Below are positions 1-64,000 of a stretch of DNA of 64,000 nucleotides, in pieces (within the stretch, counting starts at the first letter, position 1; the number at the start of each line of letters is the position of its first letter). Under the pieces are notes generated by a model. It was not told the origin of the DNA and searched no databases. It worked only from the letters and a program-made list of their open reading frames with translations. The stretch is from assembly GCA_015067845.1 (NCBI GenBank), contig SVLT01000008.1, forward strand, positions 1-64,000. Direction: 5' to 3'. The position numbers and the translations under genes are program-made. The stretch is from Oscillospiraceae bacterium. Its GTDB lineage: Bacteria; Bacillota; Clostridia; Oscillospirales; Oscillospiraceae.

Positions 1-218
1 TTCCAGAAACAGGTGGTTGCGGCGGAAGTGATGGTAATACCACGCTCCTGCTCCTGAGCCATCCAGTCCATGGTAGCAGAGCCGTCATGGGTCTCACCGA
101 TCTTGTAGTTCTTACCGGTGTAGAACAAAATACGCTCGGAAGTGGTGGTCTTACCGGCATCGATGTGAGCCATGATGCCAAAGTTTCTGGTATTCTCCAG
201 AGAATACTGTCTTGCCAT
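1..218 (-). CDS. fusA: Elongation factor G, N-terminal part (runs off the window)
   Basis: Minus-strand translation [76 protein letters not shown]1 motif; downstream of rpsL-rpsG. Confidence 0.97.
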
Positions 219-236
219 TCTATGGTTTCTCCTTCA

Positions 237-707
237 TTACCAACGGAAATGGGCGAATGCCTTGTTGGCTTCGGCCATTTTGTGGACATCTTCGCGCTTC
301 TTCACGGATGCGCCGGTATTATTGGCAGCGTCCATGATCTCAGCAGCCAGACGCTCCCGCATGGTGTTCTCACTACGGTTGCGGCTGTACAGGGTGATCC
401 ACCGCAGACCCAGGGTCTGACGACGGTCAGCACGAACTTCGATGGGCACCTGGTAGGTAGCACCACCAACACGGCGAGCCTTCAGCTCCACAGCGGGCAT
501 AATGTTTTCCATTGCCTGCTGGAAGACTTCCAGGCCGTTCTTGCCGGTTTTGTTCTCGACGATTTCAAATGCACCATAGACGACTTTCTGGGCAACACCC
601 TTTTTGCCATCCAGCATGATGCTGTTTACGAGCTTGGTAACCAGAACGGAGTTATACTGAGGATCCGGAAGGACCTCTCTCTTGGGAACATTACCTCTTC
701 TGGGCAC
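237..707 (-). CDS. rpsG: 30S ribosomal protein S7
   Basis: [27 protein letters not shown]. The ORF-track ATG (725) lies in the Shine-Dalgarno (AAGGAGGG); GTG at 705-707 is the likely start. Confidence 0.96.
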
Positions 708-879
708 TTTGCTTCCCTCCTTCATATTATAATGATTTTCATCGGTACTCGAAAGTAGTACTTTCGTTGTGCCTGGCCAGAGGTTTTATACACTATATAT
801 AAAACGCTTTGGCAAGGCCATTTGCCTTGCGAACGGGCGTGGGGAAAATTCAAATTTAATTTTGGTTCAAGAAGCGCTC

Positions 880-1302
880 TTACTTCTTGCCGGCCTTGGG
901 CCGCTTTGCACCGTACTTGGAGCGGGACTGCATACGACCGTTGACGCCCTGAGTATCCAGAGTGCCGCGGATGATGTGGTAACGAACACCGGGAAGGTCC
1001 TTAACACGACCGCCACGGATCAGCACCACGGAGTGCTCCTGCAGGTTATGGCCAACACCGGGAATGTAAGCGGAAACTTCCATACCGTTGGTCAGACGCA
1101 CACGGGCGATCTTACGCAGAGCGGAGTTCGGCTTCTTGGGGGTGGTGGTACGAACAGCAGTGCAAACACCACGCTTCTGGGGAGAAGGCAGAGTAGTAGC
1201 CTTGTTTTCCAGAGTGTTCAAACCTCTCTGCAATGCAGGGGCGGTGGACTTGTAGGTTACCTGCTGACGGCCATTTTTAACGAGCTGGTTAAAAGTAGGC
1301 AT
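880..1302 (-). CDS. rpsL: 30S ribosomal protein S12
   Basis: [27 protein letters not shown]...[21 protein letters not shown]; the upstream ATG in the track is in the SD region (GGAGATCATTTA-ATG). Confidence 0.97.
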
Positions 1303-1374
1303 TAAATGATCTCCTTTCTTCAATTCTCGCCTTTCGGCGGCTTATATTCTACAGCCTAAGCCGGTAGAAACGGT

Positions 1375-1656
1375 TTAATCCACGACTGCCGCGGCAGCCG
1401 CGCCCACCTCAATGCCGCAAGCATCGCCCAGCTCCCGCATACTGGAAACCCAGTAACAGGACAGGCCGCGCGAAGCGCACTGTTGGGCCAAAGGTTCGGT
1501 GATGGAAGGATCTGCATTTTTCGCCAGGCAGACACATTTTACTGTGCCTTTTTCCATGGCTTTTCGCAGTTGTTTTGCCCCTGCGATCACCTTATTTTTG
1601 TCGATTTCCGGTAAAATCCCGCATTGGGGGATTTTACTATCTTTTTTAGTGTCCAT
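1375..1656 (-). CDS. L7Ae/YbxF-like ribosomal or RNA-binding protein
   Basis: VIAGAKQLRKAMEKGTVKCVCLAKNADPSITEPLAQQC...GIEVGAAAAAVVD; position in str operon upstream of rpsL. Confidence 0.85.
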   Translation of the reverse strand: MDTKKDSKIPQCGILPEIDKNKVIAGAKQLRKAMEKGTVKCVCLAKNADPSITEPLAQQCASRGLSCYWVSSMRELGDACGIEVGAAAAAVVD

Positions 1657-1666
1657 ACAGATACCT

Positions 1667-1694
1667 ATTATACGCATTATTTTGGAAAAGTCAA
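1667..1694 (-). promoter_or_regulatory. Sigma-A-type promoter for the L7Ae-like/str operon
   Basis: Minus strand TTGACT-16-TATAAT; -10 ends 10 nt before the ATG. Confidence 0.75.
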
Positions 1695-1730
1695 CAAAAT
1701 TTATTATATTTTTTCTGCATATTCGCATTA

Positions 1731-1758
1731 AAAAGGGGCGTGCCGATTGGCACGCCCC
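1731..1758 (-). terminator. Intrinsic terminator downstream of lipoprotein gene
   Basis: GGGGCGTGCC-GATT-GGCACGCCCC with T-run on the minus strand. Confidence 0.75.
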
Positions 1759-1782
1759 TGGGGGTAATTAAATGATATTCTG

Positions 1783-2529
1783 TTATTTGTCCCCCAATTC
1801 AAGCGCACCGGTAACACGATTATAAACATATATCGTGTATGGGGAATCATTTTCTGTGTGTTTGCCCTCAAATTCTATAATCTCTGACCATGTAACACCG
1901 TCTCCTGTTCCATACATCCATGCACAGTTAATGTAATACTGTTCCATCAAAACAGAACTTTCTCCAGAAACCATATCGTAAACAATAAACTTCTTTTCAT
2001 CTGCTACAAATTGCAAAAGATCCTTCAAATCAGAAGCGACCTCAATATAAGTGATATTGCCATAGGTGGATTCATAAACCAACTCATGCTGGGTTTGGTC
2101 TGTAAAAAGCATTCGATAGACCTTGGTGGGTTCAGCCTCTTTTACATAGTAAATATATGCACCATCTTTTGAATGCATCGTAATTGGCTCTGCTAACAAA
2201 AGTGTGACTTCATGCATTTCCTTGTCCAGCCAATAAAGATAACCTACCACACAATCTGACAGATTATACTCTTCCCAACCGACGCCTATATTCTCCATGT
2301 GAAGCCATAGATATCCCGAATTGGGGTCAAAAGTTGTGGCTGGTGTGCTTGTAGCCGGGGTGCTTGTGCTCGGTCGGGTACTGTATGACGGGGGTGTGAC
2401 ACTACTGGAAGAAGACGGGGTGCTGGCAAGCAGCTTATCATCGTCCGTCGATGCCGTCTGGCAAGCGGTCAGCAAAAGCAACAGCAAAACAACTATCAGC
2501 AGAGCAGATAAAAAGCGGTACTTTTTCAT
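1783..2529 (-). CDS. Hypothetical lipoprotein
   Basis: MKKYRFLSALLIVVLLLLLLTAC lipobox signal peptide and S/T/P-rich linker (TRPSTSTPATSTPATT). Confidence 0.8.
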   Translation of the reverse strand: MKKYRFLSALLIVVLLLLLLTACQTASTDDDKLLASTPSSSSSVTPPSYSTRPSTSTPATSTPATTFDPNSGYLWLHMENIGVGWEEYNLSDCVVGYLYWLDKEMHEVTLLLAEPITMHSKDGAYIYYVKEAEPTKVYRMLFTDQTQHELVYESTYGNITYIEVASDLKDLLQFVADEKKFIVYDMVSGESSVLMEQYYINCAWMYGTGDGVTWSEIIEFEGKHTENDSPYTIYVYNRVTGALELGDK

Positions 2530-2649
2530 AGGATCACAACCTTTCTCTAAAATCAGGAAGATATCTTCCCTTTGTCTATATTATAAACAAGGGAAAACTT
2601 TCCAGTCAACTACAAAACTGTTACAGTTTGGCTACAAAAAGTAACAAAC

Positions 2650-2673
2650 GGGGCGTGCCGGTTGGCACGCCCC
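2650..2673 (-). terminator. Intrinsic terminator downstream of rpoC
   Basis: GGGGCGTGCC-GGTT-GGCACGCCCC; near-identical to 1735-1758. Confidence 0.7.
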
Positions 2674-2684
2674 TTGGGTTTTGA

Positions 2685-5600
2685 TTATTCTTCTTCGGTC
2701 TCTTCGATTTCCAGATCGTATCTGCTTGCAGGGGTCACGCCGGGCTGATAATCCCGGTAGGCCATCAGGCCGGAACCGGCAGGGATCAGCTTGCCGATGA
2801 TGACATTCTCCTTCAAGCCAACCAGGTGGTCGACCTTACCCTTGATGGCGGCATCGGTCAGAACCTTGGTGGTCTCCTGGAAGGAAGCAGCGGACAGGAA
2901 GGAATCGGTAGCCAGAGAAGCCTTGGTGATACCCAGCAGAACTGCCTGAGCAGTAGCGGGCTTCAGGTCTTCCTCGCCGGCGTCGATCCGGGCCTGGATC
3001 GCAGCATTGGCATCCTCGAATTCGAAGGAGTCGATGACAGTGCCGGTGAGCAGCGGGGTATCGCCGGGCTCTTCCACACGCACCTTGCGCATCATCTGAC
3101 GGATGATGACTTCAATGTGCTTATCGTTGATCTCAACGCCCTGCTGACGGTACACAGCCTGGACGGACTGCACCAGGTAATCCTGGACAGCTTCCACACC
3201 GGAAATACGCAGAACATCCTGGGGATACAGCGCGCCGTCGGTGATGGGCTCGCCCTTCTGGACGGTCTTGCCGTGAACGACCTTCAAGCCAACGGAGTAA
3301 GGCACATGGTATTCCTTGACCTCGCCGTCCTCTGCGGTGACCGTGATGGCACGCAGGGCGGAACGGTGGGTATCATCAATGGAGACGACACCGGTGATCT
3401 CAGAGATCTGGGCCATCTTCTTGGGACGGCGGGACTCGAACAATTCTTCAACTCTGGGCAGACCCTGGGTGATATCGTCACCCGCAACGCCGCCGGAGTG
3501 GAAGGTACGCATGGTCAGCTGAGTACCGGGTTCGCCGATGGACTGTGCCGCAATGATACCGACAGCTTCACCCAGGTCAACCTGCTTGGAGGTGGCCAGG
3601 TTCATGCCGTAGCACTTGGAGCAGACACCGCTTCTTGCACGGCAGCCCAGAATGGTACGGATATAGATCTTCTCGATGCCGGCCTTTTCGAACTTCTCGG
3701 CATCCTCGGGCATCATCATTTCGTCCTTGGAATGGAGCAGTTCGCCGGTCTCGGGATGCAGAACATCCTCAACGGGGAAACGGCCGCGGATGCGGTTGCC
3801 GAAGGAATCCACAACATCGCCGTTCTTGTCGTACACAGCGCCAACCCAAATACCGTTGGTGGTGCCGCAGTTGTGCTCACGAATGATCACATCCTGAGAA
3901 ACGTCAACCATACGGCGGGTCAGGTAACCGGAGTCAGCGGTACGCAGAGCGGTATCGGTCATACCCTTACGGGCACCTCTGGAGGAAATGAAGTACTCCA
4001 GAACGCTCAGACCTTCACGGAAGTTCGCCTTAACGGGAATTTCGATGGTACGGCCTGCGGTATCGGCCATCAAACCACGCATACCGGCCAGCTGACGGAT
4101 CTGTGCCATGCTACCACGAGCACCGGAGTCGGACATCATGTAGATGGGGTTGAACTCATCCATGGTGCCCTGCAATGCATTGGTGACATCGGCGGTAGTC
4201 TTTTCCCACTGCTGAACCACCAGACGGTAACGCTCGTCGTTGGTGATCAGGCCCTGGCGGTAGAACTGCTCAATTTCCAAAACCTTAGCTTCGGAAGCCT
4301 TGATCAGCTGGTACTTCTTCTCGGGAACCACCATGTCCGCAATGGAGATGGAGATAGCACCCTTGGTTGCGTACTTGTAGCCCAGTGCCTTGACACGGTC
4401 CAGCATCTCGGTAGCGATGGTGAAGCCGTGGCGGCGGATACACTTGTCAATGATCTTACCCAGCTGCTTCTTGCCAACCAGGAAGTCCACTTCCAGATCG
4501 AAAGCGTGCTCGGGATCGTTGCGGTTCACGAAGCCCAGATCCTGAGGAATGGGCTCATTGTAGATCAGACGGCCAACGGTCGCCGTGATCAGACGGTACT
4601 GCATTTCGCCGTCCACTTCCTTGCCCATGCGGACCAGGATGGGAGCATGCAGACCGATGTTGCCATCCGCATAGGAAGCAACAGCTTCATCCACACTGGA
4701 GAAGGCGTGCTTGGGACGGAAGGTGGCTTCCTGCTTGCCCTCGGCCTTCAAAGCCTTGTTGGCAGCCAGGAATTCATCCGCATCCACAACTTGACCCGCT
4801 TCCCAGGCAGTATCGCCGGGATTTACAATCACCACTTCCTCTGCGCCCTTTTCGGCCTTGCCCAGACGGGTATAGGTCAGATAGTAGGCGCCCAGGATCA
4901 TATCCTGAGTAGGAACGGTAACGGGCTTGCCGTCCTGAGGACGGAGCAGGTTGTTGGCGGACAGCATCAGCATTCTGGCTTCTGCCTGTGCCTCTGCGGA
5001 CAGAGGTACGTGGATAGCCATCTGGTCGCCGTCGAAGTCGGCGTTAAATGCGGTACAGCACAGGGGGTGCAGCTTCAGCGCGCGGCCTTCCACCAGCACA
5101 GGCTCGAAGGCCTGGATACCCAGACGGTGCAGGGTAGGCGCACGGTTCAGCATAACGGGACGGTCCTTGATGATCTCATCCAGAGCGTCCCAGACCTCAG
5201 CCTTGCCCTTGTCGATCATCTTCTTGGCGGACTTGATGTTGTTTGCCAGACCGTCGGACACCAGCTTCTTCATAACGAAGGGCCGGAACAGCTCGATCGC
5301 CATTTCCTTGGGCACGCCGCACTGATACAGCTTCAGCTCAGGGCCAACGACGATAACGGAACGGCCGGAGTAGTCAACACGCTTACCCAGCAGGTTCTGA
5401 CGGAAACGGCCCTGCTTACCCTTGAGCATATCACTCAGGGACTTCAGCGCGCGGTTGTTTGCACCGGTGACGGCGCGGCCGCGGCGGCCATTGTCGATCA
5501 GAGCGTCCACAGCTTCCTGGAGCATACGCTTTTCGTTGCGCACGATGATGTCAGGAGCGTTCAGCTGGATCAGTCTCTTCAGACGGTTGTTACGGTTGAT

Positions 5601-6380
5601 GACACGGCGGTACAGGTCATTCAGGTCGGAGGTGGCGAAACGGCCGCCGTCCAACTGAATCATGGGACGGATATCCGGAGGAATGACGGGCAGCACATCC
5701 ATGACCATCCAGGCAGGATTGTTGCCGGATTCCCGGAATGCTTCCACCACTTCCAGACGCTTCACAAGACGCAGCTTCTTCTGAGAAGAGGCGGTCTTCA
5801 GTTCCTCACGGAGCTGGGCGGACAACTCTTCCAGATCGATCTGCTCCAGCAGAGCCTTGACAGCCTCTGCGCCCATGCCGGCCTGGAAATCGTCCTCGTA
5901 TTTTTCCCGCATGTCACGATATTCCTTTTCGGTGAGCACCTGGTTTCTGGCCAGAGGTGCATCACCGGGATCGGTGACGATATAAGCGGCAAAATACAGC
6001 ACTTTTTCCAAAACCTTGGGAGAAATGTCCAGGATCAGACCCATACGGGAGGGAATGCCCTTGAAGTACCAAATGTGGCTGCAAGGAGCGGCCAGTTCGA
6101 TATGGCCCATACGCTCCCGGCGGACTTTGGCTTTGGTCACTTCCACGCCGCAGCGATCGCAGACCTTGCCCTTATATTTGATCTTCTTATACTTGCCGCA
6201 ATGGCATTCCCAGTCCTTGGTGGGTCCGAAGATCTTTTCGCAGTACAGACCGTCCCGCTCGGGTTTGAGGGTTCGGTAGTTGATGGTCTCCGGCTTTTTG
6301 ACTTCGCCGAAGGACCAGTTCCGGATCATCTCCGGGGATGCAATGCCAATCTTAATGGCATCAAAGGTGACATCTGCCAT
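2685..6380 (-). CDS. rpoC: RNA polymerase beta' subunit
   Basis: 1231 aa; [16 protein letters not shown] catalytic motif; zinc-binding [22 protein letters not shown]. Confidence 0.99.
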
Positions 6381-6394
6381 ATAACATCGCCTCC

Positions 6395-9300
6395 TTAATC
6401 TTCGTAGGAGTCTTCGTCAGCGTCATCTGCGCCACCGAACACATCCATAATATCTTCCGGGCTGTCCTCATCGATAACGAAACCGGCATCCAGCACTTCA
6501 TCGGCGCTGCCCACCACAAACTCGCTGTCGTGATGGCCGGTGTAGCCGATCTCTTCATCATCGTCCTCGTCCTTGAGTTCGATCTCATTGCCCAGTTCAT
6601 CCAGCACGCGGACATCCAGACACAGAGCCTGCAATTCCTTGACCAGAACCTTGAAGGATTCGGGCACGCCGGGCTTGGGAATGTTTGCGCCCTTGACGAT
6701 GGCTTCGTAGGTCTTCACACGGCCGGTAACATCGTCGGACTTGACGGTGAGGATCTCCTGCAGGGTATATGCTGCACCGTAAGCTTCCAATGCCCAAACT
6801 TCCATTTCGCCGAAACGCTGACCGCCGAACTGGGCTTTACCACCCAGAGGCTGCTGGGTAACCAGAGCGTAAGGACCGGTGGAACGGGCGTGGATCTTAT
6901 CGTCGACCAGATGGTGGAGCTTCAGGTAGTAGGGGTAACCAACGGTAACCAGGTTATCGAAGGGTTCGCCGGTACGGCCATCGTACAAAACGGTCTTGCC
7001 GTCTTCACGCAGGCCTGCCAGCTTCAGGGTATCCCGGATGTCCTTTTCGTTTGCGCCGTCGAACACGGGGGTGGCAACCTTCCAGCCCAGAGCCTTGGCG
7101 GCGTAACCCAGGTGGACTTCCAAAACCTGACCGATGTTCATACGGGAAGGAACGCCCAGGGGGTTCAGCACCACGTCCAGCGGTGTGCCGTCGGGCAGGA
7201 AGGGCATATCTTCCTCAGGCAGAACACGGGAAACAACGCCCTTGTTACCGTGACGGCCTGCCATCTTATCGCCCACGGAGATCTTACGCTTCTGGGCAAT
7301 ATAAACACGGACGGACTTGGTAACGCCGGGAGCCAGCTCGTCGGAATTCTCCTTGGTAAAGACCTTGACATCCACAACGATACCGCTTTCGCCGTGAGGC
7401 ACCTTCAAAGAGGTATCACGAACTTCTCTTGCCTTTTCGCCGAAGATGGCCCGCAGCAGACGCTCCTCGGGAGTCAGCTCGGTCTCGCCCTTGGGGGTGA
7501 CCTTACCGACCAGGTAGTCACCGGAACGGACTTCCGCACCAATGCGGATGATGCCGTCCTCGTCCAGATCCTTCAGGGTATCTTCGCCCACATTGGGGAT
7601 ATCACGGGTGATCTCCTCGGGTCCCAGCTTGGTATCCCGGGCTTCGGTCTCGTGCTCCTCGATGTGGATGGAGGTAAATACGTCTTCCTTAACCAGACGC
7701 TCGTTCAGCAAGATGGCGTCTTCGTAGTTGTAACCTTCCCAGTTGACGAAGCCGATGAGCACGTTCTTACCCAGAGCCACTTCACCGCCGGAGCAGGACG
7801 GACCGTCAGCAATGATCTGCTCATTTTCTACCCGGTCGCCAACCACCACGATGGGCCGCTGGTTGATGCAGGTGCCTGCATTGCTCCGGGCAAACTTGGT
7901 CAGGGTATAGGTCTTCAATTCGCCATCGTCATAAGCGATGGTAATATCGGTGGCGGACACAGCGGTGACCGTACCGTTTCCTTCTGCCTTGAGGCAGACC
8001 TCGGAGTCCACAGCGGCCTTATGCTCGATGCCGGTGGCAACGATGGGGGGCTCGGTGGTCAGCAGAGGCACGGCCTGACGCTGCATGTTCGCGCCCATCA
8101 AGGCACGGTTTGCGTCGTCGTTCTGCAGGAAGGGAATGAAAGAAGTAGCGATGGAGATCATCATTCTGGGGGAAACATCGATATAGTCGATCAGTTCACG
8201 GTCCACAGCGATGATTTCATTGCGGTGACGGCAGGTAATACGCTCGTTTGCCAGACAGCCGTTCTCGTCCAGGGGCTCGTTGGCCTGACCGATGTAGAAA
8301 TCGTCTTCCACATCTGCGGTCATATAGTCGATCTGGTCGGTCACCTTGCCGGTAGCCTTGTCCACCTTGCGGTAGGGCGCTTCCACGAAACCGTACTCGT
8401 TGATCTTGGCAAAGGTAGCCAGATAGTTGATCAGACCGATGTTGGGACCTTCGGGGGTCTCGATGGGGCACATACGGCCATAGTGGGTGTAGTGAATATC
8501 ACGAACATCGAAGGATGCGCGCTCACGGCTCAGACCGCCGGGGCCCAGTGCGGACAGACGGCGCTTGTGAGTCAGCTCAGCCAGGGGGTTGTTCTGGTCC
8601 ATGAACTGGGACAGGGGGGAGGATCCGAAGAACTCCTTGATGACCGCAGTCACGGGACGGATATTGATCAGGCTCTGAGGAGTAACTGCGTCCAGATCCT
8701 GAACGGTCATGCGCTCACGGATCACGCGATCCAGACGGCTGAAGCCAATACGGAACTGGTTCTGCAGCAGCTCGCCCACGCAGCGCAGACGACGGTTGCC
8801 CAGGTGGTCAATATCATCGGGAACACCGATGCCCATAGCCACGCAGTTCAGATAGTTGATGGAGGCCATGATATCGTCAGCAATGATGTGCTTGGGAATC
8901 AGGTCGTCCATGCGCTCAGCAATGGCTTCTTCCCAGTTGATGCCCTCGGTCTCCAGCATTTCCTTCAGCACGGAGAAACGAACCTTCTCCTTCACACCGT
9001 ACTGGGCAGGATCAAAGTCCACGAAGGAAGCCATGTCCACCATGTTGTTGGACAGGATCTTCACAGCGCTGTCGCCAACCTTGACGGATGCCTCGTTGAC
9101 ACCCCGCTTGGACAGCTGGCGGGCCAGGTCACGGGTGATGAACTCGCCAGGCATGACCAGGATCTCACCGGTCATGGGATCGGCGATGGGCTCTGCGGCT
9201 TCCTGACCGGACAGCCGGTTCCAGATCTCCATCTTCTTGTTGAACTTGTAACGGCCAACCTTGCTCACATCGTAGCGGTGAGCGTCAAACAGCAGGCCTT

Positions 9301-10075
9301 CCAGGTGGGAGATAGCGGTCTCCACCGTGGGGGGCTCACCGGGACGCAGACGGCGGTAGATTTCCAACAGGGCTTCTTCTCTGGTCTTGCAGGTGTCCTT
9401 TTCCAGAGTGGCCATAATGCGCTCGTCCTCGCCGAACATAGCCTTGATCTCAGCATCGGTGCTGACACCCAGGGCACGGATCAGGCAGGTGATGGGCAGC
9501 TTGCGGTTCTTGTCGATACGGACCCAGAAAACATTGGAGTTGTCGGTCTCGTATTCCAGCCATGCGCCACGGTAAGGAATGACGGTGGCGGTATAGGTAT
9601 GCTGGTCAGCCTTGTCCACATCATGGGTATAGTACATACCGGGGCTGCGGACGATCTGGGAAACGATGACACGCTCTGCACCGTTGATCACAAAGGTACC
9701 GCCGTTGGTCATGATGGGGAAATCACCCAGGAAAATATCCTGCTCCTTGATTTCGTCCGTTTCCGTGTTGCGCAGACGCACGCGCACCTTGATGGGCTTT
9801 GCGTAGGTAGCGTCACGCTCCTTGCACTCCTCGATGGTATACTTGGGCTTCTCGTCCATGGAATAATCCAGGAAGCTGAGCTCCAACTTACCGGAGAAGT
9901 CGGTGATGGTGCCGACATCCTTGAAAACTTCCCGCAGTCCCTCTTCCAGGAACCACTGGTAAGAATCCTTCTGGATCTTCAGCATGTTGGGGATCTCGAG
10001 GATCTCTTCGTACTTTGCGTAGGATTTACGCATGGTCTTGCCGAACATTGCGTCCTTGACCATATGGATCATCAC
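6395..10075 (-). CDS. rpoB: RNA polymerase beta subunit
   Basis: 1226 aa; RNAP beta motifs ([32 protein letters not shown]). Start could be the ATG 4 codons downstream. Confidence 0.99.
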
Positions 10076-10245
10076 AGCCTTTCTTTCGGCTTTCGCCTGA
10101 ATGTGTGTTGCTTACGTATTTGATACGCACGGGGCGGTTGTAAGTTTTGTGCATTTTGCCACTTGACAGCCCCGCCTATATGTGTTACCATGTTCACGCT
10201 GGGCAGGATGGCCTACTAGGGCATAATAACACATTATGGAAAACC

Positions 10246-10274
10246 ATTATATACCATTCCGGTGCATTTGTCAA
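10246..10274 (-). promoter_or_regulatory. Consensus sigma-A promoter for rpoBC
   Basis: Minus strand TTGACA (10274-10269), 17-bp spacer, TATAAT (10251-10246); about 160-nt leader to rpoB. Confidence 0.85.
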
Positions 10275-10457
10275 TCGGTATTTTGCAATTTTTTCGAGGC
10301 TTTTGGCCTCGTTTTTTTATTTTCTTTTCATTTCCATAAAATGTAACCAAATTGTATTCTTTTTGTAACCGTTTTGTTGTTGATTTGCCGCTTTGTCCTC
10401 TTATATAATGTATATAGGGACGAGAGTGTCCACTTTGCGACAGAAAGAAGTGATCCT

Positions 10458-12089
10458 ATGAAAAAGTATAACTACCTGCCCGCGCTGTTGATGTTCGTTT
10501 TTCTTCTTTTGTGCGCCTGCGCCAAGGAGCAGGCAGACCCGGCTTCTTCCGGCCCCGATACCCTTTCATCGGCCCCTTCTTCCACTCCGGCTACTTCTGT
10601 TCCGGCGACTTCTGTGCCTACTACAGAACCTGCACCCCCTATTCGGCTTTCTACTGATTGGGTGGTAGAAGACCGGGAGATCATTCCCTTTGAAGAACGG
10701 TTTAAGGCGGATGTGCCCTTCTTCCCCGTCAAGCAAGCATACTATCAATTCGGTGACTATTGGTTTGCGCAGGCTTCGGATGGCACCTATGTTCGTTACT
10801 GTTTAGATACGTTCAACGATACCAACCGTCTGGCCGTATTTAAGGGAAAGGTCAAAGAAATCGCACTCGTTTACGAGATCCCCATAGACATAGACCTCTC
10901 CGGCTATGGAATCCTGCTTGCTGACGGTCACTGGGCATACCTCACCGGAAACGGCACACTTCTGAAAGTGGATCTGACCACCGGTAATTACTCCACCGTT
11001 TTGACTCAGAATAAAGATGCAAGTATGTGGCTGATGCGCAGCTGTGGTATGGACACTGTATGTATCTTTGAAGTGGACACAGAAAACAACGTCAGTATTT
11101 TCTACCGTGATCTCCATTCCGACACCCAAAAGACACTTTATACCGGCACACTCCCCATTCCACTTAGTGAGGATTTTTCCTTTGACGCCCCGAAAACCAC
11201 CTTGGGGCAAATCACCTGGGAGATGATGAATCCCGCATTTTATGAAGTTGTGCAGACAGAGCTTCAAAATCCTGACAGTCAATTCAAGCAGGATACCCAC
11301 ACCGATTACTCCGATTGTTGGGCAAATCCTGAAGAAAATCCCATCACCATCCATACTCAGCCTTTCTTGTGCATCGCAATCCAGAATCATTACAACATCC
11401 CCGCAAGAGTCAAATATATCTACAATATCCAGACCGGGGAATTGATCGCTGACTATGGCATCATCGACAGCTGCGAACGGGGCTCCGGAGATTACAACGA
11501 CCACTACAATTACGAAAACACCTGGGAAACACCCCTGGACATTATTTCCCCCAATCCGACAGAAATCCCCAACTTCACCACGCTGACGGAAACGCAAATT
11601 ACGGAAGACCTGGCGGATGAATACAACGCCGCCAACGGCAATGTATTTCTTTACAGCACCTTTGGCTATGTCAAAGCCTATTGGCGGCTGAATGAGCTGG
11701 GTGGTGCCACTTACACCAAGCCCTCCGACCTGCTTTTCCGGGAAGTCGTCGCCAGCCCCCATTATATCTACGGCATCACCCCGGACAACACCCTGGTGCA
11801 ATTAAGCATCGACGGCAGCATTTGCAACACAATCTATACTTCTCAGAATACCTTGGGTGAAATTTGCTACCATGCCGGCAGTGTATATTTCCTGGACGGA
11901 AATCAAGTCATCCGCATTAACGCCATTACCGGCACTTACAGTGCAATCCTGCGCTGCAATGGCTGGGTGCGTTTGGACACCTGGGGTAATGATGACAAGC
12001 TCTACATTCTGGTTGTCCAGGGACTATACAATCAGCAGTATTTCTTTGATCCCGATACCAGCGTATTGCGCGCAGAAAGTTTCATTTAA
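10458..12089 (+). CDS. Hypothetical lipoprotein
   Basis: MKKYNYLPALLMFVFLLLCAC lipobox; PATS/PTT linker; start trimmed to ATG 10458. Confidence 0.8.
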   Translation: MKKYNYLPALLMFVFLLLCACAKEQADPASSGPDTLSSAPSSTPATSVPATSVPTTEPAPPIRLSTDWVVEDREIIPFEERFKADVPFFPVKQAYYQFGDYWFAQASDGTYVRYCLDTFNDTNRLAVFKGKVKEIALVYEIPIDIDLSGYGILLADGHWAYLTGNGTLLKVDLTTGNYSTVLTQNKDASMWLMRSCGMDTVCIFEVDTENNVSIFYRDLHSDTQKTLYTGTLPIPLSEDFSFDAPKTTLGQITWEMMNPAFYEVVQTELQNPDSQFKQDTHTDYSDCWANPEENPITIHTQPFLCIAIQNHYNIPARVKYIYNIQTGELIADYGIIDSCERGSGDYNDHYNYENTWETPLDIISPNPTEIPNFTTLTETQITEDLADEYNAANGNVFLYSTFGYVKAYWRLNELGGATYTKPSDLLFREVVASPHYIYGITPDNTLVQLSIDGSICNTIYTSQNTLGEICYHAGSVYFLDGNQVIRINAITGTYSAILRCNGWVRLDTWGNDDKLYILVVQGLYNQQYFFDPDTSVLRAESFI

Positions 12090-12156
12090 TCATTTCTTTG
12101 TTGCACAAACCCCACCTGCACTCCATGAGCGCAGGTGGGGTTCAAACATTTGCATT

Positions 12157-12360
12157 TTGGGGCGGACGAGCGATGCTCGCCCCTACATTGAAACTTTTGG
12201 AAAATGACGTGTAGGGGCGGCCATTGGCCGTCCGAAAGGCTCCCCTGTGTAAGGGGAGCTGTGGATTTTTGACTGAGGGGTTGTAAGGTATCGACGCAGA
12301 ACAATCCCTCCGTCCGGAATCAAAGATTCCGGACACCTCCCTTTACACAAGGGAGGCTTT
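12157..12360. repeat. Composite intergenic hairpin repeat (TGTAGGGG/CCCCTACA module plus CTCCCC...GGGGAG module)
   Basis: ggggcggacgagcgatgctcgcccctaca, gtaggggcggccattggccgtccg, ctcccctgtgtaaggggag, cctccctttacacaagggagg; related sequences recur in this window. Confidence 0.75.
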
Positions 12361-12406
12361 TACAGAGCCGAATAACCGAAGCCGTTGCCCCGACCATAGG
12401 CTTTTG

Positions 12407-12850
12407 TTAACCATCCGTTGGCGTATCTCCGATTCGTAGGAAAGTATACCGCTTTCCTGTGTCATCTTTGAGAATATATTCGGTGCCCGAGAGACTCACA
12501 AAATCAAAGGAATATATTATTTCTCCTTCATAAAAATCTGGATGGTCTGGCTCTTGACAAGTAATCCAGACATACGATGCGCCGCGGTCACTCTCTAACC
12601 CAGTGGCAATTCTATCGCCATTTACGATGACATAATTTTTAGATTCGTCAACAAAATATTCATCATCTTCATCGTACGGAGAAACAAAGCCCCCCGTTTT
12701 TCTCCTGGTAAATTGTGCTTGCAATTCTGCGCAATACCATACACCTTCGCTTGGAATCGGATATTCTGTTGGAATCGGATATTCTGATTGGCAAGCAGAC
12801 AAGCCGAAAAGCAAAGATAGTACAACGAACAATACACTACATCTTTTCAT
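12407..12850 (-). CDS. Small hypothetical lipoprotein
   Basis: MKRCSVLFVVLSLLFGLSACQ lipobox; SD AAGGAGG before ATG 12850. Confidence 0.7.
   Translation of the reverse strand: MKRCSVLFVVLSLLFGLSACQSEYPIPTEYPIPSEGVWYCAELQAQFTRRKTGGFVSPYDEDDEYFVDESKNYVIVNGDRIATGLESDRGASYVWITCQEPDHPDFYEGEIIYSFDFVSLSGTEYILKDDTGKRYTFLRIGDTPTDG
12751..12788. repeat. 18-bp tandem duplication in the lipoprotein gene (EYPIPT/S x2)
   Basis: ttggaatcggatattctg repeated in tandem. Confidence 0.85.
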
Positions 12851-12900
12851 GCTTACCATTCCTCCTTATAGATCACGTCAAAGGATTCTGTTATTTTTAC

Positions 12901-13536
12901 TTACAGTGCCGAGTAACCGTAGCTGTTGACCAAGGCGTCCAGCTTGATACCTTTCTTGCAGTAGGGGCACTCGTGGGAATCGTAGCTTTCGTAATCCGGA
13001 ATATCGCTGACGCTGTAAACAGAGCGTACAGGGTATCCCTCCACCTCATCCACCGCGCGGTAGATCGCCGCTACACCGGCCACATTGCCGCCGTAATAGG
13101 TGATCGCTTCAATGGCCCGCTTGGCGGTAAAGCCCGTGGTGCAGGATGCCATCAGTACCAAAACGTGCTTACCCTTGATCATCGGCTGCAAATTATCCCG
13201 GAACAGCATCATGGAATTGTTGTTGAACTCCGGCTCCACCACATAGATGGTCTGGTGGGCATTCATTGTGCGGAATCCGGTTTTTGTCAATTCGTCCGCA
13301 ACCCATGCGCCGATGACAGCCGTACCGTCCAGGCAGATGATGGTATCAACCGGGGTGTTGTTGATAAAGTGGGACACCAGCTCCTTGGCAGTCGCCTTGG
13401 CTTCGCTGAGGCGGGTCTTGTTATATGTAATATCAATATAGTAATTGATATGGCTGTGGTTGGTTGCAAAATGGCCCCGGGCCACACGAAGGGGCACCTT
13501 TCCGTACCGGATGGGAAGTTCAGATAATTGGATCAT
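12901..13536 (-). CDS. Phosphoribosyltransferase-family protein (orotate PRTase-like) with C-terminal CPYC
   Basis: VDTIICLDGTAVIGAWVADEL and KGKHVLVLMASCTTGFTAKRAIEAI resemble a PRTase fold. Confidence 0.75.
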   Translation of the reverse strand: MIQLSELPIRYGKVPLRVARGHFATNHSHINYYIDITYNKTRLSEAKATAKELVSHFINNTPVDTIICLDGTAVIGAWVADELTKTGFRTMNAHQTIYVVEPEFNNNSMMLFRDNLQPMIKGKHVLVLMASCTTGFTAKRAIEAITYYGGNVAGVAAIYRAVDEVEGYPVRSVYSVSDIPDYESYDSHECPYCKKGIKLDALVNSYGYSAL

Positions 13537-13563
13537 AGTTATTTCCTCCTGCTTGTTGAATAA

Positions 13564-13623
13564 AAAAGAAAAGCGTTTTCATACCCCGGCACAAGCGTTT
13601 TGCCGGGTACACGAAAAACGCTT
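13564..13623 (-). promoter_or_regulatory. Putative attenuator/terminator leader of the PRTase gene
   Basis: Minus transcript AAGCGTTTTTCGTGTACCCGGCAAAACGCTTGTGCCGGGGTATGAAAACGCTTTTCTTTTTT; promoter TTGCAA-18-TATAAT at 13659-13630. Confidence 0.5.
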
Positions 13624-13696
13624 TTTTTCATTATACCCCAAAAACATACCGGATTGCAAGAAAAAACAATCCGTTATGTTTCCCAATATTTTCTAG

Positions 13697-14209
13697 TTAT
13701 TCTTGTGCAGTTTGCCGTTTTTGCAGTGTGGGCTCTTCTTCCAGAAACTGCTGGGCGATGATCTGGCAGATCTCTTTCCTGCGGATCATTTCATGCACTT
13801 CGGCATGACTCACCCATTTGACATCGTCCGTTTCACCGGGCTGCAATACCACCTGTTCCAGAGAAACCTGGGATCTCAGGCAATAATGGTCGTAGAAGGC
13901 GTGGTGATCCCGGGTGGTGCGCAAAAATTCAAAATCCACCTCTTCCGCCCGGATGCCGGTCTCCTCAAACAGCTCCCGGCGAATGGCCTGGCGGCTGGTC
14001 TCCCCCGCTCTGGCTGCGCCGCCGGAATTTTCCCAAGTGCCGGGGAAGCTCTTTTGGGGTGCCCGGCGGGTCATCAGCAGATTGCCTTTGCCGTCATAGA
14101 TCCACACGCAGACCACCAGGCCGTATTCTCCCGGCTTCCATTTGGTGCCGCGGCGATGGATGCGACCCGTCAGGTTGCGGTCTTTATCATAAATATCGTT
14201 CAGTTCCAA
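13697..14209 (-). CDS. NUDIX hydrolase
   Basis: Nudix box GAARAGETSRQAIRRELFEETGI. Confidence 0.92.
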   Translation of the reverse strand: MELNDIYDKDRNLTGRIHRRGTKWKPGEYGLVVCVWIYDGKGNLLMTRRAPQKSFPGTWENSGGAARAGETSRQAIRRELFEETGIRAEEVDFEFLRTTRDHHAFYDHYCLRSQVSLEQVVLQPGETDDVKWVSHAEVHEMIRRKEICQIIAQQFLEEEPTLQKRQTAQE

Positions 14210-14227
14210 ATCGTTTTCCTATCCTTT

Positions 14228-15586
14228 TTATTCTTTATACATTGCCATGCGTTTGCGGTAAACCACAACAAACAAAACGACCTGCGCAGCCAGCGTGATC
14301 ACCCAGGAAAGGGGATACGAGAAAAACAGGCAGCCCGGCGTATGGTACTGGGGCATCTGAAAAATCGTATAGATCCATGCGATTCGTACGCCGCAAATGC
14401 CCAAAACGGATATGATCATGGGCGGAACCGACACACCCAGGCCGCGCAGTGCGCCGCCCATCACATTTGTCATGCCCAACACAAAATACGGCGCGCATAC
14501 ATAGGAAAGATGCAAGATGCCGTACTCAATTGCCTGCGGCGAGTCCGTGATATAAATGGCCAGCAGCTGGCGTCCAAACGCGAACACGGTGAGTCCTCCC
14601 ACCAATCCCACGACCGCCGTACAGGCAAGGCAGGTCAGCAGGATCTTGCGCACTCTTTTGTATTGCCCCGCACCCACATTCTGCCCGGTAAAATTCAGTG
14701 CCGCCTGATTAAACGCATCCATTGAAACCAGAACAAAGCCTTCCAGGTTGCTGGCGGAGGCATTGCCGGACATAAAGACATCGCCAAAGGAATTGATGGA
14801 GGACTGAATCGCCACATTGGAAATGGCGAACATAGACGACTGAATACCTGCCGGCAAACCCAGACTTACAATTTTCCGAAATTGCTTTTTGTAGAAGCGA
14901 AGCTTCCTGATTTGCAGTCTGCAGGCATCGGTGCGGCGCATCAGCGCGATCACCGCCAACACCGCAGAAATTGCCTGGGAAGCGGTGGTGGCCAGCGCAA
15001 CACCTGCCACGTTCATATCAAACACCGTGACAAAAATCACATTCAGCGCCACATTGGCAACGCCGGCAATGGTTAAGAAAATCAGCGGACTTTTGGTATC
15101 CCCTGCCGCACGCAGAATTGCTGCAGAAAAATTGTATACCATATTGAAGATCATGCCGCCAAAGAAGATCCGCATATAAACAGCGGACAAGGGCAGCACA
15201 TTTTCCGGTGTGCCCATCCAGCGCAAAAAGGTTTCCGAAAAGGCGATACCAAGGATACTCAGTACTGCGCCGCCTACCAGTGCCGTGGGCAATGCGGTAT
15301 GGATGGTACGATGGGTTTCCTCATCGTTCTTTCCGCCGATGGCATGGGCGGTACTCACGCCGGCGCCCACGGACAGACCGATGAACAAATTGACAATCAA
15401 GCTGGTAATCGCACCGGTTGCACCCACCGCCGCCACGGACACGCTGCCGCAAAAACGGCCCACCACCACCAGATCCGCCGCATTGAACAGCAGCTGCAAA
15501 ATACTGGTAAGAATGATGGGGATGGAATATGTAATAATATTGGGAAAAAGCGGCCCATGGAGCATGCTTTTTTGGTAACGCTTCAT
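14228..15586 (-). CDS. MATE-family efflux transporter
   Basis: Multi-TM protein; LFNAADLVVVGRFCGSVSVAAVGATGAI; start set to ATG 15586 after GAGG. Confidence 0.9.
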   Translation of the reverse strand: MKRYQKSMLHGPLFPNIITYSIPIILTSILQLLFNAADLVVVGRFCGSVSVAAVGATGAITSLIVNLFIGLSVGAGVSTAHAIGGKNDEETHRTIHTALPTALVGGAVLSILGIAFSETFLRWMGTPENVLPLSAVYMRIFFGGMIFNMVYNFSAAILRAAGDTKSPLIFLTIAGVANVALNVIFVTVFDMNVAGVALATTASQAISAVLAVIALMRRTDACRLQIRKLRFYKKQFRKIVSLGLPAGIQSSMFAISNVAIQSSINSFGDVFMSGNASASNLEGFVLVSMDAFNQAALNFTGQNVGAGQYKRVRKILLTCLACTAVVGLVGGLTVFAFGRQLLAIYITDSPQAIEYGILHLSYVCAPYFVLGMTNVMGGALRGLGVSVPPMIISVLGICGVRIAWIYTIFQMPQYHTPGCLFFSYPLSWVITLAAQVVLFVVVYRKRMAMYKE

Positions 15587-15671
15587 AGCATAGTGCCTCT
15601 TTTCTTTCAAGTTTTGACGTTACCCTTATCATAAACCCATTTGCAGAAAAGTCAATACGCTTGGGGCAAAT

Positions 15672-15706
15672 AATGAGGGATGCTGGAATTTTCCAGCATC
15701 CCTTTT
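15672..15706 (-). terminator. Intrinsic terminator downstream of ftsH
   Basis: gggatgctggaattttccagcatccc adjacent to a T-run. Confidence 0.55.
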
Positions 15707-15709
15707 TAT

Positions 15710-17581
15710 TTATTCCTTTGTTTCCCGGTGGGCATCGAACAGAGAGACCTCGGTGGCTTCGCTGATCTCCCGGCCTTCCATGCAGTCGGCAAACTGCGTG
15801 CCTGTCATGGTCTCGTGTTCCATCAGGTGGTCAACCACCGCCATGACTTTATCCTCGTTGGCTTTCAGGATCTCCGCGCACTGGGCATAGGCCTTATCCA
15901 CCAGGAGCTTCACCTGGTCATCAATGGTGCCCGCCACCTTTTCGGAGTAGCTCTTGGTGGTCTGATAATCCCGGCCGATGAACACCTCACCGCCGCCCAA
16001 ATAGCTCACCGTTCCCAGCTCTTCGCACATACCGTACCGGGCCACCATGTCCCGGGCCAGCTTCGTCGCCCGGTCGATATCGTTGGATGCACCCACGGAA
16101 ATATCACCCAGGAACAGGGCTTCCGCTACCCGTCCGCCCAGCAGACCCACGATCTGCTCGTACATCTGATTCCGTGTCAGATTGGCGCTGTCATCCCGGG
16201 GAATGTGCCAGGTTGCGCCCAGGCTCTGTCCACGGGGGATAATGGTGATCTGCAGCACCGGATCCTGGGTGGGCAGATGGTACATTGCAACTGCGTGACC
16301 GGCTTCGTGAATGGCAGTCTCTTTCAGGTCCTTGCGCTGACGCACACGGCTGCGCTTTTCCGGACCGGCCAGGATTTTCATCATGGCCTCGTTCAGGTCT
16401 TCCATAGTCAGCACTTTTCGATCTGCTCGAGCCGCGCGGATCGCCGCTTCGTTCATCAGGTTGCTCAGATCCGCGCCGGTGAAGCCCACGGTGGAACGGG
16501 CAACCAGGGCAAGATCCACACTTGCATCCAGCCGCTTGCCCTTGGAGTGGACTTTCAGAATGTCCTCACGGCCCTTCACATCCGGCGCACCCACATGGAT
16601 CTGCCGGTCAAAACGGCCGGGGCGCAACAGTGCCGGATCCAGAATGTCGGGGCGGTTGGTAGCCGCCAGGACGATCACGCCCTCATTTTTCGCAAAGCCG
16701 TCCATCTCCACCAGGAGCTGGTTCAGGGTCTGTTCCTTTTCGTCGTGACCGCCGCCAAGACCGGAGCCACGCTTGCGGCCCACTGCATCGATCTCATCGA
16801 TGAAAATAATGGCCGGGGCGACTTTTTTCGCCTGATCAAACAGGTCGCGGACACGGCTTGCGCCCACGCCCACATACAGCTCCACAAAATCGGAACCGGA
16901 GATGGACAAGAACTGCACATCTGCTTCTCCTGCCACAGCCCGGGCCAGCAAGGTCTTACCGGTGCCGGGAGGGCCCACCAAAAGCAGGCCATGGGGGATC
17001 TTCGCGCCAATTTCTTTGAATTTTTCCGGGTTGCGGAGGAAATCCACGATCTCCTGCAACTCCGCTTTTTCCTCGTCCGCACCGGCAACGTCATCAAAGG
17101 TGACCTTCGTGTTGTTGCCCAGCATGGTACGGGCCTTGCCAAAGTTGGCCATGGGATTGCCGCCGGCATTCAGCCGGCCCATGAGCAAAACCCACAAGAT
17201 CAGGAGCACGACGCCTGCGATCAGTATGGGCAAGATCCAGTCGTAGGGGGAGGTTTCCTTTTCCGGCAGGAAATCGTAGCTTTCCAACACACCGTCGGCA
17301 GTTTGCTCCGCAAAGAGTTCCCGCATTTCCTCGTGGAAACCCTGGGGATCTGCCAGATTACAGGTCAGGCTGGTTTTGCCGTCGTAGGGTGTATGCAGGT
17401 CGAGATAGATGGTGTTGTCCTCTACCGTGAAGCTTTTGACCTGTTCTTCCCGGAACAGGTTAAGGATCTGGGAATAGCTCAGATCATCTGTATGACTGCC
17501 AAAAATTGCGCTGATGACAGTAAACAGCACAACCAGTATGATCAGATACAGTGCTATTGATAAAAAACCGCGTTTTTTCAA
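15710..17581 (-). CDS. ftsH: ATP-dependent zinc metalloprotease FtsH
   Basis: [18 protein letters not shown] Walker A; HEAGHA zinc motif; N-terminal TM. Confidence 0.98.
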
Positions 17582-17600
17582 AATGGATACTCCTTAAGGG

Positions 17601-18140
17601 TTAAGTATATGCTTCCGGTTTCATGATGCCGATATAGGGCAAATTCCGGTAATATTCATTGTAATCCAGGCCGTAGCCCACTACAAACTCATTGGGGATA
17701 GTAAAGCCCACATAGTCCGCTTGCAGAGTCACGCCCGGCTTTCTGCGCTCCGGCTTGTCCAGCAGAGTGCAGATCTTCAGGGACGCAGGTTCTTTCGCCA
17801 TCAGATGAGCATGGACAAAGGACAGGGAGTTTCCTGTGTCGAAAATATCTTCCAGAATCAGCACATGGCGGCCCTTGATATCCACAGCGATATCCTGCTT
17901 GACCACCACCGAACCGGAGGATTCCGTGCCCTCGTAAGAAGATATCTGCATAAATTCCATTTGGCAAGGAACGGTGATCTTGCGGATCATATCCGCATAG
18001 AAAACCACGACGCCCTTCAAAACGCCGATCACCACAGGGTTTTTGTCCCGGTATTCCTCGGACAGGATTTCTCCCATCTCCGCGATCCGGGACTGGATCT
18101 GTGCTTCTGTCAGCATGACCTCCTGAATATTTTTGTCCAT
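17601..18140 (-). CDS. hpt: Hypoxanthine phosphoribosyltransferase
   Basis: VLILEDIFDTGNSLSF PRPP motif; tilS-hpt-ftsH order. Confidence 0.95.
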   Translation of the reverse strand: MDKNIQEVMLTEAQIQSRIAEMGEILSEEYRDKNPVVIGVLKGVVVFYADMIRKITVPCQMEFMQISSYEGTESSGSVVVKQDIAVDIKGRHVLILEDIFDTGNSLSFVHAHLMAKEPASLKICTLLDKPERRKPGVTLQADYVGFTIPNEFVVGYGLDYNEYYRNLPYIGIMKPEAYT

Positions 18141-18153
18141 GACAATGCCCTCC

Positions 18154-19425
18154 CTATCTCTGTTTCATGAATGGTTCCAACCGAATTTGCACCGCCGGAA
18201 GCGTTGTTGCCAGTCGGTCCACATTGGCACCGATTCCCCAAACGCCCAGCACCCCCTGTTCATCCACCAGCACAGGAATGTGCGGCCGCTGATGGGCAGG
18301 AACTTTTCGGTCTATAAACAATTTTTTCAGCGTGCAGGTACCAACATTCAGACGCATGCTGTCCCCTGCTTGTCTGGATCGCAGCATCACCGCGGATGCG
18401 GTATTGACTGTGAAAATATCCTTCGTGTTAATGATTTCCCTGGCCTCCTCGCAGGAGACCGTCAAACCCCATTGGGGTAACTCCAATCTGTCGCCGGGCA
18501 TCAAAACGACTGCTTCCGGCACAGGGGTGTCCTGTAAAACTTCCAGCCGATCATAATTCCGGCCAACGGTCACACCTCCGGGAAAATTGACCCGTGCGGA
18601 GGGTTTTTCTGAAAATACCAAGGCTTCCAGCGCGTGCACATGGCTGCGCTCCGGCTCCCGGATGCCGTTTTCCTTCAAAAATCGGTACAATGCGCGACTG
18701 CGCAGAGCAGGCATCATTTCCCGCAGCCGGGAAACATCCTGGCAGGTATCCAGCGCTTCCAACGCCTGGGCATCCCAGCGTAGCTCCATAGCCATATCCG
18801 ACAAATTCTCTGCCAAACGGGGATTTTCCTCTTTCAGCAGGGGCATGACATGGTGACGCAGGCGGTTGCGAAGAAAATCGTCGGTTTTGTTGGAGCTGTC
18901 CTCCACAAAATCCAGACAGTATTCCTCCAAAAAGGCAAGCACTTCCTGCCGGGTGACGGTCAGCATGGGACGGATCACATTTCCGTTGACCGGGCTGATT
19001 CCACCCAGGCCACGCAAGCCCGTTCCACGCACCAAATGCATCAAAACCGTTTCCGCGTTGTCGTCCGCCGTATGGGCGGTAGCGATCTTACCGGGCAAGG
19101 TGGCAAAAAACGCGTATCTTGCATCCCGGGCCGCGGCTTCCAGTCCCTTTTTGCCGGCTACGACTTGGGTACTTCCCACTTCAAGAGGAATATCGTAGCG
19201 ATCGCAGAACGAACGAACAAACTGTTCGTCTCTGTCAGATTCTTCCCCGCGCAGTCGGTGGTTAAAATGGGCCGCAGACAGGGTAATACCCAATTTTTCC
19301 CGCAACAGATACATTCCAAACAGCAGTGCAACAGAATCCGCGCCGCCGGAGACCGCGCAGATCACACGGTCACCCTTGGCCACCATATCATATTGCCGCA
19401 ACTGTTTCAGCAGCTTATTCAGCAT
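18154..19425 (-). CDS. tilS: tRNA(Ile)-lysidine synthetase
   Basis: ICAVSGGADSVALL PP-loop; start at ATG 19425 after GGGAG, overlapping the dnaB 3' end. Confidence 0.95.
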   Translation of the reverse strand: MLNKLLKQLRQYDMVAKGDRVICAVSGGADSVALLFGMYLLREKLGITLSAAHFNHRLRGEESDRDEQFVRSFCDRYDIPLEVGSTQVVAGKKGLEAAARDARYAFFATLPGKIATAHTADDNAETVLMHLVRGTGLRGLGGISPVNGNVIRPMLTVTRQEVLAFLEEYCLDFVEDSSNKTDDFLRNRLRHHVMPLLKEENPRLAENLSDMAMELRWDAQALEALDTCQDVSRLREMMPALRSRALYRFLKENGIREPERSHVHALEALVFSEKPSARVNFPGGVTVGRNYDRLEVLQDTPVPEAVVLMPGDRLELPQWGLTVSCEEAREIINTKDIFTVNTASAVMLRSRQAGDSMRLNVGTCTLKKLFIDRKVPAHQRPHIPVLVDEQGVLGVWGIGANVDRLATTLPAVQIRLEPFMKQR

Positions 19426-20752
19426 GCTTCCACTCCCTGTCTGCAAAGGTAACGTACTGAGGCAGCCATTGCAGTTTTACCGTGCCGATCTCGCCATGGC
19501 GATTCTTGGCAACGATGCACTCTGCCACGTTCTTTTCTTCCGTATTGGGATTGTAATAATCATCCCGGTAGAGCATCATGACGCAGTCTGCATCCTGCTC
19601 GATAGAACCGGATTCCCGGAGGTCGGACAGCATCGGACGCTTGTCCGAACGGCCTTCTGCCGCACGGTTCAGCTGGCTCAAACAGATCACAGGGACGCCC
19701 AATTCCTTGGCCATAACCTTCAGAGAACGGGAAATATCACTGACCACCTGAACGCGGTTTTCATTGCTCTTACTGTAACCGGAGCCCTGCATCAATTGCA
19801 GATAGTCGATCACCACCAGGCCCAAATTGTCCAGTCGGCGGCACTTGGCATTCATTTCCGCAACAGTGATGCCGCCATTGTCATCCACCCGAATGTCCGT
19901 CTGGCTCAGGGCGGAGGATGCCATGCCGATCTTGACCCATTCTTCTTCCGTCAGCTTGCCGGTGGCCATCTTCTGGCTGTCCACAAAGCTCTCGCTGGAC
20001 AGCAGTCTCATAGCCAATTCCTCCCGGGACATTTCCAAAGAGAAAAATGCCACGGTCTTTTTATATTTTTTTGCTACATTCAGCGCCATATTCAGCGCAA
20101 AAGTAGTCTTACCCATGGCAGGACGGGCCGCCACCAAAAGCAGGTTGCCCTTGTTCAGGCCGTTGATCTTGCTGTCCAGATCCCGGAGGCCGGTAGAAAG
20201 GCCGGGGATGGCAGAATCGGACTGAGCCAGTTCATTCAGCCGATCATACACCTTGTGCAAGATTGTACCGATATGCTCCAAAGAATCCTGGCGGTCGCCC
20301 TTGCGCAATGCGTAGATCTTCTTTTCCGCAGATTCCAGCATCTCCTGAGGTGTACCCACCTGCTCCTGCACCATCTGCGTAATATCCACACCCGCCTGGG
20401 ACAGACTGCGCAGCATAGCCTTTTCCCGGACGATATTGGCATACCGCACCGCATTGGCGGCAGTGGGAGTGATCTCCATGAGCTGCATGATATAGTCTCG
20501 GGAATTGTCATGATAGACACCGGCTTCCCGCATTTTGTCCAACACCGTCACCGGGTCGATAGCCTGGGAGTAGTTGAACATGGAATAGATCACTTCAAAG
20601 ATTTCCCGGTTCTGCTGCAGGAAAAAGTCTTCCGGCTGCACCAAGCCGATCACATCGGCAACGCACCGGCTATCGATCAGAATAGAACCCAGCACGGACT
20701 GCTCCGCATCCAGATCATGAGGCTGCTGCCGCGCCATCAACTGTTCATCCAT
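19415..20752 (-). CDS. dnaB: Replicative DNA helicase
   Basis: AARPAMGKTTFALNMALN; DLDAEQSVLGSILID. Confidence 0.98.
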   Translation of the reverse strand: MDEQLMARQQPHDLDAEQSVLGSILIDSRCVADVIGLVQPEDFFLQQNREIFEVIYSMFNYSQAIDPVTVLDKMREAGVYHDNSRDYIMQLMEITPTAANAVRYANIVREKAMLRSLSQAGVDITQMVQEQVGTPQEMLESAEKKIYALRKGDRQDSLEHIGTILHKVYDRLNELAQSDSAIPGLSTGLRDLDSKINGLNKGNLLLVAARPAMGKTTFALNMALNVAKKYKKTVAFFSLEMSREELAMRLLSSESFVDSQKMATGKLTEEEWVKIGMASSALSQTDIRVDDNGGITVAEMNAKCRRLDNLGLVVIDYLQLMQGSGYSKSNENRVQVVSDISRSLKVMAKELGVPVICLSQLNRAAEGRSDKRPMLSDLRESGSIEQDADCVMMLYRDDYYNPNTEEKNVAECIVAKNRHGEIGTVKLQWLPQYVTFADREWKHAE

Positions 20753-20788
20753 GTTTTTCTCTCCTCTCTCGGTATGGGAAATGGCTTT

Positions 20789-21235
20789 TTATGCTTCTTC
20801 GATCTTCACAGTCAGGGGTGCGGAGATCTCGTAGCCCAGCTTGCATGTCACGGTATAGGTACCCACGGACTTGATGGTTTCGGAAATCACGATCTTCCGC
20901 TTGTCCAGTGTGATGCCGGCCTTGGCTTTCAGCGCGTCGGCAATTTCCTGGTTGGTAACAGAGCCAAAGAGACGGCCTGCGCCGCCGCCCTTGCAGGTGA
21001 CCACCAGAGTCAGCTCACGCAGCTGCTTGGACAGCGCCAGAGCCTCTGCCTTTTCCTTGGCGATACGTTCCTGGGTGGCCTTGTCGTTCATGCGCATGGT
21101 ATTGATGGCATCGGGAGTGGCTTCAATAGCCATCTTCTTGGGGAGCATGAAGTTCCGTGCGTAACCGTCGGAAACCTCCAGCATCTGACCCTTTTTACCC
21201 TTGCCTTTTACATCTTGTAACAGAATTACTTTCAT
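20789..21235 (-). CDS. rplI: 50S ribosomal protein L9
   Basis: MKVILLQDVKGKGKKGQMLEVSDGYARNFMLPKKMA. Confidence 0.98.
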   Translation of the reverse strand: MKVILLQDVKGKGKKGQMLEVSDGYARNFMLPKKMAIEATPDAINTMRMNDKATQERIAKEKAEALALSKQLRELTLVVTCKGGGAGRLFGSVTNQEIADALKAKAGITLDKRKIVISETIKSVGTYTVTCKLGYEISAPLTVKIEEA

Positions 21236-21249
21236 AATATTACTCCTAA

Positions 21250-23235
21250 TTATTGTTCGTAGTATTTGTCAATGGAAGCTACCAGTTGATCCAGCGCTTC
21301 CTTCACTGTGCAGCCCGGCATCTGTGCACCGGCTGTGGCCGTATTGCCGCCGCCGCCCAAGGGCTCCAGGATCATCTGCACATTGGCATCGCCAATGGAA
21401 CGGGCGGATACAATGACCCGATCATCGTCGGGATACAGCACAAAGGATGCGGTGATGCCGGAAATGTTCAGCAGTTCATCCGCAGCCTGGGCAGCCAATG
21501 TCCGGGAAGTAGTGGTGGTCAGCGCGGCGATCGCCAGCTCCTGGCGGTACAGCCGGGCAGACTTGATGATCTGGTACTTGGACATGGTGTCCTGGAAGTC
21601 GTTTTGCAGGAGCTTTTTCACTTCCACCGTATCCGCGCCCCATTGCCGCAGCACTGCCGCCGCCTCGAAGGTGCGCTCGCCGGTGCGGACATTGAAGCTC
21701 TTAGTGTCCAGGAAAATACCCGCCATCAGGCTCTTGGCCTCAATGGGCAGAACATCGCTCTTTTCCACGGCGTATTGCAGCAGCTCTGTCACCAGTTCCG
21801 CCGCAGAGGAAGCAAAGGGCTCGTGGAGATTCACCACAACCGGATTGATATACTCCGCCGCTCTGCGGTGGTGATCCACCACGCAGACCTTGGGAATGGC
21901 TTCCAAAAGGGGCTGGCACTCCACCTGATCCGGGCGGTTGGTATCCACTACCACCAGGGTGCTGTGGTTGTCGCACAACAAAAGCGCTTCCTGACCGGAA
22001 ATAAAGGTTTCCCGGTATTCCGGCACAACGCGGATCTCGTCCAGCAGCTTTTCCGCCACATTTTTCTCCAGATCCAAAACGATATAGGCCTTTTTGCCCT
22101 TCTTGCGGCACATACAGGAAATACCCATAGCCGCGCCCACTGCATCCAGGTCTGCATTCTTGTGTCCCATGATGAACACCTGACTGCTCTGACCGATCAG
22201 TTCCATCAGAGAGTTGGCAGTAACACGGGAACGCACCTTGCTGCGGTGGTCGTTTTCTCTGTTGCGGCCGCCGTAGAAGGTGAAGTTGAAGCGATCCTTG
22301 ATGACCGCCTGGTCACCGCCACGGCTTAGGGACATTTCAATGGCCAAGGCCGCAAAATTATAGCTTTCCTCAAAATTCGCGCCATCCACGCCGATGCCCA
22401 GAGAAATGGACACCGTCAGGCCGGTGGGATTCTCCACCTGATGAATGTCCTCCAGTAAGGAGAATTTTCCTTCCGTCGCCCGTTCCAGATCCTGTTTTTC
22501 AAACACCAGCAGGAAACGGTTGCGCTCCAACCGGCGGAACAGGCCATGGTAGGCTTCCACCCAGGAGGTGATGACCTCATTGATCCGCGCATTCAGGTTG
22601 GAAATGCCACTTTCTGTGAGGTTTTTGATAAGCTCCTCGTAGTTATCCACCAAAATGATGCTAACCACAGGACGGGAGCGGATATATTCGTCCCGAACCA
22701 GATACAGCTCCGTCAGGTCGCTGAAATACAGCATGCCCAGGGCCGTTCCTTCCGGATCATCCGCCCGGAGGGCTGTACCGTACACCCGGTAACGGCGGTC
22801 AGAAATGGTGATATCGTAGGGGTACTCCGGCTTGCCGGCGGTCAGCCAATCCAGACTAAGGCCGGGCAAAACACTTTCCAATTTCTGATGCAAATATTTA
22901 TTCTGATAGCCTGTGATAGAAGCAAATGCATCGTTGGTCCATATAATACTTTTGTCACCCAGACGCACCAACGCCATGGGCAGCGGAACATCCGCACCGG
23001 CGCCTACACCGGCGCTGTCAAAAGCAGTTTTCACATACTGCTGGATCTCCCGGCGGCGGTATACGCGGCATATGACATAGTAGATTCCCAGAACGGCAGT
23101 CAAGCCGCCTTCCACTGCGGCCAAAACATAGTTTTCCATCACTGCTGCCGCAACGGCAAAGCCTGCCATCACAACAAAAAAGACCCACAGTCCCGGCCAA
23201 AGCAGCCGCCCCAGTTTCTTGTTCATATGTCGCAC
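21250..23235 (-). CDS. gdpP: Cyclic-di-AMP phosphodiesterase GdpP-like (TM, PAS, degenerate GGDEF, DHH/DHHA1)
   Basis: GHKNADLDAVGAAMG DHH motif, VDHHRR, two N-terminal TM helices; rplI/dnaB neighbours. Confidence 0.93.
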   Translation of the reverse strand: MRHMNKKLGRLLWPGLWVFFVVMAGFAVAAAVMENYVLAAVEGGLTAVLGIYYVICRVYRRREIQQYVKTAFDSAGVGAGADVPLPMALVRLGDKSIIWTNDAFASITGYQNKYLHQKLESVLPGLSLDWLTAGKPEYPYDITISDRRYRVYGTALRADDPEGTALGMLYFSDLTELYLVRDEYIRSRPVVSIILVDNYEELIKNLTESGISNLNARINEVITSWVEAYHGLFRRLERNRFLLVFEKQDLERATEGKFSLLEDIHQVENPTGLTVSISLGIGVDGANFEESYNFAALAIEMSLSRGGDQAVIKDRFNFTFYGGRNRENDHRSKVRSRVTANSLMELIGQSSQVFIMGHKNADLDAVGAAMGISCMCRKKGKKAYIVLDLEKNVAEKLLDEIRVVPEYRETFISGQEALLLCDNHSTLVVVDTNRPDQVECQPLLEAIPKVCVVDHHRRAAEYINPVVVNLHEPFASSAAELVTELLQYAVEKSDVLPIEAKSLMAGIFLDTKSFNVRTGERTFEAAAVLRQWGADTVEVKKLLQNDFQDTMSKYQIIKSARLYRQELAIAALTTTTSRTLAAQAADELLNISGITASFVLYPDDDRVIVSARSIGDANVQMILEPLGGGGNTATAGAQMPGCTVKEALDQLVASIDKYYEQ

Positions 23236-23282
23236 CTCCTAAAAATAGGTATACTTTCCACATTACATTGATCCTAGCGTAT

Positions 23283-23311
23283 ATTATAGCAAAAGAAAAC
23301 ACCGGGTGCAA
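23283..23311 (-). promoter_or_regulatory. Sigma-A promoter for gdpP-rplI-dnaB
   Basis: Minus strand TTGCAC-17-TATAAT. Confidence 0.75.
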
Positions 23312-23432
23312 CTGTTTTTCATAGTTTTTTCCAAAAGTATCTCCCCGTTTTTACATAGAAAACCATTACGGACGCAAGATAACAACAGCAAAATGCGGAT
23401 TTTGATCCCGGTTATGGCAAGGAGGTTATGTT

Positions 23433-24383
23433 ATGTCAACTAAAATCACGGTGATCGGTGCCGGCAGCGTGGGTTCTGCCATTACCAACGACATTCTGGT
23501 ACAGGGAATCGCCAGCGAAGTGGTGATGATCGATATCAACAAGGAAAAGGCCATGGGCGAAGCCATGGATATTTATCAGGGCGCGCCCTTCTGCGCCCCG
23601 GCCATCATCCGCCCCGGGGATTATGAGGATGCCGCAGGCTCCCAGATTGTCATCATCACCTGCGGCGTGCCCCGCAAGCCCGGTCAGACCCGACTGGAGC
23701 TGGCCCAGACCAATGTGAACATTCTGAAAGGAATCACGCCTCAGATCGTCCGATACGCCCCGGACGCCATTTATATTTTGGTCTCCAATCCTGTGGATAT
23801 TCTGACCTATGTGTTCACCAAAATTTCAGGCATCCCGGAAAACCGCATTCTGGGGTCCGGCACGGTGCTGGACACCAGCCGTCTGCAATCGGAGCTGGCA
23901 AGGCGTTTTCACATCAGTCCCAAAAATGTCCACGCCCATGTCTACGGCGAGCATGGGGACAGTTCCTTTATTCCCTGGTCCCTGGCCACCATTGCCAACA
24001 ACAAGATCGACGACTACCGCAACAATGTAGCTGATCCAAGCCGCATCCGTTGGAGCAAGGACGATCATCCGGCTGTGGAAGAGTTCGTCAAGCAGTCCGG
24101 CGCGCAGGTGATCAAAAGCAAGGGCGCGACCTTCTATGCCGTGGCCATTTCTGTGTGCCACATCTGCAAGTGCGTCCTAAACGGCAGCGGCACGGCCCTG
24201 ACTGTGTCCACCATGATGCACGGGGAATACGGCGTGGAAGATGTGTGCCTGTCCACCTTGGCCTTGGTGGGCAGTAACGGCGTGCACACCAAGATCACCT
24301 CTCCCCTGACCCCCGAGGAAACGGAGAAGATGCAGTTAAGCGCCCGGAAGTTGAAAGAAATCATTCACGGTTTGGAAATCTGA
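23433..24383 (+). CDS. ldh: L-lactate dehydrogenase
   Basis: MSTKITVIGAGSVGSAITNDI; active site GEHGDS. Confidence 0.95.
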   Translation: MSTKITVIGAGSVGSAITNDILVQGIASEVVMIDINKEKAMGEAMDIYQGAPFCAPAIIRPGDYEDAAGSQIVIITCGVPRKPGQTRLELAQTNVNILKGITPQIVRYAPDAIYILVSNPVDILTYVFTKISGIPENRILGSGTVLDTSRLQSELARRFHISPKNVHAHVYGEHGDSSFIPWSLATIANNKIDDYRNNVADPSRIRWSKDDHPAVEEFVKQSGAQVIKSKGATFYAVAISVCHICKCVLNGSGTALTVSTMMHGEYGVEDVCLSTLALVGSNGVHTKITSPLTPEETEKMQLSARKLKEIIHGLEI

Positions 24384-24395
24384 AACGGTACGCTT

Positions 24396-24628
24396 GGCGA
24401 TAGGGATTGCCACACCAGTGACCTCTGTCACTGGTTCACAATGACATATCGTAGGGGACGGGTTTTCCGTCCCCTAGGCGGCAGGTTGCCGCTCCTACAA
24501 ACACACACAAACATCGAAAATGTAGGGGCTGGCACCCACGACAGCCCGTTGTATGAATGAGTGCTATCCTTGCGGGGCGTCGAAGGCGCCGCCCCCTACA
24601 TATATTCTGTTCGGCGATGGGGATTGCG
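24396..24628. repeat. Cluster of intergenic hairpin repeats
   Basis: ggcgatagggattgcc...caccagtgacctctgtcactggttcacaatgaca, then two TGTAGGGG...CCCCTACA-type modules (24450-24499, 24521-24600), then ggcgatggggattgcg. Confidence 0.8.
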
Positions 24629-24848
24629 AAAAGAGTCGAACACATCTTTGAAAAAGAGGTATACTTTTCCCGAAAACTGTGTTATAATACTTTTACAATG
24701 CGCCGGGTGGGGCAGTCCCGGGCAAAGAAAATTGAAAAAATCAGCGGGCATTTCCCTCACATTCGCCATACAGGGCGCAAGAATGTGACAAGTGGCTGCC
24801 TGCTTTGTTATGGCTTTTTAGCCGCATTTTGAAAGGAGTTACTATACT

Positions 24849-26504
24849 TTGGCAGAAAAACTGAAAATCATTCCCCTTGGCGGTCTGGACGAGATCGGCA
24901 AGAACTGTACCGTTTTGGAATATGGCAAGGACATGATCGTCATCGACTGCGGCGTTGCATTCCCGGACGAAGATATGTACGGCGTTGACCTGGTGATCCC
25001 GGACTTTTCCTATCTGGTGCAGAACGCAAAGAAGCTGCGGGGTATGTTCATCACCCACGGACACGAAGATCACATCGGCTCTATCCCCTACTGCATGCAG
25101 CAGGTCAATTGTCCCATCCATGGCACCGCCATGACCAACGGACTGATCCGGCTGAAGCTGGAAGAGCACCGTCTGACCGACGCCGTAAAGCTCGTCACCC
25201 ACAAGCCCGGCGACGTGGTTAAGGCCGGCTGCTTTTCCGTAGAGTTCATCCATGTCAACCATTCCATCGCCGATGCTGTGGCGTTTGCCATCCACACGCC
25301 TGTGGGCACGGTGGTTATGACCGGCGACTTCAAGATCGATCCCACCGCCGCGGACGGCATGATCGATCTGGCCCGTTTCGGCGAACTGGGCAACCAGGGT
25401 ATTCTGGCCCTGCTGGCCGACTCCACCAACGCCGAACGCACCGGCTACACACCCAGCGAAAATCTGGTGGCGGAGAGTCTGGATCGTCAGTTCCGCAACT
25501 GCGATCAGCGGATCATCATCACCACCTTTGCATCCAATATGCACCGGATCAAGGCAGTTCTGGCTACTGCCATCCGTCACGGTCGGAAGGTAGCCGTGTC
25601 CGGTCGGAGCATGGAAAATATGCTGAAGGTCGCTCAGGAGCTGGGTTATCTGAAAGTGCCTTCTGGCACGATCATCGATTTGGGTGCGGTGAAAAGCCTG
25701 CCCAAAAACAAGGTTGTCATCGTCTCCACCGGCTCTCAGGGTGAGAACATGTCCGCCCTGTACCGCATGGCCTTTAACACCCACAAGCAGATCGACATCA
25801 CCGCCGAGGACCGGGTCATTATCTCCGCGTCCGCCATCCCCGGCAACGAAAAGGCGGTCTCCCGGATCATCAATGAGCTATACCGCAAGGGCGCGGATGT
25901 GGTCTATGAAAAGAGCGAAGGTCTCCATGTCTCCGGCCACGCCTGTCAGGAAGAATTGAAGATCTTGCTTGCTCTGTGCAAACCGAAATATTTTATTCCC
26001 GTCCACGGCGAGCAGCGGATGCTGCAAATTCACGGACGGCTGGCCCAGCAAATGGGCATTGCGCCCCGGAATGTGATCATCGGAGAGATCGGTTCTGTGA
26101 TCGAGCCGGGCGTCCGCAGCTGCAAAATCAATGGCACCGTGACCGCCGGCAAGGTCTTTGTGGACGGCACCGGCGTGGGCGATGTAGGAAGCGTCGTCCT
26201 GCGGGATCGCAAGCATCTTGCGCAGGACGGCATGATCGTGGTGTGTCTGAACCTGTCCGGTCAGGACGGAAGCATCATTTCCGGCCCGGATATCATCACC
26301 CGGGGCTTTATCTATGTAAAGGAATCCGAGGCGCTGATGGAAGAGCTGCGCGCGGTTGCCATGGAAGCCATTGAACGCTGTCAGCGCAGACGGGTACGGG
26401 ATTGGTCCGCTATCAAGACCGCCATCAAGAGCGATCTGAGCGGTTATCTGTACAAAACCACCAAGCGTAATCCCATGATTTTGCCTGTGATTACGGAACT
26501 GTAA
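24849..26504 (+). CDS. rnj: Ribonuclease J (TTG start)
   Basis: FITHGHEDHIGSIPY metallo-beta-lactamase motif; LLADSTNAERTGYT; SD AAAGGAG before TTG. Confidence 0.95.
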   Translation: MAEKLKIIPLGGLDEIGKNCTVLEYGKDMIVIDCGVAFPDEDMYGVDLVIPDFSYLVQNAKKLRGMFITHGHEDHIGSIPYCMQQVNCPIHGTAMTNGLIRLKLEEHRLTDAVKLVTHKPGDVVKAGCFSVEFIHVNHSIADAVAFAIHTPVGTVVMTGDFKIDPTAADGMIDLARFGELGNQGILALLADSTNAERTGYTPSENLVAESLDRQFRNCDQRIIITTFASNMHRIKAVLATAIRHGRKVAVSGRSMENMLKVAQELGYLKVPSGTIIDLGAVKSLPKNKVVIVSTGSQGENMSALYRMAFNTHKQIDITAEDRVIISASAIPGNEKAVSRIINELYRKGADVVYEKSEGLHVSGHACQEELKILLALCKPKYFIPVHGEQRMLQIHGRLAQQMGIAPRNVIIGEIGSVIEPGVRSCKINGTVTAGKVFVDGTGVGDVGSVVLRDRKHLAQDGMIVVCLNLSGQDGSIISGPDIITRGFIYVKESEALMEELRAVAMEAIERCQRRRVRDWSAIKTAIKSDLSGYLYKTTKRNPMILPVITEL

Positions 26505-26530
26505 ACAAAAAAGAAGGGTTCCATAAAAAA

Positions 26531-26556
26531 GAAGCCGCATTTGCGGCTTCTTTCTT
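26531..26556. terminator. Bidirectional terminator between rnj and GNAT gene
   Basis: gaagccgcatttgcggcttc flanked by A-run and T-run. Confidence 0.75.
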
Positions 26557-27037
26557 ATTCAAAAATCTGTCTGATCTCCCGAGCAGACCCGCGCAGGTGC
26601 ACAAAATTGCTATTTTCGTCGATTTGCGTCATCCCCAGTTTTCCCATCAGCTTGCGGGAACGCAGGTTCTGTTTGACTGCAAAGGCCTCCAAGGTTTCTA
26701 AATCTGCCGGAAGCATTTTCGCAAGATATTTGCCAAAGCAATAAAACAGCGTTGTGCGCTGGTATGCCTGCTTGATCTGAACTTCTTCGATCATCAGCAG
26801 GTTTCCGTTTGTATAGTACTGGACATAACCTGCAAGGCTGTCATCTGCAAAGCACAAAATGATCTGCCGGGGTGCTTTCTCCAAAGCCGGAGACACTGCA
26901 CCAAGCCACTGCTGTTTTTCCTGTTCATAGCTCAACTCGCTTGGTGCGATTTTGCGCATATTGTCATAAAAAAGGTCAAACAATTGGGGAAGCCAACGTT
27001 CCTTTTCATTTTTGTTTAATGTACCAAACCGGATCAT
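26555..27037 (-). CDS. GNAT-like N-acetyltransferase
   Basis: GNLLMIEEVQIKQAYQRTTLFYCFGKYL; NLRSRKLMGKLGM. Confidence 0.7.
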   Translation of the reverse strand: MIRFGTLNKNEKERWLPQLFDLFYDNMRKIAPSELSYEQEKQQWLGAVSPALEKAPRQIILCFADDSLAGYVQYYTNGNLLMIEEVQIKQAYQRTTLFYCFGKYLAKMLPADLETLEAFAVKQNLRSRKLMGKLGMTQIDENSNFVHLRGSAREIRQIFE

Positions 27038-27081
27038 TAATTATGCTCCTTTTATTCTGATCAGAACTATTTCGTTGAAAA

Positions 27082-27115
27082 GAAAAAGCCTTTGTCTACG
27101 ACAAAGGCTTTTTCT
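27082..27115 (-). terminator. Terminator of tRNA-Gly unit
   Basis: AAGCCTTTGTC-tac-GACAAAGGCTT with flanking A/T runs. Confidence 0.75.
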
Positions 27116-27119
27116 TTTC

Positions 27120-27195
27120 TGGAGCGGGTGACGAGGCTCGAACTCGCTACCTCCACCTTGGCAAGGTGGCGCTCTACCGGATGAGCTACACCCGC
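27120..27195 (-). tRNA. tRNA-Gly (GCC), CCA encoded
   Basis: GCGGGTGTAGCTCATCCGGTAGAGCGCCACCTTGCCAAGGTGGAGGTAGCGAGTTCGAGCCTCGTCACCCGCTCCA; anticodon GCC. Confidence 0.95.
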
Positions 27196-27207
27196 GGAAC
27201 AAAAGGT

Positions 27208-27235
27208 ATTATAACAGAAATTTTGTTTTTGTCAA
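27208..27235 (-). promoter_or_regulatory. tRNA-Gly promoter
   Basis: Minus strand TTGACA-16-TATAAT. Confidence 0.8.
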
Positions 27236-27252
27236 TACCTTTTCTTCGTCTT

Positions 27253-28329
27253 TTATGAATTTTCCTCAATCAATGTGGGATACGCGGAATAATCCCAGAC
27301 ATACTCCGTCATTTCCTCCTGCGCGTAGAGGCGGAAGCCGGTATCGGCGCTGTTGAGAAGGTCTATGTAATAATATTCCCCATCCAGCTGCACCGCATTC
27401 CACACCCAGGGCGTGCCTGAGCGTGTGCCGGTTACCATATAACAGTTCAATCCCGCTTCCCGGCACATGGCGCCGTAGACCATGGCAAACGCCCGGTGGT
27501 CTCCCACGCCGTGCAAAAGCAGGCTGTATGCCGGTGTGATGGAAGTTTGAATATTATACTCATAACGCCCCATGAGGAATTCATAGAGCCGCTGGGCTTT
27601 TTCTTCTGCCGACCAATTTCCAGACACATACTGAGCCGCAGAGGCAAAGACCGGCGCGACTTTGTTTTGCAATGTCCGCAGCTCCGCCCGGCTGGTCTGG
27701 TAAGAGAATTTCAGCTCCACGATCTGCTTCTCCCCCTCTTCCGGGTACAAACTGACCGTCACCTCTGGTGATTCCATCACACGCTGGGGATATTCCAGGG
27801 CATAGTCTGCCACCATTTGGACATAATCCGGCTGTTCCGGGCCCTCGAAATACACCACAACGCCTGCCGCGCAGGCATCCAGCTGCTGCTTTATGATCTG
27901 CTCTGCCTGCTGCAGATTTGCCGCACGCTGGATCTTGTCCAACTGTGTCCGGTTCTGCAAGTAGGAAATCTGGACGCTCACCGCTTTGCGGCCGCCGCTG
28001 GTGCCGAACTGGTAATCGATCTTATCCACCCCATAGGCGGCGAAGGGATTGTTCCTGCTGACCTCGGATACTGCTGTATCCAAGTCATTCTGCGCCCTTT
28101 CTTCGGACTCGTACTGCATGGAGAGCATACCGCTTTCCTTGCCGGCTTCGATCCAGATGCTCAGGGCCGCTGTCACATCTGCATAATCGGAAACCGTAAC
28201 GGCGGCATCACTTACCTGCTTGGAGGGTTCTTCGTGGGGTTCAACGGAAGAATAACTGCCGTCCGTCCAAAAACTGCAACCGCACAAAAGCAAACTCAGC
28301 ATCAAAAACAGCGCTGTTATCCGTTTCAT
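27253..28329 (-). CDS. Lipoprotein with C-terminal transglutaminase-like domain
   Basis: MKRITALFLMLSLLLCGC lipobox; GVGDHRAFAMVYGAMCREAGLNCYMVTG...HxD-like WVWNAVQLDGEYYYIDLL. Confidence 0.75.
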   Translation of the reverse strand: MKRITALFLMLSLLLCGCSFWTDGSYSSVEPHEEPSKQVSDAAVTVSDYADVTAALSIWIEAGKESGMLSMQYESEERAQNDLDTAVSEVSRNNPFAAYGVDKIDYQFGTSGGRKAVSVQISYLQNRTQLDKIQRAANLQQAEQIIKQQLDACAAGVVVYFEGPEQPDYVQMVADYALEYPQRVMESPEVTVSLYPEEGEKQIVELKFSYQTSRAELRTLQNKVAPVFASAAQYVSGNWSAEEKAQRLYEFLMGRYEYNIQTSITPAYSLLLHGVGDHRAFAMVYGAMCREAGLNCYMVTGTRSGTPWVWNAVQLDGEYYYIDLLNSADTGFRLYAQEEMTEYVWDYSAYPTLIEENS

Positions 28330-28346
28330 TTTACCCCACTCCTTTC

Positions 28347-29210
28347 TTACAATGCGTCCTTGGAATAGCGGGAGAAGCCGTCGCCCAACACCTGGTGGGC
28401 CTCCTGCACGATGATGAAGGCATTGGGGTCAATGCTTACCACCAGTTCCTTTAATTCTGCCAGCTGCTGGCGTTTTACCGCCGTCAGTATGACCTTGGTA
28501 TCCGAGCCGCTGTATGCGCCCTCCCCTTTCAGGAAGGTCGCGCCTCGGTTCAGTTCTGTGCCGATCCGCCGGGCAACTTCCGCATGCTCCCGGGTGATGA
28601 TCAACACAACCTTGGAGTAATCGAACCGGTAAACCACCGCATCGATCACCCGTCCCATCACGAACACGGCAATACCGCAGTACAAGGCTCTGCTCATATC
28701 CCCAAAGGCAATGCCTGTCAGGGTGACCACAACCAGATCAAAGCAGGTGTTGATGATTCCGATGGGCACATTGGGCCATTTGCGCTTCAACAAACGGACG
28801 ATGATATCCGATCCGCCGGTGGTTGCACCGGTAGCAAACACCACACCCAGTCCCAAGCCACACAGCACACCGCCGTAGAGCGCGGCCACCAGAGTATCGA
28901 TCTCCGGCACCGGCAAAACAGAAAATGCATCAATGGCAACAGAGCTTGCCAACATACCCAGCAGCGACTGAAAAAAGAACTTTTTGCCCAACTTCCAGCC
29001 TCCAAGGGCGAACAGCGGGATATTGATGAGCGCGGTCAACGTACCCACCGTACCGAAGTCCAGCAGGTGCACCAGTATCATGGACAAACCGGTAAGTCCG
29101 CCCACATTCATGTTATGGGACAGCATAAACATATTGAAGCCTACGCCAAACACAGCGCATCCCAGTATGATCTTTACGGTGCTGCCCAAAAATTGGAGTT
29201 TATTCTTCAT
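28347..29210 (-). CDS. YitT family membrane protein
   Basis: Multi-TM N-terminus, NVGGLTGLSMIL, ATGATTGGSDIIVRLL, C-terminal DUF2179-like. Confidence 0.9.
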   Translation of the reverse strand: MKNKLQFLGSTVKIILGCAVFGVGFNMFMLSHNMNVGGLTGLSMILVHLLDFGTVGTLTALINIPLFALGGWKLGKKFFFQSLLGMLASSVAIDAFSVLPVPEIDTLVAALYGGVLCGLGLGVVFATGATTGGSDIIVRLLKRKWPNVPIGIINTCFDLVVVTLTGIAFGDMSRALYCGIAVFVMGRVIDAVVYRFDYSKVVLIITREHAEVARRIGTELNRGATFLKGEGAYSGSDTKVILTAVKRQQLAELKELVVSIDPNAFIIVQEAHQVLGDGFSRYSKDAL

Positions 29211-29213
29211 GGA

Positions 29214-31469
29214 TCAGACCTCAAAACTGATTTGCTTTTCCGGTGCGTCCTCTTCTTTCAGGGGAGAGCCTGCTGAGGGGATATTTCTGCTGCGGTAACG
29301 GCTTTGATTGACGATGCCGCAGTCAGCGAGCTTCTGCACCTGGGAAACAGCAGCCTTTTTCTTCAAGGATACCACGGATACGCCGATGGTATTCCGGGTG
29401 GTCTTGGGAAGCAGCTGGGCTGTGGAGAAGATGACCGCCCGGCTGTCGGTAGTGAATACCGCCATTTGGGTATCCTCGGTCATAGCAAACACTTCCACCA
29501 GCTTGCTCTTATCCGAATAAGCACCGGTGAGTTTCTTTCGGTTGGTCTTGGTCTCATAGGCGGACAGAGGCACTTTTGCTGCCTTGCCATTTTCAAAGAA
29601 GAACAGCACAAAGCCCTTGTAATCCCCGGGCAGCACCACCTGGACTACGCTTTCACCGGGATCCATACCCAATTTCTGAGGCAGATAATCGCCCAACTGG
29701 GATGCCTTGCCGTCCTCAAAATCGGAAAGGCGGGTCTTATAGCACTGGAACTGATTGGTGAACACCAGCAGCTCTTCCTTGTTGCTGGTTTCCACGCTGT
29801 AATGCAGGCTGTCGCCCTCTTTGAATTTCTGCTCGCCGCTCATCCGCAGGGACTGGGCGGTGATCTTCTTCAGATAGCCTTCCTTGGACAGGAACATGGT
29901 CACCGGGTAATCCGGTACCTGCTCCTCTTCCTCTTCCAGCTCCACAGAGCCTGATTCGTAGATGATCTCCGTCTTTCTGGGCTGGCCGTACTTCTCGGAT
30001 ACTTTTTTCAGCTCGTCCACAATAACGCCCTGCAATTTCGCATGGCTCTTCAAGATGCCGTTGAGCTCCTTGATCTCCTTTTCCAGATCGGAAATGGCCT
30101 TGGTCTGCTTCAGGATATATTCCTTGTTAATATTGCGCAGTTTGATCTCTGCTACGAAGTTTGCCTGCACTTCATCAATGCCGAAGCCGATCATCAAATT
30201 GGGGATAACTTCCGCATCCAGCTCGGTTTCCCGGATGATCTTGATAGCCTTGTCGATATCCAGCAGTATCCGTTCCAGACCCTTCAGCAGGTGCAGCCGT
30301 TCTTCCTTTTTCTGTACCTGGAAGAAAATGCGGCGCTTGACACATTCCATCCGCCAGGCAGTCCACTCCTCCAAAATCTCGCCCACGCCCATGACTCTGG
30401 GCATACCGGCGATGAGGATGTTGAAGTTACAGGGGAAGCTGTCCTGCAAAGTAGTCAGACGGAACAGCTTTTGCATCAGCTTTTCCGGCTCTGCGCCCCG
30501 TTTCAGGTCGATGGTCAGTTTCAGACCGCCCAGGTCGGTCTCGTCGCGCATGTCGTTGATCTCTTTGATCTTCCCGGCCTTGATCAGGTCCGCAACCTTA
30601 TCCATGATCACTTCCGTGGTGGTGGAATAGGGAATCTCGTAGATCTCGATCAGGTTGCCTTCCTTGACATAGCGCCACTTTGCCCGCAGCTTGAAGCTGC
30701 CACGGCCGGTCTGATAGATCTCCCGGGTGGCATTTTCGTCAAACAACAGCTCGCCGCCGGTGGAGAAATCCGGGCCGGGCAGGGTCTCCAAAATGTCATG
30801 GTCGGGGTTTTCCATCAGGGCAATGGCAGTATCGCAGATCTCTTTCAGATTGAAAGAGCAGATGTTGGATGCCATACCAACAGCGATGCCCTGATTTGCG
30901 GAAACCAGCACATTGGGGAAGGTTGTGGGCAGCAAAGCGGGCTCTTTCATGGTAGCGTCGTAGTTGTCCACCATGTCCACGGTATCGGAATCGATATCCC
31001 GGAACAGCTCCTCGCAGAACTTGTCCAGTTTCGCTTCCGTATAACGGGACGCGGCGTAGGCCATATCCCGGGAGTAGACCTTGCCGAAGTTACCCTTGGA
31101 GTCCACAAAGGGGTGGAGCAGGGTCTCGTTGCCCTTGGCAAGACGCACCATCGTCTCATAGATGGCAGCATCGCCGTGGGGGTTCAGCCGCATGGTCTGA
31201 CCCACAATGTTGGCAGATTTTGTTCTGCCGCCGTTGAGCAGGCCCATTTTGTACATGGTGTACAGGAGCTTGCGGTGTGAGGGCTTAAAGCCGTCGATCT
31301 CCGGGATGGCCCGGGAGACGATAACGGACATGGCATAGGGCATGTAGTTGATCTCCAAAGTTTCGGAGATCGCCTGCTCCGTGGTGGAGCCCACCAGGCC
31401 CATAATGCCGCTGGTGTCGATTTTTTTCTTATTCTGTTCCGGTTCTTTCTTCTTTCGTGCCATATGCAC
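29214..31469 (-). CDS. Type IIA topoisomerase subunit A (ParC/GyrA-like)
   Basis: [56 protein letters not shown]. Confidence 0.93.
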
Positions 31470-31473
31470 CTCT

Positions 31474-33459
31474 TTAAGATATATCAGCCAGTTCCAAATA
31501 CTTGGGGCCGTTTTCCGCGATGAAATTCTTACGCTCGTTCAGAGCATCGCCCAGCAGAACGTCAAAATAGTGGCTGGTACGCTCTGCATCCTCCGGCATG
31601 ACCTTGATCAGCCGACGGGTCTCCGGGTTCATGGTGGTCATCCACATCATTTCCGGGTCGTTTTCGCCAAGGCCCTTGGAGCGCTGGATGGTCACCTTTT
31701 TGCCCTCCAAGTCTGTCAAAATCTTCATTTTTTCGGCTTCGTTGTAGGCAAACCAGGTCTTGTCCTTGCAGGTGATCTCAAAAAGCGGAGATTCCGCGAT
31801 ATACACATAACCGTCCCGGATCAGAGTGGGACACAGGCGGTAGAGCATAGTCAAAATCAGGGTGCGGATCTGGAAGCCGTCCACATCCGCGTCGGTACAG
31901 ATGACCACCTTGTTCCAGCGCAGCTGGGAAATGTCAAAGCTGCTAAGATCCTTGGCCTTTTTGCCCTGGATCTCCACTCCACAGCCCAGCACCTTCATCA
32001 AGTCGGTGATGATGGGAGAGGCGAAAATCTTGTTGTAGTCCGCTTTCAGGCAGTTGAGGATCTTACCGCGAACAGGCATAATGCCCTGGAACTCCGCGTC
32101 GCGGCTGAGCTTGACGCTGCCCAATGCGGAGTCACCCTCCACGATATACAGCTCACGCTTGTCCGTATCCTTGCTGCGGCAGTCCACAAATTTCTGCACC
32201 CGGTTGGCAATGTCCACCTTGGCAGACAGGTTCTTTTTGATGTTGCTCTTTGTCTTTTCCGCAGATTCCCGGGCGCGCTTGTTGATGAGGATCTGCTCCG
32301 CGGCACGCTCCGCCTCCTGCTTGTTCTCGATAAACCAAACCTGCAGCTGATCCTTAAAGAACGCAGTCATGGCCTCTTGTGTGAACTTGGAATTGACGGA
32401 TTTTTTGGTCTGATTTTCAAAACAGCCGATAGTTGAGAAGCAGTTGGTGACAAGAACCAGAGAATCCTGAATATCCTGATAGAGGATCTTGTTCTCGTTC
32501 TTGGTGTACTTGTTATTTTCCCGGAGGAATTTGTCGAAGGCCGCCGTAAAGCCCAGGCGCACCGCCCGATCGGGGCTGCCGCCGTATTCCAGCCAGGAGG
32601 AATTGTGGTAGTATTCCACATGGCTCACCTGCTTGCTGAAACAGAAGGAGCAGGTGATCTTCAATTTCATTTCCGGGCGGTTGTCCGCATCCCGGCCGCG
32701 GCGCTCGGTCTCCCAGTAGGTGGGCATGGTGAAAGCGTTATCCCCTACCAGCTCACCGATGTACTGCTTGATGCCGTCGTCGTAGCAGAACTCCTCTTCC
32801 TCGAACTTTTTGCCCACCTGATTGCGGAATTTGAAGCGAACGCCCTTGTTTACCACCGCCTGACGGCGCAGAACATCCCGGTAATAGTCCGCAGGAATGT
32901 TGATATCCGTAAACACCTGCTTGTCCGGTTTCCAATGGAACAGGGAGCCGGTCTTGCGGCCACGGTCAGTGGGCTCTTTCTTCAAGCCGCCCTTGTTGCG
33001 GCCCTTTTCGAAGTGCAGGTCATAGCGGAAGCCATCCCGGCGGATGGTGGCATCGAAAAATTCGGAGGCATACTGGGTGGCGCAGGAGCCCAGGCCGTTC
33101 AGGCCAAGAGAATACTCGTAGTTCTCCCCGTTTTCGCCGTACTTACCGCCGGCGTACATCTCGCAGAACACCAGCTCCCAGTTGTAGCGCTTTTCTTTTT
33201 CGTTATAGTCCACGGGACAGCCGCGGCCGAAGTCCTCCACCTCCACGCTCATATCCTCGTACCGGGTGACGATGATGGTATCACCGTGACCTTCCCGGGC
33301 TTCGTCAATAGCATTACTGAGGATCTCAAAAACCGCATGCTTACAGCCTTCCAGATCGTCTGAGCCAAAGATGACCGCCGGGCGTTTGCGCACCCGGTCC
33401 TCGCCTTTGAGCATGGAGATACTGGAATTTCCGTATTGTTCCTGTTTTTTAGTAGCCAT
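31474..33459 (-). CDS. Type IIA topoisomerase subunit B (ParE/GyrB-like)
   Basis: GHKL ATPase N-terminus; YIVEGDSALGSVKLSRDAEFQGIMPVRGKILNC TOPRIM motif. Confidence 0.93.
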   Translation of the reverse strand: MATKKQEQYGNSSISMLKGEDRVRKRPAVIFGSDDLEGCKHAVFEILSNAIDEAREGHGDTIIVTRYEDMSVEVEDFGRGCPVDYNEKEKRYNWELVFCEMYAGGKYGENGENYEYSLGLNGLGSCATQYASEFFDATIRRDGFRYDLHFEKGRNKGGLKKEPTDRGRKTGSLFHWKPDKQVFTDINIPADYYRDVLRRQAVVNKGVRFKFRNQVGKKFEEEEFCYDDGIKQYIGELVGDNAFTMPTYWETERRGRDADNRPEMKLKITCSFCFSKQVSHVEYYHNSSWLEYGGSPDRAVRLGFTAAFDKFLRENNKYTKNENKILYQDIQDSLVLVTNCFSTIGCFENQTKKSVNSKFTQEAMTAFFKDQLQVWFIENKQEAERAAEQILINKRARESAEKTKSNIKKNLSAKVDIANRVQKFVDCRSKDTDKRELYIVEGDSALGSVKLSRDAEFQGIMPVRGKILNCLKADYNKIFASPIITDLMKVLGCGVEIQGKKAKDLSSFDISQLRWNKVVICTDADVDGFQIRTLILTMLYRLCPTLIRDGYVYIAESPLFEITCKDKTWFAYNEAEKMKILTDLEGKKVTIQRSKGLGENDPEMMWMTTMNPETRRLIKVMPEDAERTSHYFDVLLGDALNERKNFIAENGPKYLELADIS

Positions 33460-33499
33460 AATGTTTACCTGCCAAACTTATCCATAATAATTCTAGTTT

Positions 33500-33528
33500 A
33501 TTATACGCATTTTTTCTAGAAAAGTCAA
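33500..33528 (-). promoter_or_regulatory. Promoter of topoisomerase operon
   Basis: Minus strand TTGACT-17-TATAAT. Confidence 0.75.
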
Positions 33529-33601
33529 CGATTGGCAATTGTGCATACTTGCAATCGGTGAAAAAGTGCGTTATAATGTGCGAAGAAAAGGAGATGCTCA
33601 T

Positions 33602-34585
33602 ATGAAGCTGACCGCAAAAAATGTAATGTTTATTTTAATGTCCGCTTTGCTGGTGCTGACGGTGATGATGGTTTTCATCACTTTGGGCCGTGTAAGTGAT
33701 TTTTTACAGCCGGGCGGAGATACCAATGTAAATGTGCCTCAGGGAAATGATAATAACAATTCCATTCCCGACGATGTGTCCATCCCCTCGAATTCCACCC
33801 AATATATCCCAGGCCACGAGCACGAATACACCATAGAAGGCAAAGTCATTTCCCCTAAATGCGATACCCTGGGCTATACGGAGTATTACTGCGAATGCGG
33901 TGATATGGATTTCCAGGACTTCCGGAATCCGCTGGGTCACAAATATGGTGAGTATTCTGTAATCGCCGCCACCTGCACCACCGACGGCTGGACGGAGCGT
34001 ACCTGCAGCCGCTGCAATATCGTGGAAAAGACCAATCCCGTTACCGCTTCCCACAGCTTTGACGAGTGGGCGGCTATCAATTCTCCCAACGGCGAATTTA
34101 CGCAGGAAGAGCGCATTTGCTATGGCTGCGGCATCACTGAGCTCCGCAGTTCGGATCCTGCCAACACCTGGGTGCTCCGGGTGACCGAGCTGGAAGCCGT
34201 TGGCGCGTATGCCCATTATCAGATCGTTGTGGATCTGGCAGATAACGAAAACGATCCCGTCCATGATGTCTACTCTGCGCTGATCGATCCTTTGTGGTTT
34301 GATTGTGTGGATGGGGAGCTTTGGATCTATTTCTCCACCGAAGAGCTCTTCTATACCCCCTTCTCCGTGTCCCCCGGCAATCCTGTGGTGACCTTCTTTG
34401 AAGATGGCAATATCTCTTATGCAGTGCCTGAGATCCCTGATGATCCGGACACCGGCGGCGAAGATATCGGCGGTGAAGATATCGGCGGTGAGGACGTTGG
34501 CGGTGAAAACGGCAGCGGCGAAGATGTTGGCGGCGAGGACGGCGGTGAAGAAATGCCCTCCGATCCTGATACGGAAACTGAATAA
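33602..34585 (+). CDS. Membrane-anchored hypothetical protein with paired CxC/CxxC motifs and acidic Gly-rich tail
   Basis: N-terminal TM; YYCECGDMDF, CTTDGWTERTCSRCN, ERICYGCG; C-terminal GGEDIGGEDIGGEDVGGEN repeats. Confidence 0.7.
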   Translation: MKLTAKNVMFILMSALLVLTVMMVFITLGRVSDFLQPGGDTNVNVPQGNDNNNSIPDDVSIPSNSTQYIPGHEHEYTIEGKVISPKCDTLGYTEYYCECGDMDFQDFRNPLGHKYGEYSVIAATCTTDGWTERTCSRCNIVEKTNPVTASHSFDEWAAINSPNGEFTQEERICYGCGITELRSSDPANTWVLRVTELEAVGAYAHYQIVVDLADNENDPVHDVYSALIDPLWFDCVDGELWIYFSTEELFYTPFSVSPGNPVVTFFEDGNISYAVPEIPDDPDTGGEDIGGEDIGGEDVGGENGSGEDVGGEDGGEEMPSDPDTETE

Positions 34586-34593
34586 TCTCAATT

Positions 34594-34620
34594 TGTAGGG
34601 GGCGGCGCCTTCGACGCCCC
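34594..34620. repeat. Half-copy of the TGTAGGGG hairpin repeat
   Basis: tgtagggggcggcgccttcgacgcccc; its inverse cggggcgtcgaaggcgccgccccctaca occurs at about 24574-24600 and 53101-53128. Confidence 0.7.
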
Positions 34621-34627
34621 GTATATG

Positions 34628-34659
34628 AAAAGGCGTGTTGCATTTGCAACACGCCTTTT
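34628..34659. terminator. Bidirectional terminator
   Basis: AAAAGGCGTGTTGCATTTGCAACACGCCTTTT. Confidence 0.75.
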
Positions 34660-34909
34660 ACATTGCCGTATTTTTCAGCACCTTTGTGCCGTTGATGGCA
34701 TAATGAATGGAAACCAGTTGGACGGTTCGGCCCTCTAATTCCTCGCACAGGCTCAGATACTCTTCCAGACAGTCCCTGTCGGCAGGGGCCAGGGATTCCA
34801 AAATCTGAAAATACTGCTCGGACAGGGCATAGCTTTTTCCCAGCAGCTTCTGGCAACGGGCATCGTTTCTTCTTAACTGCGGAATGATCTCTTCCAAATC
34901 CTCAGGCAT
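34658..34909 (-). CDS. Small hypothetical protein (83 aa)
   Basis: MPEDLEEIIPQLRRNDARCQKLLGKSYALSEQYFQILESLAPADRDCLEEYLSLCEELEGRTVQLVS; helical, no clear family. Confidence 0.6.
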   Translation of the reverse strand: MPEDLEEIIPQLRRNDARCQKLLGKSYALSEQYFQILESLAPADRDCLEEYLSLCEELEGRTVQLVSIHYAINGTKVLKNTAM

Positions 34910-34932
34910 CTACACGGCATCCCCTTTTCCAT

Positions 34933-35093
34933 AAAATAAAAAGTGCGCAGCAGAGCTGCGCACGAAAAACGCAAGCCCCATTGCTGCGACACAATTCCAT
35001 CTACTCACAAAGAAGTATGCTGGGTAGAGCATGCATTTTTGCCAAAGCAAAAACGCACACTTCTTTACTGAGTAGGTTATTGAATTGTGTCGC
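34933..35093 (-). ncRNA. Putative free-standing structured small RNA, about 160 nt, family unknown
   Basis: Promoter TTGCAT-17-TATCAT (35128-35100); 13-bp perfect stem 34985-34997/35082-35094; second stem 35001-35020/35055-35075; terminator GTGCGCAGC-TCT-GCTGCGCAC-TTTTT at 34963-34938. Confidence 0.6.
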
Positions 35094-35186
35094 AAGAGTA
35101 TGATACCACACCCGTCAAGAGAATGCAAGGGAAATTTGCCGACAATACCTTCCCCCGGGAGAGGGTATTTTTTGCTGCACGCCAAA

Positions 35187-35218
35187 AATCCGGGGAACGC
35201 ATTTGCGTTCCCCGGATT
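35187..35218 (-). terminator. Terminator hairpin downstream of GT2 gene (copy 1)
   Basis: AATCCGGGGAACGCATTTGCGTTCCCCGGATT. Confidence 0.75.
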
Positions 35219-35251
35219 CCGCTTTTCGGGATATTTTTCACCTTTTTGATA

Positions 35252-36523
35252 TCACTTGCCAGAATGGGCGATTTTTCCACAGGTCAGATCATCCATAGAA
35301 ATGGCTACATTATGCTCAATCGGTTTCCATTCCACCTTAGCAAACAGAGCTTGTACAGAAATGGGGATATAGGTCATCATGAACAGGGGGAATGTGAAAA
35401 ACGAAAGTATCTTGCGGGGTGTAGAGCAATGGATTTGTTTCCATTCGGTAACACCCGTTGAAAGGCCGACTACAAACAGCAGCAAGTATGCGGACAGAAC
35501 CGTATAAACCAAACTACCTATAATGGTTCCGACGATAGTGGGGTTGCACGCAAGAGCATAAACCAGTGCACATAAATTAGAGAGCAAGCAAAACAAGGTA
35601 ATGATAAAGGCAGGTGCGATGGTCATAAGCATGTCAAAGGCAGAAAAGTTCTTGACACTCTGCTTAAACAGGGAACCGCCGTAGTCTCGCATAACCTGCA
35701 AGAATCCCTTAGACCAACGCAAACGCTGTCTCCAGGCGACTTTAAAGCTGGAAGGCTGCTCGTCATACAACATGGCGGTGTGGCAATAGCCGATCTTTTC
35801 ACCCTGCAAAACATTATCTACAGAAAACTCAATATCCTCTGTAAGCAGGAAATGTATCCAGCCATTTTGCCGATTCAGTATATCTCGGTGGATCAAAAAG
35901 CCCGTTCCGGAAATGGCACAGCTGGTCCCCAAAAGAGAGCGGGGGTTGTTAAGGAATTTCGCCTCCCGCAAAAACCAAAGTGCATAGCCGGCAGAGATCC
36001 AGTTGGTACCGTAGTTCTTGGAATTGCGGTAACTTGTAATAACCCGGTTTCCGGCACTAAAACATTTATCCATTTCCGTGATATAATGCTTGTCCAGAAG
36101 GTTATCCGCATCAAAGACGAAGAAACCATCGTAATACTGCGTTCCGTGAAGATCGGCAATATAGGAATACAACTCATTCAGGGCATAACCCTTTCCGATC
36201 AGCTTTTTATTAAACCGCTGATACACAGTCGCTCCGTTTTCAGCCGCAATTCGCGCCGTTTCGTCCGTACAGTTATCCGCCACCACATAAATATCTACCA
36301 ATTCCGACGGATAATCGCAGGCTTTGATGCTTTGCAACAAATGCCCGATTACTTTTTCCTCATTTCTTGCTGAAATCATCACGGCATATCGATTTGTCTG
36401 CTTGGTTGCACCGTATTTTTTGGGAGATACAAAAAAAGCATATGCCAAATAAAAGAGTTGGTACGCATAACACAATGTGAACAAAATGCTCACACAAGTA
36501 TTGATAGTTACGACCCAATCCAT
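35252..36523 (-). CDS. Membrane glycosyltransferase family 2
   Basis: [53 protein letters not shown] (QxxRW), several TM segments. Confidence 0.92.
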
Positions 36524-36590
36524 TGAAATTCACCGCCATTTTTATAATTCTAAGCCAGCTACTCGCATGTGCTCAGCCAAGGCTATCGAG

Positions 36591-36619
36591 AGTTTACATT
36601 TTAAAAAACGGCCTGTCAA
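36591..36619 (-). promoter_or_regulatory. Promoter of GT2 gene
   Basis: Minus strand TTGACA-17-TAAACT. Confidence 0.65.
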
Positions 36620-36678
36620 GGAACTTAAATCAAAATTAATCGCTTTTTAAGGAAATCTTAATGAACCTGAAAATACAA

Positions 36679-36710
36679 AATCCGGGGAACGCATTTGCGT
36701 TCCCCGGATT
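36679..36710 (-). terminator. Terminator hairpin downstream of GGGtGRT gene (copy 2)
   Basis: AATCCGGGGAACGCATTTGCGTTCCCCGGATT, identical to 35187-35218. Confidence 0.75.
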
Positions 36711-36729
36711 CGGTTTGTTGGGATATTTC

Positions 36730-37728
36730 TTACTTCAAAGCTTCCTCAACAGCAACAGCCACGGAAACGGTCATGCCGACCATGGGGTTGTTACCTGCGC
36801 CCAGGAAGCCCATCATTTCCACGTGGGCAGGGACGGAGGAAGAACCTGCGAACTGTGCATCGCCGTGCATACGGCCCATGGTATCGGTCATGCCGTAGGA
36901 AGCGGGACCGGCAGCCATGTTATCGGGGTGCAGGGTACGGCCCGTGCCACCGCCGGAAGCAACGGAGAAGTACTTCTTGCCCTGCTCCATGCACTCTTTC
37001 TTGTAAGTGCCGGCAACGGGGTGCTGGAAGCGGGTGGGGTTGGTGGAGTTACCGGTGATGGAAACGTCAACGCCCTCGTAACGCATAACAGCAACGCCTT
37101 CGCGGACATCGTCACAGCCGTAGCAGTTAACGGCAGCGCGCTCGCCCTTGGAGTAAGCGATTCTGTCGACGATCTTCAGCTCGCCGGTGTAGTAGTCAAA
37201 CTTGGTCTGCACATAGGTGAAGCCGTTGATACGGGAAATGATCTGTGCAGCGTCCTTGCCCAGGCCGTTCAGGATGACACGCAGGGGCTCCTTACGGGCC
37301 TTATTGGCGGAGCGAGCGATGCCGATCGCGCCTTCAGCGGCAGCAAAGGACTCGTGGCCGGCCAGGAATGCGAAGCACTTGGTCTCGTCACGGAGCAGCA
37401 TTGCGCCCAGGTTGCCGTGGCCCAGACCGACCTTGCGGTCCTCAGCGACGGAGCCAGGGATGCAGAATGCCTGCAGGCCGATGCCGATGGCCTCAGCAGC
37501 CTCAGCGGCGCTCTTAACGCCCTTCTTGATGGCGATGGCAGCGCCTACGCAGTAAGCCCAAGCCACGTCCTCAAATGCGATGGGCTGAATGCCCTTGACG
37601 ATCTCATAGGGGTCGAAGCCCTTAGCGGTGCAGATGTCGCGGCAAGCCTCAACAGATTCCAGACCGTACTGAGCCAGGACACCGTTGATCTTGTCGATTT
37701 TTCTTTCGTAACCTTCAAACAAAGCCAT
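36730..37728 (-). CDS. GGGtGRT-type protein
   Basis: Contains KKYFSVASGGGTGRTLHPDN; adjacent to a NifU-like scaffold gene. Confidence 0.85.
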   Translation of the reverse strand: MALFEGYERKIDKINGVLAQYGLESVEACRDICTAKGFDPYEIVKGIQPIAFEDVAWAYCVGAAIAIKKGVKSAAEAAEAIGIGLQAFCIPGSVAEDRKVGLGHGNLGAMLLRDETKCFAFLAGHESFAAAEGAIGIARSANKARKEPLRVILNGLGKDAAQIISRINGFTYVQTKFDYYTGELKIVDRIAYSKGERAAVNCYGCDDVREGVAVMRYEGVDVSITGNSTNPTRFQHPVAGTYKKECMEQGKKYFSVASGGGTGRTLHPDNMAAGPASYGMTDTMGRMHGDAQFAGSSSVPAHVEMMGFLGAGNNPMVGMTVSVAVAVEEALK

Positions 37729-37743
37729 TTTCGTGTCCTCCTC

Positions 37744-38436
37744 TTATTCGTGACGGGGGTCGATGTACTTAGCGGCATCGGCAAAGCGGCCGTAGGAGCC
37801 CTTGGCCTTCTTCAGTGCCTCGTTTGCATCGTCGCCCTTCTTGATGAAGTCCATCATCTTGCCCAGATTGATGAACTCGTAGCCGGTGATCAGGTTGTCC
37901 TCGTCCAGAGCGATGCGAGTGACGTAACCCTCAGCCATTTCCAGGTAACGGGGGCCCTTTGCCTTGGTGGCAAACATGGTGCCCACCTGGCTGCGCAGGC
38001 CCTTGCCCAGGTCTTCCAGGGATGCGCCGATGGCCAGGCCATCTTCGGAGAATGCAGACTGGCTGCGGCCGTAAACGATCTGCAGGAACAGCTCGCGCAT
38101 AGCGGTGTTGATGGCGTCACACACCAGGTCGGTGTTCAGAGCCTCCAACAGAGTCTTACCGATGAGGATCTCGGAAGCCATTGCGGCAGAGTGGGTCATA
38201 CCGGAGCAGCCCAGGGTCTCCACCAGAGCCTCTTCAATGATACCTTCCTTCACATTCAGGGTCAGCTTGCAGCAGCCCTGCTGAGGAGCGCACCAGCCGA
38301 TGCCGTGAGTGAAACCGGAGACGTCCTTGATCTCCTTGACCTGAACCCACTTGCCCTCTTCGGGAATGGGAGCAGGACCGTGATATGCACCCTTGGCAAC
38401 GCTGCACATATGTTGTACTTCGCTACTGTAAATCAT
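37744..38436 (-). CDS. Iron-sulfur cluster assembly scaffold (NifU N-terminal-like)
   Basis: GWCAPQQGCCKLTLNVKEGIIEEALVETLGCSGMTHSAAMASE; SD AAAGGAAAATTGCC-ATG 38436. Confidence 0.82.
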   Translation of the reverse strand: MIYSSEVQHMCSVAKGAYHGPAPIPEEGKWVQVKEIKDVSGFTHGIGWCAPQQGCCKLTLNVKEGIIEEALVETLGCSGMTHSAAMASEILIGKTLLEALNTDLVCDAINTAMRELFLQIVYGRSQSAFSEDGLAIGASLEDLGKGLRSQVGTMFATKAKGPRYLEMAEGYVTRIALDEDNLITGYEFINLGKMMDFIKKGDDANEALKKAKGSYGRFADAAKYIDPRHE

Positions 38437-38492
38437 GGCAATTTTCCTTTCTTGTTGGGGGAAATGGATTTCACCCCTTAATTTCCGCATAT

Positions 38493-38535
38493 ATTATACA
38501 GGCCGTGGCAAGAAAAGTCAATTCCTTGCCACGGC
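38493..38535 (-). promoter_or_regulatory. Promoter of NifU-like/GGGtGRT operon embedded in an 11-bp palindrome
   Basis: Minus strand TTGACT (38521-38516) -17- TATAAT (38498-38493); GCCGTGGCAAG (38502-38512) / CTTGCCACGGC (38525-38535). Confidence 0.7.
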
Positions 38536-38554
38536 TTTTTGTCACATTTTCGTA

Positions 38555-39205
38555 TTATGCCTGAATCTTTTTGACGAAGGCCTGACGGTCTGCCGCTTTG
38601 AAATAGGCAGAGCCGGCAACCAGCACTTCCGCACCGTTTTCCTTGCACACGGTGCAGGTGTTCTCGTCCACGCCGCCGTCCACTTCCAGGATGCAGTCAG
38701 GATTCACTTCATCCAGCATTTGGCGGAGCTTTTTCAGCTTGGGCATCATGTCCGCCATGAATTTCTGACCGCCGAAGCCGGGCTCTACGGTCATGACCAG
38801 GATCATATCCACCTTATCCAGGTAGGGAATGGCTGCTTCCGCCGGGGTACGGGGTTTCAGGGAGATAGCGGCCTTGCAGCCCATGGCGCGGATCTTTTCC
38901 AGGGCTTCCAGGGTGTTGTGGGGCTGGTCGGCTTCGATGTGGATGGTCAGCCAGTCCGCACCGGCCTTGACAAACTGCTCCACATAGCGCAGAGGACGGT
39001 CAATCATCAGGTGCACATCCAGTACCATATCCGTCAAGGGACGCACAGCCTGGATCAGCGGAAAGCCGAAGGAAATATTGGGCACGAAAATGCCATCCAT
39101 TACATCCATGTGAACCCAGTCTGCGCCGGCTTCCTTCAGTTGGCGGATGTCCCGTTCCATATTCGCAAAATCTGCGGACAAAATAGAAGGTGCGATTTTT
39201 GCCAT
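38555..39205 (-). CDS. rpe: Ribulose-phosphate 3-epimerase
   Basis: APSILSADFANM; HMDVMDGIFVPNISFG; MTVEPGFGGQKF. Confidence 0.97.
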   Translation of the reverse strand: MAKIAPSILSADFANMERDIRQLKEAGADWVHMDVMDGIFVPNISFGFPLIQAVRPLTDMVLDVHLMIDRPLRYVEQFVKAGADWLTIHIEADQPHNTLEALEKIRAMGCKAAISLKPRTPAEAAIPYLDKVDMILVMTVEPGFGGQKFMADMMPKLKKLRQMLDEVNPDCILEVDGGVDENTCTVCKENGAEVLVAGSAYFKAADRQAFVKKIQA

Positions 39206-39344
39206 AACAAAATCCTCCTTGTGGTGTTTTTTATTATCATACCACTAAGGGCGTTCAATTGCAAGATGATGAAAAAATTTCCCGTATTTCTTTTGCGGCG
39301 CGGGACATACTAATGCAGAACCCAAATCAAAGGAGGAAAAAACA

Positions 39345-39509
39345 ATGAACTGCAAAGCTAACAAGTGCATCGAATGTACCGTTCAGCAGTGCGCATACCA
39401 CTGCGACAGCGAAAACTACTGCTCCCTGGACCGCATTCTGGTGGGCACCCATGAGCAGAATCCTGCCATGGACCAGTGCACCGACTGCAAGTCCTTCCGC
39501 AAGAAGTAA
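39345..39509 (+). CDS. Small Cys-rich DUF1540-like protein (54 aa)
   Basis: MNCKANKCIECTVQQCAYHCDSENYCSLDRILVGTHEQNPAMDQCTDCKSFRKK; SD AAAGGAGGA; absent from the ORF track because of length. Confidence 0.85.
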   Translation: MNCKANKCIECTVQQCAYHCDSENYCSLDRILVGTHEQNPAMDQCTDCKSFRKK

Positions 39510-39685
39510 TTTCCCGGTGGCGGCTGAATACCGCCACCTTTTTTCTTGACTGCATGGAGAAAAAATAGTATGATGAATGAGAATTTCCCTTGCAAATGTT
39601 CAAAAAACCTTATTTGGATGTTTATATTTTTTTCACATCCAATCCATACCATGAACATGTACATAAAAATCCGGGAGGAATTACC

Positions 39686-40969
39686 ATGGAAAATATGGAA
39701 AACATTGAAAACATCCCGCAGGAAGAACCTTACAAGGAGTCCCCCTTTGCCGACTCTCCCTATGTGATGGAAGAGCCCGAAGAAATCGAGTGCGAAGCGT
39801 ACATCCCTGAGGAACTGCCTTGTGTAAAGAAGAAAAATCGCTCCCTGAAGGGCTTGAAGATCTGTATTGCCATTATGCTCGTGATCGCGCTGGTGGCTGC
39901 CGGCTGCGGCATCACCGCCTACTGTGTAAACAGCTACTGGGATTACCAAATGCGCCACATGGTTGCTTATGTGAATTACTATGTGGCAGATCTGCAGCAG
40001 CAAATCGAGGACAATTCCTTCACCGGCAACGGAAATTCCATTTCCGGAACACCCGGGGTGTCTGATGGACTGACACCCGGACAGATCCACGCTCAGAACA
40101 AGAACAGCGTGGTTGGCATCGCAAATCAAGGCATCTCCACCAATATTTTCGGTCAGGTCACGGAAACTGCCTCTTCCGGCTCCGGCTTTATTATTTCCGA
40201 GGATGGCTATATCATCACCAACTATCATGTGATTGAAGGCGCAACGACCTTGACGGTCATTATGAATGACGAAAAAGAATACGCAGCTACTGTGGTGGGT
40301 TATGACAGCAGCAATGACTTCGCGCTCATCAAAATCGATGCCACAGGCTTGAATCCCGTAGTTTTGGGCGACAGCGATGATTTGATCGTCGGTGACCAAG
40401 TGGCGGCCATCGGTAACCCTCTGGGCGAGATGACCAACTCCCTGACTGTGGGCTATATCAGCGTGAAGGACCGGAGTGTGACCATCGAAAACTCCATTAT
40501 CAATGTGCTGCAAACGGATACCGCCATCAACCCCGGCAACTCCGGCGGCCCTCTGTTTAATATGAAGGGCGAGGTCATCGGCATTACCACTGCAAAATCC
40601 ACCGGCGACGCCGTGGAAAGCATCGGCTTTGCCATCCCCATCAACGATGTCAAGGGCATGATCGAAGAATTGCTGGAAAAAGGCTACATTTCCACTCCCT
40701 ACATGGGCGTCAGCATCACCAACGAGTGGGACGGTGTGGGCGTGTATGTTGCCAGCGTGGAGCCCGGTTCTCCCGCTTTTTCTGCCGGACTGAAAAAGGG
40801 TGATCTCATCGTCGGTCTCGGCGAGTATGCCACCACGACACTTGCCGAGCTGGACAAGGCTTTGCACAACTTTGAGCCCGGCGACACCACTACGGTTTCC
40901 GTATACCGCAACCGTCAGGTCGTGGAACTGTCCATCACTTTCGGAGAGAAAAATCAGTCTGCCGGCTGA
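39686..40969 (+). CDS. HtrA/DegP-like serine protease with PDZ domain
   Basis: TNYHVI, NDFALIKI, GNSGGPLFN catalytic motifs; start ATG 39686 after GGGAGGA. Confidence 0.95.
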   Translation: MENMENIENIPQEEPYKESPFADSPYVMEEPEEIECEAYIPEELPCVKKKNRSLKGLKICIAIMLVIALVAAGCGITAYCVNSYWDYQMRHMVAYVNYYVADLQQQIEDNSFTGNGNSISGTPGVSDGLTPGQIHAQNKNSVVGIANQGISTNIFGQVTETASSGSGFIISEDGYIITNYHVIEGATTLTVIMNDEKEYAATVVGYDSSNDFALIKIDATGLNPVVLGDSDDLIVGDQVAAIGNPLGEMTNSLTVGYISVKDRSVTIENSIINVLQTDTAINPGNSGGPLFNMKGEVIGITTAKSTGDAVESIGFAIPINDVKGMIEELLEKGYISTPYMGVSITNEWDGVGVYVASVEPGSPAFSAGLKKGDLIVGLGEYATTTLAELDKALHNFEPGDTTTVSVYRNRQVVELSITFGEKNQSAG

Positions 40970-40978
40970 CTAAGATAA

Positions 40979-41005
40979 GTCATCCCGCTCCGTAGGGAGC
41001 GGGAT
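40979..41005 (+). terminator. Terminator of htrA-like gene
   Basis: catcccgctccgtagggagcgggatg then T-rich. Confidence 0.65.
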
Positions 41006-41181
41006 GACTTTTAAACTTTTTGCATAATTATTTTTCCTGTCTGATACACTAAATCAGACAACATCGGAATAATTTTCTATAATTATAAATTTTTTGTGAA
41101 AGTACTGGCTTTTTTTGTCGAACAGAGGTATAATGTGAAAAAACACTTTTGACAAACTGTCAACAAATTGGAGGCTTTACA

Positions 41182-42237
41182 ATGAAAAGCGCAAAAGATC
41201 CGGCACAGGTATCCTGGCAGCGGATTATTTTGATCGTTCTGTGTGTAATACTGGCTCTGGTGCTGTTTGTTATGCTCTTTGCCACGGCCTATGTGCATCA
41301 TCTTCTGGGGCTTGTTACCGGAAATGAGAATTCCATGAACGAAACCATATCTCCGGAAGATTTAGCTACTTTCTCGGAGGCAGCTGATCCTACCTTTACA
41401 GGATCCAGCGTTGGACATGAGGAGGTCCCTCAGGACACCGTGCCCAACACACCCGTTGACAATGAGGACATTATCAATATTCTTTTGATTGGCGAGGACC
41501 GCCGGCCGGGTCAGAGCCGCCAGCGCTCTGACTCCATGATCCTGTGCAGCTTTAATACCAAAACCAACACCCTGACCATGATCTCCTTTCTGCGGGATAC
41601 CTATATTTCCAATATCCCCGGCTACTGGGCAGAGAAGCTGAATGCTGCCTATGCCTTCGGCGGTGCCAAGACTCTGAAACAGACATTGGCGCAATACTTT
41701 GGTGTCCATGTGGATGCCTGTGCTGCCGTACAGTTTGACGGCTTTAAGGGCATCATCGATATGCTGGGCGGTGTGGATATCGAGCTTACGGAAAAAGAAG
41801 CCAATTATATGAACAAGGATTGTGAAAAACATCAGATACCCTGGCGGGTCACCCCTGGTATGAATCACTTAAACGGTGACCAGGCTCTGGCCTATTCCCG
41901 TATCCGGAAGATCGACATGGATGCCAAACGCGCAGAGCGTCAGCGCAAGGTGCTTACCGCATTGATTAACGCATACAAGAATCAGCCCTTGACGGAAATG
42001 CTTACTCTGACAACCGACATTTTGGAAACCGGGTTCCTGCAAACAGATATGTCCTCTTCCGAAGCGTTGAATTATGTAAAAACCCTGTTCCCCATGCTGG
42101 CAACTACAACGATCAACAGTCAGCAGATCCCGGCGGCCGGCACTTACAAGGAGATGTCCGTTGGCAAAATCACCGCCACCAAGGTGTGTGACCTGGAAGC
42201 CAACCGCAAGATCCTGCAACAGATCCTGGGTAACTAA
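41182..42237 (+). CDS. LytR-CpsA-Psr (LCP) family protein
   Basis: NILLIGEDRRPGQSRQRSDSMILCSFNTKTNTLTMISFLRDTYISNIPG; start ATG 41182 after GGAGG. Confidence 0.93.
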   Translation: MKSAKDPAQVSWQRIILIVLCVILALVLFVMLFATAYVHHLLGLVTGNENSMNETISPEDLATFSEAADPTFTGSSVGHEEVPQDTVPNTPVDNEDIINILLIGEDRRPGQSRQRSDSMILCSFNTKTNTLTMISFLRDTYISNIPGYWAEKLNAAYAFGGAKTLKQTLAQYFGVHVDACAAVQFDGFKGIIDMLGGVDIELTEKEANYMNKDCEKHQIPWRVTPGMNHLNGDQALAYSRIRKIDMDAKRAERQRKVLTALINAYKNQPLTEMLTLTTDILETGFLQTDMSSSEALNYVKTLFPMLATTTINSQQIPAAGTYKEMSVGKITATKVCDLEANRKILQQILGN

Positions 42238-42243
42238 AAAACA

Positions 42244-42270
42244 TCCCGGAAGTGCAATGCACTTCCGGGA
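42244..42270. terminator. Bidirectional terminator between LCP and uxaC
   Basis: cccggaagtgcaatgcacttccggg. Confidence 0.7.
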
Positions 42271-42276
42271 ATTCTT

Positions 42277-43695
42277 TTACTTCAAATACTTGTCGAAGCC
42301 AAAGTAATGCAGGGTGTTGTTATAACTGATGTTTTCCACCATCTTGCCCAAATAGGCCCAGTCGGCAGGATACTCGCCGTCCTCCACCAACTGGCCGAAG
42401 AGGTTACACAGTATTCTGCGGAAATACTCGTGACGGGTGTAGCTGAGGAAGCTGCGGGAGTCGGTGAGCATGCCGTTGAAGGTGCCCATAGCGCCCAGGC
42501 TCATCAGGCTCTTCATCTGCTCCTCCATGCCGATCTTGTGATCGTTGAACCACCAGGCAGAGCCCTGCTGGATCTTGCCGGGGATGGCGCTGTCGGTCTG
42601 GAATGCGCCCATCAGCGTGCCGATGATGCCGTTATCGCAGGGATTCAGGGAGTACAGAATGGTCTTGCCCAGAGCATTGGCTTCTTCCAATGCATTCAGC
42701 AGCTTGGAAAGGCCCACGCCGTTGGCGGCATCGTTCATGGAGTCGAAGCCGGTATCGGGACCCAGCTTGCGGAACATCTTTTTGGAGTTGTCCCGGAGGC
42801 AGCCGAAGTGGAACTGGGTGATCCAATCGCGCTTGTAGTATTCCTGGCCCACGCTCAGCAGCAATGCGGTGTGGTAAGCCAGCTGCTCGTCCCAGGTGAT
42901 GGCCTTGCCGGCCTTGGCACGGGCAAAAATGTCATCCAAAGTGGCTTCGTCCGCTTCCACGCAGAAGCAGTAATCCAGGGCGTGGTCGGAAACGCAGCAG
43001 CCACGGTCTGCAAAATAGGCGATCCGGTCGTTCAGAGCCTTGCGCATATCGTTAACGGTGTTGATGGCGTAGCCAACCACCTTTTCCAGCTGGGCAACAT
43101 ATGCCGGGAAGGTCTCCTTGTCCGCGCGCATGGCCTTATCGGGCCGGAATGCAGGCAGAACGACCGCAGGTGCAGTGGGATCTGCAGCCAGCAGCTCGTG
43201 GGCCTTCAGATCATCCACCGGGTCGTCGGTGGTGCAGATGAGCTTGACGTTGGACTTACGGATGATGCCGCGGACGGACATATCCGGCTGAGCCAGAATG
43301 GCGTTGCACTTTTCGTAGATCTCCATGGCATTCTCGCCGTTCAGGGGCTCTGTAATGCCGAAATAACGCTGCAATTCCAGGTGGGTCCAATGGTAAAGAG
43401 GATTGCCGATGAGCATAGGCATGGCCTCGCCCCACTTCTGGAACTTCTCGGCAGGTGTTGCGTCGCCGGTGATATACTTTTCAGCCACACCGCAGGAGCG
43501 CATGGCGCGCCACTTGTAGTGGTCACCGCCCAGCCACACCTCGGTGATGGTATCGTACCGCTTATCCTCATAGATCTCCATGGGATTGATGTGGCAGTGA
43601 TAGTCGATGACGGGCATTTTTGCCGCGTGATCGTGATACAGCTTCTTGGCGGCTTCTGTTTTCAGCAGAAAATCCTGATCCATAAATTGTTTCAT
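42277..43695 (-). CDS. uxaC: Glucuronate (uronate) isomerase
   Basis: MPVIDYHCHINPMEIYEDKRYDTITEVWLGGDHYKWRAMR; start ATG 43695. Confidence 0.96.
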   Translation of the reverse strand: MKQFMDQDFLLKTEAAKKLYHDHAAKMPVIDYHCHINPMEIYEDKRYDTITEVWLGGDHYKWRAMRSCGVAEKYITGDATPAEKFQKWGEAMPMLIGNPLYHWTHLELQRYFGITEPLNGENAMEIYEKCNAILAQPDMSVRGIIRKSNVKLICTTDDPVDDLKAHELLAADPTAPAVVLPAFRPDKAMRADKETFPAYVAQLEKVVGYAINTVNDMRKALNDRIAYFADRGCCVSDHALDYCFCVEADEATLDDIFARAKAGKAITWDEQLAYHTALLLSVGQEYYKRDWITQFHFGCLRDNSKKMFRKLGPDTGFDSMNDAANGVGLSKLLNALEEANALGKTILYSLNPCDNGIIGTLMGAFQTDSAIPGKIQQGSAWWFNDHKIGMEEQMKSLMSLGAMGTFNGMLTDSRSFLSYTRHEYFRRILCNLFGQLVEDGEYPADWAYLGKMVENISYNNTLHYFGFDKYLK

Positions 43696-43717
43696 AGAAA
43701 ATACTCCTTTGCAGTTT

Positions 43718-45190
43718 TTACAGCACCACGCCGTCCTTGAAAATGGAGATCTCACGGAATCCCCGTTCCTCGGCGCGGGTCTGCTTGCCGGAAGCCACTT
43801 CCAGCACCATATCCATCAGATCCCGGGCAGATTCGTCCAGGGTCTTTGCGCCGTCAGCAACTGTACCGGCGTTGAAGTCGATCCAGTTTGCCTTTTGGGT
43901 AGCCAGAGGGGTGTTGGTGGACAGCTTCATGGTGGGCGCAGGGGCGCCGAAGGGCGTACCGCGACCGGTGGTGAACAGGATAACATGGGCACCGGCGGCG
44001 GTCAGCGCCGTGGCAGACACCAGGTCATTGCCCGGGCCATAGAGCATATTCAGGCCCTTGGTGGTCACCGCGTCGCCATAGCCGATGACATCCATGATGG
44101 GGGCAGAGCCGCCCTTCTGGACACAGCCGCAGGACTTGTCCTCCAAGGTGGTGATGCCGCCCTGGCGGTTGCCGGGGCTGGGATTGTCATAGACCACCTC
44201 GTTGTGGCGGATGAAATAAGCTTTGAAGCCGTTGATCATCTCCACAGCCTTGTTAAACACATCCGCGTTGACACAGCGGTTCATGAGGAAGCCTTCCGCG
44301 CCGAACATTTCGGGAACTTCTGTCAGCACGGTAGAGCCGCCCTGGGCAACCAGCATATCGGAGAACCGACCAACCACCGGGTTGGCGGTGATGCCGGACA
44401 GACCGTCAGAGCCGCCGCACTTCATGCCGATCACCAGCTCGGAGGCAGGGATCTCTTCTCTCTGGAACTGCTTGGCGAAGGCGGCACATTCTTCCAGAAT
44501 GGCTCTGCCGTCGGCCATTTCGTCCTGGGATTTCTGGCACACCAGGAATTTTACCCGATCAGGGTCAAAATCACCCAGCTCTGCCAAAAATTGTTCCTGG
44601 GTCAGGTTTTCACAGCCCAGACTCAGCACCAACACCGCGGCGGCGTTGGGATGGCGGACAAGGGATGCCAGCAATTTCCGGGTCTGTGCGTGATCCTCGC
44701 CGGTCTGGGAGCAGCCGAAGGGATGGGGAAATGCGTACAGGCCGTCCACGGAGCCGGACACCAGATCCTGATTTTCCTTGACCAGTGCTTTTGCCACATC
44801 GTTGACACAGCCCACGGTGGGGATCACCCAGATCTCGTTACGCACACCCACCTTGCCGTCCAGTCTGCGGTAACCCCGGAAGGTCTTGGCAGGAATGGAT
44901 GCCAGAGGATGCACATCGGGCTCATAAGTGTATTCCATCTCGCCTTCCAGATTGGTGGCCATATTGTGAGTATGCACCCATTGACCGGGCTCAACCGCGG
45001 CGGTGGTATGGCCGATGGAGAAGCCGTACTTCACCACCTGCTCGCCCTCGTTCAGAGTAAGCAGAGCCATCTTGTGTCCCTGGGGGATCTGGGTCTGGGC
45101 GGTCACGCCTTCAAACACCGTACCGGGTTCGATGGCATGCAGCGCCACCGCCACGTTGTCCTTGGGGTGGATTCGGATAAAATCGGGCAT
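43718..45190 (-). CDS. uxaA: Altronate dehydratase
   Basis: SAF-type N-terminus; FRGYRRLDGKVGVRNEIWVIPTVGCVN; KCGGSDGLSGITANP. Confidence 0.95.
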   Translation of the reverse strand: MPDFIRIHPKDNVAVALHAIEPGTVFEGVTAQTQIPQGHKMALLTLNEGEQVVKYGFSIGHTTAAVEPGQWVHTHNMATNLEGEMEYTYEPDVHPLASIPAKTFRGYRRLDGKVGVRNEIWVIPTVGCVNDVAKALVKENQDLVSGSVDGLYAFPHPFGCSQTGEDHAQTRKLLASLVRHPNAAAVLVLSLGCENLTQEQFLAELGDFDPDRVKFLVCQKSQDEMADGRAILEECAAFAKQFQREEIPASELVIGMKCGGSDGLSGITANPVVGRFSDMLVAQGGSTVLTEVPEMFGAEGFLMNRCVNADVFNKAVEMINGFKAYFIRHNEVVYDNPSPGNRQGGITTLEDKSCGCVQKGGSAPIMDVIGYGDAVTTKGLNMLYGPGNDLVSATALTAAGAHVILFTTGRGTPFGAPAPTMKLSTNTPLATQKANWIDFNAGTVADGAKTLDESARDLMDMVLEVASGKQTRAEERGFREISIFKDGVVL

Positions 45191-45200
45191 AGGTTTCTCC

Positions 45201-46700
45201 TTACAGGCAGGAAGCGTAGGCTGCCAAAGCGCCCTGCTCCCGGATCATCTTCAAATTCTTCACAGTCAGTGTCTCGAAGCCGGCAACCTCTGTCAGATCC
45301 TGACCCCACATCTGGGTGTTGGTCATGACAGCGTGCACCAGGTCTTCCACGGAATCGTTACGATGTGCGTAGTAGAACTCCAGTACCCAGCGATCGTCGA
45401 CGCAGGTGTAGGTGTTGCCCTTGGGACGGCGGCAGACCAGGCCTTCCTCGGTCAGCTCCTGAATGTCGCTGCTGAAGAATGCGATGTATGCGGCATAGCC
45501 CATGCTCAGGCAAACGGGCAGCTTGCCGTTCTTTTCGATGTATTCCAGGAAACTGGGCATATTTCTTGCACGCCACTTGGAGGTGGCGTTCAGGGAGATG
45601 CTCAGCAGCTCATGGTTGACAAAGGGATTGTTGAAGCGGTCCTGCACAGCGGCGGCGAACTGCTTGCAGTCCTCCTGATCCAAGGGCAGGATGGGCACGA
45701 TCTCGTCCTGCAGGGCCTTGTTCATGAAGCCCAGCACAGCATCGTCGTGCATGCAATCACGGACGATATCGTAACCGCCCAGGTATGCGCCCAGAACAGT
45801 GCCGGTGTGAGAGCCGTTGAGGATACGAACCTTGCGCTTCTTGTAGGGGGTCATATCGGGAGCGACAAATACACGGTCTTCCAGGCCGGCCTTACGGAAG
45901 GGCAGAACATCGTTCAGAGTGGGGTCACCCTCGATCACCCACAGGCCGAACACTTCGCCCACGTCCAGCAGGGGATCGGCGTAACCATGCTTTTCTTCCA
46001 GTGCGGCGACCTCGGCGGCATCACGGATGCGGCCGGGCACGATACGGTCAACCAAAGAGCCGCAGAAGGTGCACTTTTCGTTCACATATGCTCGGAACTC
46101 TTCGCTCAGACCCCACTGGTCGATGTACTTGTTGACGCACTTCTGCAATTCCTTGCCGTTGTCGTCGATCAGCTCGCAGGCCAAAATCAGCAGGCCGCCC
46201 TTGCCGGCATTGTAACGCTCCAGCAGAACCTGGGTCATCTTGCCCGGGAAGGATGCAGCGGGCTTGTCCTCCAGCTTACAGGCAGGATCGTAGACGATAC
46301 CGGCCTCGGTGGTGTTGGAAACGATGATTTCCAGGTCGTCGCTGACGGCCACTTCCATCATCTGGCGGTAGCCCTCATCCTCATAGGGGTTCAGGCAGCG
46401 GGACACGCAGGAGATGACACGCTTGTCGTCCACCTTCTGGCCGTTCTGGCTGCCCCGGAGATACAGGGTGTACAGGCCTTCCTGCTCGTTGATCATCTTT
46501 GCCAGGCCGGGAGCGATGGGCTGCACCAGGCAGCACTTGCCGTTCCAGCCGGCCTTTTCGTTGGCCAGGTCGAACCAGTAGTCCACGAAGCCGCGCAGGA
46601 AGTTGCCTTCGCCGAACTGCAGCACCTTTTCCGGTGCTTTTTCCAGGATGTAGCCGTCATAGCCGGACTTTTTCAGGGTTGCGTAATTCAATAATTCCAT
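45201..46700 (-). CDS. uxaB: Tagaturonate reductase
   Basis: QFGEGNFLRGFVDYWFDLAN mannitol-dehydrogenase-type N-terminus; VRILNGSHTGTVLGAYLGG; operon context. Confidence 0.93.
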   Translation of the reverse strand: MELLNYATLKKSGYDGYILEKAPEKVLQFGEGNFLRGFVDYWFDLANEKAGWNGKCCLVQPIAPGLAKMINEQEGLYTLYLRGSQNGQKVDDKRVISCVSRCLNPYEDEGYRQMMEVAVSDDLEIIVSNTTEAGIVYDPACKLEDKPAASFPGKMTQVLLERYNAGKGGLLILACELIDDNGKELQKCVNKYIDQWGLSEEFRAYVNEKCTFCGSLVDRIVPGRIRDAAEVAALEEKHGYADPLLDVGEVFGLWVIEGDPTLNDVLPFRKAGLEDRVFVAPDMTPYKKRKVRILNGSHTGTVLGAYLGGYDIVRDCMHDDAVLGFMNKALQDEIVPILPLDQEDCKQFAAAVQDRFNNPFVNHELLSISLNATSKWRARNMPSFLEYIEKNGKLPVCLSMGYAAYIAFFSSDIQELTEEGLVCRRPKGNTYTCVDDRWVLEFYYAHRNDSVEDLVHAVMTNTQMWGQDLTEVAGFETLTVKNLKMIREQGALAAYASCL

Positions 46701-46743
46701 AATAGATTATCCTCCGTATATTTTTTGTTGATATTTTTATTAT

Positions 46744-46840
46744 ATATCATCGTTTTCACATTGAAATAGTGTTATTTGCGATAAAACATTGTGATTCTTG
46801 TTATTTTTCGGTTGACAGCACCCGTCCAGCGCGCTATCAT
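46744..46840. promoter_or_regulatory. Divergent uxaBAC/araC-type promoter region with direct repeats
   Basis: AraC-side TTGACA (46812-46817)-17-TATCAT (46835-46840); repeats CATTG-N6-TGTTATTT (46759-46777) and CATTG-N7-TGTTATTT (46787-46806); TATAAT of the uxa promoter near 46744. Confidence 0.55.
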
Positions 46841-46863
46841 GGTTAACAGAGAGGTGACAGACC

Positions 46864-47727
46864 ATGAATACGCCCCTTTCCACATTTGACCCCCGGCAAA
46901 AAATGCTCCGGCCGGATTTTGAGGTTGTCCACAAATGGGACACCGATCTGAAAGAAGTGGAAGTGCATCACCACGACTTTTACGAGGTGAATTTCCTTGT
47001 TTCCGGCGATGTGACCTATGTTATCGAAAGCCGGGTCTATCATGTGAAGCCCGGTCAGATTTTGATCATCAACCCCCGGGAGCTGCACCAGGTCTACATC
47101 CAGCCGGACGCCGCCCCTTATGAACGGTACATGCTCTGGATCGCGCCCAATCTTTTACAGGGCCTGTCCAGTCCCCAGACGGATCTGTGCCGCTGTTTTG
47201 ACATGCGCCGCTCCCATTACAGCAACCTCCTGCATTTGCCGGCAGAGCAGCGCCGCATGATCCCGGCCATGTTCGAAGCCATGCTGGAAGCGCAGGGCAA
47301 TTCTGCTTACGGGGCCGATCTGCTTCAACGGAATTTGCTGACGGAAATGATGATCCATGTCAACCGCCTTGCGGATATGCCCAGCGAGGACACCGCAGAT
47401 TCCAAAAACAACTCCGTGGTAGCCCGGGTCATTGATTACATCAATGAGAATTATCAGGAGCCACTGACTCTGGATCTGTTGGCGGAACGTTTTTTCGTCA
47501 GCAAATATCACCTGAGCCACGAATTTAACCGGCAAATGGGCACGGGCATCTACCAGTATATTCAGAAAAAGCGATTGCTCATCGCCCGTCAGCTGATGCT
47601 GGAGGGGCAAAAGCCCACTGAGGTATATGCGCCCTGCGGTTTTGGCGATTACGCCGCCTTTTTCCGGGCATTCAAGAAGATCTACGGCATGTCCCCCCGG
47701 GATTATGTGCAATCATTATTACCGTAG
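46864..47727 (+). CDS. AraC family transcriptional regulator
   Basis: Cupin-like N-terminus; LLAERFFVSKYHLSHEFNRQMGTGIYQYIQKKRLLIARQLM; CGFGDYAAFFRAFKKIYGMSPRDY. Confidence 0.95.
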   Translation: MNTPLSTFDPRQKMLRPDFEVVHKWDTDLKEVEVHHHDFYEVNFLVSGDVTYVIESRVYHVKPGQILIINPRELHQVYIQPDAAPYERYMLWIAPNLLQGLSSPQTDLCRCFDMRRSHYSNLLHLPAEQRRMIPAMFEAMLEAQGNSAYGADLLQRNLLTEMMIHVNRLADMPSEDTADSKNNSVVARVIDYINENYQEPLTLDLLAERFFVSKYHLSHEFNRQMGTGIYQYIQKKRLLIARQLMLEGQKPTEVYAPCGFGDYAAFFRAFKKIYGMSPRDYVQSLLP

Positions 47728-47798
47728 GGGATGGCCCCTGGACATCCCGCAAAAACAGTTTCCAATACAACGGGGCGTCGTGGGCGCCGCCCCCTACA
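47723..47798. repeat. TGTAGGGG hairpin repeat copy
   Basis: cgtaggggatggcccctggac...cggggcgtcgtgggcgccgccccctaca. Confidence 0.75.
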
Positions 47799-47823
47799 AT
47801 CACTACATCATCGGAGTCATTCT

Positions 47824-48747
47824 ATGCGCTATTATTTTGCTCCCATGGAGGGCGTGACGGACAGCGTCTATCGCCGTCTCCATCACCAATATTTTGGCGG
47901 CGTTGACCGCTACTATATGCCCTTTCTCTCCCCCACCATGCACCGGACCCTCTCCCATAAAGAAGATCGGGAGCTGCCCGTGGCAGACACCCTTCCCTTT
48001 GTTGCCATTCCCCAGATTTTGACCAGATCGGCGGAGGATTTTCTCTGGGCGGCACAAGTCTGCCGCGATCGGGGATATGAGGAAGTGAATCTAAATACCG
48101 GCTGTCCCTCGGGCACGGTGGTTGCCAAGGGCAAGGGCGCAGGTATGCTGAGAAGTACCGACGAGCTGGATCGTTTTCTGGACACCATTTTTAAGGACTC
48201 CCCCATTCCCATTTCCGTCAAGACCCGGCTGGGTCTGGCAGAGCCCGGGGAATTCCCTGCCCTTTTGGAAGTGTTCAACCGCTATCCCATCCGGGAGCTG
48301 ACCGTGCATCCCCGGGTGCGCAAGCAGTTTTACCAAGGGGATGTGGACATGGAAATGTTCCGTTATGCCGCTGCAAACAGCCGCAATCCTCTGTGCTACA
48401 ACGGCGATCTGAATTCCCGGCAGGACTGCGAACAAATAGCGGCTGAATTTCCGCAAATCGGGGCTGTTATGCTGGGCCGATGGCTGGTGGCAGATCCGGG
48501 TATGCTCCTGCCCGGCGGCACGGATGTGCAGGTTTTGGAGCAGTTCCATGATGCCCTTTTGGAGGAATATCTGGTTTTGTTCGGCGGAAGCCGCAATGCC
48601 ATGTTCCGGCTGAAAGAAAATTGGAGCTTTCTGCTTGCTCGCTTTGAGGACAGCGAGAAATTGGCAAAGCGTCTGCGAAAAACCACGGATCTTGGGGAAT
48701 ACCGGGCCATTGCCGCAGAGATTTTCCATACATGTAAGCTGAAATAA
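47824..48747 (+). CDS. tRNA-dihydrouridine synthase
   Basis: MRYYFAPMEGVTDSVYRRLHHQYFGG; VNLNTGCPSGTVVAKGKGAGML; PISVKTRLG. Confidence 0.95.
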   Translation: MRYYFAPMEGVTDSVYRRLHHQYFGGVDRYYMPFLSPTMHRTLSHKEDRELPVADTLPFVAIPQILTRSAEDFLWAAQVCRDRGYEEVNLNTGCPSGTVVAKGKGAGMLRSTDELDRFLDTIFKDSPIPISVKTRLGLAEPGEFPALLEVFNRYPIRELTVHPRVRKQFYQGDVDMEMFRYAAANSRNPLCYNGDLNSRQDCEQIAAEFPQIGAVMLGRWLVADPGMLLPGGTDVQVLEQFHDALLEEYLVLFGGSRNAMFRLKENWSFLLARFEDSEKLAKRLRKTTDLGEYRAIAAEIFHTCKLK

Positions 48748-48749
48748 AA

Positions 48750-48778
48750 AATGCGATGCCAGAGCATCGCATTTTTTC
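48750..48778. terminator. Bidirectional terminator
   Basis: aaaaaatgcgatgccagagcatcgcatttttt. Confidence 0.75.
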
Positions 48779-49487
48779 ATTCTTCTGTCAACAGTTCTTC
48801 CAGAACGGGGGTCAGGGTCTCCGTAATGACCACGTACCCCTCGTGGGTAAAGTGACCGCCGTCTGTGGTGTAGCTTTCCCGGAGCTGGCCTGTGGTGATA
48901 TCCATCAGCGGTGCGTACAGATCCACGAAAGTAAAGCCGTACTTCTCCGCCAGCTTGCGGATCAGCACATTGTTGTAGGCCGCCAGCTGGTTTTTGTGTC
49001 CCCAGTCCATGCTCATGGATGTGAGGGACAACAGCACGATCTTCGTATCCGGCAGATTTTTCTGCAAGCCCATGAGGATGCTTTCGTAGTTTTCCATCAT
49101 GGTGTCCATATTATTGGCACCGATGAGCATCACCGCCACCTTGGGCTTCAAATCGTAGACGGATACCTGCAAGCGCTCTTCCAGACCATAGGTGGTGTCA
49201 CCGCCGATGCCCCGGTTGGCTGTTTTGAATTGGGGGTAGTATTTGGCAAGGTTGTAGCCGTCCGTCAGACTGTCGCCCAAAAAGGCCACATCTATCTCAT
49301 AATCGGCATACTGTTCGTTTTCCTGCCGGTAGAGGGCCAGCTTGTCCGCATAGTACTGCGCCACCGCTTTTTGCTGTTCTTCCTGCTGTTTCTGCTCCGG
49401 CACAATGACGGCAAAGTAGTACACGATGCCCGCAATCAGCGCAACCGCCAGCACAATGGCGATAATCAAAAAAACTTTTTTCTTCAT
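48777..49487 (-). CDS. Membrane-anchored SGNH/GDSL hydrolase
   Basis: VAFLGDSLTDGYNL; IGANNMDT; HFTHEGYVVI; N-terminal TM. Confidence 0.9.
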   Translation of the reverse strand: MKKKVFLIIAIVLAVALIAGIVYYFAVIVPEQKQQEEQQKAVAQYYADKLALYRQENEQYADYEIDVAFLGDSLTDGYNLAKYYPQFKTANRGIGGDTTYGLEERLQVSVYDLKPKVAVMLIGANNMDTMMENYESILMGLQKNLPDTKIVLLSLTSMSMDWGHKNQLAAYNNVLIRKLAEKYGFTFVDLYAPLMDITTGQLRESYTTDGGHFTHEGYVVITETLTPVLEELLTEE

Positions 49488-49488
49488 A

Positions 49489-51159
49489 TTACTTGTTAAT
49501 ATCCAAGAAGTAGTCGGCAATACCCTGAGCAATGGCGGTTGCCTTGTTTTTCACGACCTCAGCATCCATCATACCGGCCAGGTCATCGGCGTTGGACATA
49601 AAGCCGTTCTCCGTCAGCACCGTGGGGCAGACAGGCAGTCGGTTCAGGAAGTAATTGGCCTTCCACTGTACGAACTGCCGGGTGTAAATTCCGGATTCCT
49701 TGGTATATTTGAAAATATTTTTTGCCAGGGGCTGAGACCATGTCGTGAAGAATTGACTGTAAAAGCCCCGAACAGAACGGGTATCATTGGAATTCTGATG
49801 GATCGCAATACAAATATCCGGTGAGATCTCCTGGAGATGATCCTGCCGTTCGTTGATGGTAATTGCACTATCGTCTGTCCGGTTGAGAATGACGGTAGCG
49901 CCTACGCTTTCCAGCTCCGCCTTCAACGCATTGGCCAGCATCAGGTTCAGGTTTGCTTCCTCCGCAATGGTGTCCACCTTGCCTCTGCAAGTGGGACACT
50001 TGCCGCTTTTTAGGTCGTCGGCCATGATATCCTTATTGCAGGCCGGGCAGAACATGACTGCCGCGCCGCCGTCCACACCGCCGTGGCCCACATCGATCAT
50101 GATCTTCGCGCCGGTAAGGTCTACGCCGTACTTATTGTCGGCGGCGGTGACCTTGGTGGGGTTCAGGAACTGGAAGCAGAGCTGACCGTTGTCATTGTAG
50201 TAGGCATGCCAGCCATAGAAGCCACCGGTTTTCCGCAGGAACAGCCGCAGGGTATAATCGGACTCGTTTTTGATGATCTCGGCGGATTTGAACAGGGGGT
50301 GTCCGGAAGGAATGTTAACCGCACCTTCAAATACGGTGGCATAGCAGAAGGTAATGTCGATATATGTTGCGTTAAGGGACACCACCTCATAGTCACGACC
50401 GGAACCGGCATTGGGCTTGGCATAGCCGGACTGGTTGGTCTCGAAATAGAAGGGCGCTTTCCACAAAGTATCCAGAGTCAGCAGGGAATGGTGGCCAACG
50501 ATCTCAAAAGATGCCACGCCGATCTCGTTGTGATCCGGCAGCCAGCCATCATACTGCTTGACTTCCTTGATCATTTTGTAGTAGCCATCGGGGAAGGGGT
50601 AGACCTTCTTATCGTAGTAGACCCGGTGGCCGCTGCGCAGCTGGACATATTTCATGTTATTTGCATAGATTATGTCCTTTTTGCAATAATCCACGGTGCC
50701 TTCCGGCAGGTAGTTATTGGTGGGGTGGGAATAATCGTCATAAGTATCCCCGTCGAAGGTCTCGATATTGGTTTGGACGACCTCCACGATGTATCCGGAG
50801 CCCACATCCACATAGTTTCCGCCGCTGGGGGTTACCGGTGGGGGCGCTGTGGGCGGTACGGTGGTCGGCTGCGTTGCGGCACTGCTGGACGGCTGTGTCG
50901 TTGTGCCGGTACTTCCGGTACTGCCGGTGCTGCCGGTACTGCCGGTGCTGCCGGTACTGCCCGACGAGCTTTCCTGAGAGCCGACGCTGTTCATCCCCTC
51001 GCTTCCGGGGTTGGTGGTATCGTGATTGATCAGGCTTCCGCTGATGACCAAAAGCACCACCAGCACAGCGGACAAAACGCCCACCAGGATCAGCAGTGTT
51101 TGATTATTCAGCATAAAACCGGAATTATTTTTCCGGCGCGGTCTTCTTTCCGTGGCCAT
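49489..51159 (-). CDS. N-acetylmuramoyl-L-alanine amidase with Ser/Gly/Thr-repeat linker
   Basis: IMIDVGHGGVDGGAAV, EANLNLMLANALKAEL, ICIAIHQNSND, VLTENGFMSN; GSTGSTGSTGSTGSTG linker. Confidence 0.9.
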   Translation of the reverse strand: MATERRPRRKNNSGFMLNNQTLLILVGVLSAVLVVLLVISGSLINHDTTNPGSEGMNSVGSQESSSGSTGSTGSTGSTGSTGSTGTTTQPSSSAATQPTTVPPTAPPPVTPSGGNYVDVGSGYIVEVVQTNIETFDGDTYDDYSHPTNNYLPEGTVDYCKKDIIYANNMKYVQLRSGHRVYYDKKVYPFPDGYYKMIKEVKQYDGWLPDHNEIGVASFEIVGHHSLLTLDTLWKAPFYFETNQSGYAKPNAGSGRDYEVVSLNATYIDITFCYATVFEGAVNIPSGHPLFKSAEIIKNESDYTLRLFLRKTGGFYGWHAYYNDNGQLCFQFLNPTKVTAADNKYGVDLTGAKIMIDVGHGGVDGGAAVMFCPACNKDIMADDLKSGKCPTCRGKVDTIAEEANLNLMLANALKAELESVGATVILNRTDDSAITINERQDHLQEISPDICIAIHQNSNDTRSVRGFYSQFFTTWSQPLAKNIFKYTKESGIYTRQFVQWKANYFLNRLPVCPTVLTENGFMSNADDLAGMMDAEVVKNKATAIAQGIADYFLDINK

Positions 51160-51262
51160 TTCTGTCCTCCTGCACGCTTGTTTCTCCCGTAACTATATCA
51201 TTTTTTTGTCTCGCTGTCAATGAAAAAGGAGCTGTTGCGGCTATGGCAACAGCTCCCAAATT

Positions 51263-52927
51263 TTACTGTACTGCCGGTGCGCGATTACTCAGCGCGATCG
51301 CCCAATAGCGAACATCCATGGTCCATTCTTCCAGGCAGGATTCCAGCATTTCCTGAGATGCCAGGGTCCGCAGGCCGTTTTCACACCAAACTTCCCATTC
51401 CACTTCGCTGCCCACATAGTAAAGGACTTGGTAACCCACATCCGTTTTCACTACGGCAAGGTCTCCGCCCTTGCGGTCTGCGTCAAAGATCCATTCGTCG
51501 ATGGGGCCGTTGCGGTCCACGAAGTACATGATATGGTAGCCGTAGGGGGTCTTCACAAGGCCGGTCTCGCCGGGGATACGGGCTTCGTCGAAGATCCAGG
51601 CATCAAAGGCTTCCACCATATCTCCCTGAGAAACATCCTCATACAGACCGCCGTTGGTCACCTTGCCGTCCTGGTCGTCGCTGTGCTTATTGGCCAGGTC
51701 GCCAAAGGCCTTTTCTGTTTTGTCGCCGGCCAGATACTGATCCAGCAGGGACTGTGCGGCAATGCGGCAAGCTTCCCATTCTGCATCGGAGTAGATGATG
51801 GTGCCGCTCTCATCCTTTTTGCCGCCCTCGGGCATGATCAGAATGTGGCGAATATCCACAGTTACCAGATCATTCTTGCCGATATACTGATACAGACCGC
51901 CGTTGTCTTTGCTGGCAGTATCAGAAGATCGGATCTCAGCCACGCCTGCAAAAATTTCTTCCGTCAGATTCATGCTTTGCAGGGATTCCAAAATGGCTTC
52001 GGCTGTATATTTGCATTCTTCCCAGGCCTCATCGGTATAAACGGTATTGCCGTCTTCGTCCTGGCTGGCAATGGGCTTGATCAGGATGTTGCGGAAATCC
52101 ACCAGATTGCCGCTGTCCTTGGTGACGCCGTAGTATTTCAGGGTTTCTTCGTTTTCTTTGAAATATTCTTCCAATTCACCGTCTGTAAACTCCATTTCGG
52201 AAACCAGCTGGTTGTAATATCCGTCGCCGATGCAGTACAGCTCTTCGTAATAGTAATAATCCTCAAAGGTTACGCTTGTACCCAGATTGGCCTGCACAAG
52301 GGCATCTGCGCTGGCGTATCCGCTCTCCTGCGCTTCCTTGATAACAGCCTCTTCCAGTCCGGCGAGATAGCTCTTGTCCTCTGCTGACATCTGATAACCG
52401 TTCTTTTGGGCTACATCCGCAAAAGCCTGATAGCTCTGCCAGGTATTGATGGCGGCTTGCAGGAAGTACTGCTCCCAGGTCAGGCCGGTTGTTTGGTTGT
52501 AGATCTGCTCGCTCAGGGAGGACTCCCAGTCGAAAGGAATATAGTAGCTGGCGTAATTGCCGTACAGTTCAACATATTGGTTGACCTGCTTGACGATCTG
52601 CATCCAGTAGAACACCTGCAGCTGGCTGTTGGTCAGCTCGTACTCACCCATGGTGGCAACCACCGCATCCCGGGCGGCATTGGACCAGTACTCGGAGGTC
52701 ACATAAACAGCCCGCTCCCCTACTTCCTTCTGCCAGGGGTTGATGATATAAAGGGCAACGCCCACCACTGACAGCAAAATCGCCAGCACCACGCTCACCG
52801 CGATGATCGCAACGAGGGTCTTTTTCGACATTTTCTTTCTCGGCTTTTTGACCTTGTTATCTTCCCCGCAGGAAGGGCACAGAGTTTGTCCCTCTTCCAG
52901 CGCTTGTCCGCACTTCTTGCACTCCAT
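51263..52927 (-). CDS. Membrane-anchored parvulin-type (PpiC-like) peptidyl-prolyl isomerase with N-terminal zinc ribbon
   Basis: MECKKCGQALEEGQTLCPSCGEDN, TM helix, two repeats FRNILIKPIA.../IRHILIMPEGG..., FGDLANKHSDD, GGLYEDVSQGDMVEAFDAWIF. Confidence 0.85.
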   Translation of the reverse strand: MECKKCGQALEEGQTLCPSCGEDNKVKKPRKKMSKKTLVAIIAVSVVLAILLSVVGVALYIINPWQKEVGERAVYVTSEYWSNAARDAVVATMGEYELTNSQLQVFYWMQIVKQVNQYVELYGNYASYYIPFDWESSLSEQIYNQTTGLTWEQYFLQAAINTWQSYQAFADVAQKNGYQMSAEDKSYLAGLEEAVIKEAQESGYASADALVQANLGTSVTFEDYYYYEELYCIGDGYYNQLVSEMEFTDGELEEYFKENEETLKYYGVTKDSGNLVDFRNILIKPIASQDEDGNTVYTDEAWEECKYTAEAILESLQSMNLTEEIFAGVAEIRSSDTASKDNGGLYQYIGKNDLVTVDIRHILIMPEGGKKDESGTIIYSDAEWEACRIAAQSLLDQYLAGDKTEKAFGDLANKHSDDQDGKVTNGGLYEDVSQGDMVEAFDAWIFDEARIPGETGLVKTPYGYHIMYFVDRNGPIDEWIFDADRKGGDLAVVKTDVGYQVLYYVGSEVEWEVWCENGLRTLASQEMLESCLEEWTMDVRYWAIALSNRAPAVQ

Positions 52928-53047
52928 AGTTTCCTCTTTCTCCCGCTTCCGGGCATAGAATACGAGAATTTTACCATGTTTGCCCAAGAAAAGCAAGATA
53001 AAACACAGATTGTTTACAATTCTGTGTCTTTACATTCTCATTCCCAT

Positions 53048-53128
53048 TGTAGGGGCTGACGCCCACGACAGCCCGTTTTGCAAAATAGAAAATACTCTTA
53101 CGGGGCGTCGAAGGCGCCGCCCCCTACA
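53048..53128. repeat. TGTAGGGG hairpin repeat copy (MITE-like, 81 bp)
   Basis: tgtaggggctgacgcccacgacagcccg...cggggcgtcgaaggcgccgccccctaca. Confidence 0.8.
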
Positions 53129-53169
53129 TATGTTTCGTGGTTTTTTATCGACAAATGTCCCCCTACCCC

Positions 53170-53198
53170 TTGAAAAAAGTGCAGAAAAATGGTATCAT
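53170..53198 (+). promoter_or_regulatory. Promoter of miaB-mutS-mutL operon
   Basis: TTGAAA-17-TATCAT, about 35 nt before miaB ATG. Confidence 0.65.
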
Positions 53199-53233
53199 TT
53201 CATGTTGAGAAAGTATGACCCGGAGGATACCCA

Positions 53234-54649
53234 ATGAACACCAAAACCACCGTTATATCCCAGGCGCAGTTGGATGCCCAATTCGCCTTTTGTGATAAGA
53301 TCAGCGCCTACTGGCTGCGTGAGGGCCGCACCCCCACTGCCTATGTGGAGACCTACGGCTGTCAGCAGAATGAAGCGGACTCCGAAAAGCTCCGGGGTTA
53401 CCTTGCCCAAAGTGGCTACACCGTCGTCCAGGAAGCCGAAGGGGCGGATGTGGTGGTGATGAACACCTGCGCCATCCGGGAGCACGCCGAGCAGCGTGTA
53501 TTCGGCAATCTGGGCGCATTGACCCACACCAAGCGTCGCCATCCGGCGCAGAAAATCTTTCTGTGCGGCTGCATGGCCGGTGAAACAAAGGTTTCGGATC
53601 GTATCAAGAAAAGCTATCCTCATGTGGACGGCTGTTTTTCCACCCACCATCTGTGGCAGTTCCCGGAGATTTTGTGGAATGTGCTGAGCAAGGGCAAGCG
53701 GCAGTTTTACATTGAAGACGAGCCCGGCTCCATCGCCGAGGGCATCCCTCAGGTACGGGACAACACCCTGAAAGCCTGGGTGTCCATCATGTACGGCTGC
53801 AACAATTTCTGCACCTACTGCATCGTGCCCTATGTGCGCGGTCGGGAGCGCAGCCGCAAAAAAGAGGATATTTTGGCAGAATGCCGCTGCCTGATCGAAA
53901 ACGGTGCCAAGGAGATCACCCTGCTGGGACAGAATGTGAACTCCTACGGCAAGGATCTGGACGAAAGCGTGGATTTTTCCGATCTGTTGGCGGAAATTGC
54001 CGCACTCCCCGGAGAGTTCCTCATCCGCTTCATGACCAGCCACCCCCGAGATGCGGGCAAAAAGCTGTTTGATACCATGGCGGCTTCTCCCAAGATCGCC
54101 AAGCAGCTGCATCTTCCCTTCCAGTCCGGCTCTTCCCGGGTCTTGAAGGCCATGAACCGCCACTATGATCGGGAAAAATATCTGGAACTGGTGCGTTATG
54201 CCAAGTCCGTCATGCCCGAGCTGGTGCTGACCAGCGATGTGATCGTAGGCTTCCCCGGAGAGACGGAGGAGGAATTCGAGGAGACCATCTCCCTCATTCA
54301 GGAAGTGCGCTACGATTCTTTGTTTACCTTTATCTTCTCCCCCCGGGTGGGCACACCTGCCGCATCCATGGATGACCCCACGCCCAAGGAGGAAAAGAAC
54401 CGCCGTTTCGACCGGCTGTGCGCCGTGCAAAACGGCATTTCCGAGGAGATCCACGAAAGCTATGTGGGAAAAACCATGCGCTGCCTGGTGGACGGCACGG
54501 ACAAGGAATATCTGACCGCCCGTACCGAAGGCGGTCGGCTGGTGCGCTTCACCGCTGACCCCAAATACATCGGCACCTATCAATTTATTACCGTCACCGG
54601 CTCTACCACTTGGAGTCTGACCGGTGAACTCGCTGACAAGGAGGCATAA
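53234..54649 (+). CDS. miaB: tRNA-2-methylthio-N6-dimethylallyladenosine synthase
   Basis: YVETYGCQQNEADSE; radical SAM GCNNFCTYCIVPYVRGRERSR. Confidence 0.97.
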   Translation: MNTKTTVISQAQLDAQFAFCDKISAYWLREGRTPTAYVETYGCQQNEADSEKLRGYLAQSGYTVVQEAEGADVVVMNTCAIREHAEQRVFGNLGALTHTKRRHPAQKIFLCGCMAGETKVSDRIKKSYPHVDGCFSTHHLWQFPEILWNVLSKGKRQFYIEDEPGSIAEGIPQVRDNTLKAWVSIMYGCNNFCTYCIVPYVRGRERSRKKEDILAECRCLIENGAKEITLLGQNVNSYGKDLDESVDFSDLLAEIAALPGEFLIRFMTSHPRDAGKKLFDTMAASPKIAKQLHLPFQSGSSRVLKAMNRHYDREKYLELVRYAKSVMPELVLTSDVIVGFPGETEEEFEETISLIQEVRYDSLFTFIFSPRVGTPAASMDDPTPKEEKNRRFDRLCAVQNGISEEIHESYVGKTMRCLVDGTDKEYLTARTEGGRLVRFTADPKYIGTYQFITVTGSTTWSLTGELADKEA

Positions 54650-54650
54650 T

Positions 54651-57257
54651 ATGGCCACCGAAAATACAGAACTGACCCCCATGAAGCGTCAGTACAATGA
54701 AATCAAGGAACGCAATCAGGACTGCATTTTGTTCTTCCGGTTGGGTGACTTCTACGAAATGTTCGACGAGGACGCAAAGGTTGCATCCCGAGAGCTGGAT
54801 CTGACCCTGACGACCCGGGATCGGAACAAGCCCAAGGAAGAACAGACCCCCATGTGCGGCGTGCCCTATCACAGTGTGGACGCTTACATCGCTCGTCTGG
54901 TCGCCAAGGGCTACAAGGTCGCCATCTGCGAGCAGATGCAGGACCCTGCCACCACCAAGGGCTTGGTGGAACGGGACATCACCCGCATCGTCACCCCCGG
55001 CACCGTCACGGAAAGCTGCATGCTGGAGGAAAGCCGAAATAATTACTATGCCTGTCTGTATGCAGATGCAGGTAAATTCGGCATGGCCTTTTGCGACATT
55101 TCCACCGGCGCGTTTTATGCCACCACCTGCCCCGATGCCGCTTCTGCCGCATCGGAGCTGGGCCGTTTCTCCCCTGCGGAAATCCTGCGCTGGGGCGAGG
55201 GCGCACACGATCCGGTGATCGACGATGCCCTGTTCCATCGGCTGAGCTGCTGTGTCAACGAAGGCCGGGAGGGCCAATTTGACCGCAACCGGGCAGAGCT
55301 GATCCTTACCCGGCATTTTGGTACATCTTTGGAAGAACTGGGTATTGCCAGCTTCCATGCGGCTACCGTCGCCGGCGGCACCTTGCTGGAAACTCTGGTT
55401 TCTCTGCAAAAGAACGAGCTTGCACACATTCGCACATTGCAATACTACACCACCGGTCGGTTTATGGAGCTGGATATGGATGCCCGTCGGAATCTGGAGC
55501 TGACGGAGACTATGCGGGGCAAGGAAAAGAAGGGCTCCCTGCTGTGGGTGCTGGACAAAACCCGTACCGCCATGGGCGGCAGACTGCTGCGCTCCTGGCT
55601 GGAAAAGCCATTGCTGGACGCCGCTGAGATTCAGCGCCGTCAGACGGCTGTTGAAGAGCTGACCCAGTCCACCATTTGCCGCAGTGAATTGTCGGAAACC
55701 CTGCGGGACATCTCCGATCTGGAACGGGTGATGACCCGGATCGTCACCGGCAACGTCAACTGCCGGGATCTGTTGGGCCTTGCATCCGGATTACGGGCAC
55801 TGCCTGCTGTCAAAAACCATCTGAGCCAGCTGGAATCCCCCCTGCTGTGCAAGCTGAATGAAGCCATTGAGGATCTGACCGCCTGCGCGGATCTGATCAA
55901 TAACACCATCGTGGACGAGCCTCCCCTGACCATCCGGGAAGGCGGCATCATCCGGGTGGGCGCGGACGCGGAAGCGGATCGCCTGCGGGAGATCATGAAC
56001 GGCGGCACCAGCATCATCGCCGCAATTGAGGCATCGGAACGGGAAAAGACCGGCATCCGCACCCTGAAGATCAGCTACAACCGGGTATTCGGTTATTATA
56101 TTGAGGTTTCCAAGTCCTTTATTGATCAGGTGCCCGAGGAGTATATCCGCAAGCAGACCCTTACCAACTGCGAGCGTTACATCACCCAGGAGCTGAAAGA
56201 GCTGGAAAACCAGATCCTCAACGCCAAGGAACGGCTGACGGCTTTGGAATATCAGATCTTCACCCGGCTTCGGGAGACTCTTGCTCAGCAGGCAGGCCGT
56301 GTGCAAAGCACTGCCGCCGCCGTTGCGGCTGTGGATGTGCTGTGCAGCCTGGCTACCGTTGCGGTGCAGCGTGGCTACTGCCGTCCGGAGATCAGTCTGG
56401 GCAATGAAATTTCCATCACCGACGGCCGCCACCCTGTGGTGGAAGTGGTGCTGAAAGACAATCTGTTTGTTCCCAACGACACCGATCTGGGCCGCGCGGA
56501 TCATCAGGTGAGTATCATCACCGGCCCCAATATGGCAGGTAAATCTACCTACATGCGACAGGTAGCGTTGATCACCCTGATGGCGCAGATCGGCTCTTTC
56601 GTGCCGGCCCGCGCCGCCACCATCGGCATTGTGGATCGGGTGTTCACCCGTATCGGCGCCAGCGACGATCTGGCCTCCGGTCAGTCCACCTTTATGGTGG
56701 AAATGGCGGAAGTGGCTTCCATTCTGAAGTATGCCACCGCCAAGAGTCTGCTCATCCTGGATGAGATCGGCAGAGGCACTTCTACTTATGACGGCATGGC
56801 CATTGCCCGGGCGGTGCTGGAATATGCCGCGGATACCAAAAAGCTGGGCGCAAAGACCCTGTTTGCCACCCATTACCATGAGCTTTCCACCATGGAGGAC
56901 AAGCTCCCCAATGTAAAGAATTTCAACATTGCCGTGAAAAAGCGTGGGGACAAGATGATCTTCCTGCGCAAGATCGTCCCCGGTGCCACCGACGACAGCT
57001 ATGGCGTGGAAGTGGCGAAGCTGGCTGGACTTCCCAACGCTGTGATCAACCGGGCCCGGGAAATTCTGGAGGAATTAGAGAGCGAGGCCGGTGTGGTGCA
57101 TATTGCGCCTGTACAGGAAGCGGATGATCAGATCAGCATGGTGGATCTGACGCAGCAACAGGTGTGCAATGCTTTGCAAGGTATTTCTGTGGAAACCTTG
57201 ACTCCCATTGAGGCTATGAACGAGCTTTACAAGCTGAAAAAGATGTTAAACGGATGA
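54651..57257 (+). CDS. mutS: DNA mismatch repair protein MutS
   Basis: FFRLGDFYEMF; GPNMAGKSTYMRQVALI; DEIGRGTSTYDGM. Confidence 0.98.
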   Translation: MATENTELTPMKRQYNEIKERNQDCILFFRLGDFYEMFDEDAKVASRELDLTLTTRDRNKPKEEQTPMCGVPYHSVDAYIARLVAKGYKVAICEQMQDPATTKGLVERDITRIVTPGTVTESCMLEESRNNYYACLYADAGKFGMAFCDISTGAFYATTCPDAASAASELGRFSPAEILRWGEGAHDPVIDDALFHRLSCCVNEGREGQFDRNRAELILTRHFGTSLEELGIASFHAATVAGGTLLETLVSLQKNELAHIRTLQYYTTGRFMELDMDARRNLELTETMRGKEKKGSLLWVLDKTRTAMGGRLLRSWLEKPLLDAAEIQRRQTAVEELTQSTICRSELSETLRDISDLERVMTRIVTGNVNCRDLLGLASGLRALPAVKNHLSQLESPLLCKLNEAIEDLTACADLINNTIVDEPPLTIREGGIIRVGADAEADRLREIMNGGTSIIAAIEASEREKTGIRTLKISYNRVFGYYIEVSKSFIDQVPEEYIRKQTLTNCERYITQELKELENQILNAKERLTALEYQIFTRLRETLAQQAGRVQSTAAAVAAVDVLCSLATVAVQRGYCRPEISLGNEISITDGRHPVVEVVLKDNLFVPNDTDLGRADHQVSIITGPNMAGKSTYMRQVALITLMAQIGSFVPARAATIGIVDRVFTRIGASDDLASGQSTFMVEMAEVASILKYATAKSLLILDEIGRGTSTYDGMAIARAVLEYAADTKKLGAKTLFATHYHELSTMEDKLPNVKNFNIAVKKRGDKMIFLRKIVPGATDDSYGVEVAKLAGLPNAVINRAREILEELESEAGVVHIAPVQEADDQISMVDLTQQQVCNALQGISVETLTPIEAMNELYKLKKMLNG

Positions 57258-57952
57258 GTATTTCTGATTTTCGATCCCACTGCCTGAATACAAAAGAGCT
57301 GTATTTCGGGGCGGCGTATTTGGTGTTTGATGCCGTATTTTTGGCCCCGATCTTACAGGCTCTGAACCTTTTGCTCCCCACGCCCCTGCCCCAGTCCATG
57401 GTGAACTTTCTATTCTTTTCCATCAACTTCGGTGCGGTGGTACTGATCCTGCGCAGGTATCTCTGCGAACAGCTGAAGCTGCTTCCGGATGTCATCGGAA
57501 AGATGCTGGGGGTTGCCGCCGTTGGCCTGTTTGCTTACTGGGCGATGTATTTTGTGTTGGTGCAACTGCTTTTGGAAATTGACCCCGGTTTTTTCAGCGT
57601 CAATGATGTAAATATCCAGTCTTTGGTGGCGGAAGATTATGCCCTCATGTTCATCGGAACGGTGATCCTTGTGCCGGTTGCTGAGGAGAGTCTGTTCCGG
57701 GGACTGCTATTCCGGGGGTTTTATGACCGCAGTCCGGTTTGCGCCTGGCTGCTGTCCGTGCTGCTGTTTGCCGGGGTGCACGTGATGAACTATCTCGGCG
57801 CTTACCCAGCAAGCACCATTTTCCTGTGCTTTTTGCAGTATATCCCCGCCGGAATCTGTCTTGCCGGCGCTTACCGGATCTCCGGCTGCATTTTCTGTCC
57901 CATTCTCATTCACGCCGCTGTGAATTTCATCGGCGTGATGGCATTGAGGTGA
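57254..57952 (+). CDS. CPBP family intramembrane (CAAX-like) protease
   Basis: Multi-TM; VAEESLFRGLLFRG (EExxxR), LLFAGVHVMNYLG, ILIHAAVNF; 4-bp ATGA overlap with mutS. Confidence 0.88.
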   Translation: MSISDFRSHCLNTKELYFGAAYLVFDAVFLAPILQALNLLLPTPLPQSMVNFLFFSINFGAVVLILRRYLCEQLKLLPDVIGKMLGVAAVGLFAYWAMYFVLVQLLLEIDPGFFSVNDVNIQSLVAEDYALMFIGTVILVPVAEESLFRGLLFRGFYDRSPVCAWLLSVLLFAGVHVMNYLGAYPASTIFLCFLQYIPAGICLAGAYRISGCIFCPILIHAAVNFIGVMALR

Positions 57953-57957
57953 ATTTT

Positions 57958-59910
57958 ATGCCCAAAATTATTAAGCTTTCCCAACATGTTGCCAACTTGA
58001 TTGCCGCCGGTGAAGTGGTGGAGCGTCCTGCGTCCGTTGTCAAGGAGCTGCTGGAAAACGCGGTGGATGCCGGTGCGTCCAAGGTCACTGTGGAGATCAA
58101 GGACGGCGGCATGACCTTCCTGCGTGTCACCGACAACGGCTGCGGCATGGCACCGGAGGATGCCCGGACGGCATTTTTGCGCCACGCGACCTCCAAACTA
58201 CGCACCGCTGAGGATCTGGCCGCCATCGGCACCATGGGCTTCCGGGGTGAGGCTTTGGCAGCCATTGCTTCCGTCAGCCGCATTGATCTGATGACCAAAA
58301 CTCCCGGCAGCACAGCAGGAACGAATCTTTCTCTGGAAGCCGGAACGATTACCGAGGAGTCCGAGGTGGGTTGCCCTGATGGCACCACCATTATCGTCCG
58401 GGATCTGTTTTTCAACACCCCAGCCCGGATGAAATTCATGAAAGCCGATACCGTGGAGGGTGGCCGTGTCACCGCCGCTGTGCAATTGCAGGCGCTGGCC
58501 CATCCAGAGGTAGCCTTCCAGTATCTGCGGGACGGAAAGCAGATCCTCTCCACCCCCGGCTCGGGGAAGCTGGAGGATGCGGCGTACTGCGTCTATGGCC
58601 GGGATCAGGCAAAAATGGTGGCTGTGGAAAGCCGCTGGGAGGGGTATACCCTCACCGGCTTTGTGTCCAAACCCACCGACGCCCGGCCCAGCCGGAATAT
58701 GCAGACATTTTTCGTCAATGATCGCCCTGTGCGTTCCAAATTGTTGATCTCCGCCCTGGAAGAAGCCTACCGCAATCAGCTGATGGTGGGCAAATTCCCG
58801 GCTTGCGTGCTGCATTTGCGGCTGCCTGCCAATGCGGTGGATGTGAATGTCCATCCTGCCAAAACGGAAGTGAAGTTTTTGCAGGAAAAGGCGGTTTTTG
58901 ACTGTGTGCACTACGGTGTGCTGGGGGCGCTGAACAAACAGGTGGACAGACCTCAGGTGCAGTTCAAGCCCAACACCACTTACACCGCCGCACCCACTGC
59001 CAACGATATGTCATTGCAAGCCGGTGCGCACACCGGTGCGGCAATCCCCTCCAATACTGCAACACCCAAGAAAGAACCCTTCTTCCGCACCATGACTGCG
59101 GATGAATTCAAGAATTTCTCCGCCGCTGTGCAGTCCGCCCCTCAGCCGAAAAAGGAAACTGCCGCGGCAACATTCCTTGCGGTAGAGCGTCAGCAGAGTG
59201 TTTCTGTACGGGAAACTGTGGCGATTCCCTCTGCCGCACCTCAAAAAACAGAATGTCATCGCGAGCCAGTGGCCGATGTCAGAAGTGTCCGGGAGATCGC
59301 CACGGAAGAACCGGAACAGACCGCCATAGAAATGCCTGTGGAGATCCCCTGGCGGATGGTGGGTGAGCTCTACAATTCTTACATTTTAGTGGAGCAGGGC
59401 GAGGACGCATTCCTCATCGACAAGCACGCCGCCCATGAGCGAATTCTTTTCGAGAAGCTGAAAGCAAATCAAGAGACCATCTCCTCTCAGATGCTCCTCT
59501 CCCCCATTACTGTTCGGCTCAGTCCGGAGGGCGCGGCAGAGCTGCTGAGCAATACTGCCATGCTCCGGGAGCTGGGCTTTGAAATCGAGGAATTTGGCGA
59601 CAACACCGTGCTTCTGCGGCAAATTCCCATGGATCTGGATGCAGCAGATGCACCGGATGCAGTGGAAACCCTGGCTGCCGATCTTCTCCGGGGACGCCGG
59701 GAAAAAGCAGACACCGTCCGGGATGAGATATTGCATACAGTGGCCTGCAAGGCCGCCATCAAAGCCGGCTGGGTCAATGACGAAAAGGAGCTGTTGGCTC
59801 TGGTAAAACAGGTCATGGCCCGTGAGGATCTGAAATACTGCCCTCATGGCCGACCCATTTGCATCACACTCAGTAAAAAACAACTGGAAAAACAGTTTAA
59901 ACGTTCGTAA
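57958..59910 (+). CDS. mutL: DNA mismatch repair protein MutL
   Basis: IKLSQHVANLIAAGEVVERPASVVKELLENAVDAGA; DNGCGM; TMGFRGEALAAIASVS. Confidence 0.98.
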   Translation: MPKIIKLSQHVANLIAAGEVVERPASVVKELLENAVDAGASKVTVEIKDGGMTFLRVTDNGCGMAPEDARTAFLRHATSKLRTAEDLAAIGTMGFRGEALAAIASVSRIDLMTKTPGSTAGTNLSLEAGTITEESEVGCPDGTTIIVRDLFFNTPARMKFMKADTVEGGRVTAAVQLQALAHPEVAFQYLRDGKQILSTPGSGKLEDAAYCVYGRDQAKMVAVESRWEGYTLTGFVSKPTDARPSRNMQTFFVNDRPVRSKLLISALEEAYRNQLMVGKFPACVLHLRLPANAVDVNVHPAKTEVKFLQEKAVFDCVHYGVLGALNKQVDRPQVQFKPNTTYTAAPTANDMSLQAGAHTGAAIPSNTATPKKEPFFRTMTADEFKNFSAAVQSAPQPKKETAAATFLAVERQQSVSVRETVAIPSAAPQKTECHREPVADVRSVREIATEEPEQTAIEMPVEIPWRMVGELYNSYILVEQGEDAFLIDKHAAHERILFEKLKANQETISSQMLLSPITVRLSPEGAAELLSNTAMLRELGFEIEEFGDNTVLLRQIPMDLDAADAPDAVETLAADLLRGRREKADTVRDEILHTVACKAAIKAGWVNDEKELLALVKQVMAREDLKYCPHGRPICITLSKKQLEKQFKRS

Positions 59911-59928
59911 GCCTGCGGCGCAGCCGCC

Positions 59929-60091
59929 TTGGCTCCCCTTGTGAGGGGAGCTGGACAAAATCTTCGATTTTGGACTGAGGGGTAGTCTCTCCCCCAGTCA
60001 GCCTATTGACGAATGTATACTTGCCACTGGCAAGTATGACAATTAACATTCGCTCCGCTATGGCTGACAGCCCCCTCCTCAGAGGGGGCCA
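59929..60091. repeat. Intergenic nested-hairpin repeat (family B)
   Basis: ggctccccttgtgaggggagctg...gactgagggg...ATACTTGCC-act-GGCAAGTAT...gctgacagccccctcctcagagggggcc. Confidence 0.8.
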
Positions 60092-60121
60092 AGATACTGC
60101 AAACAAAAAGGAGATATAGCA

Positions 60122-60577
60122 ATGGCACGATCAGAACAGGCGATCTTCACCAACCTGTGCATGGTATATGACGACGCCGGAAATATTCTGGTGGAGGATC
60201 GGCTGGATCCCAGTTGGCCGGGGCTGTGCTTTCCTGGCGGACATGTTGAGCCGGGCGAATCCTTTGTGGAGGCGGTCATCCGGGAAGTCCGGGAAGAAAC
60301 CGGTCTGACCATTGAGAATCCTAAACTCTGTGGTACCAAGCAATTCCAGACCGAGCGCGGAGAACGGTATGTGGTATTCTTTTACAAGACCAATCAATTC
60401 TCCGGCGAACTCCATTCTTCCGATGAGGGCAAGGTGTTTTGGATCCCTCGAAAAGATTTGGACAAGTACACCCTTGTGGATGATTTTCTGGATATGGTCA
60501 AGGTATTTGAAAGTGACGATCTGTCCGAATTCATGTACTACATTGAAAACGACCAATGGAAATTGAAATTGTTATAA
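60122..60577 (+). CDS. NUDIX hydrolase (8-oxo-dGTPase-like)
   Basis: GGHVEPGESFVEAVIREVREETGL Nudix box; SD AAGGAGATATAGCA-ATG. Confidence 0.9.
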   Translation: MARSEQAIFTNLCMVYDDAGNILVEDRLDPSWPGLCFPGGHVEPGESFVEAVIREVREETGLTIENPKLCGTKQFQTERGERYVVFFYKTNQFSGELHSSDEGKVFWIPRKDLDKYTLVDDFLDMVKVFESDDLSEFMYYIENDQWKLKLL

Positions 60578-60602
60578 TATATCATTGCGGTGCAACCGCA
60601 AA

Positions 60603-60770
60603 ACCTTCCCCCGAGGGGAAGGTGGCCGAGCATATGCGAGGTCGGAAGAGGAATACGGGCAGTAATGTTGGATGATTGCCGCTGTATAGGCATATTCCTG
60701 TTTCGGTTCTGCCGCCGTTCCTCTCCCGTCTTTTTGCTTCGCAAAAATCCACCCTCCCCCCGGGGGAGGG
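60603..60770. repeat. Intergenic nested-hairpin repeat (family B)
   Basis: accttcccccgaggggaaggtgg...tttttgcttcgcaaaaatccaccctccccccgggggaggg. Confidence 0.75.
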
Positions 60771-60790
60771 GTCATGAGGAGGTATCGTCC

Positions 60791-61726
60791 ATGGACAACA
60801 TCATATGTATCGCCGGGCCGACTGCCTCCGGAAAGACTGCGTTGGCGGTGGAGCTTGCCAAGGAATTGAACGGCGAGGTCATCTCCTGCGACTCCATGCA
60901 GATCTACCGCCGCATGGACATCGGCACCGCCAAGCCCACAAAGGAAGAAATGCAGGGCATCGTTCATCACATGCTGGATGTGGCTGAGCCGGATGAGGAT
61001 TTCTCCGTCAGCCGGTACTGTGAGATGGCTACGCCCATCTTGGACGACATTCTGGCCCGGGGTAAGACCGCCATCATTGCCGGCGGCACCGGGCTATACA
61101 TGGACTCCCTCATCCGGGGAAATGATTTTGCCCCCTATCCCTCCACCGGCGCAAGAGAGCGTCTGGAAAAAGAAGCGGACGAAAAGGGAATGGATGTTAT
61201 GTTAACCAAACTGCGGGCCATTGACCCGGTGGCTGCTGAAAAGCTCCACCTTGCCGACCGTAAGCGGATCATCCGGGCATTGGAGGTTTTTGAGGAGACC
61301 GGGGAGACCATCACCGCCCACAATCTGCGCACTCAGGCCATTCCGCCCCGGTACAGTCCCTTGTGGCTGGGGCTGGATTTCGAGCCCCGGCAGGCTCTCT
61401 ATGACCGCATCGATCTGCGTGTGGGTCTGATGCTGGAACAGGGCTTGGTGAAAGAAATCCAGGAGCTTTTGTCCTCCGGAATCCCGGCCAAATGCACCGC
61501 CATGCAGGCCATCGGCTACAAGGAATTTGTGGCTGCATTGGAAGGAAACGGCACAATCGAAGAGGCCGCAGACGAGGTGCGCAAGGCCTCCCGGCATTAC
61601 GCCAAGCGGCAGCTGACCTGGTTCCGCCGCAATCCCGCAATGAATTGGCTGACCCGGCACGGGGGCGAAGATTTTTCTGAAATTCTCCGGCAGGCCAGAC
61701 AGCTTGCGTGCCAATTCGACAAGTGA
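60791..61726 (+). CDS. miaA: tRNA dimethylallyltransferase
   Basis: MDNIICIAGPTASGKTALAVELAKELNGEVISCDSMQIYRRMDIGTAKP. Confidence 0.97.
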   Translation: MDNIICIAGPTASGKTALAVELAKELNGEVISCDSMQIYRRMDIGTAKPTKEEMQGIVHHMLDVAEPDEDFSVSRYCEMATPILDDILARGKTAIIAGGTGLYMDSLIRGNDFAPYPSTGARERLEKEADEKGMDVMLTKLRAIDPVAAEKLHLADRKRIIRALEVFEETGETITAHNLRTQAIPPRYSPLWLGLDFEPRQALYDRIDLRVGLMLEQGLVKEIQELLSSGIPAKCTAMQAIGYKEFVAALEGNGTIEEAADEVRKASRHYAKRQLTWFRRNPAMNWLTRHGGEDFSEILRQARQLACQFDK

Positions 61727-61736
61727 AATCTGTTAC

Positions 61737-61772
61737 CATATGTATATCCCAAAGAAAGAAGGTATACATATG
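61737..61772 (+). promoter_or_regulatory. Hairpin sequestering the hfq start codon
   Basis: CATATGTATA(T)CC - CAAAGAAAGAA - GGTATACATATG; 12 bp with one bulge; start ATG in the 3' arm, SD in loop/stem. Confidence 0.6.
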
Positions 61773-61997
61773 TCAGAACAAATCAATTTACAGGAAGCCA
61801 TTTTAAAGGAAGTCCGCCGTGATAAGGTGCCGGTGACATTATTCCTTATGAATGGCTTTCAACTCCGTGGAATCATCACAGGCTATGACAGCTTTGTGGT
61901 GGTGCTGGTAACCGATGGCAAGCAGCAGATGATCTACAAGCACGCCATCTCCACTCTGGCACCGATTCGACCGCTGAAAGCAGCCGCGACTGCATAA
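61770..61997 (+). CDS. hfq: RNA chaperone Hfq
   Basis: INLQEAILKEVRRDKVPVTLFLMNGFQLRGIITGYDSFVVVLVTDGKQQMIYKHAISTLAP. Confidence 0.97.
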   Translation: MSEQINLQEAILKEVRRDKVPVTLFLMNGFQLRGIITGYDSFVVVLVTDGKQQMIYKHAISTLAPIRPLKAAATA

Positions 61998-62051
61998 GCG
62001 CACAGGCGACGGAGTAATATCCGTCGCCTGTTTTATTAATATGCCCCACCC

Positions 62052-62208
62052 AAGCCTTCCCCCTTGAGGGGAAGGTGTCAAAAATCTCTGATTTTTGACG
62101 GATGAGGTGTAGCCACCGTCGGTGGCGTAAAAAAACATGACGATTGCTACGCAACCTACACCTCATCAGTCAGCCTTCGGCTGACAGCTTCTCCTCAAGG
62201 AGAAGCCT
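62052..62208. repeat. Intergenic nested-hairpin repeat (family B)
   Basis: aagccttcccccttgaggggaaggtgtcaaaaatctctgatttttgacggatgaggtgta...tacacctcatcagtcagccttcggctgacagcttctcctcaaggagaagcctt. Confidence 0.85.
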
Positions 62209-62244
62209 TGTACGATCTCTTTATACACAGAAAGAAGGCTTATT

Positions 62245-62940
62245 ATGTCCATCGCTGAAAATATCGCCAAAATCCGGGCGCAAATGAACGAGGCCGCCAT
62301 TGCCGCCGGTCGTGAACCCAAGGAAATTCTCCTCTGTGCCGCCACCAAAATGAACGATGCCGACGCTGTCCGCGCCGCCATTGCCGGCGGTGTGGATGTA
62401 TGCGGCGAAAATCGGGTGCAGGAGCTGACGCAAAAGCTGTCCCAGCATGCTTATGACGGCGCGCCGGTGCATTTTATCGGCCATTTGCAGACCAACAAGG
62501 TCAAGCAGGTGGTGGGAAAAGTCGACCTCATTCAAAGCGTGGACAGTCTGCGGCTTCTGGAGGCCATCCAGAAGGAGGCCCAGCGTCAGAATATCCGTCA
62601 GGATATTTTGCTGGAAGTGAACATCGGCCAGGAGGAGAGCAAGTCCGGTTTTCATGCGGAAGAAATTCTCCCTCTTGTGAAAGAGTTTTCCAAATATCCT
62701 AACATTTGCCTACGGGGACTCATGGCAATTCCCCCCATTTCCCAAAATTCGGGGGATAATCGCAAATTTTTTGAAAAAATGTGTTCCCTCACTGTTGACA
62801 TAACGACTAAAAATGTAGATAATATATGCGTGGATATATTGTCTATGGGTATGTCCGACGATTTTGCCGACGCCATCGCCTGCGGCAGCACCATGGTGCG
62901 CATCGGAACGGCGATCTTCGGACAGCGACACTATGCCTGA
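62245..62940 (+). CDS. YggS/PROSC family PLP-binding protein
   Basis: ILLCAATKMNDADAVRAAI; GENRVQEL; HFIGHLQTNKVKQVVGKVDLIQSVDS; SMGMSDDFADAIACGSTMVRIGTAIFG. Confidence 0.95.
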   Translation: MSIAENIAKIRAQMNEAAIAAGREPKEILLCAATKMNDADAVRAAIAGGVDVCGENRVQELTQKLSQHAYDGAPVHFIGHLQTNKVKQVVGKVDLIQSVDSLRLLEAIQKEAQRQNIRQDILLEVNIGQEESKSGFHAEEILPLVKEFSKYPNICLRGLMAIPPISQNSGDNRKFFEKMCSLTVDITTKNVDNICVDILSMGMSDDFADAIACGSTMVRIGTAIFGQRHYA

Positions 62941-62976
62941 CATCCGAAACGATGAGAACATACAGGAGGAACCAAT

Positions 62977-63477
62977 ATGAGTTTTTGGGATAATGTAAAG
63001 AAGTTTGCACAGCCGTACTCCGAGGACGAGTACGATGAATATGACGAAGAGGCCGAAGGCTTCGAGGACGAACAGGAAGAGCGTCCTGCCCGCGTTCGCC
63101 GTGCACCTTTGTTCGGCGGTTCCAACGAAGAGACCCCCTCTTACAGCAACCCCAAGCCCACCGGCACCACCGCTTTCAGCGGCCAGGTTGTGAGCATGGG
63201 TAACAAGCAGGAAGTGGTTCTGTTCCACCCTGCCAATTTCAACGACACTTCCAAGGCGGCTGACGATCTGCGCAGCAGACGGGCTGTTATTGTGAATATG
63301 GAAAATGTAGATAAGGCCATGGCTCGCCGCGTGGTGGACTTCCTGTCCGGCTGCGCCTACGCTCTGGACGGCAAGGTCAAGAAGGTGGCTCAGTCCACTT
63401 ATCTGTTCTGCCCCCATAACATGGAGGTTGTGGGCGATCTGGAGAATATGCAGGCCGAAGCAGAAACCTACATCTAA
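62977..63477 (+). CDS. sepF: Cell division protein SepF
   Basis: VVLFHPANFNDTSKAADDLRSRRAVIVNMENVDKAMARRVVDFLSGCAYALDGKVKKV. Confidence 0.95.
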   Translation: MSFWDNVKKFAQPYSEDEYDEYDEEAEGFEDEQEERPARVRRAPLFGGSNEETPSYSNPKPTGTTAFSGQVVSMGNKQEVVLFHPANFNDTSKAADDLRSRRAVIVNMENVDKAMARRVVDFLSGCAYALDGKVKKVAQSTYLFCPHNMEVVGDLENMQAEAETYI

Positions 63478-63503
63478 ACTGATTTACAGAGAGAGGACAG
63501 CAT

Positions 63504-64000
63504 ATGATTACACCTCAGCAAATTGAGCAGATCTCTTTCGGTCGCGCCACCTTTGGCGGCTATGATATGCAGTCCGTGGACGAAGTCCTGGGACCCCTGA
63601 CCGAAGATTACATCACCCTCTATAAGGAAAACGCCCTGCTGAAAAGCAAGATGCGTGTTTTGGTTGCCAAGCTGGAAGAATACCGCAACAACGAGGAATC
63701 CATGAAGGATGCCATCGTCAATGCGCAAAAGACCTGTGACATCATGGTGAAAGAGGCAGAAGCCAAGTGCACCCAGATGCTCCAGGATGCCAATGCTCTG
63801 GCAGAGGAAAACACCAAGCGCGCTGATGCCCTGATCGAAGCAGAGAATGAGCGTGTGGAAGAAGCCCGTCGTGCTGCAGCCGACAAGATCGACCAGTTGG
63901 CCGAGGAGCTGGCTTCCTGCATTCATGCGCTGAACCGGATCAAGACCGCCAACGCACCTGCCCCCATCGGCAGCTCCTTCTATGATTACGACAAGGAGCC
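63504..64000 (+). CDS. DivIVA-domain protein (runs off the window)
   Basis: MITPQQIEQISFGRATFGGYDMQSVDEVLGPLTEDYITLYKENALLKSKMRVLVAKLEEYRN then coiled coil; follows sepF. Confidence 0.92.
   Translation, partial: MITPQQIEQISFGRATFGGYDMQSVDEVLGPLTEDYITLYKENALLKSKMRVLVAKLEEYRNNEESMKDAIVNAQKTCDIMVKEAEAKCTQMLQDANALAEENTKRADALIEAENERVEEARRAAADKIDQLAEELASCIHALNRIKTANAPAPIGSSFYDYDKE

Follow-up and report, generated by a model that had tools for sequence, protein, structure and literature searches.

A family of promoter-fused leader RNAs, probably conditional terminators, in front of unrelated genes of a gut bacterial order

The window analysed here, a 64,000-nt stretch of DNA from an Oscillospiraceae bacterium, carries on its minus strand an RNA element of about 155 nt that probably (at roughly 0.6) belongs to a new family of promoter-fused leaders with a conditional terminator. 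The family is wired like a conditional transcription terminator, that is, an attenuator or an orphan riboswitch. A covariance model detected the element in 142 of the 396 genomes examined from the order, with 6 to 16 matches per genome in 16 rich genomes (more candidates scored, and the weakest need checking) and one copy in the window's own genome. The family, its pairings, its fixed promoter and its position before genes are direct results of the computation. They would add a widespread orphan regulatory RNA, found in about a third of the sampled genomes of this gut order at up to 16 copies each, and the family seems to control many surface proteins in bacteria most of which are uncultured.

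The layout of the locus was read directly on the minus strand. The promoter (35128-35100) consists of a -35 box, TTGCAT (35128-35123), a 17-nt spacer and an extended -10 element, TGTGGTATCAT, in which the hexamer TATCAT (35105-35100) is preceded by TGTGG. The predicted transcription start, at about G35093, agrees with the start at about 35093 in the original prediction. The whole element spans 35094-34938 and ends in a U-tract; it was delimited by its fold and by the covariance-model match to the locus (34937-35095, 134.5 bits). Its outer stem P1 is a perfect 13-bp helix of TGCGACACAATTC (35094-35082) and GAATTGTGTCGCA (34997-34985), followed by an internal loop, AATA (35081-35078), that is conserved in the family: of 135 elements, 87 had AATA at that site and 123 had ATA. 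The rod also contains the stretch GCUCUNUUUU. The 5' strand of P3/P4, GTGTGCG-TTTTT, lies at 35060-35049, and the A5 strand, GGCAAAAATGCATGC, at 35043-35029. The linker, GCAATGGGGCTTGCGTTTTT, follows P1 at 34984-34965, and the intrinsic terminator occupies 34963-34938, with GTGCGCAGC (34963-34955), the loop TCT, GCTGCGCAC (34951-34943) and TTTTT (34942-34938). A pattern scan recovered the terminator; the promoter pair fell below the scan cut-off and was backed by the homologues. The minimum free energy was -74.6 kcal/mol, compared with -44.2 (sd 4.1) for 200 dinucleotide shuffles, none of which was as stable (z = -7.4). Direct reading and this fold bore out the positions originally given for the promoter, the 13-bp stem, the rod and the terminator. 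The apical hairpin was found as described, with the amendment that its 5' strand GUGUGC has two possible 3' partners, GCAUGC or GCAUAC. The earlier description of the structure missed the linker, which can pair with the A5 strand and with the 5' arm of the terminator. An 83-aa ORF (34909-34658) begins 28 nt past the element, at 34909; for its product there was no Pfam match over the cut-off, and 296 other genomes of the order yielded no close homologue.

Among 60 relatives, a DNA search recovered a dozen homologues that share this layout; they were aligned, and the alignment served to build the covariance model. Covariation, named beforehand in the original prediction as a refuting test, was present: this first alignment contained compensating changes, mostly in the outer stem, and eight pairs with double changes. 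When 398 genomes of the phylum were searched with the model (few of them from the order, about 390 from outside it), the window's own genome gave the sole match. The conserved terminator was present in records from uncultured Oscillospiraceae, Ruminococcaceae, Ruminococcus, Ruminiclostridium and Clostridia genomes, many of them from herbivore guts. Rfam 15 contained no family at or above its gathering threshold at the locus (only tRNA elsewhere in the window) or in 15 homologous loci, in line with the earlier claim of an RNA of a new kind, and permissive Rfam scans of the window and the homologues returned sub-threshold matches only, none of them meaningful. Ruminococcaceae, Faecalibacterium and Oscillospiraceae go unmentioned in two surveys of new bacterial noncoding RNAs (PMC11109978, PMC8632094), and nothing relevant on such an element was found in the open-licence full-text literature. 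The element thus represents a real RNA family that is apparently undescribed, although a family missing from Rfam 15 and from the open papers searched may still have been described elsewhere. One homologue (L011, 1500-1718, minus strand) had a leader about 60 nt longer, apparently with an extra rod hairpin, and kept the A5 strand, the linker and the terminator. Separately, a different short intergenic repeat in several relatives (L013, L014, L021, L025) shares the apical motif TTTGCATTTTTGCCAAAGGCAAAAAT.

The rod-like outline is also that of 6S RNA (RF00013), a long RNA with its own promoter, and the idea that the element is a divergent 6S RNA rests on this likeness. The element lacks the large central bubble, however, and its gene linkage and up to 16 copies per genome do not fit. 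The RF00013 covariance model had no match at the locus; its match in this genome lies on another contig (G000:C13:6283-6482; 54.9 bits against a cut-off of 46.4), and 6S RNA was found elsewhere in most relatives as well. The original statement that the element is not 6S therefore holds, and we consider a 6S identity vanishingly improbable.

Pairing was then counted over 135 elements. The first nine pairs of P1 were paired in 99.4% of cases, a count that, like those for P4 and the terminator, leans towards the covariance model; one pair was seen as GC, CG, TA and AT. Support for the P1 3' strand in the first alignment is independent of the covariance model. For P4, the 5' U5 strand paired better with its own A5 strand than with swapped ones, and none of 5000 permutations reached the native value. 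Two further helices lie outside the structure of the covariance model and are therefore not accounted for by selection with that model. One is an antiterminator, in which the linker pairs with the terminator 5' arm. A fixed-register column test of this helix failed, the anchor (the first pair of the folded tail) shifting between sequences, and a swap test in the best register was used instead. In it, linkers formed 10.1 of 11 pairs with their own terminators, 7.2 with shuffled tails and 9.8 with swapped tails. In a comparison of energies, the values were -14.7 kcal/mol for own and -13.1 kcal/mol for swapped pairs, and none of 5000 permutations reached the own value. Relatedness inflates these pairing statistics, since a reversed-linker control also gave some advantage of own over swapped pairs (z -4.8, compared with -11.8 for the true linker). 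In two elements (L106:1650 and L106:1852), the terminator core GCGUAGC had changed to GCGUUCC and the linker had changed in match to GGGAAU. The mean energies of terminator (-16.8 kcal/mol) and antiterminator (-16.4 kcal/mol, a crude estimate) were similar, as expected for a switch.

The other helix joins the linker to the A5 strand: the linker end UGCGUUUUU complements the apical A5 strand AAAAAUGCA. Four variable columns paired in 90-97% of the 135 elements, compared with 77-93% after shuffling, and for each column none of 1000 shuffles reached the native value. In the first of these columns, C-A combinations were absent though both letters were common. A tandem array in one genome (G399) showed a compensating change, with AAAGA as the A5 strand in three of four units and UCUUU in the linker, and copies without the 5' U5 strand retained the A-run and the linker U5. 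A triple helix (U-A-U) between A5 and the two U5 strands was also weighed; the flanking columns covary as ordinary linker pairs, which favours exclusive helices. These results support both helices, linker with terminator 5' arm and linker with A5 strand. In the window's own copy, the linker site is the A5 part at 35040-35032; there the linker falls 2 nt short of the usual length and forms a weaker antiterminator, with 8 of 11 pairs ungapped or 10 if a bulge is allowed.

The promoter is fused to the element. Of 121 copies, 111 had a -10 box whose end lay exactly 4 nt upstream of the element, 111 had TGn in front of that box, and 108 had a 17-nt spacer; the predicted start thus falls at the base of P1 and leaves no free 5' end. 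The other end lies close to genes. By a loose criterion, 110 of 122 copies were followed by an ORF with a ribosome site, and in 93 of the 122 it lay within 60 nt; the distance of the start codon from the U-tract peaked at 15-26 nt, the range into which most copies fall. Two features of terminator-type leaders are present, an intrinsic terminator shortly before the start codon and a conserved antiterminator that excludes it. No conserved leader peptide was indicated by a search of the rods, since only 10 of 135 contained an ORF of 6 or more codons with an SD sequence in front. The proteins encoded downstream do not form one homologous set. Among 96 of them, 20 had LRR_5 (BspA-like) repeats, four were AMP-binding ligases, three DUF6809 proteins, two ABC transporters and one an EcoRI-type methylase. 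About 60 of the 96 genes encode lipoproteins, proteins with the BspA-like repeat or other exported or membrane proteins; a crude N-terminal rule, which misfiles a few, assigned 27 as lipoprotein-like and 33 as signal-peptide- or membrane-like. Elsewhere in the window, a GGGtGRT-like gene lies at 36730-37728 on the minus strand, and the intergenic region behind it holds different accessory genes in nearly every examined genome of the genus. In another genome (G004), a leader of the promoter-fused terminator family lies near the GGGtGRT-like locus (L287).

Two readings had been offered originally, a free-standing small RNA and a terminating leader for the gene just downstream. The leader fits the family much better, because in most copies the start codon lies 15-26 nt past the U-tract, the genes differ and the antiterminator is conserved; the free-standing small RNA is only partly supported, the wiring being that of an attenuator or orphan riboswitch. 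It survives because tandem arrays keep complete upstream units without a gene of their own. Four genomes (G334, G399, G420, G174) had three to four units in a row, each with promoter, rod and terminator, and a clear gene directly behind the last unit only. Within arrays, the last 48 nt were mostly 90-98% identical (77% in two G174 pairs), and the rods were only 60-79% identical yet had a similar fold. Remnants of the downstream ORF between the units of three tandem pairs (L051, L083, L152) indicate an origin by duplication. Conservation of the fold in upstream units points to a role of the RNA that goes beyond the neighbouring gene, and the terminated RNA may act by itself as well. If it were an independent small RNA altogether, the terminated product of about 155 nt would act in trans, and the gene would be read only by leakage through the terminator. 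The fused promoter, the start at the stem base, the strong terminator, the fold retained across arrays and the few copies with no gene directly behind agree with this. The tightly spaced start codons behind most copies do not, nor does the conserved antiterminator, which is superfluous for a small-RNA terminator, and rods that diverge so fast offer a common target little conserved sequence; we regard such an RNA as unlikely, though it is the most serious of the competing explanations.

The conditional-terminator leader may be pictured as follows. Transcription would begin at the base of P1, and the nascent RNA would fold as a long rod (P1-P4) with its 5' end not free. Three strands would be held in common by competing helices: the A5 strand by P4 and the A5-linker helix, the linker by the latter and the antiterminator, and the terminator 5' arm by the antiterminator and the terminator. 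As long as P4 keeps A5, the linker would be free for the terminator 5' arm, the antiterminator would form and the gene would be read. When A5 captures the linker, the terminator would be free, an RNA of about 155 nt would be released and the gene would be off. The outcome would be set by the apical hairpin, which keeps or yields A5, presumably under the influence of a ligand, a protein or a physical signal on the rod. Switching itself, its direction and the existence of a signal are what we infer. Several points count against a switch: with the rod intact, the linker has to bridge its length before it can meet A5; rod sequences change quickly, within arrays too, which most ligand aptamers do not; a purely cis role leaves the complete upstream array units unexplained; and the window's own copy has the weaker antiterminator. 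The varied regulon, the conserved pairings and the compact size make signal and switching testable in vitro without culture of the host.

Known terminator/antiterminator riboswitches and orphan candidates share with this family a 5' leader position upstream of varied genes, an antiterminator and a terminator that exclude each other, tandem copies and a further helix competing for the switching strand. The element differs from them in its promoter at a fixed distance, its start at the stem base, its fast-diverging rod and its tandem units with a promoter and terminator each; it has no Rfam match and no known ligand. Riboswitches for c-di-GMP (RF01051, RF01786) control surface proteins and lipoproteins in Clostridia. 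The element has no Rfam match to them, and c-di-GMP was rejected as a universal partner, a GGDEF domain being absent in 15 of 30 element-bearing near-complete genomes. In LoaP-dependent leaders, a leader RNA hairpin controls termination in Firmicutes, whereas the targets of the element are mostly single genes; LoaP as a universal partner was likewise rejected, with 0 of 60 genomes over the curated cut-off. That these two checks gave no partner or ligand, and that no pathway is common to the downstream genes, would suit a fixed attenuator without a signal, in which expression is low and constant and terminator efficiency is adjusted by the alternative pairings. A constant terminator would need neither so large a conserved rod nor two competing helices, however, and this explanation seems to us rather improbable.

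The patchy distribution, the many copies per genome and the tandem duplication could also be those of a MITE-like DNA repeat or mobile cassette with an outward promoter, its hairpin serving transposition rather than regulation. Against this, the copies have a consistent orientation and tight spacing to start codons, promoter and terminator are kept though they lie outside the inverted repeat, copies within one genome differ strongly in the rod, and no clean empty site was found at the GGGtGRT locus, where the downstream region is hypervariable in the genus. The element is, moreover, almost absent from viral and plasmid collections, and such a cassette is very improbable. A phage or plasmid element was rejected in its own right: there was no pattern match in IMG/VR and no match in plasmids, and the matches labelled phage were two unannotated fecal scaffolds.

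Taken further, the conditional-terminator leader could define a new signal-responsive class confined to one gut order, in which a promoter, a sensor rod and a switchable terminator duplicate in tandem and stand before dozens of unrelated, mainly surface-protein genes, the terminated product perhaps being functional so that the element acts in cis and in trans. We put this wider proposal forward tentatively, at somewhat less than even odds. Arrays whose units diverge in sequence yet keep their structure are uncommon among cis-acting leaders, and they prompt one to ask whether the attenuated RNA is waste or product. The gene behind one four-unit array (L313, G334:C60) begins with MACFLIDFENESGKLLDGI and presumably resembles PIN-like nuclease proteins. 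In another genome (G182), the same 41-base end of a repeat, GAAATTGTCAAGAGAAAGTATACAATAAAAAAGTGCATAAT, joins the terminator loop of the family in five of six copies (L323, L324, L325, L326 and L328, on contigs C3, C8, C9, C16 and C28; L327 is also listed), always at a contig end. This repeat looks like a mobile element that targets the loops of terminator hairpins.
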